Source: Alphaproteobacteria bacterium
Lineage (GTDB): Bacteria; Pseudomonadota; Alphaproteobacteria; Rhizobiales; Rhizobiaceae
Assembly: GCA_016861165.1 (NCBI GenBank)
Contig: BOKV01000002.1
Coordinates: forward strand, 62,001-126,000
Length of the DNA: 64,000 nucleotides
Direction of reading: 5' to 3'
Below the pieces are notes generated by a model. That model was given only the letters and a program-made list of their open reading frames with translations. It did not search any database and was not told the DNA's origin. Both the position numbers and the translations under genes were made by a program. Shown piece after piece: positions 1 through 64,000 of this stretch. Each line of letters opens with the position of its first letter. Position 1 is the first letter of the stretch.

Positions 1-70
1 CTTGGCCATCGATTATGGCAAGAATGGCGTCCTGTCCATCCCGTCCGCCACCTGTGAGCCGCCACACCCG

Positions 71-104
71 CCCAAAGCAAAGGGCCGGCGCAGACGCCGG
101 CCCT
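71..104 (-). terminator. Rho-independent terminator downstream of rpmF
   Basis: Perfect 10-bp stem AGGGCCGGCG/CGCCGGCCCT (81-90/95-104) with 4-nt loop; on the minus strand it is followed by TTTGCTTT. Confidence 0.75.
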
Positions 105-135
105 GGCAACAACCGATCGCGCGGGTAGCGGCCGG

Positions 136-321
136 TCAAACCGACTGCTTGGGCTCGAGGACTTGGCGCCCGCGATACATGCCGGTCTTCAGGTCGATAT
201 GGTGCGGGCGGCGCAGTTCGCCCGAATCCTTGTCCTCGACATAGGCCGGCTGCTTCAGCGCGTCGGCCGAACGGCGCATGCCGCGCTTGGACGGCGTCGT
301 CTTTCGCTTCGGTACAGCCAT
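136..321 (-). CDS. rpmF: 50S ribosomal protein L32
   Basis: 61-aa [22 protein letters not shown]...; internal ATG of the long minus ORF 136..1329; classic L32 N-terminus. Confidence 0.95.
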
Positions 322-491
322 GATGCTACTCCAGATCGTCGTGATGCGTTCCGGCTGCCGGCGTTCGCCCGGCGCGGAAATGGCGCGGCCGGCCTCGTTG
401 GGCCGGCGTTCAGGCGCTGGCATATACAGGCTCGCGCCGGCTTTGACCAGTGCGTGCGGCGCTTTTTCGCGGACCCGCCGGCGTCCGCTCA

Positions 492-1268
492 TTACCGCAC
501 GCAGCCGACATAGCCGCCCGCCTTGGCTGCCCGCGCCTCGATGGTGCGCGCCAGTCGCTGCAGCCCGCTCGATGGCCTGGCCGGATCGCGCGCGATCGGG
601 TTGGGCAGGGTGACGGCAAGCAGCGCCGCCTGACGCGGCGTAAGCTGCGCCGCCGGCCGCCCGAAATAGCGCTGCGCGGCCGCCTCGGCACCGAACACGC
701 CTTCGTCCCATTCGGCGATGTTGAGATAGACCTCCATCAGCCGCTTCTTGGTCATGATCTGGTCGAGGAAAAGCGCCAGCGGGATTTCGGCGGCCTTGCG
801 CACGAATGAGCGGCCGCTCCACAGGAACAGGTTCTTGGCCGTCTGCATGGGAATGGTGCTGGCGCCGCGCGGGCGTTCGCCTTCGAGAGCATCGCTGATG
901 ACGGCGTTGAGTTCGCCCCAGTCGACGCCGCGATGCGAACAGAACTGGCCGTCCTCGGACATGATGACGGAGTGGACCAGCACCGGCGCGATCTGTTCGA
1001 TCGGCACCCAGCGCCGGTCGACGCTCTGGCCGGTCAGCCAGCGTGCGAGCATCGGTGTCGACACGGGCTGCACCGGCGGCAGCGAATAGACGATGGCGAG
1101 CGTCACCGGAACCAGGCCGGCGAGGACGACGGCGACAACGAGATTGCGCAGTGACAGGAAACGGCGCAGCCGCCGGCGAAGCGACGGGCGCGGCCGCGGG
1201 TCGGGCCTGACCCGCGGCGCGCTGGCGCCTCGCTTGCCGCTGGCGGCTGTGCTGTGCCTGGTCGCCAC
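492..1268 (-). CDS. mtgA: Monofunctional biosynthetic peptidoglycan transglycosylase
   Basis: N-terminal TM segment followed by GT51 motifs ([49 protein letters not shown]). Confidence 0.92.
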
Positions 1269-1433
1269 TGGCCACCGTCATGCTGGTTCGGATTGGCCCT
1301 GCCATTACCATAGCGGCGATGCCGGTCAAATCCGACCGCGCGAGCGCAGTGCTGTCTGGTGCCGTCGCGGCGGCTTGACCTGCGCCGCCGCCAGTGCCAA
1401 GCCGGCGCCGGAAGCGAGGATGGCGACAGGCGA

Positions 1434-2348
1434 ATGGATCGGGCAGCGCGCGACTTCACGGCACGACTTGAGCAGCGGGCCGGCGAGACCGTCGCCATGC
1501 TCGAGCGGCTCGTTTCCGGCCAGTTGCAGGCCGGCGAGACGGCACGGCCGCCCCGCCTCGTCGCCGCCATGCGCCATGGCGTCCTCAACGGCGGCAAGCG
1601 CCTGCGACCGTTCCTGCTGATCGAGACCGCCGCCCTGTTCGGGGCCGATGGCGAAGGCCCGATGCGTGCCGCCTGCGCGCTCGAATGCGTCCACTGCTAC
1701 TCGCTCATTCACGACGACCTGCCGGCCATGGACGACGACGACCTGCGCCGCGGCCAGCCAACGGTGCACCGTGCCTTCGACGAGGCGACCGCCATCCTCG
1801 CCGGCGACGCGCTGCTGACGCTCGCCTTCGACATTCTCGCCGACGCCGCCACCGATCGCGACCCCGCCGTGCGCTGCGAACTCGTGCTATCGCTCGCCCG
1901 CGCCGCCGGTCTCGGCGGCATGGCCGGCGGCCAGATGCTCGACCTCGCCGCCGAGGGCCGGAGGATGGACGAGGCCGAGATCGTCACCATGCAGGCGATG
2001 AAGACCGGCGCGCTGCTGCGCCATGCCTGCGAGGCCGGCGCCGTCCTCGGCGGCGCCGACGCCGGCGAGCGAGCCGCCTTCGCCCGGTTCGGCGTGGCCA
2101 TCGGCCGGGCCTTCCAGCTCGCCGACGACATCCTCGACGTGACCGCCACGCCGACGGCGCTTGGCAAGCGGACCGCCAAGGACAGGGACCGCGGCAAGGC
2201 GACGCTGGTCGCACTCCACGGGCTCGACCGCTCGCGCCGGATCGCCCGCGACCTGCTGGCCGAGGCGCTCGCCATCCTGGAGCCCTTTGGCGAGCGCGCT
2301 TTCTGGCTGGGTGAGGCGGCGCGCTTCGTCGTCGGCCGCGACCACTGA
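1434..2348 (+). CDS. ispA: Polyprenyl synthetase (farnesyl diphosphate synthase family)
   Basis: [11 protein letters not shown], first Asp-rich motif [15 protein letters not shown] and second motif QLADDILD; start chosen at internal ATG. Confidence 0.88.
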
Positions 2349-2526
2349 CGCCGGCTCATCGCCGGATCGGTGACGGTCCGCCGGCGCCGCAGGCAAGAAC
2401 GTCGCCGCGGTCCCGGTCGGCAGGGAAGGATTTTTTCCGGCGCTGATGAAATTCACCAAGCCGTTCCAGCGATTCGCCGGGCAGGCCGCCTATCTTGGAA
2501 TGGCGTTTCAACGAGGGTGGATTTCC

Positions 2527-3549
2527 ATGCCCGCCGCGGCCGACCAGCTCTCCGTTTTCCCGGTCTTCCTCAAGGTCGAAGGCCGCACCGCCGTGGTGGT
2601 CGGCGATGGCGAGGAGGCGCTGGCCAAGGCCCGCCTGCTCAAGGAAAGCCGCATCGCCGTCCGTCTCGTCGCGCCGCTGCCCAGCCGGGCGCTCGGCGCC
2701 TTCGTCATCCAGGCCGATCTCGACCATGTCGCCGCGCCGTTTGCCCCCTCGATGCTGGACGGCGCGGTGATGGTGTTTGCGGCGACCGGTGATGCCGAGG
2801 CCGACGCTCGCGTTGTCGCCGCGGCGCGTTCCCGCGCCATTCCGGCCAATGCGGTCGACCGGCCGCAGCTTTGCGACTTCTACACGCCGGCGCTGGTCAA
2901 CCGCGCTCCCGTCGCCGTCGCCATCGGTTCGGAGGGTGCCGGGCCGGTGCTGACGCAGATCATCCGTGCCCGGATCGAGGCGCTGCTGCCACGTTCGACC
3001 GGCCCGCTGGCGCGGCTGGCGGCCGGCTACCGGCGCGTCGTCGAGCGGCTGGTAGCGCGCGGCGCCCCGCGCCGCCGGTTCTGGCACGCCTTCTTCGAGG
3101 GCGAGGTCGCCCGCTGCCTCGACGAGGGCCGGCCGGCCGATGCCCGGCGCGAGGCGACGCGGCTGCTCAAGGCGCAAGCCGCCAGCAGCGCCCGCGTCTC
3201 GCTGATCGGGGCAGGGCCGGGCGCCGGCGACCTCCTGACGCTGCGCGGCCAGCGCGCGCTGCTGATGGCCGATGTCATCATCCACGACCCGCGGGTCGGC
3301 AAGGCGATCGTCGGCCTCGGCCGGCGCGACGCCCGCCGTTTTTCCGCCGACCTGTCGCAGGCCGTCGACCGCGCCATCGCCACGGTCCGTGCCGGCCGGC
3401 AGGTGGCGCTGCTGGTGCCGGGCGACGGCGCCAGCCTCGACGCGCCGGCCGCCGCCCTCACCGCCGCCGGGATCGGCTTCGAGACCGTTCCCGGTGTCGC
3501 CGCCGCCACGACCGGCTCCCGTTCGAACCCCGCCCTTGCCGCCGCCTAG
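2527..3549 (+). CDS. cysG: CysG-like siroheme synthase: precorrin-2 dehydrogenase/ferrochelatase domain plus C-terminally truncated methyltransferase domain
   Basis: MPAAADQLSVFPVFLKVEGRTAVVVGDGEEALAKARLL...; SUMT-like start SLIGAGPGAGDLLTLRGQRALLMADVIIHD; ends soon after VPGVAAATTG. Located directly upstream of cysI/cysH. Confidence 0.85.
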   Translation: MPAAADQLSVFPVFLKVEGRTAVVVGDGEEALAKARLLKESRIAVRLVAPLPSRALGAFVIQADLDHVAAPFAPSMLDGAVMVFAATGDAEADARVVAAARSRAIPANAVDRPQLCDFYTPALVNRAPVAVAIGSEGAGPVLTQIIRARIEALLPRSTGPLARLAAGYRRVVERLVARGAPRRRFWHAFFEGEVARCLDEGRPADARREATRLLKAQAASSARVSLIGAGPGAGDLLTLRGQRALLMADVIIHDPRVGKAIVGLGRRDARRFSADLSQAVDRAIATVRAGRQVALLVPGDGASLDAPAAALTAAGIGFETVPGVAAATTGSRSNPALAAA

Positions 3550-3559
3550 GAGTCCTCCC

Positions 3560-3856
3560 ATGAAGCTCATCACCGCCAACCGCCTGTTCGACGGCGCTGT
3601 CGTCTTCCTCGCCGCCGAAGGCTGGGTCGCCGACATCGCCCGCGCCGCCGTGCTCAATGCCGCCGACGCCATCGAGGCGGGGCTCGCCGCCGCCACCCGC
3701 GCCGTCGCCGACCGCCATGTCGTCGACGTCAACGTCATCGAGGTGACGCTGGATGCCGCCGGCCTGCCGGTGCCTGTCAGGCTGCGCGAGCGCATCCGCG
3801 CCTTCGGCCCGACGGTGCCCTTCGGCGAGGCCGCCCGCGAGCGGCTGGCCGCCTGA
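3560..3856 (+). CDS. DUF2849-family small protein of the sulfite reductase operon
   Basis: MKLITANRLFDGAVVFLAAEGWV...; 98 aa between cysG and cysI with RBS-like AGGAG upstream. Confidence 0.8.
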   Translation: MKLITANRLFDGAVVFLAAEGWVADIARAAVLNAADAIEAGLAAATRAVADRHVVDVNVIEVTLDAAGLPVPVRLRERIRAFGPTVPFGEAARERLAA

Positions 3857-3881
3857 GCGCCGGCAGGAGGGCGTCGCCCGC

Positions 3882-5534
3882 ATGTACCGCTACGACGAAT
3901 TCGACCGCGACTTCGTTGCCGCCCGCGTCGCCCAGTTCCGCGACCAGGTGGCGCGCCGGCTCGCCGGCGAACTGAGCGAGGACGAATTCAAGCCGCTCCG
4001 GCTGATGAACGGCGTCTACCTGCAACTGCATGCCTACATGCTGCGCGTCGCCATCCCCTACGGCACGCTGAACGCGCGCCAGATGCGCATGCTCGGCCAC
4101 ATCGCCGAGACCTATGACAAGGGCTACGGCCATTTCACCACCCGCCAGAACATCCAGTTCAACTGGCCGCGGCTGGTCGACATCCCCGACATTCTGGCGG
4201 AACTGGCGAGCGTCGAGATGCATGCCATCCAGACCTCGGGCAACTGCATCCGCAACGTCACCACCGACCAGTTCGCCGGGGTCGCCCGCGACGAGATCGC
4301 CGATCCGCGCGTCTATGCCGAGATCCTGCGTCAGTGGTCGACCATACACCCGGAATTCGTCTTCCTGCCGCGCAAGTTCAAGATCGCCATCACCGGCGCC
4401 GCCCACGACCGCGCCGCCATCCAGGTCCACGACATCGGCCTGCAGGTGAAGCGCGACGATGCCGGCCGGATTGGCTTTGCCGTCTATGTCGGCGGCGGCC
4501 AGGGACGCACCCCGATGATCGCCAAGCTGGTGCGCGACTTCCTGCCCGAAGAAGACCTGATCGCCTATACGGAAGCGATCCTGCGCGTCTACAACCTCTA
4601 CGGACGTCGCGACAACAAGTACAAGGCGCGCATCAAGATCCTCGTCCACGAGACGGGAATCGACGAGCTGAGGAAGGACATCGAGGCCGAGTTCGCCCGC
4701 ATCCGCGACGGCGCGCTGCGCCTGCCCAGGGCCGATATCGACGCCATCAACGCCTATTTCGCGCCGCCCGCCTGGACCGATCTGCCCGACGACAGCGCCG
4801 AACTGGCCGCCGCGCGCCGCGCCGACGCCGGCTTCGACCGCTGGGTCGCCAACAACGTCGCCGCCCACAAGGCGCCAGGCCACGCCATCGTCACCATTTC
4901 GCTAAAGCCCATCGGTGGCCCGCCGGGCGACGCCACCGCCGGCCAGATGGCGGCGATCGCCGATCTGGCCGAACGCTACAGCCACGACGAACTGCGCATC
5001 AGCCACGAGCAGAACGTCATCCTGCCGCATGTCGAGAAGCGCCATCTGAAGGCTGTCTACGAGGCGCTGAAGGCGACCGATCTCGCCGCGGCCAATGCCG
5101 GGCTGATCACCGACATCATCGCCTGCCCGGGTCTCGACTACTGCGCGCTCGCCAACGCCCGCTCGATTCCGATCGCCCAGCGCCTGTCGGAGCGCTTCGC
5201 CGACCCTGCCCGCGAGGAGGAGATCGGCGAACTGAAGATCAAGATTTCGGGCTGCATCAACGCCTGCGGCCACCACCATGTCGGCCACATCGGCATTCTC
5301 GGCGTCGACCGCAAGGGCGAGGAGTTCTACCAGATCACGCTGGGCGGCTCGGCCGACGAGCGCACCTCGATCGGCGAGATCGTCGGTCCGGGCTTTTCGA
5401 CCGGCGACGTGGTCGGCGCGGTCGAGAAGATCGTCGACACCTATCTGGCCGTGCGCCATTCGCGCGACGAGGATTTCCTGGCGACCTATCGCCGCGTCGG
5501 CCAGCGGCCGTTCAAGGAGGCGCTCTATGGCTGA
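3882..5534 (+). CDS. cysI: Nitrite/sulfite reductase hemoprotein subunit
   Basis: HFTTRQNIQFNW, ACPGLDYCALANARS, KIKISGCINACGHHHVGHIGILGVD siroheme/[4Fe-4S] motifs. Confidence 0.93.
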   Translation: MYRYDEFDRDFVAARVAQFRDQVARRLAGELSEDEFKPLRLMNGVYLQLHAYMLRVAIPYGTLNARQMRMLGHIAETYDKGYGHFTTRQNIQFNWPRLVDIPDILAELASVEMHAIQTSGNCIRNVTTDQFAGVARDEIADPRVYAEILRQWSTIHPEFVFLPRKFKIAITGAAHDRAAIQVHDIGLQVKRDDAGRIGFAVYVGGGQGRTPMIAKLVRDFLPEEDLIAYTEAILRVYNLYGRRDNKYKARIKILVHETGIDELRKDIEAEFARIRDGALRLPRADIDAINAYFAPPAWTDLPDDSAELAAARRADAGFDRWVANNVAAHKAPGHAIVTISLKPIGGPPGDATAGQMAAIADLAERYSHDELRISHEQNVILPHVEKRHLKAVYEALKATDLAAANAGLITDIIACPGLDYCALANARSIPIAQRLSERFADPAREEEIGELKIKISGCINACGHHHVGHIGILGVDRKGEEFYQITLGGSADERTSIGEIVGPGFSTGDVVGAVEKIVDTYLAVRHSRDEDFLATYRRVGQRPFKEALYG

Positions 5535-6276
5535 CACCTTTGCCGTCGACGCGCCGGCCGCCGAGGCAGGCTTCGACGCGGCGGCGGTCGCCGAACTCAA
5601 CCGCCGCTTCGAAGGCGCCGGTACGCGCCGGCTGATCGAGACGATGCTCGCCGAGCAGGCTGGCAGGCGCGTCGCACTGGTCTCCTCCTTCGGTGCCAAT
5701 TCGGTGGTGCTGCTGCATCTCGTTGCCGGCATCGACCCCTCGCTGCCGGTGCTGTTCATCGACACCGGCAAGCTGTTCGCCGATACCAACCCCTATCGCG
5801 AGGAGCTCACGCGCCGGCTTGGACTGACCGATGTGCGCGTCGTCGGCCCCGACCCCGACGCCACCGCCAGGCGCGACCCGCACGGGGCGCTGTGGATCAC
5901 CGACAAGAATGCCTGCTGCGCCATGCGCAAGGTCGAACCGCTGGCCGCCGCGCTGGCCGGCTTCGACGTCTGGTTGTCCGGCCGCAAGCGCTACCAGGGC
6001 GGCAGCCGCGCCGACCTGCCACTGTTCGAGGTCGACGGGCGGCGACTGAAGGTCAACCCGCTTGCCGCCTGGACCGCCGGCGACATCGACGTCTACCGCA
6101 ACGCCTTCTCGCTGCCGCAGCACCCGCTGGTGGCGCGCGGCTACCGCTCGATCGGCTGCGAGCCGTGCACGACGCCGGTCGCCACCGGCGAGGACGAGCG
6201 GGCCGGGCGCTGGCGCGGCCTGACCAAGACCGAGTGCGGCATCCACGTGCCCGACCACATGGGCGGCCTGCCGTGA
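5527..6276 (+). CDS. cysH: Phosphoadenylyl-/adenylyl-sulfate reductase, [4Fe-4S] APS-reductase type
   Basis: SSFGANSVVLLHL, CC at NACCAMRKVEPL, CxxC at GCEPCT, C-terminal ECGIH; start overlaps the cysI stop. Confidence 0.9.
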   Translation: MADTFAVDAPAAEAGFDAAAVAELNRRFEGAGTRRLIETMLAEQAGRRVALVSSFGANSVVLLHLVAGIDPSLPVLFIDTGKLFADTNPYREELTRRLGLTDVRVVGPDPDATARRDPHGALWITDKNACCAMRKVEPLAAALAGFDVWLSGRKRYQGGSRADLPLFEVDGRRLKVNPLAAWTAGDIDVYRNAFSLPQHPLVARGYRSIGCEPCTTPVATGEDERAGRWRGLTKTECGIHVPDHMGGLP

Positions 6277-6755
6277 GCGAGGCGCCGCGCATCTGGACGC
6301 CGCGGGGCTTCGTCGAGGACCGCCTGACCGAAGCGGCCGGCGCCGTCTTCATGTCGCCCGAGGAGGCCACGGGCAGGCTCGGCTCGGGCACCGCCTCGGT
6401 GCTGGTGCTGGAGCCCGGCGACGAGGTCCTCGCCGTCGCCGGCCGCATCCACGAATTCGACGCCGTCTTCATCCGTTTCGCGGTCTTTTCCGACGGCCGT
6501 GGCTTTTCCACCGCGCGGCTGCTGCGCGAGAAGTTGGGCTTTGCCGGCGAGATCCGCGCGCTCGGCCATTTCATTCTCGACCAGATCCCGCTCATGACGC
6601 GTGTCGGCTTCACCAGCTTCGCGGTTACGCACGAGCCGACGATCGCGCGCCTGGAGGCAGGGAACCTGCCCGCCATCCCGCTTTATCTGCAACCCGCCTG
6701 GGGCGAGGAGGCACAAGCCGGCCACCGCGCCTGGGCGCGGCGCAGGGCGACCTGA
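6273..6755 (+). CDS. DUF934-family protein associated with sulfite reduction
   Basis: GTG start overlapping the cysH stop; MSEAPRIWTPRGFVEDRL...LGHFILDQIPLMTRVGFTSF typical of the cysI-linked family. Confidence 0.8.
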   Translation: MSEAPRIWTPRGFVEDRLTEAAGAVFMSPEEATGRLGSGTASVLVLEPGDEVLAVAGRIHEFDAVFIRFAVFSDGRGFSTARLLREKLGFAGEIRALGHFILDQIPLMTRVGFTSFAVTHEPTIARLEAGNLPAIPLYLQPAWGEEAQAGHRAWARRRAT

Positions 6756-6878
6756 CCGCGCCGCCGAAGCGGCGGCCCGACGATGACGCCGGGGGTGAGG
6801 CGGCGGTCTGCTCACGCATGGCCCGAAGATGACGGCGGCGCGATGGCGACGGAAGGCGGCCGCCCCGCCACATCATCG

Positions 6879-7232
6879 TCACATCAGCGGCGGCACCAGG
6901 CCACACTTGTTGCCGAACCGGCCCATCTCCCTCGTGCCCTCGCAGTACCACGCCTCGCCATCGGCCGACAGGAACACCCGCTCGTTGCCGACGGTCCGCC
7001 GCAACCCGTGGCGCAGCAGGAAGGTGGTGCGGTCGCCGCCCGTCCGGTGGTCGAGCGCCGGCTGGCACATGCAGCAGGCATGGGGGTCGCTCGCCGTGCC
7101 GAAATGAACGTTGCCCTCGCCATCGACAAGCTTGCGCAACGGCTCGGCGGCGGCAGGGGCACCGAGGGCAACGGCAGCGGCGGCAACGAGCAGCATTCGC
7201 GTCCTGATTAGTCCGTGCGGCATGGAAGCCAT
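6879..7232 (-). CDS. Small secreted cysteine-containing hypothetical protein
   Basis: 117 aa with predicted signal peptide (RTRMLLVAAAAVALGAPAAAE) and HACCMC motif. Confidence 0.6.
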   Translation of the reverse strand: MASMPHGLIRTRMLLVAAAAVALGAPAAAEPLRKLVDGEGNVHFGTASDPHACCMCQPALDHRTGGDRTTFLLRHGLRRTVGNERVFLSADGEAWYCEGTREMGRFGNKCGLVPPLM

Positions 7233-7551
7233 CTAGGGCCGCCCGAGCGCGCCGGCGAGGGCGGTGGTGGGAAATTCGCTTAGGAGCTCCCGGTCCGCGC
7301 CGTTTGCCGCGCCGTCCTTCGCCAACCCCTCGCCCGGCCTACCTCTCCAGCCGTTCGCTCGGCACTGACGCACGGGGGACCGTCGAGGGCGGCTGCGCGG
7401 TGACGCACTCCGCGCTCGGCGACGACTGCTGCCGCCGGGTTTCGGCCAGATTGCGGGTACGTCCCTCGACGCGCCGATTGATGTGGCCTGCCCAATGTTG
7501 CCCGAACCGGCTTGTTCTTGTTATGGTTGCACTGTTCGATAGGGAGGAGTC

Positions 7552-8097
7552 ATGAAAAAGTTAAGTACTGTAGTTCTCATTTTCGTAGCGGCGGTCGGCC
7601 AAGCCTCAGCCGCCGAAGTTGTCATGCCAAATTTGATCGGCAAGACCAGAACACAGGCGGAAGCGTTGCTGAACACGGCCGGTATCAAGTTCGAGGCGCT
7701 TCGCGGCCAGCGCTGCGTCGCCGCGGCGGATGACATAAGAGTGTTCGGTCAGAAGCCAGATCCGGGAACGAAATTCTCCAACGACTTCGTTGCCACATTC
7801 CTGCTGCCGGCGGCCGCGACAGGAAACATGCCGGAGTTGGTAGGACTTTCGTGCGCCGCTGTGGAAGCATTTCGCGAGGAGCACGGAATGGGCGGGAACA
7901 CCTTTCAGATCAATCTGCCGCCGGACAAGGTCATCTCGCGGTGCAACCGGGTGACGACATCCTCAAGCATTACCGAGCAGAGCATTGAGGTGGGCGCGCC
8001 CGTCTGCGACCGGCTGAGCCTGTTCGCCACCTGCACCCATCGCACATTGGTCGACAAGACGTGGATCTGGAACGGGTCGAGCTGCATCGGTCTATAG
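7552..8097 (+). CDS. Secreted PASTA-like domain protein
   Basis: Signal peptide MKKLSTVVLIFVAAVGQASA; two PASTA-like repeats (VVMPNLIGKTRTQAEALLNTAGIKF and GNMPELVGLSCAAVEAFREEHGM); locally lower GC; good GGAGG RBS. Confidence 0.7.
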   Translation: MKKLSTVVLIFVAAVGQASAAEVVMPNLIGKTRTQAEALLNTAGIKFEALRGQRCVAAADDIRVFGQKPDPGTKFSNDFVATFLLPAAATGNMPELVGLSCAAVEAFREEHGMGGNTFQINLPPDKVISRCNRVTTSSSITEQSIEVGAPVCDRLSLFATCTHRTLVDKTWIWNGSSCIGL

Positions 8098-8272
8098 GTT
8101 GCGTCTTGGTGCATCGCCGCCTCACCCGGTGTCGGAACCTGAACCGACTTCCTGATCTTCATTCAGGCGGCCATGTCGGCAGGCCGTCGTAGTGAGCCCA
8201 GAGGGGACGGCACCACCGGATGGCGTGGCTGGCGCCGTGGTGACCGCATGCTCACCCTCAAAGTGTAGCTCG

Positions 8273-9202
8273 CTACCCCACCAGCCGCTCCGCCACGCCC
8301 TCCTGCGGCGCCAGCAGGCGCCGGCGCATATAGTCGACGATGCCGTCGGAGACGACGCGCACGCGCTCGAGCCGGGCATAGTCCTCGTGCACGATGAACC
8401 AGAAGGAGCGCGTGAACGAGACCTCGCCGGGCAGCACCTTGACCAATTGCGGATACTGCGCCGCCATGAAGTCGTGAAGCACGCATAATCCGCCATCGGC
8501 AAGCGTGGCGGCGAGCTGCACGTGCACGCTGGTCGAGGTCAGGTGCGGCTTGATCGTCGGCGAGATCAGCGGGATGTAGTCAAGCTCCTTGTCGTAGATG
8601 AACTCCGGCACGTAGCCGATGCCGCGCACCTTCTTCAGGTCCTCGACCGTGGCGATGCCGGGGTGGCGGGCGAGATAGGCGCGGGTGGCATAAAGGTGCA
8701 GCCGGTAGTCGGCGATCTTGCGGAACTTGAGCCGGCCGGCCTCCGGCGCCGACACGGCGATGGCGATGTCGGCCTCGCGCTTCGACAGCGAGAAGGTGCG
8801 CGGCAGCGCAACGATCTGCAGCTCGAGCTGGGGATGGCGCCGGCACAGCTCGGTCGCCGCCTCGGCGATGATGTAGGCGGCAACGCCCTCCGGGGCGCCC
8901 ACCCGCACGGCGCCGGAGATGACCCGGTCCTTGCCGCCGATCTCCGCCGTGGCGCCGATCACCGCCGTCTCGATCGTCTCGGCGCTGTCGACGAGGCGCT
9001 GGCCGGCATCTGTGAGCTGGTAGCCCTGCGGCGAGCGGTCGAACAGCCGGGCGCCGAGCGCGGCCTCGAGCGCGCGTAGGCGCCGGCCGACCGTGGCGTG
9101 GTCGACGCCAAGCTGGCGGCCCGCCGTCGACAGCCGGCCCGAGCGGGCCACGGCGAGAAAGAAGCGGTAGTCGTCCCAATTCACCAGCCACTGCCCCGAC
9201 AT
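8273..9202 (-). CDS. LysR-family transcriptional regulator
   Basis: N-terminal wHTH DDYRFFLAVARSGRLSTAGRQLGVDHATVGRRLRALEAALGARLFDRSPQGYQLT plus effector domain; divergent from mmsA. Start taken at ATG 9202 (MSGQW); ORF extends to a GTG at 9226. Confidence 0.88.
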   Translation of the reverse strand: MSGQWLVNWDDYRFFLAVARSGRLSTAGRQLGVDHATVGRRLRALEAALGARLFDRSPQGYQLTDAGQRLVDSAETIETAVIGATAEIGGKDRVISGAVRVGAPEGVAAYIIAEAATELCRRHPQLELQIVALPRTFSLSKREADIAIAVSAPEAGRLKFRKIADYRLHLYATRAYLARHPGIATVEDLKKVRGIGYVPEFIYDKELDYIPLISPTIKPHLTSTSVHVQLAATLADGGLCVLHDFMAAQYPQLVKVLPGEVSFTRSFWFIVHEDYARLERVRVVSDGIVDYMRRRLLAPQEGVAERLVG

Positions 9203-9212
9203 CAGAACGATC

Positions 9213-9226
9213 GTGCAAATTTGCAC
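9213..9226. promoter_or_regulatory. Perfect 14-bp palindrome GTGCAAATTTGCAC, candidate LysR operator
   Basis: Exact inverted repeat in the LysR/mmsA divergent intergenic region, directly upstream of the MSGQW start. Confidence 0.55.
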
Positions 9227-9389
9227 AACTGGCTTGGAAATTCCACTGTTGGACAGTGAAAAATGTCACGATATAGGGACCCCGACCGGCGCCGCCACCT
9301 GCCGACGATTGCCGGCGGTGGCCGGCGGCGATAACTACCGGGTGAGGAGGACGGCCCCGGCGGCCGCCCCGACCGAAGGGAGAAGGGTC

Positions 9390-10886
9390 ATGAAGCAGTA
9401 CGGCCACTACATCAATGGCGAGATGGTCGCCGGCGCGAGCGGCCGCGCCGCCGACGTGTGGATGCCGATGACCGGCGAGGTGCAGGCGCGCGTCGCGCTG
9501 GCCGGCGCCGACGAGGTTGGCGCCGCCGTCGCCGCCGCCAAGGCGGCCCAGCCTGGCTGGGCGGCCATGAACCCGCAGCGGCGTGCCCGTGTGCTGATGA
9601 AGTTCCTCGACCTCGCCCACCAGGAGTACGACGCGCTCGCCGAACTGCTTGCCCGCGAGCATGGCAAGACCATCGCCGACGCCAAGGGCGACATCCAGCG
9701 CGGGCTCGAAGTGGTCGAGTTCTGCATCGGCGCGCCGCATCTGATGAAGGGCGAATACACCGATGGCGCCGGCCCCGGCATCGACGTCTACTCGATGCGC
9801 CAGCCGCTCGGCGTCGTCGCCGGCATCACCCCGTTCAACTTCCCGGCGATGATCCCGCTGTGGAAGATGGGGCCGGCGCTCGCCTGCGGCAACGCCTATG
9901 TGCTCAAGCCCTCCGAGCGCGACCCCGGCGTGCCGCTGCGGCTGGCCGAACTGTTCGCCGAGGCCGGCCTGCCCAGGGGCGTGCTCAACGTCGTCAACGG
10001 CGACAAGGTGGCGGTCGACGCCATCCTTGACCATCCCGACATCGCCGCCGTCGGCTTCGTCGGCTCGACCCCGATCGCCCACTACATCTATTCGCGCGCC
10101 ACCGCCAACGGCAAGCGCGCCCAGTGCTTTGGCGGCGCCAAGAACCACATGATCGTCATGCCCGACGCCGACATGGACCAGGCCGTCGACGCGCTGATCG
10201 GCGCCGGCTACGGCTCGGCCGGCGAACGCTGCATGGCGATTTCGGTTGCCGTGCCGGTCGGCAAGGAGACCGCCGACCGCCTGGTCGAGAAGCTCATTCC
10301 CCGTGTCGAAAGCCTCAAGGTCGGCCCGTCGACCGATTCGAGCGCCGATTTCGGCCCGCTGGTCACGCCCGAGGCGCTGGCGCGCGTCAAGGGCTATGTC
10401 GATCTGGGTGTCCAGGAAGGCGCCAAGCTGCTGGTCGACGGCCGCGGCTTCAGGATGCAGGGCTACGAGAACGGCTTCTACATGGGCGGCTGCCTGTTCG
10501 ACGAGGTCACCCCGCAGATGCGCATCTACAAAGAGGAGATCTTCGGACCCGTGCTGTCGGTCGTGCGGGCGAAGAACTACGAGGAGGCGATCCGCCTGCC
10601 GAACGATCACCAATACGGCAACGGCGTCGCCATCTTCACCCGCGACGGCGACGCGGCACGCGATTTCGCCAGCCGCGTGCAGGTCGGCATGGTCGGCGTC
10701 AACGTGCCGATCCCGGTGCCGATCGCCTACTACACCTTCGGCGGCTGGAAGGGCTCGGGCTTCGGCGACCTCAACCAGCACGGGCCGGACGCCTTCCGCT
10801 TCTACACCAAGACCAAGACGGTCACCTCGCGCTGGCCGTCGGGCATCAAGGATGGCGCCGACTTCGTCATCCCGACCATGAACTGA
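9390..10886 (+). CDS. mmsA: CoA-acylating methylmalonate-semialdehyde dehydrogenase
   Basis: KQYGHYINGEMV..., GITPFNFPAMIPLWKMGPALACGN, GSAGERCMAIS catalytic Cys region. Confidence 0.93.
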   Translation: MKQYGHYINGEMVAGASGRAADVWMPMTGEVQARVALAGADEVGAAVAAAKAAQPGWAAMNPQRRARVLMKFLDLAHQEYDALAELLAREHGKTIADAKGDIQRGLEVVEFCIGAPHLMKGEYTDGAGPGIDVYSMRQPLGVVAGITPFNFPAMIPLWKMGPALACGNAYVLKPSERDPGVPLRLAELFAEAGLPRGVLNVVNGDKVAVDAILDHPDIAAVGFVGSTPIAHYIYSRATANGKRAQCFGGAKNHMIVMPDADMDQAVDALIGAGYGSAGERCMAISVAVPVGKETADRLVEKLIPRVESLKVGPSTDSSADFGPLVTPEALARVKGYVDLGVQEGAKLLVDGRGFRMQGYENGFYMGGCLFDEVTPQMRIYKEEIFGPVLSVVRAKNYEEAIRLPNDHQYGNGVAIFTRDGDAARDFASRVQVGMVGVNVPIPVPIAYYTFGGWKGSGFGDLNQHGPDAFRFYTKTKTVTSRWPSGIKDGADFVIPTMN

Positions 10887-10891
10887 TCGCT

Positions 10892-10921
10892 GACAGGGGG
10901 CCGCCGGCGCGGCCCCCTGTC
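10892..10921. repeat. Perfect 13-bp hairpin in the mmsA-acd intergenic region
   Basis: GACAGGGGGCCGC-CGGC-GCGGCCCCCTGTC; no T-tract follows. Confidence 0.8.
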
Positions 10922-10948
10922 GCGGTTGCTGGCCCGGAGGAGCCGGAC

Positions 10949-12091
10949 ATGGATTTCGCGCTGGGCGAGGAGCGGCTGGCCATTCAGGCGATGGCACGTG
11001 CCTTCGCCGACGAGAAGCTGGCGCCCCGCGCCATCGAATGGGACGAGACCGGACACTTTCCCGAGGACGTGGTGCGCTCGGCCGGCGAACTGGGCCTTGC
11101 CGGCATCTATGTGCGCGAGGATGTCGGCGGCTCGGGCCTCGGCCGGCTCGACGCGGCGCTGATCTTCGAGGCGCTCGCCCATGGCTGCCCGTCGATCGCC
11201 GCCTTCATCTCCATCCACAACATGTGCGCCTGGATGATCGATACCTTCGGCACCGACGAGCAGCGCCGCAAATGGCTGCCGCGGCTGTGCGCGATGGAGC
11301 TGATCACCTCCTACTGTCTGACCGAGCCCGGCGCCGGCTCCGACGCCGCCGCCCTGCGCACGCGGGCCGCGCGCGACGGCAACCAGTGGAAGCTCAACGG
11401 CACCAAGGCGTTCATCTCCGGCGGTGGCCGCTCCGACCTCTACCTCGTCATGGCGCGCACCGGCGAGGACGGGCCGCGCGGCGTCTCGGCGCTGCTGGTC
11501 GAGGCCGGCACGTCCGGCCTGTCCTTCGGCGCGAACGAACGCAAGATGGGCTGGAAGGCGCAGCCCACCGCGCAGGTCCAGTTCGACGACTGCAAGGTGC
11601 CGGCCGATCACCTGGTCGGAGAGGAGGGTAAGGGTTTCCGCTACGCCATGGCCGGCCTCGACGGCGGCCGCCTCAACATCGCGGCTTCAGCGCTCGGCGC
11701 AGCCCAGGCCGCGCTCGACAAGGCGCTCGCCTATGTCAAGGAGCGCAAGGCCTTCGGCCGGCCGATCGCCGATTTCCAGGCACTGCAGTTCCGCCTCGCC
11801 GACATGGAGACCGAGCTGCAGGCGGCGCGCATCTTCCTCTACCAGGCGGCGTGGAAGCTCGACCGCAAGGCGCCCGACGCGACCAAATACTGCGCCATGG
11901 CCAAGCGCCTCGTCACCGACACCGCCTTCAGGGTCGCCAACGACGCGCTGCAGCTGCATGGCGGCTACGGCTATCTCGCCGATTTCGGCGTCGAGAAGAT
12001 CGTGCGCGACCTGCGCGTCCACCAGATACTGGAAGGCACCAACGAGATCATGCGCGTCATCGTCGCGCGCCACCTGCTGGCGGAGGCGTGA
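10949..12091 (+). CDS. Acyl-CoA dehydrogenase, probable isobutyryl-CoA dehydrogenase
   Basis: MDFALGEERLAIQAMARAFADEKLAP..., SYCLTEPGAGSDAA, LQLHGGYGYLADFGVEKIVRDLRVHQILEGTNEIMR; valine-degradation context. Confidence 0.88.
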   Translation: MDFALGEERLAIQAMARAFADEKLAPRAIEWDETGHFPEDVVRSAGELGLAGIYVREDVGGSGLGRLDAALIFEALAHGCPSIAAFISIHNMCAWMIDTFGTDEQRRKWLPRLCAMELITSYCLTEPGAGSDAAALRTRAARDGNQWKLNGTKAFISGGGRSDLYLVMARTGEDGPRGVSALLVEAGTSGLSFGANERKMGWKAQPTAQVQFDDCKVPADHLVGEEGKGFRYAMAGLDGGRLNIAASALGAAQAALDKALAYVKERKAFGRPIADFQALQFRLADMETELQAARIFLYQAAWKLDRKAPDATKYCAMAKRLVTDTAFRVANDALQLHGGYGYLADFGVEKIVRDLRVHQILEGTNEIMRVIVARHLLAEA

Positions 12092-13131
12092 TGGGAGCGG
12101 CCCAAGACATCCGCATCCGCCGCGACGGCAGGGCCGGACGCATCACGCTCGCCCGGCCGGCGGCGCTCAACGCGCTGACCTACGACATGGCGATGGCGAT
12201 CGAGGCGGCACTGGCGCAATGGCGCGATGACGACCGCGTGGCTCTCGTCATTATCGACGGCGAGGGCGAGCGCGCCTTCTGCGCCGGTGGCGACATCGAG
12301 GCGCTCTACCGTGCCGGCCGCGCCGGCGATTTCGCCTTCGGCCGCCGTTTCTGGCAGGACGAATACCGCATGAACGCCGCCATCGCCGAATACGCCAAGC
12401 CCTATATCGCCTTCCTGCACGGCTTCGTCATGGGCGGCGGCGTCGGCATCGGCTGCCACGGCTCGCACCGCATCGTCTGCGAGTCGAGCCGGCTTGCCAT
12501 GCCCGAATGCGGCATCGGCCTCATCCCCGATGTCGGCGGCAGCTACCTGCTGGCGCACGCGCCGGGGCAGCTCGGCCCCTATCTCGGCCTGACCGGCCAG
12601 CGCATGGACGCCGCCGACGCCATCGTCGCCGGTTTCGCCGACGCTTTCGTGCCCGCGGTCGAGTGGGAGGCGCTGAAGGCAGCGCTCTGCGCCACCGGCG
12701 ATGTCGCCACCATCGACGGCTTCAGGCGGGCGGATCGCGGCGGCACTCTCGCCGCCCGGCGCACGGAAGTCGACCGCTTCTTCTCGCTTGCCTCGGCGAT
12801 CGATTGCGTGCGCGCGCTCGAGGCCGACGGTTCGCCATGGGCCGCCGAGACGGCGGCGGCGATCCGCCGCGGCTGCCCGCTGTCGGTCGCCTGCACCTTC
12901 GAACTGGTGCGCATGGCGCGCAAGGCGGCCAGCGTGCGCGAGGCGCTGGCGCTGGAACTGCGCTTCACCTGGCGATCGATGTCGGACGGCGAGTTCCTCG
13001 AGGGCGTGCGCGCCCAGATCATCGACAAGGACCGCAAGCCCCAGTGGCGGACACCGCGTCTCGAGGACGTCTCCGGCGAGCGGGTCGCGGCGATGCTGGC
13101 GCCGATCGCCGAACTTGCGGCGGCGGATTGA
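12091..13131 (+). CDS. Enoyl-CoA hydratase/isomerase family, probable 3-hydroxyisobutyryl-CoA hydrolase
   Basis: RPAALNALTYDMAMAIEAAL, FCAGGDIEALY, MGGGVGIGCHGSHRIV, MPECGIGLIPDVGGSY; ATGA overlap with the upstream gene. Confidence 0.88.
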   Translation: MGAAQDIRIRRDGRAGRITLARPAALNALTYDMAMAIEAALAQWRDDDRVALVIIDGEGERAFCAGGDIEALYRAGRAGDFAFGRRFWQDEYRMNAAIAEYAKPYIAFLHGFVMGGGVGIGCHGSHRIVCESSRLAMPECGIGLIPDVGGSYLLAHAPGQLGPYLGLTGQRMDAADAIVAGFADAFVPAVEWEALKAALCATGDVATIDGFRRADRGGTLAARRTEVDRFFSLASAIDCVRALEADGSPWAAETAAAIRRGCPLSVACTFELVRMARKAASVREALALELRFTWRSMSDGEFLEGVRAQIIDKDRKPQWRTPRLEDVSGERVAAMLAPIAELAAAD

Positions 13132-13143
13132 AGGGAGAAGATC

Positions 13144-14031
13144 ATGGCGGAAATCGGCTTCATCGGGCTCGGCAATATGGGGCTGCCGATGGCGGCCAAT
13201 CTGGTCAAGGCGGGCCACGTGGTGACGGGTTTCGATACCGTGGCCGCAGCGCTTGAAAAGGCGCGCGCCGCCGGCATCGCCATTGCCGGCACCGCCGCCG
13301 GCGCGGCCGCCGACCGCGACATCGTCGTCACCATGCTGCCCAATGGCGACATCGTGCGCTCCGTCTTCGCCGAGATCGTGCCGGCCGCCCGGCCCGGCAG
13401 CGTCATCGTCGATTCCTCGACCATCGATGTCGCCAGCGCCCGCATCGTCCACGCAATGGCCACCGAGGCCGGGTTGCTCTGCCTCGACGCACCGGTCTCG
13501 GGCGGCGTCGGCGGTGCCGAGGCCGGCACGCTGACCTTCATGGCCGGCGGCTCGCAGGCCGCCCTCGACAGGGCGCGCCCAGCGCTCGAAGTGATGGGCG
13601 GGCGCATCGTTCATTGTGGCGATGGCGGTGCCGGCCAGGCCGCCAAGATCTGCAACAACATGCTGCTCGGCATTTCCATGATCGGCACGTGCGAGGCCTT
13701 CGCGCTTGCCGGCAAGCTCGGCCTGTCGCAGCAGGCGCTGTTCGACGTCATCTCCACCTCCTCCGGCCAGTGCTGGTCGGTCAACACCTATTGCCCGGTG
13801 CCGGGCGTCGGGCCGAAATCGCCGGCCGACAACGACTATCAGCCGGGCTTTGCCGCCGCGCTGATGCTGAAGGACCTCGGGCTCGCCCAGCAGGCAGCCG
13901 AGGCCAGCGGCGCCGCCACGCCGATGGGCCGGCACGCGACCGCCATCTACGAGGCCTTTGTCAAGGCCGGCAATGGCGGCACCGACTTTTCCGGTATCAT
14001 CCGATTTCTCGACCAGGTCAGGGACAGGTGA
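13144..14031 (+). CDS. mmsB: 3-hydroxyisobutyrate dehydrogenase
   Basis: [61 protein letters not shown]. Confidence 0.92.
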
Positions 14032-14033
14032 AC

Positions 14034-14804
14034 ATGAGCGAGGCGATCCTGACCGAGCGGCGCGGCCGCGTCGGCATCATCACCATCAACCGGCCCGAGG
14101 CGCTCAACGCCGTCAACCACGCGGTCATGGCCGGCCTGATCGAGGCGGCGACCGCCTTCGACGCCGATGACGGCATCGGTGCCATCGTGGTGACCGGCGC
14201 CGGCAAGGCCTTCGTCGCCGGCGCCGACATCAAGGAGATGGCCGACAGGTCCTATCTCGACATGTTCATGGCCGACCTGCAGTCCGGCTGGGAACGTTTC
14301 GCCGCGACGCGCACGCCGATGGTCGCCGCCGTCAACGGCTATGCGCTCGGCGGCGGCTGCGAGATCGCCATGATGTGCGACATCGTCATTGCCTCCGAGC
14401 AGGCGAAGTTCGGCCAGCCGGAGATCAAGCTCGGCGTCATACCCGGCTGGGGCGGCACGCAGCGACTGACCAGGGCCATCGGCAAGGCGAAGGCCATGGA
14501 CCTCATCCTGACCGGGCGCATGATGGACGCGGCCGAGGCCGAGCGCGCCGGGCTGGTCGCCCGTGTCGTGCCGGCCGACCGGCTGATGGACGAGGCCATC
14601 GCCGCAGCCGAGGCCATCGCCTCATGGTCGAAGCCATCGACCATGATCGCCAAGGAAGCCGTCAACCGCGCCTTCGAGACGTCGCTGGCCGAGGGCATCC
14701 GCTTCGAGCGGCGCGTGTTCTATTCGTTGTTCGCCACCGCCGACCAGAAGGAAGGCATGGCGGCCTTCGCCGAGAAGCGCAAGCCGGAATTCAAGCACCG
14801 CTGA
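14034..14804 (+). CDS. Enoyl-CoA hydratase
   Basis: [74 protein letters not shown]. Confidence 0.9.
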
Positions 14805-14820
14805 ACGGGAGGTTCGCACC

Positions 14821-15996
14821 ATGTCCGACCCCATCGTCATCGCCGGCGCCGCCCGCACGCCCATGGGCGGCTTCCAGGGCGAATTGGCGGGCCTGACCGC
14901 CGCTGCTCTCGGCGGTGCCGCCATCGCCGCGGCGCTGAACGACGCCGGCGCCAGGACGGCCGACGAGGTGCTGATGGGCAACGTACTGCCGGCCGGCCAG
15001 GGCCAGGCGCCGGCCCGCCAGGCCGCCTTTGCCGCCGGGCTGGCCAAGGACGTGCCGGCGACCACGCTCAACAAGATGTGTGGCTCGGGCATGAAGGCGG
15101 TGATGATCGCCCATGATCAGCTCATCGCCGGCAATGGCGCCGTCATCGTCGCCGGCGGCATGGAGTCGATGACCAACGCCCCCTACCTGCTGCCCAAGAT
15201 GCGCGCCGGCGCCCGCCTCGGCCACACGGACGTCAAGGACCACATGTTCCTCGACGGGCTCGAGGACGCTTATGACAAGGGCCGCCTGATGGGCACCTTC
15301 GCCGAGGACTGCGCGGAGAAGTACCAGTTCACCCGCGAGGACCAGGACGCCTATGCGCTGCGCTCTCTGCACGGCGCGCTCGACACCCAGGCGCAGGGCC
15401 GCTTCGCCCGCGAGATCGCGCCGGTGACGATCAAGGGCCGCGACGGCGAACTGGTGATCGGTTCCGATGAACAGCCGCGCAAGGCGCGGCCCGACAAGAT
15501 CCCGCAGCTCAAGCCCGCCTTCCGCAAGGACGGCACGGTGACGGCGGCCAATTCCTCCTCGATCTCCGATGGGGCCGCGGCGCTGGTGCTGGCGCGGGCC
15601 GGCGAGGCGGAACGGCGCGGCCTCAATGTCCGCGCCCGCATCCTCGGCCATGCCAGCCACGCCCAGGAGCCGGGCTGGTTCACCACCGCGCCGGTATTCG
15701 CCATGGGCAAGCTGCTGGAGCGGCTCGGCTGGACGGTCGACGACGTCGATCTGTGGGAAATCAACGAGGCCTTCGCCGTGGTGCCGATGGCGGCCGAGCG
15801 CGAGATGGGCATCCCGCGCGAGAAACTGAACATCCATGGCGGCGCCTGCGCGCTTGGCCACCCGATCGGCGCCTCCGGTGCCCGCATCCTGGTGACGCTG
15901 CTGAACGCGCTGGAGACGCACGGGCTCAGGCGCGGCATGGCCGGCATCTGCATCGGCGGCGGCGAGGCGACGGCCGTGGCGATCGAGCTGGCGTAA
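14821..15996 (+). CDS. Acetyl-CoA C-acyltransferase (thiolase)
   Basis: [12 protein letters not shown] active-site Cys, [31 protein letters not shown]. Confidence 0.93.
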
Positions 15997-16015
15997 CGGA
16001 GGGGCGGGGCCGAGC

Positions 16016-17548
16016 ATGCATGAAATCCTCGAGGAACTGGATCGGCGGCGGGAGCAGGCGCGGCTCGGCGGCGGGCCGAAGCGGATCGAGGCCCAGCACG
16101 CCAAGGGCAAGCTGACGGCGCGCGAGCGCATCGAGCTGCTGCTCGACGAAGGTTCGTTCGAGGAGTGGGACATGTTCGTCACCCACCGCGCCACCGAGTT
16201 CGGCATGGCCGAGACCAAGCTCGCCGGCGACGGCGTGGTGACCGGCTGGGGCACGATCAACGGCCGCATCGTCTATGTGTTCAGCCAGGACTTCACCGTG
16301 TTCGGCGGCTCGCTGTCGGAGACGCATGCCAGGAAGATCTGCAAGATCATGGACATGGCCATGCGCAACGGCGCGCCGGTGATCGGCCTCAACGATTCCG
16401 GCGGCGCCCGCATCCAGGAAGGGGTGGCCTCGCTGGGCGGCTATGCCGATGTCTTCCAGGCCAATGTGCTGGCCTCCGGCGTCGTGCCGCAGATCTCGCT
16501 GATCATGGGTCCGTGCGCCGGCGGCGCCGTCTATTCGCCGGCGATGACGGACTTCATCTTCATGGTGCGCGACACCTCCTACATGTTCGTGACCGGCCCG
16601 GACGTGGTCAAGACCGTCACCAACGAGATCGTCACCGCCGAGGAACTGGGCGGCGCGCGCACCCACACCACCAAATCCTCGGTGGCCGACGCCGCCTTCG
16701 ACAACGATGTCGAGGCGCTCGCCTGCCTGCGCCGGTTCTTCGACTTCCTGCCCCTGAACAACCGCGAGAAGCCGCCGCAGCGGCCGTTCTTCGACACGGC
16801 CGAACGCATCGACTATTCGCTCGACACGCTGATCCCGGACAACCCCAACAAGCCCTACGACATGAAGGAGCTGATCGTGAAGGTCGCCGACGAGGGCGAC
16901 TTCTTCGAACTGCAGGAGGACTACGCCCGCAACATCGTCATCGGCTTCATCCGCATCGAGGGCTCGACCGTCGGCGTCGTCGCCAACCAGCCGCTGGTGC
17001 TGGCCGGCTGCCTCGACATCGCCTCCTCGCGCAAGGCGGCCCGCTTTGTGCGCTTCTGCGACGCCTTCTCGATCCCGATCCTGACCCTGGTCGACGTGCC
17101 CGGCTTCCTGCCCGGCACCGCCCAGGAATATGGCGGCGTCATCAAGCACGGCGCCAAGCTTCTGTTCGCCTATGGCGAGGCAACCGTGCCGAAGGTGACG
17201 GTGATCACCCGCAAGGCCTATGGCGGCGCCTACGACGTCATGGCGTCCAAGCACCTGCGCGGCGATGTCAACTATGCCTGGCCGTCGGCCGAGATCGCCG
17301 TCATGGGCGCCAAGGGCGCGGTGGAAATCCTCTACCGCGCCGAATTGGCCGACAGGGACAGAATAGCGCGCCGCACGGCCGACTACGAGAAGCGCTTCGC
17401 CAACCCGTTCGTCGCCGCCGAGATGGGCTTCATCGACGACGTCATCATGCCGCACTCGACCCGGAGGCGCGTCGCCCGGGCGTTTGCCTCATTGAAGAAC
17501 AAGGACCTCAAAAACCCCTGGAAGAAGCACGACAACATCCCGCTGTGA
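16016..17548 (+). CDS. pccB: Propionyl-CoA carboxylase beta chain
   Basis: [19 protein letters not shown]..., [52 protein letters not shown]. Confidence 0.94.
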
Positions 17549-17559
17549 GGGTAAGCACT

Positions 17560-18177
17560 ATGACCGCAGATGAATTAGACAAGGATTTTAATGAGCTACT
17601 AAATACCCAAGGCTTCGGCTTTCTCAAAGTCGAGGGGGTCGGTAAGGGCAAGAAGGGCGCCTTTGCTTCGGTTACGCTCAAGCTGGATCGGAGTATCGAC
17701 GCAAAACTTCTAGAGCGCGCGATTCAAGCGAATGACGAAGTCACAACGATATTGTTGTTTGGGTTAGAAATAGAGCACCAACTCTCTTTATTTCTTACAG
17801 GACTTATCGGTAAGCTCCCTGAAAATGCGAATTTTCATACTCTTACACTACTACTTAAAGGAGTGCGGTTCGATAACGATATCTATACAGTTGTAGACGG
17901 TTTCCGCCGCCTGAGGAACAAGTTCGCGCACGATAAAGGTGCGTCGTTGGTGCAATGCACGAAAATTGTAGACGCTATTTTGCAATGTGAACCGCCGACG
18001 CCGATGGATCAGCCCTTAAATCGAGTAAACAACCAGGATATTTCCGCTTATCCTACGATATCCAAATTGGCGATATTTGCCAACCTAGCCGTATTATTTC
18101 TTGCCAGCGCTACTCAAATCTACTCGTTTCCCAAGCCTGTTAAACGCGTGCTTCTAACAACCAGCAAATCTGAATAG
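17560..18177 (+). CDS. Hypothetical protein with RX4H motif (HEPN/MltR-like), atypical composition
   Basis: 205 aa; RRLRNKFAHDKG motif (RNKFAH at 17914-17931); lower GC than flanks; inserted between pccB and pccA. Confidence 0.6.
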   Translation: MTADELDKDFNELLNTQGFGFLKVEGVGKGKKGAFASVTLKLDRSIDAKLLERAIQANDEVTTILLFGLEIEHQLSLFLTGLIGKLPENANFHTLTLLLKGVRFDNDIYTVVDGFRRLRNKFAHDKGASLVQCTKIVDAILQCEPPTPMDQPLNRVNNQDISAYPTISKLAIFANLAVLFLASATQIYSFPKPVKRVLLTTSKSE

Positions 18178-18206
18178 CGCCGCCTTGTCACCGTGGAGAG
18201 GTCAAT

Positions 18207-18353
18207 ATGACTGATCTGGGTCCTTCATTTTGGGACGGTCTCGCTGCACTAGCCACAGTTGCTATTGCAATTGTTACGTATTCTGCTGCGCGCCAAGCGC
18301 AAAAGGCTGCTACTGCGCCCGGCGCCAAACCGCCGGCGGAGGCGGCAGAGTAA
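18207..18353 (+). CDS. Small 48-aa single-TM protein
   Basis: ATG...TAA translates to MTDLGPSFWDGLAALATVAIAIVTYSAARQAQKAATAPGAKPPAEAAE; GGAGAGG upstream; stop overlaps the next ATG (TAATG). Absent from the supplied ORF track. Confidence 0.55.
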   Translation: MTDLGPSFWDGLAALATVAIAIVTYSAARQAQKAATAPGAKPPAEAAE

Positions 18354-18634
18354 TGCGTCGGCACCAGCCCACTCCGGCCGAGCAGCGCGCCGATCACTGG
18401 CGCATGCTGCGCTTTCTCGCGCTCAACGCGGCAATCGGCATGGCCGCCGGCCTCGGCGTGGCGGCGGCGCTGATCCGCCTCGACATTGGCGGGCTCGGCA
18501 CGGCCATCGCCCACGCGGCCAATCCGGCGCTGCCGGTGTTCCTGATCGCCGCGCCGCTGGCGCTGACCTTTGGCGGGGCCGCGGCGGCCTCCGCCATCAT
18601 GCTGATGCCCTATGACGAGAAGGACACGCGCTGA
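18353..18634 (+). CDS. Small membrane protein of the pcc operon
   Basis: MRRHQPTPAEQRADHWRMLRFLALNAAIGMAAGLGVAAALIRLD...; two predicted TM segments; TAATG overlap with the 48-aa ORF. Confidence 0.65.
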   Translation: MRRHQPTPAEQRADHWRMLRFLALNAAIGMAAGLGVAAALIRLDIGGLGTAIAHAANPALPVFLIAAPLALTFGGAAAASAIMLMPYDEKDTR

Positions 18635-18665
18635 GCAGGCGCTGCAACATTTCCCAAGGAAATAG

Positions 18666-20671
18666 ATGTTCAAGAAAATCCTCATTGCCAATCGCGGCGA
18701 GATCGCCTGCCGGGTGATCCGCACCGCCCGACGCATGGGCATCGCCACCGTCGCCGTCTATTCCGACGCCGACCGCGACGCGCTGCATGTCAGGCAGGCC
18801 GACGAGGCGATCCATATCGGGCCACCGCCGGCGAGCCGCTCCTACATCGTCATCGACAACATCCTCGACGCCATCCGCCGCTCGGGCGCCGAGGCGGTCC
18901 ATCCGGGCTACGGCTTCCTGTCGGAGCGGGCCGAATTCGCCGAGGCGCTGGAACGGGAGAAGGTCACCTTCATCGGCCCGCCGGTCGGCGCCATTCGCGC
19001 GATGGGCGACAAGATCACGTCGAAGCAGCTGGCGGCACAGGCCGGTGTCTCCACCGTGCCGGGCCACATGGCGATTATCGACGGGGCAGACGCGGCGGTC
19101 GGCATCGCCGCCGAGATCGGCTATCCGGTGATGATCAAGGCTTCGGCCGGCGGCGGGGGAAAGGGCATGCGCATCGCCTGGAACGAGGCCGAGGTGCGCG
19201 AGGGCTTCCAGGCCTCGCGCAACGAGGCGAAATCCTCCTTCGGCGACGACCGCATCTTCATCGAGAAATTCGTCACCTCGCCGCGCCACATCGAGATCCA
19301 GGTCCTCGGCGACAAGCACGGCAACTGCATCCACCTCGGCGAGCGCGAATGCTCGATCCAGCGCCGCAACCAGAAGGTCATCGAGGAAGCGCCCTCGCCC
19401 TTCCTCGACGACAGGACGCGCCAGGCGATGGGCGAGCAGGCGGTGGCGCTGGCGCGCGCCGTCGACTACTGCTCGGCCGGCACGGTCGAGTTCATCGTCG
19501 ACGAACACCGCAACTTCTATTTCCTGGAGATGAACACCCGCCTGCAGGTCGAGCATCCGGTCACTGAACTCGTCACCGGCATCGACCTCGTCGAGCAGAT
19601 GATCCGGGTCGCCGCCGGCGAAAGGCTGGCGCTGCGCCAGGCCGACGTGCGCCTTGGCGGCTGGGCGATTGAGTCGCGGCTCTACGCCGAGGACCCCTAC
19701 CGCAACTTCCTGCCATCGATCGGGCGGCTCGGCCGCTACCGTCCGCCGCCGGAAGGCCGCCGGGCGGACGGGATCACTGTGCGCAACGACACCGGCGTCT
19801 ACGAGGGCGGCGAGATCTCGATGTTCTACGACCCGATGATCGCCAAGCTGTGCGTGCATGGCCCCGACCGGGCCGGCGCGATCGACGCGATGGCCGAGGC
19901 GCTCGACGCCTTCGAGGTCGACGGCATCGGCCACAACCTGCCCTTCCTGTCGGCGGTGATGGAACACCCGCGCTTCAGGAAGGGGCGGCTGTCGACGGCG
20001 TTCATCGCCGAGGAGTGGCCCGACGGCTTCGCCGGCGTGCGGCTGCCCAAGAAGACCTGCCAGGCGCTCGCCTCGATCGCCGCCGCCTGCAACTTCATCG
20101 TCGAGCAGCGCTCGACCCGCATTTCCGGTGTGATCGAGAACCACCGCCGCGTTGTCGGCAAGGACTGGATGATCGCGCTCGACGGCCACGAGTTCCCGCT
20201 CGCCATCGTCCGCGACGGCGAGGCGCTGCAGGTCACCCATGTCGGCTCGAAGCCGGTCGTCGTCGATGTTGGCGGCTGGCGGCCGGGCCAGACGCTGGTC
20301 AACGCCCGCATCGGCCGCAGCCGCTTCACCGTCAAGATCGACGCCCGGCCGCAGGGCTTTCGCCTGCGCTATCGCGGCGCCGACTTCCGCGTCTACTGTC
20401 GTACGCCGCGCCAGGCCGAGCTTGCCCGGCTGATGCCGGCGCGCAAGACGGCCGACACCTCTAAGATGCTGCTCTGCCCGATGCCGGTCTCGTCGTCACC
20501 ATCCATGTCAACGCCGGCGACGAGGTCCAGGAGGGCCAGCCGCTTGCAGTCGTCGAGGCGATGAAGATGGAGAACATCCTGCGCGCCGAGCGCAGGGCCA
20601 CGGTCAGCAAGGTCAACGCCCGCCCGGGCGACAGCCTCGCTGTCGACGAGGTGATCATGGAGTTCGAGTGA
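18666..20671 (+). CDS. pccA: Propionyl-CoA carboxylase alpha chain, apparent -1 frameshift near 20486 before the biotin-carrier domain
   Basis: Biotin carboxylase motifs to 20480; ORF then ends early at 20564. CPMP continues in another frame as (G)[36 protein letters not shown]...IMEFE* ending 20671 and overlapping the mutase ATG. Confidence 0.85.
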
Positions 20672-22812
20672 TGACGGCCAACCTTGACGATTGGCGCACA
20701 CTGGCCGAAAAGGAGACCGGGGCCGATCCCGACGCGCTCGTCTGGCGCACGGCCGAAGGCATCGACGTCAAGCCGCTCTACACGCAAGCCGACATCGCGG
20801 ACCTCGACGACGTCGATTCGCTGCCGGGCTTCGAACCGTTCCTGCGCGGACCGCGCGCTACCATGTACGCGCACCGGCCGTGGACCATCCGCCAATATGC
20901 CGGCTTCTCGACCGCCGAGGAGTCGAACGCCTTCTACCGCAAGGCGCTGGCTGGCGGCCAGAAGGGGCTGTCGGTCGCCTTCGATCTTGCCACCCATCGC
21001 GGCTATGATTCCGACCATCCTCGCGTCGTCGGCGATGTCGGCAAGGCGGGCGTGGCGATCGATTCCGTCGAGGACATGAAGATCCTGTTCGACGGCATCC
21101 CGCTCAAGGAGATGTCGGTGTCGATGACCATGAACGGCGCCGTTATTCCGGTGCTCGCCTCCTTCATCGTCGCCGGCGAGGAGCAGGGGGCCAGGCGCGC
21201 CGAACTGTCGGGGACCATCCAGAACGACATCCTCAAGGAGTTCATGGTCCGCAACACCTTCATCTACCCGCCCGAGCCGTCGATGCGCATCGTCGCCGAC
21301 ATCATCGAATTCACCGCGCGCGAGATGCCGCGTTTCAACTCGATCTCGATCTCCGGCTACCACATGCAGGAGGCCGGCGCGACGCTGGTCCAGGAACTGG
21401 CCTATACGCTCGCCGACGGCCGCGAATATGTCCGTGCCGCACTTGCCCGCGGCATGGATGTCGACGAATTCGCCGGCCGGCTGTCCTTCTTCTTCTGCAT
21501 CGGCATGAACTTCTTCATGGAAGCGGCCAAGCTGCGCGCCGCGCGCCTGTTGTGGACGCGCATCATGCAGGAGTTCGGGCCGAAGAAGCCGCAGAGCCTG
21601 ATGCTGAGGACCCACTGCCAGACCTCGGGCGTATCGCTGCAAGAGCAGGACCCCTATAACAACATCGTGCGTACCGCCTACGAGGCGCTCGCCGCCGCGC
21701 TGGGCGGCACCCAGTCGCTGCATACCAACTCATTCGACGAGGCGATGGCACTGCCGACCGAATTCTCCGCCCGCATCGCCCGCAACACCCAGCTCATCCT
21801 CCAGCACGAGACCGGGATAACCAGGGTCGTCGACCCGCTCGCCGGCTCCTACTATGTCGAGCGGCTGACCAATGATCTTGCCGAGAAGGCCTGGGCGCTG
21901 ATCGAGGAGGTCGAGGCCCTGGGCGGCATGACCAAAGCGGTGGCGGAGGGCCTGCCGAAGATGCGCATTGAGGAAGCCGCCGCCCGCAAGCAGGCTGCGA
22001 TCGACCGCGGCGAGGAGGTCATCGTTGGCGTCAACCGGTTCCGGCCGGCCGTCCCCGACCATGTCGACATCCTCACGATCGACAACCGCAAGGTGCGCGC
22101 GAAGCAGATCGAGCGTCTCGATCGCGTGCGCCGCGCGCGCGACGGCGAACGCTGCCGCCAGGCGCTGGCGGCGCTCGAGGCAGTCGCCCGTTCGGGCCAG
22201 GGCAACCTGCTGGCGGCGGCGATCGAGGCGGCGCGGGCCCGCGCCTCCGTCGGCGAGATTTCTGGAGCCATGGAGAATGCCTGGGGCCGCTACGATGCCG
22301 AGACCCATCTGGTCACCGGCGTCTATGGCAAGGCCTATGAGGGCGACCGCCGCTACGAACAGGTCCGCGCTGAGATCGCGGCGATGGCGGCGGACCTGTC
22401 GCGCCGGCCCCGTGTCCTCGTCGCCAAGGTGGGTCAGGACGGCCACGACCGCGGCGCCAAGGTGATTGCCTCGGCATTCGCCGATCTCGGATTCGATGTG
22501 ATCGTCGGGCCGCTGTTCCTTACCCCGCAGGAGGCCGCCGACCTCGCCGTCGCCGAACGGGCCGACGTGATCGGCGTCTCCTCGCACGCCGCCGGCCACC
22601 TGACGCTGGCGCCGATGCTGCTTGAGGAACTGGCCAGGCGCGGCGCCGCCGACAAGCTGGTGATCTGCGGCGGCGTCATTCCGTTGCAGGACTATGACGC
22701 GCTGAAGAAGGCCGGCGTCGCCGCCATCTACGGACCAGGGACCAACATCCTCGATTCAGCCGAGAACCTGCTGGCGCTGCTGCGCGAGCGGCTGCGCGGC
22801 CGCAACCGGTAG
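20671..22812 (+). CDS. scpA: Methylmalonyl-CoA mutase
   Basis: [45 protein letters not shown]12-binding [27 protein letters not shown]. Confidence 0.95.
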
Positions 22813-22818
22813 CGGCCG

Positions 22819-23604
22819 TTGTTCTTCGTCCTGTCCAAGGTCTTCTGGTTCTTCGCCAGGCCGCTCAACGCGCTGCTGCTCATGGCGCTGACGGGCTGGC
22901 TCCTTTCCCGCTGGCGCTGGCCGCGTACCGGCCGCGCCATGGTGGTCGCCGCGGCCGTCGCGATCCCCGCCTTCGGGCTGACGCAACTTCCCGATCTCCT
23001 CCTCTTCCAGTTGGAGAGGCGGGTCGCGACGGCGGCCCTGCCGCCCGAGCCGCGCGGCATCATCGTGCTCGGCGGCGGGCTTTCGGCCGAGAGCGCCGGC
23101 CAGCGCGACGGCTACCATTTCGGCGAAGCCTCCGACCGCCTGATCAAGGGACTGGAGCTGAAGCGGCAGTTTCCGCAGGCCCGTTTGATCTTCACCGGCG
23201 GCCTGTCCGACATCATCGGCCAAGGCGTGCCGGAAACCGGTGCCGCCCGGCACGCCATCCGTGCCCTTTATGGCGACGATCGCGGCGTCGAGTTCGAGTC
23301 GCGGTCGCGCAACACCTGGGAAAACGCCGTCTTCGTCGAACGAATGACGGGCGGGGACGCCGCCGGTCCCTGGCTGCTGGTCACCTCGGCCTTCCACATG
23401 CCTCGTTCACTCGGCTGCTTCCGCAAGGTCGGGCTGACGGTGGTGCCGGTGCCGACCGACTATCGCGCCGACGTCATGCGCTTCCCGTGGGTCACGGGCG
23501 ACATCGCCAACCAGTTCCTGAAGATGAATGTTCTGGTCAAGGAACTGTTCGGTCTCCTCGCCTACCGGCTGACCGGCCGCATCGACGCATTGCTGCCGGG
23601 CTGA
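22819..23604 (+). CDS. YdcF/ElyC-type DUF218 membrane protein
   Basis: N-terminal TM region then GIIVLGGGLSAES..., SRNTWENAVFVERM, LLVTSAFHMPRSLGCFRKVGL; TTG start. Confidence 0.82.
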   Translation: MFFVLSKVFWFFARPLNALLLMALTGWLLSRWRWPRTGRAMVVAAAVAIPAFGLTQLPDLLLFQLERRVATAALPPEPRGIIVLGGGLSAESAGQRDGYHFGEASDRLIKGLELKRQFPQARLIFTGGLSDIIGQGVPETGAARHAIRALYGDDRGVEFESRSRNTWENAVFVERMTGGDAAGPWLLVTSAFHMPRSLGCFRKVGLTVVPVPTDYRADVMRFPWVTGDIANQFLKMNVLVKELFGLLAYRLTGRIDALLPG

Positions 23605-23699
23605 GCGGCATTTCTGCCCTTTTCATCGCGACACCGCCTTGTTAAAGCTCCGCCCGCCCCTTCGCGGCGCGCGGACAATCAACAAAACGGGAAAACCAG

Positions 23700-24710
23700 A
23701 TGCTTTCGGGAAGCTCCATCCTGGTCACCGGCGGCACCGGCTCGTTCGGCCGGCAGTTCGTCCGCCACATCCTGACCAGGCACCCGGAAGTGCGCCGGTT
23801 GGTCGTCTTCTCGCGCGACGAGCTCAAGCAGTACGACATGAGTCAGGAGTTTCCCGAGCACAAGCATCCCGGCATCCGCTTCTTCCTCGGCGACGTGCGC
23901 GACAACCGCCGGCTGCGCCGCGCGCTCGAAGGCGTCGACATCGTCATCCATGCCGCGGCGCTGAAGCAGGTGCCGGCGGCCGAGTACAACCCGTTCGAGG
24001 TCATCCAGACAAACGTCATCGGCGCCCAGAACCTGGTCGACGCTTGCCTCGACAGCGGCGTCAAATCAGTGGTGGCGCTGTCGACCGACAAGGCGGCGGC
24101 CCCCGCCAATCTCTACGGAGCCACCAAGCTGTGCTCCGACAAGCTGTTCATCGCCGCCAACAACATCGTCGGTTCGCGCGACCTGCGCTTCTCGGTCGTG
24201 CGCTACGGCAACGTGATGGGCAGCCGCGGTTCGGTGGTGCCGTTCTTCCTCAAGATGCGCAAGACCGGCACGCTGCCGATCACCGACCCGCGTATGACGC
24301 GCTTCAACATCGTCATGGACCAGGCCATCGAGATGGTGTTCTGGGCGATCGAGAACGCGCTTGGCGGCGAGGTCTTCGTGCCGAAGATCCCGAGCTACAG
24401 GATCACCGATCTTGCCGAGGCGATCGGACCCGAATGCAAGAAGGAGATCGTCGGCATCCGACCGGGCGAAAAAATCCACGAGGAGATGATCGTTCCCTCC
24501 GACAGCGCCAGCACGGTCGACATCGGCAACTACTACGCCATCCTGCCGATGGTGCGCGGCATCACGGTCAGCGAGTACCTCAAGCATCGGCCCGGCCAGC
24601 TCGTCGACATCGACTTCCACTACCACAGCGGCAACAATGACTGGTTCCTCAGCGTCGATGAACTGCGCGAGATCATCCGCCGCCACATCGACCCCCGTTT
24701 CCTTGATTGA
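23700..24710 (+). CDS. pseB: PseB/CapE-like UDP-N-acetylglucosamine 4,6-dehydratase (SDR)
   Basis: ILVTGGTGSFGRQFVRHIL, ALSTDKAAAPANLYGATKLCSDKLF, GIRPGEKIHEEMI. Confidence 0.82.
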   Translation: MLSGSSILVTGGTGSFGRQFVRHILTRHPEVRRLVVFSRDELKQYDMSQEFPEHKHPGIRFFLGDVRDNRRLRRALEGVDIVIHAAALKQVPAAEYNPFEVIQTNVIGAQNLVDACLDSGVKSVVALSTDKAAAPANLYGATKLCSDKLFIAANNIVGSRDLRFSVVRYGNVMGSRGSVVPFFLKMRKTGTLPITDPRMTRFNIVMDQAIEMVFWAIENALGGEVFVPKIPSYRITDLAEAIGPECKKEIVGIRPGEKIHEEMIVPSDSASTVDIGNYYAILPMVRGITVSEYLKHRPGQLVDIDFHYHSGNNDWFLSVDELREIIRRHIDPRFLD

Positions 24711-24755
24711 CCGCCGACGCGGCCGAGGCGGCCGCCCAAGCTGGGAGGCCTCGAT

Positions 24756-25451
24756 ATGCAGACCCGCCTCTTTGCCTCGCCGCAATACCCGGCGGTGCCG
24801 ACCGCCGACGGCGCGCTCTATCCGGTCCACCGCATCTTCTGTGTCGGCAGGAACTACGCCGAACATGCCAGGGAGATGGGGGTCGAGGTGGACCGCGAAG
24901 CCCCGTTCTACTTCATGAAGGACGCCTGCAGCCTCGTCCTCTCCGGCGCGACAACGCCCTATCCACCCGGCACGGAGAACTACCACCACGAGGTGGAACT
25001 GGTGCTGGCCGTCGGCCGGCAGACGTTCCGCGCCGCCGTGGCCGAGGCGGCCGCCGCGATCTGGGGCTATGGCTGCGGGCTCGACATGACCCGCCGCGAC
25101 CTGCAGCAGGCGGCGCGGGCCAAGCAGCGCCCGTGGGACATCGGCAAGAATTTTGAAAATTCCGCCGTCATCGCCCCGCTGACCCAGGCCGCCGCGTTCG
25201 GACCGGTCGGACACCAGCGCATCGCCCTGTCGGTCAACGGCCGGACCAGGCAGGACGCGCGCCTGTCCGATCTCGTCTGGTCGCCGGCCGAACTGGTGGC
25301 GCACCTGTCGCGCTACTACCACCTCGCTCCAGGTGATCTGATCTACACCGGCACGCCGGCCGGCGTCGGGCCGGTGGTTGCCGGCGATGTCATCCAAGGC
25401 GAGATCGACGGGCTGGCGCCGGTCGAACTCACCATCGGAGCGCCGGAATGA
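24756..25451 (+). CDS. Fumarylacetoacetate hydrolase family protein
   Basis: VGRNYAEHAREMG..., PFYFMKDACSLV, GYGCGLDMTRRDLQ, DLIYTGTPAGVGPV. Confidence 0.85.
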   Translation: MQTRLFASPQYPAVPTADGALYPVHRIFCVGRNYAEHAREMGVEVDREAPFYFMKDACSLVLSGATTPYPPGTENYHHEVELVLAVGRQTFRAAVAEAAAAIWGYGCGLDMTRRDLQQAARAKQRPWDIGKNFENSAVIAPLTQAAAFGPVGHQRIALSVNGRTRQDARLSDLVWSPAELVAHLSRYYHLAPGDLIYTGTPAGVGPVVAGDVIQGEIDGLAPVELTIGAPE

Positions 25452-26095
25452 TCCTGCACGACTATTTCCGCTCTTCCGCCGCCTATCGCTGCCGTATCGC
25501 CTTCAACCTCAAGGGGATCGACCCGCAGCGCGTCCACGTCCATCTGACCCGCGACGGCGGCCAGCAGCGGACCCGGGCCTATCGCGCGCTCAACCCGCAA
25601 GCGCTCGTTCCGGCGCTGGAAATCGGCGACGGCACCGTGCTGACCCAGTCGCTGGCGATCATCGAATGGCTCGACGAGACGCATCGGCAACCACCGCTGC
25701 TGCCGGACGACCCGCTGGCGCGCGCCCGGGTTCGTGCTTTCGCCCAGGTGATCGCCTGCGACATCCACCCGCTGCAGAACCTGCGCGTGCTGCAATATCT
25801 GCGTTCGGAGTTCGGCCAGGACCAGGCCGGCGTCGAGCGCTGGTGCCGGCGCTGGCTGGGCGAGGGACTGTCGGCCTGCGAGGCGCTGGCGAGCCGGACG
25901 CCCTCGGCTCGATTCTGTTTCGGCGACGCGCCGTCGCTCGCCGACATCTGCCTGGTGCCGCAACTGTTCTCGGCCGACCGATTCGGTGTCGACCTGACCG
26001 CGATGCCGCGCTTGCGCGCCATCCGTGCCGCCTGCGAGGCCCTGCCGGCCTTCGCCGCCGCCCACCCGGCCCGCCAGCCCGACGCCGAGGCCTGA
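25448..26095 (+). CDS. maiA: Maleylacetoacetate isomerase / zeta-class glutathione S-transferase
   Basis: YFRSSAAYRCRIAFNLKGI, LTQSLAIIEWLDETH, CDIHPLQNLRVLQYL, ADICLVPQLF; ATGA overlap with upstream gene. Confidence 0.88.
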   Translation: MILHDYFRSSAAYRCRIAFNLKGIDPQRVHVHLTRDGGQQRTRAYRALNPQALVPALEIGDGTVLTQSLAIIEWLDETHRQPPLLPDDPLARARVRAFAQVIACDIHPLQNLRVLQYLRSEFGQDQAGVERWCRRWLGEGLSACEALASRTPSARFCFGDAPSLADICLVPQLFSADRFGVDLTAMPRLRAIRAACEALPAFAAAHPARQPDAEA

Positions 26096-26106
26096 ACGTC
26101 ACGGGT

Positions 26107-26628
26107 TCAGCCGATGTCGGCGCGCTCGATCAGCGCGAGCAGTCCTTCGAGCAGTGCTGCCGGCGGCGGCGGGTCTCCGGGGATATGCAGATCGACCGGC
26201 ACGACGGCGCCGACGCCGCCGACCACCGCATAGCTGCCGGCAAAGTGGCCGCCATCGAGCGCCGCGTCGCCGACCGCCACCACCCATTTCGGGTTGGGGG
26301 TGGCGGCGAAGGTGCGCTCCAGCGCCTGGGCCATGTTCCTCGTCACCGGGCCGGTGACCAGCAGGACGTCGGCGTGGCGCGGCGAGGCGACGAAGCGGAT
26401 GCCGAAACGCTCGATGTCGTGGAAGGGATTGTTGAGCGCGTGGATCTCCAGTTCCGGGCCGTTGTCGGAGCCGGCATCGACCTCGCGCACCGACAGGCTG
26501 CGGCCGAGCCGGCGGCGCGCCGCCCGGCCGACGGCCTCGGCGAGTTCGGCCGCCGCCGCCGTGCCGGCGGCGGGCGGCGCCTCCGTCAGGACGGGCTTCA
26601 CCAGACTGTCGAGCAGGAGCTTCAGCAT
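26107..26628 (-). CDS. hyfI: HyfI/NuoB-like small subunit, cysteine-free
   Basis: VDAGSDNGPELEIHALNNPFHDIERFGIRFVASPRHADVLLVTGPVTRNM... and PVDLHIPGDPPPP; clear family scaffold with no Cys. Confidence 0.85.
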   Translation of the reverse strand: MLKLLLDSLVKPVLTEAPPAAGTAAAAELAEAVGRAARRRLGRSLSVREVDAGSDNGPELEIHALNNPFHDIERFGIRFVASPRHADVLLVTGPVTRNMAQALERTFAATPNPKWVVAVGDAALDGGHFAGSYAVVGGVGAVVPVDLHIPGDPPPPAALLEGLLALIERADIG

Positions 26629-26629
26629 C

Positions 26630-28144
26630 TTACAGATCGTGGCCCGAATAGGAGCAGTTGAACGACTTGTTGCAGAGCGGGAAGTCGGCGACGATGTTGC
26701 CCTCGATGGCCGCTTCGAGCAGCGGCCACTGGAACCATGAAGGGTCGCGCGGATGGCAGCGCTCGACCTGGCCGTCCGCCCCGATCCTGAGCCAGACGAG
26801 CACGTCGCCGCGAAAGCCCTCGACCATGGCCACACCCTCGGCCGCTCGCCCGGCGCCGCCGATCGCGACGCGCAGCGGGCCGTCGGGGAGCCGGTCGAGA
26901 ATCTGGTCGACCAGCGCCAGGCTCTGCTCGACCTCGCGGATGCGCACCCAGACGCGGGCGTTGACATCGCCCTCGCTCAGCACCGGCACCTCGAACGACA
27001 GCGCGTCATAGGGCGGATAGGGCAAGGCGCGGCGCGCATCGAAGGCGCGGCCGGAGGCGCGCCCGACATAGCCGCCGGCGGCGAACCGGCGGGCCAGTTC
27101 CGATTTCAGGATGCCGGTCGCCACCGTCCGGTCCTGTAGCGAGGTGGTGGCGTCGTAGAGCTCGACCAGCGCCGGGAAGCGCGCCTGCACTTCGGCGACG
27201 AGCGAGCGTATCGCGGCCGCGCCGTCCGCATCGAGGTCGCCGGCCACCCCGCCCGGCGCGATGCGGTCGCGCATCAGCCGGTGGCCGAAGGCCGCCCGCG
27301 CCGCCCGCAGCACCCGTTCGCGCAGGGTCGCGCAATGGGCATGCATCAGCGTGAAGGCGGCATCGTTGCAGATGGCGCCGATGTCGCCCAGATGGTTGGC
27401 GATGCGCTCAAGCTCGGCCATCAGCGCGCGCAGATGGGCCGCGCGCGGCGGCGCCTCGATACCGAGCGCCGTCTCGGCGGCGCGCGCGAAGGCATAGGCA
27501 TAGGCGACGGTGCTGTCGCCGCAGACGCGGCCGGCAAGCGCGGCGGCGTTGGCGAGCGTCGCCCCGCGCATCAGTGCCTCGATCCCCTTGTGGACATAGC
27601 CAAGCCGCGCCTCGAGCCGCACCACCGTCTCGCCGCTGGCGGTGAAGCGGAAGTGGCCGGGCTCGATGATGCCGGCATGGACGGGACCGACCGGGATCTG
27701 GTGCAGGCCCTCGCCCTCGACCGGCAGGAAGGCATAGGTCAGGCCGTCGGCCGGCGCCGGCTCGCAGGCGCCGAGCGGAAAGCGCACGCCCCAGCGTCCA
27801 TGGTCGAGCCAGGGGCGCGGGTCCGGCGCGTCGAGCGGCCTCAGCCCGAACAGGTCGTGCACGGCGCGCTCGGGGCGGATCGCCGGCGCATGCAGGCGGC
27901 CGACCGAGGGAAACGTGCCGTCCGGGCAGGCAAGCGTCAGCACCGCAGCCCCGCCGGCCTCCTCGGCCAGCACCGCCATGTGGACGGCGCTTCGGTCGCC
28001 CCAAAGTCCGGCCAACGCCAGCCGGCCGTCGGCCAGCGCCTCGCCCGCCGTCGCCCAGGCCCGGCGGCCGACCTCCAACCGCGGCCATCCGCGATGGCGC
28101 TCCACCGGTCTGCCCCTGATCATGCCTGCGAAGGTCTGTGCCAC
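26630..28144 (-). CDS. hyfG: HyfG/HycE/NuoCD-like large subunit, degenerate NiFe motifs
   Basis: GLHQIPVGPVHAGIIEPGHFRF, RLGYVHKGIE, GRVCGDSTVAYAYAFARAAE; C-terminus FPLCNKSFNCSYSGHDL. Confidence 0.87.
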   Translation of the reverse strand: MAQTFAGMIRGRPVERHRGWPRLEVGRRAWATAGEALADGRLALAGLWGDRSAVHMAVLAEEAGGAAVLTLACPDGTFPSVGRLHAPAIRPERAVHDLFGLRPLDAPDPRPWLDHGRWGVRFPLGACEPAPADGLTYAFLPVEGEGLHQIPVGPVHAGIIEPGHFRFTASGETVVRLEARLGYVHKGIEALMRGATLANAAALAGRVCGDSTVAYAYAFARAAETALGIEAPPRAAHLRALMAELERIANHLGDIGAICNDAAFTLMHAHCATLRERVLRAARAAFGHRLMRDRIAPGGVAGDLDADGAAAIRSLVAEVQARFPALVELYDATTSLQDRTVATGILKSELARRFAAGGYVGRASGRAFDARRALPYPPYDALSFEVPVLSEGDVNARVWVRIREVEQSLALVDQILDRLPDGPLRVAIGGAGRAAEGVAMVEGFRGDVLVWLRIGADGQVERCHPRDPSWFQWPLLEAAIEGNIVADFPLCNKSFNCSYSGHDL

Positions 28145-28159
28145 CGCCCGTCTCCTCTC

Positions 28160-29614
28160 CTAGCCGAGCAGCCCGGCGACATGCTGGAACCAGCCGACCA
28201 GCGGCGGCGGCAGATAGAGGCCGGCGACAAGGACCAGCGCCAGATGCGCGAACATCGGCACATAGGAGGCTTCAACGGGTGCCGTCGAGCCGGTCGGCTC
28301 GCCGAAGGCGATGGCCGTCGTGCGCAGGAAGATGGCGCCGAGCGCGACCAGCAGGCCGAACACGAGCGCCACCGCCAGCAGCGGCTCGGTGGAGAAGGTC
28401 GAGGAGACCAGCAGGAACTCGCTCATGAAGATGCCGAGCGGCGGCAGGCCGGCGATCGCCACCGCGCCGACCAGGAAGCCCCAGCCGAGCACCGGGTGGG
28501 TCTCGGTCAAGCCGCGGATGTCGGCGATCGCCTGCGTTCCCTTGACCTGGGCGATGTGGCCGACGGCGTAGAAGATCGCCGACTTGGTCAGGCTGTGCAT
28601 GACCATGTGCAGCAGGCCGGCGAAGTTGGCGAGCGGGCCGCCCATGCCGAAGGCGAACACGATGATGCCCATGTGCTCGATCGAGGAATAGGCGAACAGC
28701 CGTTTGATGTCGCGCCGCCGGTAGAGCATGAAGGCGGCGAAGATCAGCGAGGCGAGCCCCATCGTCACCATCAGCGGCCCGGGCGCGATCGCCTCCGGGC
28801 TGGCGGCGAGCAGGATCTTGAAGCGCAGCACGACATAGAGGGCGACGTTGAGCAGCAGCCCCGACAGCACCGCCGAGATCGGCGTCGGGCCTTCGGCATG
28901 GGCATCGGGCAGCCAGGCGTGCAGCGGCGCCAGCCCGACCTTGGTGCCGTAGCCGAGCAGCAGGAACACGAAGGCGAGGTTGAGCAGCGCCGGATCAAAG
29001 GTGGCGGCCCGCTCGACCAGCAGCGTCCACACCATGGCATCGTAGCCCTCGCCGACGACCTCCGGCTGGGCGGCCATGTAGACGAGGATGGTGCCGAACA
29101 GCGCCAGCGCGATGCCGACGCTGCCGAGGATGAAGTACTTCCAGGCCGCCTCCAGCGCCTCGTGCGTGCGGTAGATGCCGACCATGACCACGGTGGTGAG
29201 CGTTGCCAGTTCGACCGCCACCCACATCAGCCCGATATTGTTGGCGACCAGCGCCAGGTTCATGCCGAACAGCATGATCTGATACATGGCGTGGTAGAAG
29301 CGCAGGTTGGCCGCCGTCAGCCGCCCGGTGTGCAGTTCGTGGCCGATATAGGAGGCGCTGAACACGCTCGCGGTGAAGCCGACGAAGGTGTTGAGCACGA
29401 TGAAGACGATGTTGAGATCGTCGATGAACAGGTAGCTGCCAGCCGGCGGGCGTTCGGTGACGAACAGCGACAGCGCCGCCAGGAGCGTGAGCAGGCTCGC
29501 CAGCACGTTGATGCGCGCGGTGAGCCGGTAGCCGGGCAGCGCCGCCAGCACGGCGGCGGCCACCACCGGGACGACCAGCACGGCCGTCTGCGGGGCGAAG
29601 GGCAGCGCGATCAT
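28160..29614 (-). CDS. hyfF: HyfF/NuoN-like proton-translocating membrane subunit
   Basis: WVAVELATLTTVVMVGIYRTHEALEAAWKYFILG, GTKVGLAPLHAWLPDAHAEGPTPISAVLSG, KRLFAYSSIEHMG. Confidence 0.9.
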   Translation of the reverse strand: MIALPFAPQTAVLVVPVVAAAVLAALPGYRLTARINVLASLLTLLAALSLFVTERPPAGSYLFIDDLNIVFIVLNTFVGFTASVFSASYIGHELHTGRLTAANLRFYHAMYQIMLFGMNLALVANNIGLMWVAVELATLTTVVMVGIYRTHEALEAAWKYFILGSVGIALALFGTILVYMAAQPEVVGEGYDAMVWTLLVERAATFDPALLNLAFVFLLLGYGTKVGLAPLHAWLPDAHAEGPTPISAVLSGLLLNVALYVVLRFKILLAASPEAIAPGPLMVTMGLASLIFAAFMLYRRRDIKRLFAYSSIEHMGIIVFAFGMGGPLANFAGLLHMVMHSLTKSAIFYAVGHIAQVKGTQAIADIRGLTETHPVLGWGFLVGAVAIAGLPPLGIFMSEFLLVSSTFSTEPLLAVALVFGLLVALGAIFLRTTAIAFGEPTGSTAPVEASYVPMFAHLALVLVAGLYLPPPLVGWFQHVAGLLG

Positions 29615-30276
29615 CGCCGTTCTCCCCGGAACTGGTCGAGCGCGCCGATGTCGACGGTGTCGAACCGCTCGCGGATGCGGAACAGGAAGATGCCGATGAC
29701 GATGAAGGCGATGAGGATCGAGAAGGCGACGCTGATCTCGACCACCAGCGGCATGCCCCTGGCGCCGGTAGCGGCCAGCACCAGCCCGTTTTCCAGTGCC
29801 ATGAAGCCGACCACCTGGCTGACGGCGTTGCGCCGCGTCACCATCACCAATAGCCCGAGCAGCACCACCGACAGCGCGAAGGCGAGGTCGGCGCGGGCCA
29901 GAGGATCGGCCTCCGGCGTCGCCCGCAGCATGACCACCATCGACAGCGCCACCAGCCCCATGCCGGCCAGCATGGTGCGGCCGACGCCGACCACCGCCTC
30001 GATGTCGCGATGGATGCCGAGCCGGCGCACGATGCGGTGCAGCGCCATCGGGATCACGATCGCCTTGAAGACGAGCGCGATGGCCGCGGTGACGTAGAGG
30101 TGCGGCGCGCCCTGGATGTGGGCTTGCCAGGCAACCGACAGCGACAGCACCAGCGCGTGCAGCGCGTAGACGTTGAGCAGCGCATAGAGCCGGTCCTGGT
30201 AGAGCAGCATGAAGCTGACCAGCACCAGCCCGCCGGCCAGCATATGGGCGATGTCGAAGGTGAGGCTGCCGTTCAT
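29611..30276 (-). CDS. hyfE: HyfE-like membrane subunit
   Basis: Hydrophobic 221-aa protein with QVVGFMALENGLVLAA typical of HyfE/NuoK-like subunits; operon position. Confidence 0.82.
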   Translation of the reverse strand: MNGSLTFDIAHMLAGGLVLVSFMLLYQDRLYALLNVYALHALVLSLSVAWQAHIQGAPHLYVTAAIALVFKAIVIPMALHRIVRRLGIHRDIEAVVGVGRTMLAGMGLVALSMVVMLRATPEADPLARADLAFALSVVLLGLLVMVTRRNAVSQVVGFMALENGLVLAATGARGMPLVVEISVAFSILIAFIVIGIFLFRIRERFDTVDIGALDQFRGERR

Positions 30277-30277
30277 C

Positions 30278-31234
30278 CTACAGGCTCCGCGACACGAACA
30301 GCAGCAGCGTGCCGAGCAGGCCGAGCATCAGCGCGGCGCCGAGGAAGTCCGGCACGCGGAACACGCGCATCTTGGCGATCGATGTCTCGAACAGGGCGAG
30401 CAGCGCGCCGCCGACCGCCAGCTTGGCGAGCCAGATCACCGCGCCGATGGCGAGGGCACCGAGGCCGGCGCCCGGCGCGGCGATCCCCCACGGGACGAAG
30501 ATGCAGACAATCAGCGACAGGTAGAGCAGCAGCTTCAACGACGCGCCGAACTCGATCATCGCCAGATGGCGGCCGGAATATTCGAGCACCATCGCCTCGT
30601 GCACCATGGTCAGTTCCAGATGCGTGGCCGGATTGTCGACCGGAATGCGGGCGTTCTCGGCGATCGCCACCATCACCAGCGCGATCAGCGCCATGCCGAG
30701 CGAGACGCGCAGTCCGACCTCGGGCGTGGCGAGCACGGCGGCGACGGTGGAAAGCTGGGTGGAGCCGGCCACCAGGGCGAGCGCGAACACGGTGAGCAGC
30801 ATGGCCGGCTCGGCGAGCGACGCGATCATCACCTCGCGCGAGGCGCCGATGCCGCCGAAACTGGTGCCGACATCCATGCCGGCCAGCGCCAGGAAGAAGC
30901 GGGCCGAGCCGAGCAGCGCGATGATGGCGATGAGGTCGGCCGTCCACGAGAACATCAGCCCGACGGCGAAGGTCGGAACCAGCGCGGCGGCGACCCAGGT
31001 GGCGGCGAAGACCAGATAGGGCGACACGCGGAACAGCCAGGAGGCGTTCTCGGCCAGCACCGCCTCCTTGCGCAGGAGCCGCGCCAGGTCGCGATAGGGC
31101 TGTAGCAGCGGCGGGCCGCGACGCCGCGTCAGCCGCGCCTTGACCTTGCGCACGAAGCCGGTCAGCAGCGGCGCCAGCGCCAGCACCGCCATCATCTGCG
31201 CCCCCTGGACGATCAGGTCGTGGATCAGCTCCAT
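30278..31234 (-). CDS. hyfC: HyfC/NuoH-like membrane subunit
   Basis: RRGPPLLQPYRDLARLLRKEAV, LGSARFFLALAGMDVGTSFGGIGASREVM, RIPVDNPATHLELTMVHEAMVLEYSGRHLAMIEFGASLKL. Confidence 0.9.
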   Translation of the reverse strand: MELIHDLIVQGAQMMAVLALAPLLTGFVRKVKARLTRRRGPPLLQPYRDLARLLRKEAVLAENASWLFRVSPYLVFAATWVAAALVPTFAVGLMFSWTADLIAIIALLGSARFFLALAGMDVGTSFGGIGASREVMIASLAEPAMLLTVFALALVAGSTQLSTVAAVLATPEVGLRVSLGMALIALVMVAIAENARIPVDNPATHLELTMVHEAMVLEYSGRHLAMIEFGASLKLLLYLSLIVCIFVPWGIAAPGAGLGALAIGAVIWLAKLAVGGALLALFETSIAKMRVFRVPDFLGAALMLGLLGTLLLFVSRSL

Positions 31235-33237
31235 AGCGCCAGCACCGCAAGCAGGAAGACCAACGACAGGAACACCAGCACGAGGTAGCGCCGGATGGTC
31301 AGGAACTGGAGACGGTTGAGCCGCAGCGCGGCGAAGTCGACCGCCGCGGCAATCGGCGCGTAGAGCCGCTCCCAGATCGGGTCGTGCATCTCGACCACGA
31401 GGCGCGCCGGCGCGGTGTCGCCCGGCGGCGGCATCGCGACCGTCTCGCGGGCCTGGAAGACGACCGAGCCGAACACGCGGCGGATCGGCTGGGCGAAGCT
31501 GCCGGCGGTGTATTGCGTCGCCGGGCTCGGATCGGGAAAGCCGCAGTCCCAGGCCGGCCCGCGGCGCAGTTCGTGCGAGGCGAAGCGGTGGACGAGGATC
31601 GCCGCCAGCCAGGCGGAGGCGGCGATGAACAGGAACACCAGGAGCCCGTTATAGGAGCTGCGGCTCTCGGCGACCGGTACCACCGACAGCCATGGCACGT
31701 GGGCCTGGGCGGGCATGGCGCCACCGACGAGCGCCCGGGTGACCGGCGCCAGCGCGTCGATGACGAAGCCGGGCAGGATGCCGACGAGCAGGCAGAGCAC
31801 GGCGAGCGCCAGCATCGCGGCGAGCGAGAAGCGGTCGACCTCGCGCGCGTCACCGCTCGCAGGCGAGCGCGGGCGCCCGAGGAAGGTGACGCCGAAGGCG
31901 CGCACGAACGCGGCCGCCGCCAGCGCCGCCGCCAGCGCCAGGAGGCCGCCGACCGCCGGTACCAGGATCTTCAGGCCCCATTGCGGTAGCTGCGGGCTCT
32001 GCAGGATGGCCTGGAAGGCCAGCCATTCGGAGACGAAGCCGTTGAACGGCGGCAATGCCGAGATCGCCGCACTGCCGCCGAGGAAAGCAAGGCTGGTGAC
32101 CGGCATGCGATGGATGAGGCCGCCGAGCCGCTCCATGTCGCGCGTCGCGGTCGCCGTCAGCACGGCGCCGGCACCGAAGAACAGCAGGCTCTTGAACAGG
32201 GCGTGGTTGAGCACGTGGAACAGCGCCGCCGTCAGCGCCAGTGCGGCCGCCCACGCCATCGCGTTGGCGCTGAACGCGAGTGCCAGGCCGAGGCTGACGA
32301 AGATGACGCCGATGTTCTCGATGGTCGAATAGGCGAGCAGCCGCTTGAGATCGCGCTCCATCAGCGCATGCAGGATGCCGAGCACGGCCGTGGCCCCGCC
32401 CAGCGCCAGCAGCACGATGCCGGCCCACCAGGCCGGGTCGCCCATCAGGTCGAAGACGACGCGCAGGAAGCCGTAGACGGCGACCTTGGTCATGACGCCG
32501 CTCATCAGCGCCGAGACGTGGCTGGGCGCGGCCGGATGGGCGAGCGGCAGCCAGACATGCAGCGGCACCAGCCCGGCCTTGGAACCGGCGCCGAGCAGCA
32601 TCAGCGCGAACACGAGCACCGTGGTCGACGGGGCGTGCGCGGCCGAACGCATTGCCTCGAAAGCGTAGCCGCCGCCCGGTCCGGCCATCAGCCCGAAGGC
32701 GAGCAGCAGCGCCATCGTGCCGAAGCCTGCCATGACCAGATAGACGAGGGCGGCGCGCGCGTTGTCCGGGTCGCGGTGGTGGGTCAGCACCATCGCCCAG
32801 GAGGCGAGCGACATGAACTCCCACGACAGCAGGAAGGAGAAGGCGTCGGCGGCGACGACGACCAGGTTCATGCCGGCAAGGAAGGCGGCGAAGAACGGCA
32901 GCACCCGGTGCGGCGCGCTCTCATGGCGGCCGTAGCCGAGTCCGTAGAGACTCGCCGCCGCGCCGCCGAGATTGACCACGGTCAGGAAGAAGGCCGACAG
33001 CGAGTCGAGGCGGAAATGGGCGCCGAGCCATGGCAGCCCCAGCGGCAGCACCAGTTGACCGGTACGGCCGCCGATGAGCGCGGCAACCGCGACCGCGAGC
33101 AGCACGGCGGAGACGGCCGCGCAGGCGCCGTAGACGATCGCCGTCGCCGCCGGCAGGCGCGCGATGGCGACGGCGGCCACGGCGGTCACCAGCAACACCG
33201 CGATCAGCGCGAGCAGGATCGTCGCCGGCTCCATCAT
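31225..33237 (-). CDS. hyfB: HyfB/NuoL-like membrane subunit
   Basis: FSFLLSWEFMSLASWAMV, GSKAGLVPLHVWLPLAHPAAPSHVSALMSGVMTKVAVYGFLR, KRLLAYSTIENIGV. Confidence 0.9.
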   Translation of the reverse strand: MMEPATILLALIAVLLVTAVAAVAIARLPAATAIVYGACAAVSAVLLAVAVAALIGGRTGQLVLPLGLPWLGAHFRLDSLSAFFLTVVNLGGAAASLYGLGYGRHESAPHRVLPFFAAFLAGMNLVVVAADAFSFLLSWEFMSLASWAMVLTHHRDPDNARAALVYLVMAGFGTMALLLAFGLMAGPGGGYAFEAMRSAAHAPSTTVLVFALMLLGAGSKAGLVPLHVWLPLAHPAAPSHVSALMSGVMTKVAVYGFLRVVFDLMGDPAWWAGIVLLALGGATAVLGILHALMERDLKRLLAYSTIENIGVIFVSLGLALAFSANAMAWAAALALTAALFHVLNHALFKSLLFFGAGAVLTATATRDMERLGGLIHRMPVTSLAFLGGSAAISALPPFNGFVSEWLAFQAILQSPQLPQWGLKILVPAVGGLLALAAALAAAAFVRAFGVTFLGRPRSPASGDAREVDRFSLAAMLALAVLCLLVGILPGFVIDALAPVTRALVGGAMPAQAHVPWLSVVPVAESRSSYNGLLVFLFIAASAWLAAILVHRFASHELRRGPAWDCGFPDPSPATQYTAGSFAQPIRRVFGSVVFQARETVAMPPPGDTAPARLVVEMHDPIWERLYAPIAAAVDFAALRLNRLQFLTIRRYLVLVFLSLVFLLAVLALWS

Positions 33238-33533
33238 CCCCGCCCGTCCGATGCGGCGGACGGCTCCTCGGCGCGCAGCGGCTCCGGCCCGGCCTTCAGC
33301 CGCACGCCGCGGCCGCTCGCGCGGCTTACCGCGCCCTCGCCGATGATCTCGACGCCGGCCGCGTCCAGCGCGGCGATGAGCTTCATCAGCGAATCGACAT
33401 TGCCGCGAATGGTGCCGTCGCTCGCTTCCATGCGCTGGATGGTCGGCACCGACAGCCCCGACAGCTCGGCGAGCCGGCGCTGATCGATGCCGAGCAGGGC
33501 CCTGGCCGCGCGAAGCTGGTGGGCGGTGATCAC
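33234..33533 (-). CDS. XRE/Cro-type HTH regulator at the head of the hydrogenase-like operon
   Basis: RAARALLGIDQRRLAELSGLSVPTIQRMEASDG HTH; stop overlaps hyfB start region. Confidence 0.8.
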   Translation of the reverse strand: MITAHQLRAARALLGIDQRRLAELSGLSVPTIQRMEASDGTIRGNVDSLMKLIAALDAAGVEIIGEGAVSRASGRGVRLKAGPEPLRAEEPSAASDGRG

Positions 33534-33632
33534 CGTTCAGCCGTCAGTTGTTGATGATTGGACATGAACTATGCGGTATGCATTCTACATATCGCGCGTA
33601 ATTTGTCCATTCCTAATGTGTCAACCATCACT

Positions 33633-34613
33633 TCACACGGTCGATCCATCGCGACCGACGCCTGGCGGGGTGCCGGCCCGGGCGATGGCGAGGCCGGCCA
33701 GCGTCAGGGTTTCGGCGTCCTCGACCGCCGTCCGTGCGCCTGCTGCGGCCAGCGCCTCCGCATAGGCGGTCGCCAGCGACGGGGCGCCGACGAGGTGGAC
33801 GGTCCGGCCGGTCCACCAGTCCTGCGTCGCCGCGAGTTCGGCGCCGATCAGCAGGCCCGACAGGCGCGAGCGGGCGGCGACTGCGCCGGCGCCGCCCAGC
33901 AGATCGGTCGCCCGGATGCCGAACAGCGCCGCGGTCAGCCGTTGCGGTCGGTCAAGCATCTCGACGGCAGCGGCCAGAAAGGCCTCACGGTCGTCACCGG
34001 CGCTGGCGACCGAATGGCGCAGCACCGAGCGCTCGGCCAGGAGCGCGAACGCCTCGCCGGTCATGAAGGTGGCGAACCGGGTGACCCGGCCGCCTTCAAG
34101 TCGCGCCCACTTGGCGTGGGTGCCGGGCAGGCAGGCGATCGCCGCCGCCGGGCCAAGCCTCTCCGCAAGGCCGGCAAGCTGCGTCTCCTCGCCGCGCATC
34201 ACGTCGGGCGGATCGGTCTGGCTCAGTCCCGGCACCAGCGCCACCGCGAGGCGCCGGTCCGCGGTGGCGACCGGGGTCAGATCGCCGCCGGCGACCGGGG
34301 CGCACGGCACCGGCCGGTAGGCCGCCTCGCGCCAGCCCTGGCGGGCGCCCGCCATGCCGCAGACGATCACCGGAACCGTCCGCGCTTCAGGCAGCCAGCC
34401 ACCGACGATTTCGACGAGCGCCGGTTCGTAGCCATCGGGGTCGAGCCCGCCCATGCCGGCGCCCGAGGCGGCGCGGGCCAGCACGCTGCCATCGGCGCCG
34501 ACCGCCCAGAGGCGCAGCGCGCTGGTGCCCCAGTCGGCGGCGATCCAGTCGAGCCCCGGCAGCCCGCCCCCCTGCGCCATCGTCATCTGCCCCCAATCCG
34601 GTTCGGGCGGCAC
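33633..34613 (-). CDS. dgoK: 2-dehydro-3-deoxygalactonokinase
   Basis: WIAADWGTSALRLWAV, VICGMAGARQGWREAAY, MRGEETQLAGL, LPGTHAKWARLEGGRVTRFATFMTGE. Confidence 0.88.
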   Translation of the reverse strand: MPPEPDWGQMTMAQGGGLPGLDWIAADWGTSALRLWAVGADGSVLARAASGAGMGGLDPDGYEPALVEIVGGWLPEARTVPVIVCGMAGARQGWREAAYRPVPCAPVAGGDLTPVATADRRLAVALVPGLSQTDPPDVMRGEETQLAGLAERLGPAAAIACLPGTHAKWARLEGGRVTRFATFMTGEAFALLAERSVLRHSVASAGDDREAFLAAAVEMLDRPQRLTAALFGIRATDLLGGAGAVAARSRLSGLLIGAELAATQDWWTGRTVHLVGAPSLATAYAEALAAAGARTAVEDAETLTLAGLAIARAGTPPGVGRDGSTV

Positions 34614-34643
34614 AGTCGCCGTGCGCGCGGGCCGGACCGGCCC

Positions 34644-35726
34644 TCAGGCACGCGTCTCCGCCTCGCTCTCGCGCGGCCGCATGGCGATCGGCACCGGCCC
34701 GCCATGGCCGGGCTGGCTCGCCGCCAACGCCTGGGCCTGCCGCCGGCGCTCGCGGAACTTGGCGAACTGGTTGTCGGCCAGAACGCCGATGAGGATGACG
34801 CTGCCCATGACGGCGAAGTTGAGCGAGGAGGGAATGCCCAGCAGGTTAACCAGGTTCTGCAGGACCTGCAGCAGGATGACGCCGAGCACGACGCCGACGA
34901 TCGAGCCTTCGCCGCCGCGCAGCGAGAAGCCGCCTAGGACGGCGGCGGCGATCGCATAGAGCTCATAGAAATTGCCGTGTCCGGAAGGCAGAATCGACCG
35001 GGTGTACATGGCGAAGAAGATCGCCGCGATCGCCGTCAGCACCGCGCAGATGATGTAGGCTGCGACGATGACGCGCGTGGTGCGGATGCCCGAATAGCGC
35101 GCCGCCTCCTCGTTCTTGCCGACGGCGAAGAGATAGCGCCCGAACACCGAGCGGTGCAGCACAAACCACATCACTACCGCCACCACGATCATGAAGATGA
35201 ACGAGTGCGGTATGAGCAGCGAGTGCAGGTTGCCGCCGGTGATGAGCGCGACGATGTCGGTTCGGCCGGTGGTCAGCCATTCGAGGTCGGGAAAGTTGAC
35301 GCCGAAGGGAAAGCCGGCCGTGGCGTCATGCGTGTAGAAGCGCGCGATGCCGCGATAGATCAGCAGCCCGCACAGCGTGACCACGAAGGGCTGCAGGTTC
35401 ATCCGGGTGACCAGCAGGCCGTGCACCAGCCCCATCGCCAGGCCGATGACGATCACCAGCAGTGCCGCAAGCGGCCAGGGCACGCCCTGGTTGGCGATCA
35501 GGTCGATGAAGATGACGCCGAGAATGGCGATCATCGACCCGACCGACAGCTCGATGCCGCCGGTGATGATCACGAACCCCTGGCCAATGGCGAAGATGCC
35601 GAACAGGCCCACTAGGTTGGCCGTGTTGGCGATGTTGATCGGGGAGAGGAAGCGCGGATTGATGATCGCCACCACGGCGCCCACCACGATGATGAGAACC
35701 AGCAGCCCAAGGTCCTTTTTGAGCAT
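34644..35726 (-). CDS. Sugar ABC transporter permease (RbsC-type)
   Basis: Multi-TM; GGIELSVGSMIAILGV, YAIAAAVLGGFSLRGGEGSIVGVVLGVILLQVLQN. Confidence 0.9.
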   Translation of the reverse strand: MLKKDLGLLVLIIVVGAVVAIINPRFLSPINIANTANLVGLFGIFAIGQGFVIITGGIELSVGSMIAILGVIFIDLIANQGVPWPLAALLVIVIGLAMGLVHGLLVTRMNLQPFVVTLCGLLIYRGIARFYTHDATAGFPFGVNFPDLEWLTTGRTDIVALITGGNLHSLLIPHSFIFMIVVAVVMWFVLHRSVFGRYLFAVGKNEEAARYSGIRTTRVIVAAYIICAVLTAIAAIFFAMYTRSILPSGHGNFYELYAIAAAVLGGFSLRGGEGSIVGVVLGVILLQVLQNLVNLLGIPSSLNFAVMGSVILIGVLADNQFAKFRERRRQAQALAASQPGHGGPVPIAMRPRESEAETRA

Positions 35727-35751
35727 TGTCGACTGCCTCCCCCGGCACGGA

Positions 35752-37290
35752 TCACAGCGGCTTGCCGACCGCCAGCCTCAGGATGTTTTCCTCGCTGCAC
35801 TGCGCGCGGTCCAGAATACCGGAAATGTGGCCTTCATGCATGACGGCGACCCTGTCGGACACGCCGATCACTTCCTCCATGTCGGATGAGATCATCAGCA
35901 CGGCGACGCCATTGTCGGCGAGGCCGCGCATCAGCCTGTAGATTTCCGACTTCGCCCCGATGTCTATGCCGCGCGTCGGCTCGTCGAAGATGATCACCCT
36001 CGGCTCCATGGCGAGCCATTTGGCCAGCACTACCTTCTGCTGGTTGCCACCCGAGAGCGCCCCGGTGCGGATCGTCACGCCGGGCGTCCGGATGTCGAGT
36101 TCGACGCGGCTCCTTTCGGCCCGCGCCCGCTCGCGCTCGCCGGAGACCAGCATATGGCGGCAATAGGCCGCCAGGTTCGGCAGGCTGACATTCTCGGCGA
36201 TCGTCAGATCGAGCAGCAGGCCGGCGCCCTTGCGGTCCTCTGGCACCAGGAACACGCCCGCCCGGACCGCGTCGGCCGAGGACGCGAACCGCGCCTCCCG
36301 TCCGTCGAGCATGATGGCGCCGCCCAGCGCACGGTCGATCCCGAACAGCACCCGCGCCAGTTCGGTTCGCCCCGCTCCGACCAGCCCGGCCAGCCCGAGG
36401 ATTTCGCCCCTGTGCAGATCGAGGTCGATGTCCCTGTGCGGATAGGTCGAGGTCCTGATCCCCCTTGCCGAAAGGGCAACCTCGCCGCGTGGCACGGCCG
36501 GCGGCGCGTAGGCGACCTTCAGATCGCGCCCGACCATCAGCTTGACCATGGCGTCGTGATGGATGCCGTCGTCGTGGAGCGCGCCGACCAGGTGGCCGTC
36601 GCGCAGCACCAGGACGCGGTCGCAGGACTCGACGATTTCGTGAAGCCGGTGGGAAATGAAGATCACCGAGATGCCATGCGCCTTCAGCCCCGCGATCACC
36701 TCGAGCAGCTTCTCGGTCTCGGCGACCGGCAGCGCCGAGGTCGGTTCGTCGAAGATGACCAGCCGCGCGTCGACGCTTAGAACCCTGGCGATCTCGACCA
36801 TCTGGCGCTGGGCGAGCGAGAGCCTCTCGACCGGGGTGGTGGACGAGAACGACGCGCCCAGCCGGTCCAGCAGCGGCTGCACCGCGGCATGAAGCCTGTC
36901 GGTGTCGATCAGCCGCAGGAAGCCGTACCGGCGCGGCTCGCGGCCGATATAGACATTGGCTGCAACGTCGAGATTCTCGAAGAGGTTGAGCTCCTGATGG
37001 ACGAAGGCGATCCCCGCCTTCATCGAATCCTCCACGGTGAAGGCATCGCGGACCGAGCCGTCCACCTCGATGGCGCCGCGGTCGGGCTCGGTGACGCCGC
37101 CAAGGATCTTCATCAGCGTGGATTTGCCGGCGCCGTTCTCGCCGACGATGCCGATGACCTCGCCCGGTCGGACCTCCATCGAGAAATCGGCGAGCGCGAC
37201 CACGCCGGGATAGGACTTGCGGATGCCTGAAAGCCTGAGGAATGGCTCGCCGGTCGGCTCGGGCATGGTCGAAACAGCAGGCGCGGCCAC
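35752..37290 (-). CDS. Sugar ABC transporter ATP-binding protein (RbsA/MglA-type, two ABC domains)
   Basis: Walker A GENGAGKSTLMKILGG, two signature regions (LSLAQRQ; LSGGNQQKVVLAKWL), IFDEPTRGIDIGAKSEIY. Confidence 0.93.
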   Translation of the reverse strand: MAAPAVSTMPEPTGEPFLRLSGIRKSYPGVVALADFSMEVRPGEVIGIVGENGAGKSTLMKILGGVTEPDRGAIEVDGSVRDAFTVEDSMKAGIAFVHQELNLFENLDVAANVYIGREPRRYGFLRLIDTDRLHAAVQPLLDRLGASFSSTTPVERLSLAQRQMVEIARVLSVDARLVIFDEPTSALPVAETEKLLEVIAGLKAHGISVIFISHRLHEIVESCDRVLVLRDGHLVGALHDDGIHHDAMVKLMVGRDLKVAYAPPAVPRGEVALSARGIRTSTYPHRDIDLDLHRGEILGLAGLVGAGRTELARVLFGIDRALGGAIMLDGREARFASSADAVRAGVFLVPEDRKGAGLLLDLTIAENVSLPNLAAYCRHMLVSGERERARAERSRVELDIRTPGVTIRTGALSGGNQQKVVLAKWLAMEPRVIIFDEPTRGIDIGAKSEIYRLMRGLADNGVAVLMISSDMEEVIGVSDRVAVMHEGHISGILDRAQCSEENILRLAVGKPL

Positions 37291-37308
37291 ATCGGTCTCC
37301 AGGAGCAG

Positions 37309-37334
37309 CCCGCAGCCGGTTGCCCGGCTGCGGG
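37309..37334 (-). repeat. Intercistronic 11-bp hairpin between substrate-binding protein and ATPase genes
   Basis: CCCGCAGCCGG-TTGC-CCGGCTGCGGG. Confidence 0.75.
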
Positions 37335-37350
37335 GCGTTGTCAGGCCGGC

Positions 37351-38304
37351 TTACTTGCCCGCCAGCTTGGCCTGAAAGTCGGCCTGGAACGCTTCGACAT
37401 TTTCCTGGGTCAGCGTCAAGCCCGGAATGATGATGATGCCATCGGCCGGGATGCCGCTCTTGTCGCCCTTCAGAAAGGCGGCGATCAGCTTGGAGCCCTG
37501 ATAGCCCCATTCATAGGGCTGCTGCACCACGGTGCCGGCAAACGAGCCCTCCTTGACGGCGCCCAGTGTGATCGGGTCCTCGTCGAAGGCGACGACCGTG
37601 ATCTCGCCGAGCTTGCCGGCGTCCCGCAGCGCCTCGTACATGCGCGGCGGGTTGTAGGAATAGAAGCCGACCATGCAGTTCACGTCCGGATTGGCCACCA
37701 GCACGTCGTCCACATTGGCACGGGCGCGGGTCTGGTCGATGTCGTCGCCGCGCACATCGATGAGTTCGAGGCCGGTGCCGGCGACGGCTTGGTTGTAGCC
37801 CTGAATGCGCTCCTTGGCGTTGTCGGCGCCGGGCAGGCCGACAAAGCCGATGCACTTGCCCTGCTTGCCGGCCATCGCCTTCTTCATCAGTTCGCCGGCC
37901 GCCGTACCGAGTTCGGTGTTGGATGAGCCGATATAGGCGATGCGGTCCGACTGGGTCGCGTCGGAATCGAAGGTGAAGAACGGAATCTGCGAGGCGACCG
38001 AGTTGATGGCGTCGGTCGAGGTGGGGGGATCGACCACCGACACGGCCAGCGCGGCGACGCCGGCCGCCACGAGGTCGTCCATCATGCGGCGCTGCACGGC
38101 GGCGTCGGCCCGTTCCGGGTAGCGGAACGAAAGCGTGACGTCGGGCAGCTCCGTCTGGGCCTTTGCAACCGCCGCCTCCATGATCTTCCAGAAGTCCGAC
38201 GGGCCGTTGACGACGAAGGCGATTTCCGGCTTGTCCTGCGCGTAGGCGCTGCCGCCCAACGCCGAAGCCAGCACGGCAACACTGATCAAACGTCCGAGTC
38301 TCAT
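37351..38304 (-). CDS. Sugar ABC transporter substrate-binding protein
   Basis: Signal peptide, KPEIAFVVNGPSDFWKIMEAAVAKAQTELPDV, periplasmic binding protein fold; upstream of RbsA/RbsC-like genes. Confidence 0.9.
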   Translation of the reverse strand: MRLGRLISVAVLASALGGSAYAQDKPEIAFVVNGPSDFWKIMEAAVAKAQTELPDVTLSFRYPERADAAVQRRMMDDLVAAGVAALAVSVVDPPTSTDAINSVASQIPFFTFDSDATQSDRIAYIGSSNTELGTAAGELMKKAMAGKQGKCIGFVGLPGADNAKERIQGYNQAVAGTGLELIDVRGDDIDQTRARANVDDVLVANPDVNCMVGFYSYNPPRMYEALRDAGKLGEITVVAFDEDPITLGAVKEGSFAGTVVQQPYEWGYQGSKLIAAFLKGDKSGIPADGIIIIPGLTLTQENVEAFQADFQAKLAGK

Positions 38305-38349
38305 TGCTCCTCCCCCTCGGGTTCACTGCTGATTTGAATGATACCTCCC

Positions 38350-38363
38350 GCGCATATTTGCGC
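38350..38363. promoter_or_regulatory. Inverted repeat GCGCA-TATT-TGCGC, candidate operator upstream of the substrate-binding protein gene
   Basis: Perfect 5-bp arms in an AT-rich upstream region with TAATAT nearby. Confidence 0.35.
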
Positions 38364-38426
38364 ACCAAATTGCTAATATAAATCGATCAAATTATCAACG
38401 GAAAACGACGCGCAGGGACGGCACGG

Positions 38427-39431
38427 TCAGACCGTCACCCAGCCGCCGGCGCGCTCGCTTTCGAAGATCGCGTCGAGCACGCGCATCGAGGCGATGGCGT
38501 CGTCGATGCCCCAGGGCAGCGGCTTTCCCGTCAGCACCGACCGTGCGAAGGCCTCGGCCTGCTCGGCATATTGGTCGCATGGCGCGATCACCTCGCGTCG
38601 GGCGAGATGGCCGTCGAAACTCAGCCCCTCGTCGACCAGGACCGCCGTCGCCTCGCCCTGCGGGGCATTGAAGGGAACCACGATCTCGGCGCGCGCCCGC
38701 GTGCCGATGATCTCGATCGACTGGTGGCCGACCAGTTGCGTCGATACGGTGAAGGCAAGCTGGCGACCCTCGCCGAAATCGGCGATGACGCTCGCCTGGC
38801 GGTCGGTGCCGAAGCGCGGGCAGCGGTCGATCAGCGCCACGACGCGCTTGGGCTCGGCCTCGAAGAAGAAGCGGCCGCCGGTGACCGGGTAGCAGCCGAT
38901 GTCGAGGATGGCGCCGCCGCCGATCTCCGGCTTGTTGCGCACATCGTCGGCGTCCATGTTGACATAGCTGAACACCGCGCGCACCGCACGCGCCTCGCCC
39001 AGTTCGCCGGAGCGCACGATTTCGCGCACGCGCAGCCATTGCGGGTGGTAGCGCACCATGAAGGCTTCGGCCACCGTGACGTTGGCGGGGCACTCGCGCA
39101 GGCGCTCGGCCTCCCTGACGCTGAGCGCAATCGGCTTTTCGCACAGGACATGCTTGCCGGCGCGCGCCGCCGCCAGCGTGTAGTCGACATGGAGATGGTT
39201 GGGCAGCGGATTGTAGATGGCATCCACCTCGCCGTCGGCGATGAGTTCCTCATAGGAGCCATAGGCACGTTCGATCCCCAGTTCGCTCGCCACCTCGCCG
39301 GCGCGCGCGCGATCGCGCGAGGCGATCGCCACCACTTGCGAGGACGGCGACGCCTTGATGCCGGGAATGACCTTGGTGCGCCCGATATTGGCCGTCGAAA
39401 GGATGCCCCACCGCAGTCTCCTGCCTGTCAT
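38427..39431 (-). CDS. Gfo/Idh/MocA-family oxidoreductase
   Basis: RWGILSTANIGRTKVIPGI, NPLPNHLHVDYTLAAARAGKHVLCEKPIAL. Confidence 0.9.
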   Translation of the reverse strand: MTGRRLRWGILSTANIGRTKVIPGIKASPSSQVVAIASRDRARAGEVASELGIERAYGSYEELIADGEVDAIYNPLPNHLHVDYTLAAARAGKHVLCEKPIALSVREAERLRECPANVTVAEAFMVRYHPQWLRVREIVRSGELGEARAVRAVFSYVNMDADDVRNKPEIGGGAILDIGCYPVTGGRFFFEAEPKRVVALIDRCPRFGTDRQASVIADFGEGRQLAFTVSTQLVGHQSIEIIGTRARAEIVVPFNAPQGEATAVLVDEGLSFDGHLARREVIAPCDQYAEQAEAFARSVLTGKPLPWGIDDAIASMRVLDAIFESERAGGWVTV

Positions 39432-39465
39432 GTCGCCGTCCCCGATTGTTCGTTCGCGTCGCTCG

Positions 39466-39498
39466 AAAAGGAGCCGGGCCGCGGGGCGGCCCGGCTCC
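39466..39498 (-). terminator. Rho-independent terminator downstream of the second sugar-binding protein gene
   Basis: 13-bp stem GGAGCCGGGCCGC-GGG-GCGGCCCGGCTCC (39470-39498); TTTT follows on the minus strand. Confidence 0.7.
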
Positions 39499-39521
39499 AC
39501 TGCGTCAGGTCTGGTCCGCCG

Positions 39522-40514
39522 TCAGTTGTTGGCGCAGAAGCCGGGATCCTGCTCGTTGCAGATGTCGAGCCCGGTATAGAGCGGATCGTCGACCTTCTCG
39601 CCATTGATGAGCTGGATCATCACGTCCGGCGCGCGGTAGCCCATCTCGAACGGCCGCTGGCCGACCTGGGCATGGCTGCGCCCCTCGCGGAACGCCTGGG
39701 TCTGCGGCGGCAGCGTGTCGCCGGCGATGATGATCAGGTCCTTCGACTTCAGCTTGTCCATGACCTGGTCGGTCACCTGGGCGTAGGCCTGCGGCGCGAA
39801 CTGCGCCCAGCCGCCGACCAGGATGAAGGCGTCGAGGTCGGGATTGGCGGTGAAGGTGTCGGCCATCTGCTGGTTGGCGAGGTCGGCCTGGTCATTGGTG
39901 AACACCGGGCAGCCGTCGATCTCGGTCCAGCCGTTCTGGCCGGTCAGGCGATCGATGCCCTTCTGCCCGGATGCGGTATCGCGGAAGCCCTGCGCGCGGG
40001 CGTTGATATTGTCGGCGGCGACGTTGCCGAGCTGCAGGCAGACGGTACCGCCCTCGGCCTTCAGCTTCATCGCCTCCTCGGCCATCTTGACACCCATCAG
40101 GTAGTTGTCGGTGCCGAGATAGGTGACGCGCAGGTCGCGGTCCTGTTCGAGGAAGTCGGCGTCGATGGTCATGACCGGCACCTTCGGCGCGATCTGGCGC
40201 ACGCGGTTGGCCATGGCCGGCGCGTTCGACGGCGAGATGGCGATCGCCGCCACGCCCTTGGTCAGCAGGTCGTCGACGATCTGCACTTCGCCGGCCTCGT
40301 CGGCCGATGAGGCCGGGCCGGTATAGAGGCATTCGTACTTGCTGTCGGCGTTCTCGGCCATCCATTTCTGGCAGCCGAGATTGATCTGCTCGAAGAACGG
40401 GTTGTCGAGGCCCTTGACCACGATCGCCAGCGTCTCCTTGCCCTGGCCGAGCGCGGGGCCGGCGGCCAGCGCGGCAAGTGCCGCCGCACAGGCCAGTATC
40501 TTGACTTCATGCAT
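39522..40514 (-). CDS. Sugar ABC transporter substrate-binding protein (second system)
   Basis: Signal peptide MHEVKILACAAALAALAAGPALGQ; LAIVVKGLDNPFFEQINLGCQKW. Confidence 0.9.
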   Translation of the reverse strand: MHEVKILACAAALAALAAGPALGQGKETLAIVVKGLDNPFFEQINLGCQKWMAENADSKYECLYTGPASSADEAGEVQIVDDLLTKGVAAIAISPSNAPAMANRVRQIAPKVPVMTIDADFLEQDRDLRVTYLGTDNYLMGVKMAEEAMKLKAEGGTVCLQLGNVAADNINARAQGFRDTASGQKGIDRLTGQNGWTEIDGCPVFTNDQADLANQQMADTFTANPDLDAFILVGGWAQFAPQAYAQVTDQVMDKLKSKDLIIIAGDTLPPQTQAFREGRSHAQVGQRPFEMGYRAPDVMIQLINGEKVDDPLYTGLDICNEQDPGFCANN

Positions 40515-40554
40515 AGTCCATCCTCCCTTGGGCTCTGAGATTGGTCCCGTGCCG

Positions 40555-41535
40555 TCAGCCCGGGTACCAGACTTGTCGCGGGTCGTTGCTCGCCCGCGCA
40601 AAGTTCCATGCGTCCTCGATCAACGCCCGCATGTCGTAGAGCGGGCGCCAGCCGAGCTTCAGCCGTGCCTTGGCGTTGTCCAGCCAGTTGCTGAAAAAGC
40701 CGGTCGACACCTCGACCGGGAAATAACCGCGTGTCTCCTCCAGATATTGGGCGACCCGGCCGTAGTCGACGGGCTCGTCCATGGCGATGTTGAACAGCTC
40801 GCGCTCGGCCGCCGGATTGTTGAGCGCGGCGAGGATGGCGGCGACGACATCGCTGACGTGGATGAAGTTGCGCTTGAGCGGCGCGCCGGTCGCGTCGCGC
40901 ATCAGCGGCACCGCCTTGCGGCCGGCGAAGCGGGCAAGGTCGTCGCTTGGCAGCAGGCTCGCCCAGGGCGGGCCGCCGAACTGGTCGTCGCCGAAGGACA
41001 GCGCGAAGCGGAAGTCGTCCTTTTCCATGATCCAGGGCGGCCGCAGGCAGCAGCCGTTGACGCCGTACTGAATCTGGTATTGTTCGAGCATCACCTCCTC
41101 GATGACCTTCGTCAGCGCATAGCATCCCGGATAGGCGCGCCGCGGCGAGGTCTCCGTCACCGGATGGTCGTAGCCATGAAAAATGTGACCAACCGAGCAG
41201 TCGCCGCCGATCAGGATGAACTGGCGGGCGGTCGGCGAGGCGCGGAACGCCTCCAGAAGATGGAACATGCCCTTGACCGCCACGTCCATGACGAGGTCGG
41301 GCGATTCCTTGACGGCGGCCATGTGCACGACATGGGTGACCCCGGCCATCGCCGCCTCGACGCTCTCACGGTCGGCGAGCGACCCCTTGACCACGCTCAC
41401 CCGGTGACGCGGCGCGAGATCGCGATTGTGGCAGAGGACGACGACCCCGGCACCGGCGAACCGGCTGTCGGCGAGAAAGGCCGGCAGCAGATTGCTGCCC
41501 ACCTTCCCCGTCACCCCCGTCATCAGCAGCTTCAT
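40555..41535 (-). CDS. NAD-dependent epimerase/dehydratase
   Basis: MKLLMTGVTGKVGSNLLPAFL, VTHVVHMAAVKE, YALTKVIEEVM (YxxxK). Confidence 0.85.
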   Translation of the reverse strand: MKLLMTGVTGKVGSNLLPAFLADSRFAGAGVVVLCHNRDLAPRHRVSVVKGSLADRESVEAAMAGVTHVVHMAAVKESPDLVMDVAVKGMFHLLEAFRASPTARQFILIGGDCSVGHIFHGYDHPVTETSPRRAYPGCYALTKVIEEVMLEQYQIQYGVNGCCLRPPWIMEKDDFRFALSFGDDQFGGPPWASLLPSDDLARFAGRKAVPLMRDATGAPLKRNFIHVSDVVAAILAALNNPAAERELFNIAMDEPVDYGRVAQYLEETRGYFPVEVSTGFFSNWLDNAKARLKLGWRPLYDMRALIEDAWNFARASNDPRQVWYPG

Positions 41536-41637
41536 GACTCCTCCCGAGCTGATAATGATAATATTTACTAATATTCGTTCGTCAACTATTTCTGGGATGG
41601 ACGCGAGAGCCCGCAGCGAGGCGAGGGAGGACAGGCC

Positions 41638-42381
41638 GTGGCGGAAAGGTTGAGGCTGACCGGAATCAGCAAGCATTTCGGCGCCATACGGGCGCTGCAC
41701 GAGGTGTCATTGTCGGTTCAGGAGGGCGAGGTGCTCGGCCTGATGGGTGACAACGGCGCCGGCAAGTCGACGCTGGTCAAGATCATCGCCGGCAATTTCC
41801 GCCCCTCCGACGGCGAGATCCGGCTCGACGGCGAGCCGCGCGACTTCCACCATCCCAAGGACGCCCGCAATGCCGGCATCGAGATCGTCTACCAGGACCT
41901 CGCCCTTTGCGACAACCTGACCGCCGCCTCCAACGTCTTTCTGGGGCGCGAGCTGCGCCGCCGGATGGGGCCCGTCCCAGTGCTCGACTACCGCTCGATG
42001 CACCGGCGCGCCGGCGAACTGTTCGCCCTGCTGAAGTCGGAGACGCGCCCGCGCGACCTGGTGCGCCGGATGTCGGGCGGCCAGCGCCAGGCGGTGGCGA
42101 TCGCCCGCACGCTGCTGGCCGACGCCCGCGTCGTGCTCATGGACGAGCCGACGGCGGCGATCTCTGTGCGCCAGGTGGCCGAGGTGCTCGACCTGATCCA
42201 GCGCCTGCGCGACCGCGGCATCTCGGTGATCCTGATCAGCCACCGCATGCCGGACGTGTTCAGCGTGTCCGACCGGATCGCGGTGCTCAGGCGCGGCGAA
42301 CTGGTCGCCCACAAGGCGAAGGCCGACAGCTCGCCCGAGGAGGTGACCGGGCTGATCACCGGCGCCATCCAGACGGCATGA
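41638..42381 (+). CDS. Sugar ABC transporter ATP-binding protein, single ABC domain
   Basis: Walker A GDNGAGKSTLVKIIAG, MSGGQRQAVAIARTLL, VVLMDEPTAAIS; GTG start. Confidence 0.9.
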   Translation: MAERLRLTGISKHFGAIRALHEVSLSVQEGEVLGLMGDNGAGKSTLVKIIAGNFRPSDGEIRLDGEPRDFHHPKDARNAGIEIVYQDLALCDNLTAASNVFLGRELRRRMGPVPVLDYRSMHRRAGELFALLKSETRPRDLVRRMSGGQRQAVAIARTLLADARVVLMDEPTAAISVRQVAEVLDLIQRLRDRGISVILISHRMPDVFSVSDRIAVLRRGELVAHKAKADSSPEEVTGLITGAIQTA

Positions 42382-42403
42382 GGAAAGGCTGAGGGAGACA
42401 ACC

Positions 42404-43402
42404 ATGACGACAACGCTCGAACAGGCCATCGAACAGAGCCAGCACCGCAACCTGTTGTCCCGCATCATGAGCGTCCAGGTGTTCTGGGTGGCCCTGGCGG
42501 CGGTACTCGCCTGCCTCGCGCTGACGTTGATCACCGATACCTTCGCCACCGAGCGCAACCTGTTCAACGTCACCCGCAACTTCGCCTTCGTCGCCATCAT
42601 CGCCATCGGCATGACCACCGTCATCGCCTCGGGCGGCATCGACCTGTCGGTCGGCGCCTCGGTGGTGCTGTCGGCGGTCGTCGTCGGCGCGCTGATGGAA
42701 ACCGGCTACCCGTTCTGGGCGGCGGCGCTGCTCGCCATCGGCGCCGTTCTGCTGGTCGGGCTGGTCAATGGCGTCCTGATCGCCTTCGTCGGCATGCCGC
42801 CCTTCGTCGTCACGCTCGGCATGCTGTCCTTCGCCCGCTCGATGGCGCTGGTGCTTTCCAACAACAAGATGATCTACCAGTTCGGACCCGACCACGGGCT
42901 GCTGCTGTGGCTGGGCGGCGGCGCCACGGTCGGTGTTCCCCACCCGCTGATCGCCATGGTGGTCCTCGCCGTCATCATGAGCTTCGTGCTCAAATGGACA
43001 CGGTGGGGCCAGTATGTCTTCGCCATCGGCGGCAACGAGAACGCCGCCGTGCTGACTGGCATCCCCGTGCGCGGCATGAAGGTATCGGTCTACATGTTCT
43101 CCGCCTTCACAGCGGGCGTCACCGGCATTCTCATGGTCGGCTGGCTCGGCAGCGTCACCACAAATCTCGGCACCGCCATGGAGCTGACCGTCATCGCCGC
43201 GGCCGTCATCGGCGGCGCCAATCTCGCCGGCGGCGAGGGCACCGTGTTCGGCGCCATCGTCGGCGCGCTGCTGATCGAGGTCATCCGCAACTCGCTGATC
43301 CTGCTCGGCATCTCGACCTTCTGGCAGGGTGCCTTCATCGGCAGCTTCATCATCATCGCGGTGGCCTTCGACCGCATCCGGCGATTGCGGGGCCAGGACT
43401 AG
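42404..43402 (+). CDS. Sugar ABC transporter permease (RbsC-type)
   Basis: Multi-TM; ASGGIDLSVGASVVLSAVVVG, AAAVIGGANLAGGEGTVFGAIVGALLIEVIRN. Confidence 0.9.
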   Translation: MTTTLEQAIEQSQHRNLLSRIMSVQVFWVALAAVLACLALTLITDTFATERNLFNVTRNFAFVAIIAIGMTTVIASGGIDLSVGASVVLSAVVVGALMETGYPFWAAALLAIGAVLLVGLVNGVLIAFVGMPPFVVTLGMLSFARSMALVLSNNKMIYQFGPDHGLLLWLGGGATVGVPHPLIAMVVLAVIMSFVLKWTRWGQYVFAIGGNENAAVLTGIPVRGMKVSVYMFSAFTAGVTGILMVGWLGSVTTNLGTAMELTVIAAAVIGGANLAGGEGTVFGAIVGALLIEVIRNSLILLGISTFWQGAFIGSFIIIAVAFDRIRRLRGQD

Positions 43403-43409
43403 TCAGAGC

Positions 43410-43440
43410 GGACGGCAACCGGCTGGCCCGGTTGCCGTCC
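43410..43440. terminator. 13-bp hairpin between permease and LacI regulator genes
   Basis: GGACGGCAACCGG-CTGGC-CCGGTTGCCGTCC; weak or no T-tract. Confidence 0.5.
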
Positions 43441-43510
43441 CGCCACGATCTAACGATAGCAGAGCCGCAGCCGCAGCCGCGGCCGGCAGTTGAGGAGCAT
43501 GGGGGCAGCA

Positions 43511-44590
43511 ATGGACGGACAGACCCACGACCGGCAGCATAGAGGTGCCCGTTTGCGGCCAACCATGATGGATGTCGCCTCCCGCGCGGGCGTGTCGCAG
43601 GCGACCGTCTCGCTGGTGCTGAACGGCAGTCCCGGCGCGCGCCTGAGCACGCTGACGCGCGAACGCGTAAGACAGGCGGCCGACGAACTCGGCTACAAGC
43701 TGGTGCGGCGCGGGCCCCGGCGGGCGCCCGCCGACCAGAGCCTGATCGCCTTTCTCGCCGACGACATCGCCACCGATCCGTGGATGTCGCTCGCCTTTGA
43801 CGGCGCCCGCGAGAAAGCCCTCGAATACGGCCTGTCGGTATGCCTGTCGGTCACCCGCGGCGACCCCGACGCCGAGGCGACGATCCTCGGCCAGATGGGC
43901 CACCAGCTGCTCGGCATCATCTACGGCACCATCCTGACCCGCCGGGTGGAGCCGTCGCCGGCGCTGTTCGAGCAGCACACCGTGCTCGTCAACTGCTACG
44001 ACGCCAAGCGGCAGCTACCCTCGGTGCTGCCCGGCGAACTGGTCGGCGGACGGGTCGCCACCGAGCGGCTGATCCGGGCCGGCCGCCGGCGCATCGGCCT
44101 GATCAACGGTCAGGAGGGGCTTGACGCCAGCCGCGACCGGCTCAAGGGCTATCGCCAGGCGCTGTCGAGCTACGACATCTCCTTCGATGCCGATCTCGTG
44201 CGGCCCGGCAACTGGGAACCGTCGTCGGGCTACGAGATGACGCTCGAACTGATGGCGCTGGACGAGCCCCCCGACGGCGTCTTCTGCGCCAATGACATGA
44301 TGGCGGTCGGCTGTTTCGACGCCTTGCGCGAACTCGGGCTGCGTGTGCCCGACGACGTCTCCGTCATCGGCTTCGACGATCGCGAGATCGCGCAGTTCAC
44401 ACGGCCGCCGCTGACCACGCTGATCCTGCCGCATTTCGAGATGGGCGAGATCGCCGCCGAACTGCTCATCAACGCCGCCAGCGGCCTGCAGGCCGGCCCG
44501 ACGCAGATCAAGGTCGAGTGCCCGCTGGTTGAGCGCGACTCGGTCGAATGCCGGCCGCCGGCCGACAACCCGGAGGCGGCCGCCGCCTGA
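43511..44590 (+). CDS. LacI-family transcriptional regulator
   Basis: PTMMDVASRAGVSQATVSLVLNGSPGARLS HTH plus ligand-binding domain; start uncertain (43490/43499/43511). Confidence 0.9.
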   Translation: MDGQTHDRQHRGARLRPTMMDVASRAGVSQATVSLVLNGSPGARLSTLTRERVRQAADELGYKLVRRGPRRAPADQSLIAFLADDIATDPWMSLAFDGAREKALEYGLSVCLSVTRGDPDAEATILGQMGHQLLGIIYGTILTRRVEPSPALFEQHTVLVNCYDAKRQLPSVLPGELVGGRVATERLIRAGRRRIGLINGQEGLDASRDRLKGYRQALSSYDISFDADLVRPGNWEPSSGYEMTLELMALDEPPDGVFCANDMMAVGCFDALRELGLRVPDDVSVIGFDDREIAQFTRPPLTTLILPHFEMGEIAAELLINAASGLQAGPTQIKVECPLVERDSVECRPPADNPEAAAA

Positions 44591-44594
44591 GCCG

Positions 44595-45224
44595 CTACTG
44601 GCCGTACGACGCTGCGGCGGCCCTCTCGAGCGCCGGCAGGAAGGTCTCCGCAAGACTCGCCTCGCCGAGCGGGCCGACATGCTTGTGGGCAATCGTGCCA
44701 TCGGCGGCGACGATGAAGGTCTCGGGGACACCGTAGACGCCCCATTCGATTGCCGCCATGCCGCGCGGGTCGACCCCTACGGCGGCGAACGGGTTGCCGA
44801 GCTGGCCGAGGAAGCGCAGCGCGTTGGCCGTCTGGTCCTTGTAGTTGATGCCGACCAGCGTGACGTCGTCGCGGCCGGCAAGTTCCATCAGCAGCGGATG
44901 CTCGGCCCGGCACGGCGCGCACCAGCTTGCCCAGACATTGACAATGGTGACACGGCCCTTGAACGCATCGGCATCGAGGCCGGGCACCGGGCTCCCGTCG
45001 GCCCGGACCAGCCCTTCGAGCGGGGCAAGCGAAACCTGCGGCGCTGGCTTGCCGATCAGCGCCGAAGGAATGCGCGAGGTGTCGCCACCGACGAGGAGCT
45101 GGCGCATGAAAATGGCGGCCAGCACCAGGAAGATGGCGAGCGGCAGCAGCGCGCCGAACCGGCGCCGCCTGGCGGGCGCCGCCGACGCGGCCGGATCGGC
45201 ACGTGGCTGGGTCTCGTCAGCCAT
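44595..45224 (-). CDS. ccmG: DsbE/CcmG thiol:disulfide interchange protein
   Basis: VNVWASWCAPCRAEHPLLMEL, YGVPETFIVAADGTIAHKHVGPL. Confidence 0.92.
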   Translation of the reverse strand: MADETQPRADPAASAAPARRRRFGALLPLAIFLVLAAIFMRQLLVGGDTSRIPSALIGKPAPQVSLAPLEGLVRADGSPVPGLDADAFKGRVTIVNVWASWCAPCRAEHPLLMELAGRDDVTLVGINYKDQTANALRFLGQLGNPFAAVGVDPRGMAAIEWGVYGVPETFIVAADGTIAHKHVGPLGEASLAETFLPALERAAAASYGQ

Positions 45225-45390
45225 CGCCCTTCCTCGTCGCGGCGCGGCGGCGCACGCCCTTTTCCTCCAGCGTCGCGATCTCGCGCAACCGGCGGCGGTA
45301 CTGCAGCAGCGTCCATGCCGTCAGGCCGGCGATGACCGCCGCCGATACCGCATAGGCCGGGACGATGTAGGCGGCGTACTGGCCGAGCAT
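45217..45390 (-). CDS. ccmD: Heme exporter protein CcmD
   Basis: 57 aa MLGQYAAYIVPAYAVSAAVIAGLTAWTLLQYRRRLREIATLEEKGVRRR between ccmC and ccmG. Confidence 0.88.
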   Translation of the reverse strand: MLGQYAAYIVPAYAVSAAVIAGLTAWTLLQYRRRLREIATLEEKGVRRRAATRKGDG

Positions 45391-46148
45391 CAGGCGCCTC
45401 CCGCCTCGCGCGCCGCCAGCATGCGCATCGAGCGCAGGCGCCGGCGCAGGATCTCGTTGCGCATGTTCATCAGGTGCAGGGTGAGGAAGATCAGCGTGTA
45501 GGCGAGCGCCATCACCATCAGCGGATAGAGGAACGCCGCATCCATCGCCGGCCGGCCGAGGCGCGACACGCTGGCCGGCTGGTGCAGCGTGTTCCACCAG
45601 TCGACCGAGAACTTGATGATCGGGATGTTGACATAGCCGACCAGGGTGACGATGGCGAGCGCGCGGGCGGCCACCGACGGCTCCTCGATGGCGCGGGCGA
45701 GCGCGATGATGCCGAGATAGATGATGAACAGCACCAGCACCGAGGTGAGCCGCGCGTCCCACACCCACCAGGTGCCCCACATCGGCTTGCCCCACAGCGA
45801 GCCGGTGATCAGCGCCAGGAAGGTGAAGGCGGCCCCGATCGGCGCCGCCGCCCTGAGCGACACGTCGGCGAGCGGATGGCGCCAGACCAGCGTGCCGAGC
45901 GCGGCAAGCGCCATCACCGTATAGGCCATCATCGACAGCCATGCCGACGGAACGTGGATGAACATGATCAGCACGCTGGAGCCCTGCTGGTAGTCCTCCG
46001 GCGCGTTGAACGCCATCCACAGGCCGATGGCGAGGCAGGCGACGGTGACGGCCGCCAGGCCCGGCAGGACCGCATTGGCGATTCCCATGAAGCGTGCCGG
46101 GTTGGCGAAATCCCAGATCGAGCCGGCTTTGGCGGTCAGTTCGGCCAT
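45390..46148 (-). CDS. ccmC: Heme exporter protein CcmC
   Basis: Multi-TM with WGKPMWGTWWVWDARLTSVLVLFIIYLG tryptophan-rich heme-handling motif. Confidence 0.93.
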   Translation of the reverse strand: MAELTAKAGSIWDFANPARFMGIANAVLPGLAAVTVACLAIGLWMAFNAPEDYQQGSSVLIMFIHVPSAWLSMMAYTVMALAALGTLVWRHPLADVSLRAAAPIGAAFTFLALITGSLWGKPMWGTWWVWDARLTSVLVLFIIYLGIIALARAIEEPSVAARALAIVTLVGYVNIPIIKFSVDWWNTLHQPASVSRLGRPAMDAAFLYPLMVMALAYTLIFLTLHLMNMRNEILRRRLRSMRMLAAREAGGA

Positions 46149-46243
46149 GGCCCCTACTTAATGCGGGGCCGGCGCGAAGGCAATCAGACCGGACAGACCT
46201 GGGACGTGAGCGACGCCGGCGACGGCCCGCGCTGTGACGGATG

Positions 46244-46903
46244 TCACTCCGCCGCGTGGCGCAGCACGAAGGCGGCCGAGAGCGGCCCCAGTACGGCAAA
46301 GAACAGCGTGATGGCCGCCACCATCAGGAAGGGCTGGGTGAACGGCGCCGGGTCCTCGACCGCGCCATAGCTTGCCGCCACGCCGAAGATCAGCGACGGG
46401 ATCACCAGCGGCAGCACTAGGATGGCGATGATGAGGCCGCCGCGGGCGAGCGTCACGGTCACCGCGGCCCCGACGGCGCCGATGAAGGTGACCGCCGGCG
46501 TGCCGACGGCGAGGGTGGCGACCGTGGCGGCGATCGCCGTCGCCTCCATGTTGAGAAACAGGCCGAACACCGGCGCGGCGGCGATCAGCGGCAGGCCGGT
46601 CGCCGCCCAATGGGCGAGGCACTTGACGAAAACGGTCAGCGCTAGCGGATGGCCGGCCATGGCGAGGATGGCGAGCGAACCGTCCTCGCGGTCCTGCTGG
46701 AACAGGCGGTCGAGGCCGAGCAGGCTCGCCAGCAGCGCGCCGACCCACAGCACCGCCGGGCCGATCCGCGCCAGCAGGTTGAGGTCCGGCCCGACCGCGA
46801 ACGGCACCACGGTGACGACGGCAAGGAAGAACAGCACCCCGGTCAGCGCGCCGGCGCCGACGCGGGTGGCCAGGCGCAGCTCGCGCACGAACAGCGCGTT
46901 CAT
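46244..46903 (-). CDS. ccmB: Heme exporter protein CcmB
   Basis: MNALFVRELRLATRVGAGALTGVLFFLAVVTVVPFAVGPD..., LFQQDREDGSLAIL. Confidence 0.92.
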   Translation of the reverse strand: MNALFVRELRLATRVGAGALTGVLFFLAVVTVVPFAVGPDLNLLARIGPAVLWVGALLASLLGLDRLFQQDREDGSLAILAMAGHPLALTVFVKCLAHWAATGLPLIAAAPVFGLFLNMEATAIAATVATLAVGTPAVTFIGAVGAAVTVTLARGGLIIAILVLPLVIPSLIFGVAASYGAVEDPAPFTQPFLMVAAITLFFAVLGPLSAAFVLRHAAE

Positions 46904-47559
46904 GCGGCGGCCGCTTGCGCCCCTCCCCCGTGCGGGGAGGGGTGGTGGCCTGCCGCGTTGTCGAGCGCCAGAAACCGCGCCGCCTTGAGGCCGAGGTCCT
47001 GATGCGTCGCCGCCACGACGATGCCGCCCGAGCCGAGATGCTTCCGCACGATGTCGGCGAAGCGCTTGCCCGAGGCCGCATCGAGCGCCGCCGTCGGCTC
47101 GTCGACCAGCCAGACCGGCCGGGCCGTCACCAGCAGCCGGGCGATCGCCACCCGCCGCTTCTGGCCGGCCGACAGATAGCCGGCCGGAATGTCGCCGATG
47201 CCGGGCAGGCCGACCTTTTCGAGCGCCGCCTCGATGTCGAGGCCCGGCCCGAGGAAGCGCTGCCAGAAGGACAGGTTCTCGGCGACCGTGAGCTGGCCCT
47301 TGAGCGCGTTGTCGTGGGCGAGGTAGTGGCAGTGCTCGGCGAGCCGCCAGCCGTCGTCGGCGCCGGCCATGCCGTCAAGCCGGACGCTGCCGGCCGCCGG
47401 CGGCAGGAAACCGGCGATCGCCTTGATGAGCGTCGACTTGCCCGAGCCGTTCGGACCGGTGACGACCAGCGCCGAGCCGGCCGGCACGGCGAAAGAGACA
47501 CCATCGAAAATCCGCCTGTCGCCGCGGTCGACGGCCAGGCGCTCGCCAACGAGCTGCAT
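46900..47559 (-). CDS. ccmA: Heme ABC exporter ATP-binding protein CcmA
   Basis: GPNGSGKSTLIKAIAGFLPP, YLSAGQKRRVAIARLL, VWLVDEPTAALD. Confidence 0.93.
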   Translation of the reverse strand: MQLVGERLAVDRGDRRIFDGVSFAVPAGSALVVTGPNGSGKSTLIKAIAGFLPPAAGSVRLDGMAGADDGWRLAEHCHYLAHDNALKGQLTVAENLSFWQRFLGPGLDIEAALEKVGLPGIGDIPAGYLSAGQKRRVAIARLLVTARPVWLVDEPTAALDAASGKRFADIVRKHLGSGGIVVAATHQDLGLKAARFLALDNAAGHHPSPHGGGAQAAAA

Positions 47560-47897
47560 GGCGCATCACTAGCCGCTGGAGGGAAAAAGGGGAAGCGCTT
47601 CACCCGCGCCCGCTGGCATCGCTGGGAAGCGGCCGGATCGCGCAGGCCGCCGCCAAACCTGGAAAAATTCCGGTTCGGTCCTATTCACTCGCCCGCCAAA
47701 TCGCTCTATAAGGCCGCCAGGCCGAGCCAGCAGCCGGCAACGCCTTTCATCCCCTTGCGCCGGAACGAGAAACCGCACGTTTCTGAACCGGGCAGACACG
47801 CGGAAATGGCTGCACCCGCTCTTCGGCGTGTTCCCTGACTGACGCCAGTGTTTGCCCCTTCCGGAGCACACATGTGACACAGGACGGAACACGCACA

Positions 47898-50636
<2,739 letters not shown>

Positions 50637-50740
50637 CGCCGCCCGATCCCCGTCTCCGATCCAGCGGCGCGAGAGGCTCGCGCGCCGCTGTCACCCGAAC
50701 GTGAGTCGCTTTTGAACGCCCGCTTTCCTATCGTTGACGA

Positions 50741-51589
50741 ATGGTGAACCGCGCCGGCCCGCCGGGGCCGCCAGATGTCGTCCGGGCCGCCGCAGAATGC
50801 GGTCCGGCAGAGGCTCATGATTTGACTTTGCCTGAGACGTTCTTTCCTGTCCGGTGGGCCGCCGCCATGCTGCTGGCCCTGGCCGTTACCACGCCGGCGC
50901 CGGCGGCTGAGCTCAGCCAGCCGAGGGCCGTGGTCGAGCTGTTCACCAGCCAGGGCTGCTCGTCCTGCCCGCCGGCCGACCGCCTGCTCGACGAACTGGC
51001 CGCCGGCGCCGACACGCTGGCGCTCGGCTGGCACGTCGACTACTGGGACTATCTCGGCTGGAAGGACACCTTCGGTCAACCCGGCCATTCGGAGCGCCAG
51101 CGCGCCTATGCCCACAGTCTCGGCGCCGGCCAGGTCTACACCCCCCAAGTCATCATCAACGGCCGCCAGCACGTGGTCGGCTCGCGGCGCGAGGCCGTGC
51201 TCGGCGCCATCGAGGAATTCGCCGGCACCGCCAACGGCCTGACCGTGCCGATCGAGGTGACGTCGGTCGACGGCACGCTCAAGATCCGCGTCGCGCACAC
51301 GCCGGAGGCGATCGGCGCCACGCTGTGGATGGTCTATCTGATCGACCGGCGCGAGATCGAGATCAAGCACGGCGAGAACGCCGGCCGGCGCATCGCCTAT
51401 GCCAACATCGTGCGCAACATCGAGATGATCGGCATGGTCAAGGACCAGGCGCTGCAGACCGAGTTCCAGCTCGCCGACATGGGCCGCCGCGGCTATGATT
51501 CCTGCGCGCTGATCCTGCAGAAGACGACGAAGGACGGCACGCCCGGACCGATCGTCGGCGCCGCGCTGGTGCGCGACCTCGGCTCGTGA
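50741..51589 (+). CDS. Secreted DUF1223-family protein
   Basis: AVVELFTSQGCSSCPPADRLLDELA, ALGWHVDYWDYLGWKDTF, YTPQVIINGRQHVVGS; start uncertain. Confidence 0.85.
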   Translation: MVNRAGPPGPPDVVRAAAECGPAEAHDLTLPETFFPVRWAAAMLLALAVTTPAPAAELSQPRAVVELFTSQGCSSCPPADRLLDELAAGADTLALGWHVDYWDYLGWKDTFGQPGHSERQRAYAHSLGAGQVYTPQVIINGRQHVVGSRREAVLGAIEEFAGTANGLTVPIEVTSVDGTLKIRVAHTPEAIGATLWMVYLIDRREIEIKHGENAGRRIAYANIVRNIEMIGMVKDQALQTEFQLADMGRRGYDSCALILQKTTKDGTPGPIVGAALVRDLGS

Positions 51590-51603
51590 CGCGCGGCGGC
51601 GCC

Positions 51604-51735
51604 AAGAAAAAAGCCAGTCCGAAGACTGGCTTTGCGAGTTCGGGGATTGAACCACACTCAAACAAGGTGGCCCGGCCTGTCTCCCCTGGGGGCTGGGGGG
51701 CTGAAATGGACCAGGTTCGACAAGGCCGGACCGTC
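51604..51735 (-). ncRNA. Candidate structured small RNA with its own terminator, upstream of rplU
   Basis: Minus strand: long stem (51669-51681 with 51719-51732, one GU, one bulge), small GUUC/GAAC hairpin, then 9-bp terminator AAAGCCAGT-CTTCGG-ACTGGCTTT followed by TTT. Confidence 0.35.
51610..51633 (-). terminator. Rho-independent terminator-like hairpin (strong T-tract on minus strand)
   Basis: AAAGCCAGT-CCGAAG-ACTGGCTTT perfect 9-bp stem; minus strand continues to TTTTTTC. Confidence 0.7.
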
Positions 51736-52076
51736 TGAGGCAACGATCGGAAGGTGCCGGCCAACTTGGGAGAGGCGATGTCCGAATTGGGGCGAGAACA
51801 AGGAATTTTGGCAACGCCGTTCGTGGCCTTGCCGGAACCCGCGCCGGCCGCGCGTGCCCTGGCCGCGGCCCTCGACTTCGGCTTGACTTTCGCGCCGGGT
51901 TCAAGCTATTGGCGGGCGCGTGGCGCGGCCCGTTCCGCGCCATTCGCATTGGCGCGCCGACAGGCCCGTTGCTGTTGGCAGGCCCGACTGACAAAAACCC
52001 GACTGACAAGAAGGCGGACAGGCAGAGCCGGTCTTGACGGCGCCTCAGTCCGTGTCGAACACCGAAAGGCAACAAG

Positions 52077-52619
52077 ATGTTCGCAGTCATACGCACCGGC
52101 GGCAAGCAGTACCGCGTCGCCGAGAATGAGGTCATCAGCGTCGAGCGCCTTGCCGGCGAAGTCGGTGACATCGTCGAGCTGTCCGACGTATTGATGGTCG
52201 GCGGCCCGGCCGGAGCGGCGATCGGCACCCCGATGGTGGCCGGCGCCTCGGTCACCGCCGAGATCGTCGGGCAGCTGCGCGCGCGCAAGGTGCTCGCCTT
52301 CAAGAAGCGCCGTCGCCAGAATTCGAAGCGCATCCGCGGCCACCGCCAGATGCTGACCTCGATCCGCATCGCCGAGATCCTGACCGACGGCGCCAGGCCG
52401 AAGAAGACGGCGGCAAAGAAGGCCCCCGCCGCGCAGCCCGAGACACCGGCCGAAGCCCCGTCTGCCGAGAAGCCGGCCAAGGCCGCCAGGAGCGCCCGAC
52501 CGGCGCCGGACAAGGCCGAAGGCAAGGCCGAAACGGCGGCCAAGGCTAAGACGACCAAGGCCGACAAGCCGGCGGCGAAGAAAACCGCCGCCAAGAAGCC
52601 TGCCAAGGATGGCGAATAG
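52077..52619 (+). CDS. rplU: 50S ribosomal protein L21 with Lys/Ala-rich C-terminal extension
   Basis: [49 protein letters not shown]. Confidence 0.95.
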
Positions 52620-52659
52620 GGATTGCCGCCCCTATCTAGGGGCCTGAAGGAGAACGGAC

Positions 52660-52926
52660 ATGGCACACAAGAAAGCCGGCGGTTCCTCGCGCAACGGGCG
52701 CGATTCCGAGTCCAAGCGCCTCGGCGTCAAGAAATTCGGCGGGCAGTCGGTGATTGCCGGCAACATCATTGTGCGCCAGCGCGGCACCAAATGGCACCCC
52801 GGCGCCAATGTCGGCATGGGCCGCGACCACACGCTGTTCGCCCTTGCCGACGGGCAGGTCGCGTTCGCGGCGAAGGCCAATGGCCGAACCTTCGTGAACG
52901 TGGTGCCGCCGCAGGCAGCCAAATAG
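52660..52926 (+). CDS. rpmA: 50S ribosomal protein L27
   Basis: [48 protein letters not shown]. Confidence 0.97.
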
Positions 52927-53007
52927 CCGGCAACCGCACCTGCCGGCGTCCCATCGGACCCGGCAAGAGGCCCAGAGCCTAAGCCAGACACCGGAAGAAC
53001 CGGAGAA

Positions 53008-53044
53008 AAGGGGAGATGGGGCGCCATCTCCCCTTTCGATTTTG
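53008..53044 (+). terminator. Rho-independent terminator after rplU-rpmA
   Basis: AAAGGGGAGATGG-GGCG-CCATCTCCCCTTT 13-bp stem followed by CGATTTT. Confidence 0.8.
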
Positions 53045-53054
53045 GAGTCCGGAA

Positions 53055-53666
53055 ATGGTTCTGGAAAAGACTCGCGACCACGCAACCGAGAGTGAACTGC
53101 ACGCGCTGGCGCTCGGCTGCCCGGTGGTCGAGACCGAGCGCCTGCTGTTGCGCCCGCCGCACGAGGACGACGTTGACGATGTCGTCCGCTTCGCCAACAA
53201 CTACGAGATCGCCCGCATGCTCTCCTCGATGCCGCACCCCTACTTCGCCGAGGATGCGCGCGAGTTCATCGAGCGCGTCAGGAAGGCCTCGGCCGGCGGC
53301 TGCGTCTACGCCATCACCGACAAGAAGACGGCCCGCTTCATGGGGGTGTGCGGACTGCACGAGGACCCGGCGCGCGATGAACTGCCGTTCCTCGGCTACT
53401 GGCTGGGCGAACCGTTCTGGGGCCGGGGCCTGGCGACCGAATCGGCGCGCGCCATGGTTGGCCTGTTCTTCAAGGTCACCGCCCGCGACGGACTGCTGGC
53501 TTCGGCCCGCACCGACAACCCGGCGTCGCGTCGCGTGATCGAGAAATGCGGCGGCCGTTACTGGAAGCGGGGCACCGACTACAACCGGGTGCTCGGCGAA
53601 ATCCGCAATCTCGACCACTTCCTGATCACCCGCGAAAGCTGGATGGAGATCGCCGGCCAGTCGTGA
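53055..53666 (+). CDS. GNAT-family N-acetyltransferase (RimJ/RimL-like)
   Basis: [64 protein letters not shown]. Confidence 0.88.
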
Positions 53667-55942
<2,276 letters not shown>

Positions 55943-55945
55943 GCC

Positions 55946-57235
55946 ATGCTCCAGCATCACCGCGCCGACGCGGAGGGCGACATCGCCAAGCTCATGCGCG
56001 AGGTGGGCCGCGCCGCCCGTTCCGCTGGCCGCGCGCTGGCGACCGCCACGCCCGAGGCCAAGCGCGCCGCGCTCATGGCCATGGCCGACGCCATCATCGC
56101 CGGGCGCGCCACGATCCTGGCCGCCAATGGCCGCGACATCGCGGCGGCGACGGCGGCCGGTGCCACGCCCGCCTTTCTCGATCGCCTGCAACTGACGGAG
56201 GCGCGCGTCGCGGCCATGGCCGACGGCATGCGCATCATCGCCGACCTGCCCGATCCGGTCGGCACGATCATCGCCGAGTGGGACCGGCCCAACGGCCTCC
56301 ACATCGAGCGGGTGCGCACGCCGCTCGGCGTCATCGGCATCATCTATGAGAGCCGCCCCAACGTCACCGCCGACGCCGGCGGGCTGTGCCTGAAGGCGGG
56401 CAACGCCTCGATCCTGCGCGGCGGTTCCGATTCCTGGCATTCGAGCCGCGCCATCCACGCCTGCCTCGTCAGCGGCCTGCGCGCCGCCGGGCTGCCCGAG
56501 GCGGCGATACAGATCGTGCCGACGACCGACCGCGCCGCGGTCGGCCAGATGCTGGCCGGCCTTGATGGCGCCATCGATGTCATCGTGCCGCGCGGCGGCC
56601 GCAGCCTGGTCGAACGCGTCGAACGGGAAGCGCGCGTGCCGGTCTTCGCCCATCTCGAAGGCGTCTGCCATGTCTATGTCGACGCCAGCGCCGACCGCGA
56701 CATGGCGGTCGCTGTCACCGTCAACGCCAAGATGCGGCGGCCCGGCATCTGCGGCGCCGCCGAGACGCTGCTCGTTGACCGCTCCTGCGCCGACACCCAT
56801 CTGGTGCCGATCCTGGCGGCACTGCGCCAGGCCGGCTGCACCATCCGTGCCAGCGAGGAGGTCCGCGCGCGTTTTGCCGACAGCGAGCCGGCGACACGGG
56901 AGGACTGGTACGCCGAATATCTGGCGCCGATCATCGCCGTGGCGCTGGTCGACGGTGTCGACGCGGCGATCGACCATATCGAGCGCCATTCATCGCACCA
57001 TACCGAGGCGATCATCGCCGAGGACGCGGCCGCCGTCGAGAGGTTCTTCGCCGGCATCGATTCGGCGATCCTGCTGCACAACGCCTCGACCCAGTTCGCT
57101 GACGGCGCCGAGTTCGGCATGGGCGCGGAGATCGGCATCGCCACCGGCAAGATGCACGCGCGCGGGCCGGTCGGCGTCGAGCAGCTGACCAGCTTCAAAT
57201 ATCGCGTGCGCGGCAGCGGCCAGATCCGGTCGTGA
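55946..57235 (+). CDS. proA: Gamma-glutamyl phosphate reductase
   Basis: [67 protein letters not shown]. Confidence 0.96.
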
Positions 57236-57873
57236 CGACCGCCGATGATCTGAACGACCCGGCCTACCACATCCCGCCGACCGCCGACGGCATGCGCGTC
57301 GGCCTGTTCGGCGGCTCCTTCAACCCGCCGCATGAAGGCCATCTGCGCGTCAGCGAGCATGTTCTCAAGCGCGCGCGCCTCGACCGCATCTGGTGGCTGG
57401 TCACCCCCGGCAACCCGCTGAAAGACCACGGCGAACTGGCCCCTCTCGACCGGCGCATCGCGCTCTGCCGGGGCATCGCCCGTCACCCGCGCATCGTCGT
57501 CACCGCGCTCGAGGCCCGCTATTCGGTGCGCTACACCGCCGACACGCTCGCCATCCTGAAGCGGCTGCGCCCGCGGGTGCGCTTCGTCTGGATCATGGGC
57601 GCCGACAACCTCGCCTCGTTCCACCACTGGCAGGACTGGCGCCGGATCGCCGCGATGATGCCGATGATCGTCGTCGACCGGCCCGGCTCCACCCTGTCGT
57701 TCCTGTCCGCGCGCGCCGCTATCGCGCTGGCACGCTGGCGCGTCAGCGAGGATGCGGCGGCCGTTGTCGCCGACCTGACGCCACCGGCCTGGACCTTCCT
57801 GCACGGTCCGCGACTGGCGCTTTCCTCGACCGCCATCCGGGCCGCCAGCAGGACTGCGGCGACCGCGCGATGA
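57232..57873 (+). CDS. nadD: Nicotinate-nucleotide adenylyltransferase
   Basis: [53 protein letters not shown]. Confidence 0.93.
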
Positions 57874-58026
57874 CAGCCGTCGGCCGTCGTCATGGTGTCA
57901 TCGAATCGGGCGCACTGTTGCAATCGCCGAATCCGGTGTACATTTAAGTTAGGTTCCGCCGACCGCGACGTTGCCGGGCGGGGCCGACACGCAACCTGCC
58001 AAGCGAGGATAACGCTGACTACCGCA

Positions 58027-58425
58027 ATGCAGACCAGGAGCGCCTATCACGGCGCTGCCGCCAGGCGATCCGGAGCCGTCGTACCGACGGTTGCGGAACT
58101 TCTCGAAACGGTGCTGAACAGCCTCTACGATTCGAAGGCTGAGGAGCCGGTATCCATCGACATCCAGGGCAAATCCGCGCTCGGCGACTACATGGTGGTC
58201 GCCTCGGGCCGGTCGCACCGCCATGTCGGCGCCATCGCCGACAACCTGCTGCGCGACCTCAAGGACCGGGGCTTCGCCACGCCGCGCGTCGAGGGCCTGC
58301 CCCATTGCGACTGGGTAGTGATCGACACCGGCGACGTGATCGTCCACATCTTCCGGCCGGAGGTTCGCGCCTTCTACGGCATCGAGAAGATGTGGCAGAT
58401 GCCGGACCACGCGGAAATCCACTAG
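58027..58425 (+). CDS. rsfS: Ribosome silencing factor
   Basis: VDIQGKSALGDYMVVASGRSHRHVGAIADNL, DWVVIDTGDVIVHIFRPEVRAFYGIEKMW. Confidence 0.93.
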   Translation: MQTRSAYHGAAARRSGAVVPTVAELLETVLNSLYDSKAEEPVSIDIQGKSALGDYMVVASGRSHRHVGAIADNLLRDLKDRGFATPRVEGLPHCDWVVIDTGDVIVHIFRPEVRAFYGIEKMWQMPDHAEIH

Positions 58426-58443
58426 GTTTTCCGCCGGAAGGCG

Positions 58444-58926
58444 ATGCGGCTCCGCATAAGCGCCATCGGGCGGATGAAGTCCGGCCCCGAAACCGACCTG
58501 TTTGACCGCTACTTGGACCGCGCCCGGGCGGCCGGCCGCTCGCTTGGCATCGGCGACATTGCCGTGCGCGAGCTGGCCGAATCGCGGGCGGCATCGGCGG
58601 ACCGGCGGCGCGAGGACGAGGCCGGCCTGCTGCTCGGCTCGGTCGGCGCCGATGCCTGCCTGGTCGCTCTCGACGAACATGGCCGCGATCAGCCGAGCGC
58701 CGGGCTGGCGTCCTTCATCGGCGACCGGCTTGCCGATGGCACCGCCGAGATCGCCTTTCTCATCGGCGGGCCCGACGGCCACGGCTCGGCGGTGCGCCGG
58801 CAGGCGGCGCTGGTGATCGCCTTCGGCCGCGCCACCTGGCCGCACCGGCTGGTGCGGGTCATGCTGGCCGAGCAGCTCTATCGCGCGACGACCATCCTCG
58901 CCGGCCATCCCTATCACCGCGAGTGA
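58444..58926 (+). CDS. rlmH: 23S rRNA (pseudouridine1915-N3)-methyltransferase
   Basis: MRLRISAIGRMKSGPETDLFDRYLDRAR, IAFLIGGPDGHG, RVMLAEQLYRATTILAGHPYHRE. Confidence 0.94.
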   Translation: MRLRISAIGRMKSGPETDLFDRYLDRARAAGRSLGIGDIAVRELAESRAASADRRREDEAGLLLGSVGADACLVALDEHGRDQPSAGLASFIGDRLADGTAEIAFLIGGPDGHGSAVRRQAALVIAFGRATWPHRLVRVMLAEQLYRATTILAGHPYHRE

Positions 58927-59057
58927 AAACCTGGTGCCGACGCGCATTCGCCATTTTCCTCTGCCAATGTTGGCGTCGGGTCACGGATGGTTAACCGATC
59001 TTAACTATGTTGCGCCCGTGGCGCCGGTGCGCCGAGCAGGAAGGTAGCGCCGCAGGC

Positions 59058-60401
59058 ATGGCTCGAAGGAACCGATCGCTCAAGGTCGTTGCAGGCGCCG
59101 CCGTCGTGGCGGCGCTGACGGCAGTGCTCGCCGGGCATTCCGCCGCCGAGGGGCTCGACGAGCGCCATCGCCAGTCGCGCCTGGAGCTCAGCGCCGTCGA
59201 GAACGCCATCCGGCTTACCGAGCAGCGCCGCAACGAGCTTGGCGCCGAGATTGCCGCGCTGGAACAGGACCGCGCCGCCATCAACCGCAACCTGATCGAG
59301 GCCTCCGCCCGCGCCCGCCAGATCGAGGCCCGGATCGACCGCAGCGAGGAGCGGCTTGCCCAGCTTCACGACCAGCAGGACGCCGTCCGCGCCTCGCTCG
59401 ACCGCAGCCGGGACCTGCTGGGCGAGGTCATCGCGGCGCTTCAGCGCATGGGCTCCAACCCGCCGCCGGCGATCCTGGTCAGCCCCGGCGACGCGCTGTC
59501 GTCGATCCGTTCGGCCATCCTGCTCGGCGCCGTCGTGCCCGAATTGCGGGCCGAGACCGAAGTGCTCATCGCCGAACTGGGCGAGCTCGCCCGTCTCGGC
59601 AAGGAGATCGGCATCGAGCGCGAGAAGCTGGGCGCCGACCTGATCCGGCTCGCCGAGGAGGAGGAGAGGCTGGTCCTGCTGCTGGCCGAGAAGAAGAAGC
59701 TGACCGCCGACCGCCGTCAGCAGCTCGCCGGCCAGAGCGCGCGGGCGGCCGAACTGGCGGCCAAGGCCGACACGCTGTCGAAGCTGATCGAATCGTTCGA
59801 GAGCGAGATTGCCGCTGCCCGCGAGGCGGCCGAGCAGGCTCGCCTAGCCGAGGAGGAGCGCCGCCGCAAGGAGGCCGACCAGCTCGCCAGCGCCCGCGAC
59901 GAAATCGATCGCCAGGATTTCTCCGATACCGCCCGCATCAGTCCGGCGATGGAGTTCGAGGCGACCAGGGGACTGCTGCCGCGGCCGGTGGCCGGGGTCG
60001 AGGTCCGCTCATTCGGCCAGAAGGACCCGTATGGTGACATCGCCGCCGGCAGCTATCTGGCCACCCGCGTCGACGCCCGCGTGGTCTCTCCGGCCGACGG
60101 TTGGGTGGTCTATGCCGGTCCGTTCCGCTCTTACGGCCAACTCTTGATCCTCAACGTCGGCAGCGGCTATCATGTGGTGCTCGCCGGCATGGATCGCATC
60201 GATGTCCAGCTTGGCCAGTTCGTGTTGGCCGGCGAGCCTGTGGCGATGATGGGCGCGCGCAGGATTGCGAGTGCAAGCGCGGTGGATGTAGAATCGTCGC
60301 GACCCGTTCTCTACGTCGAATTCCGCAAGGATGGTAAATCAATCGATCCGGCCCCGTGGTGGGCCGATGCTACCCTGAAGAGAGATTCGAATGATTCGTA
60401 A
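59058..60401 (+). CDS. envC: EnvC-like murein hydrolase activator (coiled coil plus M23-type domain)
   Basis: Signal/TM, long coiled coil, C-terminal VVSPADGWVVYAGPFRSYGQLLILNVGSGYHVVLAGMDRIDVQLGQFVLAGEPVAMMG. Confidence 0.87.
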   Translation: MARRNRSLKVVAGAAVVAALTAVLAGHSAAEGLDERHRQSRLELSAVENAIRLTEQRRNELGAEIAALEQDRAAINRNLIEASARARQIEARIDRSEERLAQLHDQQDAVRASLDRSRDLLGEVIAALQRMGSNPPPAILVSPGDALSSIRSAILLGAVVPELRAETEVLIAELGELARLGKEIGIEREKLGADLIRLAEEEERLVLLLAEKKKLTADRRQQLAGQSARAAELAAKADTLSKLIESFESEIAAAREAAEQARLAEEERRRKEADQLASARDEIDRQDFSDTARISPAMEFEATRGLLPRPVAGVEVRSFGQKDPYGDIAAGSYLATRVDARVVSPADGWVVYAGPFRSYGQLLILNVGSGYHVVLAGMDRIDVQLGQFVLAGEPVAMMGARRIASASAVDVESSRPVLYVEFRKDGKSIDPAPWWADATLKRDSNDS

Positions 60402-61722
60402 GTATGCCTATCTCTTCGCCGGAGCCGTGGTTGGCGCATCCGCGGTCTTCATCGTCAGCGCGGCGATCCAGGGCCCAGGCCCCGCCAACGCCGCCGGTGC
60501 CTCGACCTATCGCGAGCTGTCCATCTTCGGCGACATTTTCGAGCGCGTCCGCTCGCAGTATGTCACCGCGCCGGACGAGCAGAAGCTGATCGAGAGCGCC
60601 ATCAACGGCATGCTCAACTCGCTTGATCCGCATTCCTCCTACATGAACGCCAAGGACTATTCGGACATGCGCGTGCAGACGCGCGGCGAGTTCGGCGGGC
60701 TTGGCATCGAGGTGACGATGGAGAACGACCTCGTCAAGGTGGTAACGCCGATCGACGACACCCCGGCCGCCAAGGCCGGCATCCTGGCCGGCGACCTCAT
60801 CTCCAAGATCGATGGTGACGAGGTGCGCGGCCTCACCTTGCAGGAGGCCGTCGACAAGATGCGCGGTCCGGTCAACACGCCGATCGTGCTGACCATCGTG
60901 CGCGAGGGCGCCGACAAGCCGATGGACTTCACCATCATCCGCGACCGCATCACGGTGAAGTCGGTCAAGTACCGCATCGAGGGCGAGGATGTGGGCTATC
61001 TGCGCATCACCAACTTCACCGAGCAGACCTTCGACAATCTCGGCGAGGCCGTGCGCGACATCCGCACCAAAGTGGGCGACGACAAGGTGAAGGGCTATGT
61101 CCTCGACCTGCGCCTCAATCCGGGCGGCCTGCTCGACCAGGCGGTGAGCGTCTCCGATTCCTTCCTCGACCGCGGCGAGATCGTATCGACGCGCGGCCGC
61201 AACGCCGATGAAACGCGGCGCTATTCGGCCCGGCCGGGCGATCTCACCGACGGCAAGCCGCTGATCGTGCTGATCAATGGCGGCTCGGCCAGCGCTTCGG
61301 AAATCGTCGCCGGCGCGTTGCAGGACCACAAGCGGGCGACCATTCTCGGTACGCGCTCCTTCGGCAAGGGGTCGGTGCAGACCATCATTCCGCTCGGCGC
61401 CAACGGCGCGCTGAGGCTGACCACGGCGCTCTATTACACGCCGGCGGGCACCTCGATCCAGGCCAAGGGCATCAACCCCGACATCGAGGTGGCGCAGCCG
61501 CTGCCCGAAGAGCTGAAGGGCCGGGTGGAGGCCCGCGGCGAATCCAGCCTGCGCGGCCATATCAACGGCCAGCTCGAGGACGAGGAGGGCTCCGGCTCGT
61601 CGGCCTATGTCCCGGCCGATCCCAAGGACGACGTCCAGCTCGGCCACGCGCTCGACCTGATCCGAGGCGTCAAGTTCTCCGAGGCCTTCCCGCCCGATCC
61701 GAACGCCGCCGTGCCGAACTGA
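60391..61722 (+). CDS. ctpA: S41-family carboxy-terminal processing peptidase
   Basis: PDZ domain GGLGIEVTMENDLVKVVTPIDDTPAAKAGI, GYVLDLRLNPGGLLDQAV, NGGSASASEIVAGALQDHKRATILGTRSFGKGSVQ catalytic Ser/Lys. Confidence 0.94.
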   Translation: MIRKYAYLFAGAVVGASAVFIVSAAIQGPGPANAAGASTYRELSIFGDIFERVRSQYVTAPDEQKLIESAINGMLNSLDPHSSYMNAKDYSDMRVQTRGEFGGLGIEVTMENDLVKVVTPIDDTPAAKAGILAGDLISKIDGDEVRGLTLQEAVDKMRGPVNTPIVLTIVREGADKPMDFTIIRDRITVKSVKYRIEGEDVGYLRITNFTEQTFDNLGEAVRDIRTKVGDDKVKGYVLDLRLNPGGLLDQAVSVSDSFLDRGEIVSTRGRNADETRRYSARPGDLTDGKPLIVLINGGSASASEIVAGALQDHKRATILGTRSFGKGSVQTIIPLGANGALRLTTALYYTPAGTSIQAKGINPDIEVAQPLPEELKGRVEARGESSLRGHINGQLEDEEGSGSSAYVPADPKDDVQLGHALDLIRGVKFSEAFPPDPNAAVPN

Positions 61723-61770
61723 CGCCGGCGCCGCCGCGCCGGGCGACGATGGCCTTGCGATGGTTGACTT

Positions 61771-61806
61771 TTTCTGCCGGGAGGAGTCCGTTCCTCCCGG
61801 CAGAAA
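61771..61806. repeat. Perfect 15-bp hairpin between ctpA and the deacetylase-like gene
   Basis: TTTCTGCCGGGAGGA-GTCCGT-TCCTCCCGGCAGAAA. Confidence 0.8.
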
Positions 61807-61851
61807 TCGTTGGCCCGGCTGATTCGCCGGCCCGTTAGGCGAAGCGCCGCA

Positions 61852-63027
61852 ATGCAGGATGAACTGCACCGACCGCTCGGACTGAACCGGCGCCGGGGTT
61901 TCGGCGCGCTGCGCCTGGCCGCGCTCGCCGGGTTCATTGGCGCCCTGATGCTGGTGCTCGGCACCGGCGCCCATTTCTTCGTCGGGCCGCAAGCGCCGCA
62001 GCTTGCCGCCGCCGATCCGCCGGCGCCCGCCATGTCGCCCGGCCCCGCGCTCGCCGACCGGCCGTCGCCGGAGACCACCGCCGCGGTGTCGCGACAGGCG
62101 CCGGCAACCCTCCACGGCGACGATGACGGCGCGGCGCTGGTCGAACTCGACGCCGACGGGTCGATCGAGCCCAGCCGGCCGCTGCCGGAAATCCGGCGCC
62201 AGGAACTGGCGCTCGCGCATCTGCCCGACCCGGCGCTCATCGAGCGCGGCGCCACCGGCGTCATCCCGCGCCGGTCGGCCGACGGCCTGCGGCCGATGGA
62301 CGTCTATTCGCGACCGCCGGCCACCGAAGGCAATTTCGGCGTCGCGCGCGTCGTCATCATTGTCGGCGGCATGGGCATCAGCCAGACCGGCTCGCAGGCG
62401 GCCGTGCGCAACCTGCCGGGTTCGATAACGCTCGCCTTCGCTCCCTACGGCAACAGCCTGGCGCGCTGGATGCAGGAGGCGCGCAAGCACGGCCATGAAC
62501 TGCTGCTGCAGCTGCCGATGGAGCCGTTCGACTACCCGGCCAACAATCCCGGCCCGCATACGCTATCGAGTCGGGTTTCGGCCGAGGAGAACCTGGCCGA
62601 TCTGCACTGGGCGATGAGCCGCATCACCAACTATGTCGGCGTGATGAACTTTCTTGGCGGAAGGCTGGTGACGACGCCGTCGGCGCTGAAGCCGATCTTC
62701 GAGGAACTCGCCGGACGCGGCCTGCTGTTCGTCGACGACGGCTCGGTCAAGAACTCGATGACGCGCGATGTCGCCACGGCGGCGCTGCTGCCCTATGCGC
62801 AGGCCGACATCGTCATCGATGCCGACCGTTCGCGCCAGGCGATCGCCGCCCGCCTCGACGATCTCGCCAAGCAGGCGCGCCGCACCGGCCTGGCCATCGG
62901 CGTCGCCAGCGCCTTCCCCGAATCGATCGAGATGATCGCCAGATTCGTCGAGCAAGCCGACAAGCTCGGCATCGAGATCACGCCGGTGTCGGCCATCGTC
63001 GCCGATCCGGAGCGGGGGCGCGGGTGA
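61852..63027 (+). CDS. Divergent polysaccharide deacetylase family protein (YibQ-like)
   Basis: N-terminal [61 protein letters not shown]; next to envC/ctpA. Confidence 0.88.
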
Positions 63028-63545
63028 CCGGCGCCGGGATACCCAGGGCGGCCGACCTGCCCTACCGGCCCTGCGTCGGCGTCATGGTGCTCAACCGCGA
63101 CGGCCGGGTCTGGGTCGGTCGGCGCAAGGTTGGGCCCGGTGACGAGCTGAGCGGCTCGGCGCAGCTCTGGCAGATGCCGCAGGGCGGCATCGACCTGGGC
63201 GAACGGGCCGAGCCCGCGGCGCGGCGCGAACTGTGGGAGGAGACCGGCATCCGCTCGGTGTCGCTGCTCGCCGAGACGGCCGGCTGGATCCGCTACGACC
63301 TGCCCGACCACCTCGTCGGCGTGGCGCTCAAGGGGCGCTATCGCGGCCAGGAGCAGAAATGGTTCGCCTACCGCTTCGAGGGCGAGGAAAGCGAGATCGC
63401 CATCAACCCGCCGCCCGGCGGCCATGAGGCCGAATTCGAGGCCTGGGCGTGGAAGCCGATGGCGGCGCTGCCGCAACTGATCGTGCCATTCAAGCGCCGC
63501 GTCTATGAGGAGGTGGTCGCCGCCTTCCGGCATCTGGCCGGCTGA
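63024..63545 (+). CDS. rppH: RNA pyrophosphohydrolase (Nudix)
   Basis: [49 protein letters not shown] Nudix box. Confidence 0.93.
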
Positions 63546-63583
63546 GGCGGCAACCGGCGGGCAGCCCCTTCACGCATACGCCT

Positions 63584-64000
63584 TCAGTTGCCCGACAGCG
63601 CCAGCCTCGCCCCGAGCGCGCCGAAGGCCGCGGCCGCCGTCGCGCGCATCCAGGCCATCAGCCGCGTGCTCTCCAGCACCTTCTGCCTGACCTGCGCCGC
63701 CAGCACGCCATAGATGATGAACACGGCCAGAGTCATCGCCATGAAGACCGCGCTCAGCGCCAGCATCTGGCCGACGACGCCCTCCCGCTCGGCGGCGATG
63801 AACTGCGGCAGGAAGGCGAGGAAGAAGATCGACAGCTTGGGGTTGAGGATGTTGACGAGGATGCCGGTCCGGATGATCCGCGCCGCGCTGGTGTTACCGG
63901 CGCGGGCGCGGAAGGTGACCGGCCCGCGATCGCGCAGCGTCTGCCAGGCCAGATAGACGAGGTAGGCGGCGCCGGCATATTTGAGCGCCTGGAACAGGAC
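63584..64000 (-). CDS. LysE-family translocator, 5' end beyond the window
   Basis: Minus-strand C-terminal MLALSAVFMAMTLAVFIIYGVLAAQVRQKVLES...; upstream codons continue in frame to the window edge. Confidence 0.75.
   Translation of the reverse strand, partial: VLFQALKYAGAAYLVYLAWQTLRDRGPVTFRARAGNTSAARIIRTGILVNILNPKLSIFFLAFLPQFIAAEREGVVGQMLALSAVFMAMTLAVFIIYGVLAAQVRQKVLESTRLMAWMRATAAAAFGALGARLALSGN

Follow-up and report, generated by a model that had tools for sequence, protein, structure and literature searches.

Loss of the cluster-ligating cysteines from the small subunit of an Ehr-type complex in one lineage of Rhizobiaceae

A stretch of 64,000 nucleotides from a genome of the Rhizobiaceae (hereafter the window) encodes a complete operon for a predicted Ehr complex (energy-converting-hydrogenase-related, also Ech-hydrogenase-related) whose small subunit has lost all four cysteines that hold the iron-sulphur cluster in its relatives. 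The cluster was lost in one lineage and specifically, while the complex was retained, since the cysteine-less complexes form one clade, only the ligands changed systematically among invariant positions, purifying selection acts on the operon and, in three of the genomes, the canonical NuoB of complex I kept its cysteines. An intact and seemingly functional relative of complex I without the cysteines of its last cluster suggests a machine that works without passing electrons. An earlier note on this DNA had drawn attention to the small subunit; the Ehr-type large subunit, the widespread cysteine-bearing form and the confinement of the loss to one small clade under selection were not apparent to it.

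Results

The Small Subunit and Its Four Ligand Positions

The translation of the small-subunit gene, 173 residues long, contains no cysteine, as the earlier note had said with the right coordinates; its coding strand is the minus strand (Table 1). The protein belongs to the NuoB/HycG family (Pfam PF01058, E 1.8e-24) and could be aligned with Escherichia coli HycG over residues 36-164 (7z0s_G, E 4e-31) and with Pyrococcus furiosus MbhJ over residues 39-169 (6cfw_J, E 2e-29). An AlphaFold2 model based on 24 sequences, from which the fold alone was used given its modest confidence (mean pLDDT 64), had MbhJ as its best match among solved structures (6cfw_J, TM-score 0.71/0.84). These alignments and the model thus agree with the earlier proposal that the family scaffold is intact. 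The cluster cysteines of HycG, MbhJ and NuoB map onto D55, P58, A122 and D152, where relatives at 65-79% identity carry the motifs SCNGCEL, GDC and IPGC, so that the alteration of the ligand motifs was correctly recognized. The comparison that the earlier note made with the four-cysteine ligation of complex I N2 holds for the four sites but not for the type of ligation, because the HycG cluster is bound in the hydrogenase manner (C-x-x-C), unlike the tandem Cys-Cys of N2 (PMC9474812).

We considered whether the missing cysteines could be an artefact of assembly, sequencing or reading frame, as the assembly that contains the window is only 88% complete. Each of its four ligand codons is at least two bases away from TGC and TGT, which requires multi-base changes at four separate sites, and the same loss was found in independent assemblies of other species, covering three genera, with differing replacements at the same sites. 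Sequencing error is thus refuted as an explanation, and we leave it practically no probability.

Table 1. Positions of the operon genes and ligand codons in the window, and of the SulP genes in their own loci.
Feature	Positions	Strand	Evidence or context
XRE-type regulator, 99 aa, 4-base overlap with hyfB	33234..33533	-	HTH_3, E 1e-6
hyfB-like antiporter-type membrane subunit, 670 aa	31225..33237	-	NF005086 hydrogenase 4 subunit B, 883 bits (cut-off 667)
hyfC/NuoH-like membrane subunit, 318 aa	30278..31234	-	PF00146, E 5e-39
hyfE-like membrane subunit, 221 aa	29611..30276	-	NF008556, E 1e-24, below the NF008556 cut-off
hyfF-like antiporter-type membrane subunit, 484 aa	28160..29614	-	NF005043 hydrogenase 4 subunit F, 879 bits (cut-off 533)
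hyfG/ehrL-like fused NuoC/NuoD-type large subunit, 504 aa	26630..28144	-	PF00346 (E 8e-42), PF00329, PF00374; HycE alignment
hyfI/ehrS-like small subunit, 173 aa, no cysteine	26107..26628	-	PF01058, HycG 7z0s, MbhJ 6cfw_J
D55, codon GAC, ligand position 1 (Cys in relatives)	26464..26466	-	Alignment
P58, codon CCG, ligand position 2 (Cys in relatives)	26455..26457	-	Alignment
A122, codon GCG, ligand position 3 (Cys in relatives)	26263..26265	-	Alignment
D152, codon GAC, ligand position 4 (Cys in relatives)	26173..26175	-	Alignment
SulP gene beside Ehr operon, L031	530-2186		Methylocystis-type and Competibacter-type genomes (all five SulP genes)
SulP gene beside Ehr operon, L043	536-2351
SulP gene beside Ehr operon, L073	497-2369
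SulP gene beside Ehr operon, L077	385-2317
SulP gene beside Ehr operon, L074	9718-11521

The Operon and the Large Subunit

The small-subunit gene is the last of seven, arranged as XRE-hyfB-C-E-F-G-I on one strand with small gaps or overlaps, and the large-subunit gene ends one base upstream of it. The operon was recovered complete and in unchanged order in 69 loci from many Alphaproteobacteria and some Gammaproteobacteria, with the XRE regulator conserved as the first gene, next to hyfB, in most relatives; the six-gene core reaches further across the phylum. B-C-E-F-G-I is also complete and conserved in all five cysteine-less complexes. In nine Bradyrhizobium loci (L002, L004, L005, L007-L010, L023, and most clearly L044), we also noticed an open reading frame resembling an XRE regulator that closely follows the small-subunit gene but is encoded on the opposite strand.

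Alignment with HycE pairs RVCGDS of the large subunit with RVCGIC of HycE, and NCSYSG with PCYSC. Both CxxC pairs, which bind Ni and Fe in group 4 [NiFe] hydrogenases, are thus replaced and the [NiFe] site is gone. The invariant charged residues of the HyfB, HyfF and HyfC membrane subunits are kept, and E161 of the large subunit (P0003) occupies the place of HycE E193, the proton-transfer glutamate (PMC9474812). Residue 208, the cysteine of RVCGDS in the window (27521-27523, minus strand), is a serine in all 65 cysteine-bearing Ehr complexes; this S208C change restores, by sequence only, the first cysteine of the old N-terminal [NiFe] motif.

Group 4 hydrogenase-like subunits encoded in one operon together with a large subunit without [NiFe] cysteine pairs lead us to assign the predicted complex to Ehr, neither a hydrogenase nor complex I. 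Ehr complexes are related to group 4 hydrogenases and have no Ni/Fe ligands (PMC6349859); like the window complex, those of Geobacter sulfurreducens (GSU0739-45) and of Riflemargulisbacteria combine this with antiporter-type membrane subunits (PMC6349859, PMC7894505). The window differs from the usual Ehr state, which is not stated as a defining one, in that its small subunit lacks the ligands of the proximal [4Fe-4S] cluster, a loss shared by its clade, whereas about 200 related complexes keep these cysteines.

Rarity of the Cysteine Loss

We surveyed the four ligand positions in 215 aligned small-subunit rows drawn from about 80 named loci, from samples at the level of family, order, class and phylum, and from extra stretches; some cysteine-less species were counted twice among these rows. 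C-C-C-C was found in 205 of them. The exceptions were D-P-A-D in the window, S-S-E-N (two species) and S-S-D-N (one species) within a single genus, C-A-D-D in one species of another genus (L027), and L191. The latter was rejected as a further loss, the small subunit (1488-2376, minus strand) looking frame-disrupted after IPA and the third ligand, with the fourth ligand lost, probably through an indel or a local error. True loss thus concerns five species in three genera, all within the family of the window. At least three of these species (L012, L022 and L027) are known from metagenome assemblies only; the cysteine-less genome G223, by comparison, is listed as 100% complete and has 8 contigs. 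That many Ehr lineages have dispensed with the cluster was rejected, as the sampled rows contained one such clade. The four cysteines are strongly constrained in almost every relative, so that the cluster is important there. The cysteine-bearing form, which is widespread, is probably ancestral to the cysteine-less one. The absence of cluster ligands from the small subunit is a departure from the rest of the sampled Ehr family, of which we found no published report in the open-licence literature.

Phylogeny and Selection

The five cysteine-less complexes formed a single clade with a support of 1.0 in the tree built from the six concatenated subunits (2,364 columns, ligand columns removed), and all six single-subunit trees recovered it with supports from 0.25 to 0.996. 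The first cysteine is still present in L027, so that the loss was either stepwise or reached the first site later in the other branch.

As a reference for constraint we took the 569 positions that are unchanged in 65 cysteine-bearing complexes. At ten of them, one or more of the five cysteine-less complexes deviate; the four ligands are the only ones at which three or more do. The other small-subunit invariants were all kept (51/51), and the chance of drawing exactly the four ligands among the 55 small-subunit invariants is 2.9e-6. Clades of like size that keep the cysteines had 0 to 46 invariant positions changed, scattered over the subunits. Pairwise dN/dS within the three-species genus ranged from 0.02 to 0.13 for every subunit, the same range as in cysteine-bearing pairs; in the deeper pairs (window, L012 and L027) it was 0.17-0.38, pairwise dN/dS being a crude measure. 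The rate of the small subunit relative to the membrane subunits was 1.14 in cysteine-less pairs and 1.01 in the others (5-95% range 0.76-1.42), i.e. not accelerated. The operon is under purifying selection.

The variation of the ligand positions between lineages, as expected once a constraint is lifted, and the patchy distribution of the operon across relatives could also be read as signs of a relic, in which function was lost after the cluster and the operon is decaying. We consider this very improbable, because no member has a damaged copy of any of the six genes, the invariant positions outside the ligand sites have been preserved, dN/dS values are low and evolution of the small subunit shows no acceleration; moreover, an operon in decay would not survive undamaged over a divergence as large as that seen within the clade, whose small subunits are 76% identical. 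The low dN/dS and the unaccelerated small subunit thus argue for a complex that is kept.

Residues at the Former Cluster Site

In the sister genus, the ligand codons are AGC, AGC, GAG or GAC, and AAC. Across the clade, acidic or polar residues predominate among the replacements (DPAD, SSEN, SSDN, CADD) and most replacement codons are at least two changes away from TGC. Both observations would fit a site at which another metal, or an unusually ligated cluster, is bound by Asp, Glu, Asn or Ser. However, the cysteine-less lineages have no ligand set in common, and the residues at the ligand sites drift while the rest of the small subunit does not. In the window, proline and alanine occupy two of the four positions and cysteine is found nowhere in the protein, so that only two side chains could bind a metal. 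Such binding thus appears quite unlikely. Replacement cysteines were rejected as well, no new cysteine having become fixed in the clade. We rather infer from the sequences a buried site that has turned polar than a substitute metal site. The earlier conclusion that this subunit cannot hold N2 is well supported, and the loss of the cluster strongly so, by the disappearance of all four ligands, by the lack of a replacement cysteine in the small subunit and by the fact that, among the invariant positions, only the ligands changed systematically.

Complex I and Maturation Genes in the Same Genomes

Three cysteine-less genomes (G035, G223 and G419) also carry a second NuoB, of the canonical kind, in which the tandem Cys-Cys is present together with the two remaining ligands. 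Replacement of a lost complex I by Ehr in the host was considered and rejected, since the window's own genome (G000) has a nuo operon. Contig C3 breaks off within nuoG, so that nuoA-F are missing (L254, G000:C3:168000-180876), and it is because of this assembly gap that NuoB and NuoD were not found in this genome. In G157, which is cysteine-less and listed as 99% complete, the small subunit of Ehr was the sole family member seen, with no NuoB of the canonical kind. HypD, which is required for making [NiFe] sites, was present in G035 and was not found in G000 (at 88% completeness), G157, G223 or G419.

Gene Neighbourhood

Neither a ferredoxin-like nor a flavin subunit is encoded in the operon. 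Outside its seven genes, no neighbour was conserved across the compared loci, be it an electron-transfer gene or an NADH-oxidising module. A conserved partner gene was thus rejected in the 84 loci, the one recurrent neighbour being a SulP-family anion transporter gene that adjoins the Ehr operon on the same strand in five of them (upstream in four and downstream in one), none cysteine-less. As SulP proteins include bicarbonate transporters (PMC6458275), a role in inorganic carbon or pH handling becomes an idea that is worth testing, but no more.

Discussion

The explanation that we favour, as somewhat likelier to be right than wrong, is that the cysteine-less Ehr complex would be a redox-free ion-translocating machine that lost its only predicted cluster in one small Rhizobiaceae-like clade while the rest remained under selection. 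This reading combines the loss of the [NiFe] site throughout the Ehr family and of the cluster in this clade with the retention of E161 and of the charged residues of HyfB, HyfF and HyfC, and with a precedent for non-redox use of a NuoL-like subunit, that of DAB2 (PMC13144422). The earlier note had left electron transfer as either absent or rerouted; its absence fits better, as the operon has no other predicted redox centre.

Rerouted electrons would have to come from an unlinked partner and bypass the small subunit, with the large-subunit cysteines C259, C491 and C497 as acceptors, or else a different cofactor housed in the former [NiFe] site. These cysteines are conserved in 100, 97 and 96%, respectively, of 70 Ehr complexes, including all five cysteine-less ones, and C491 and C497 are next to the former C-terminal [NiFe] ligands. 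Nevertheless, the three form no cluster motif, their conservation is just as high in complexes with the small-subunit cluster, and no linked partner gene was found. Rerouting therefore seems unlikely to us, although a redox partner may come from elsewhere in the genome, which would count against a redox-free complex. The constraint on the cysteines in almost all other relatives also weighs against the favoured reading, as does the small number of species, five, that show the loss.

Comparison with known systems shows which parts the complex shares and which it lacks. E. coli FHL-1 and hydrogenase 4 resemble it in their HyfB, C, E, F, G and I-type subunits, in the fused NuoC/D and in the proton-transfer glutamate (HycE E193), but the window has neither [NiFe] nor cluster ligands, no HycB/HycF ferredoxin-like subunits and no formate dehydrogenase. 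The fold of the small subunit is shared with MbhJ of P. furiosus MBH (6cfw), which is a cofactor-bearing hydrogenase. Homologues of NuoB, NuoD and NuoH are common to the window complex and to the Q module of complex I (Nuo), from which the former differs by the lack of the tandem Cys-Cys, of any cluster ligand and of the NADH module. Finally, DAB2 / MpsAB (DabA-DabB) has a NuoL-like subunit that works without redox chemistry and may be a functional analogue only: homology is limited to this subunit, and DabA (carbonic anhydrase-like) is absent from the window operon.

In the redox-free machine that we favour, the complex would assemble without its cluster, as is plausible from an N2-less mutant of complex I, in which N2 normally passes electrons to quinone: this mutant showed native-like assembly and no quinone reductase activity (PMC8042128). 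No electron transfer would be needed for protons or other cations to move through HyfB, HyfF and HyfC; instead, the old [NiFe]/quinone pocket of the large subunit would drive or gate this movement, through binding or through a reaction that is not a redox one. Alternatively, the complex could act as a regulated antiporter or a leak. The former cluster site, with its mostly acidic or polar lining, may now be a structural or hydrated pocket. That selection maintains here a complex I superfamily member without any predicted redox cofactor ([NiFe] or N2-type cluster), and that this member is purely ion-translocating or chemically gated, remains tentative, a nearly even call that leans slightly against.

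For complex I, it has long been asked how ion movement far from N2 is driven by the electron transfer there. A natural relative in which the whole ion-moving machinery persists, invariant residues included, and in which the cluster ligands alone have gone, can be compared cleanly with its cysteine-bearing sisters, and the cysteine-less complex bears on what Ehr complexes do. If the redox-free reading is true, this clade would be a natural experiment in which a pump module does useful work without electron transfer.
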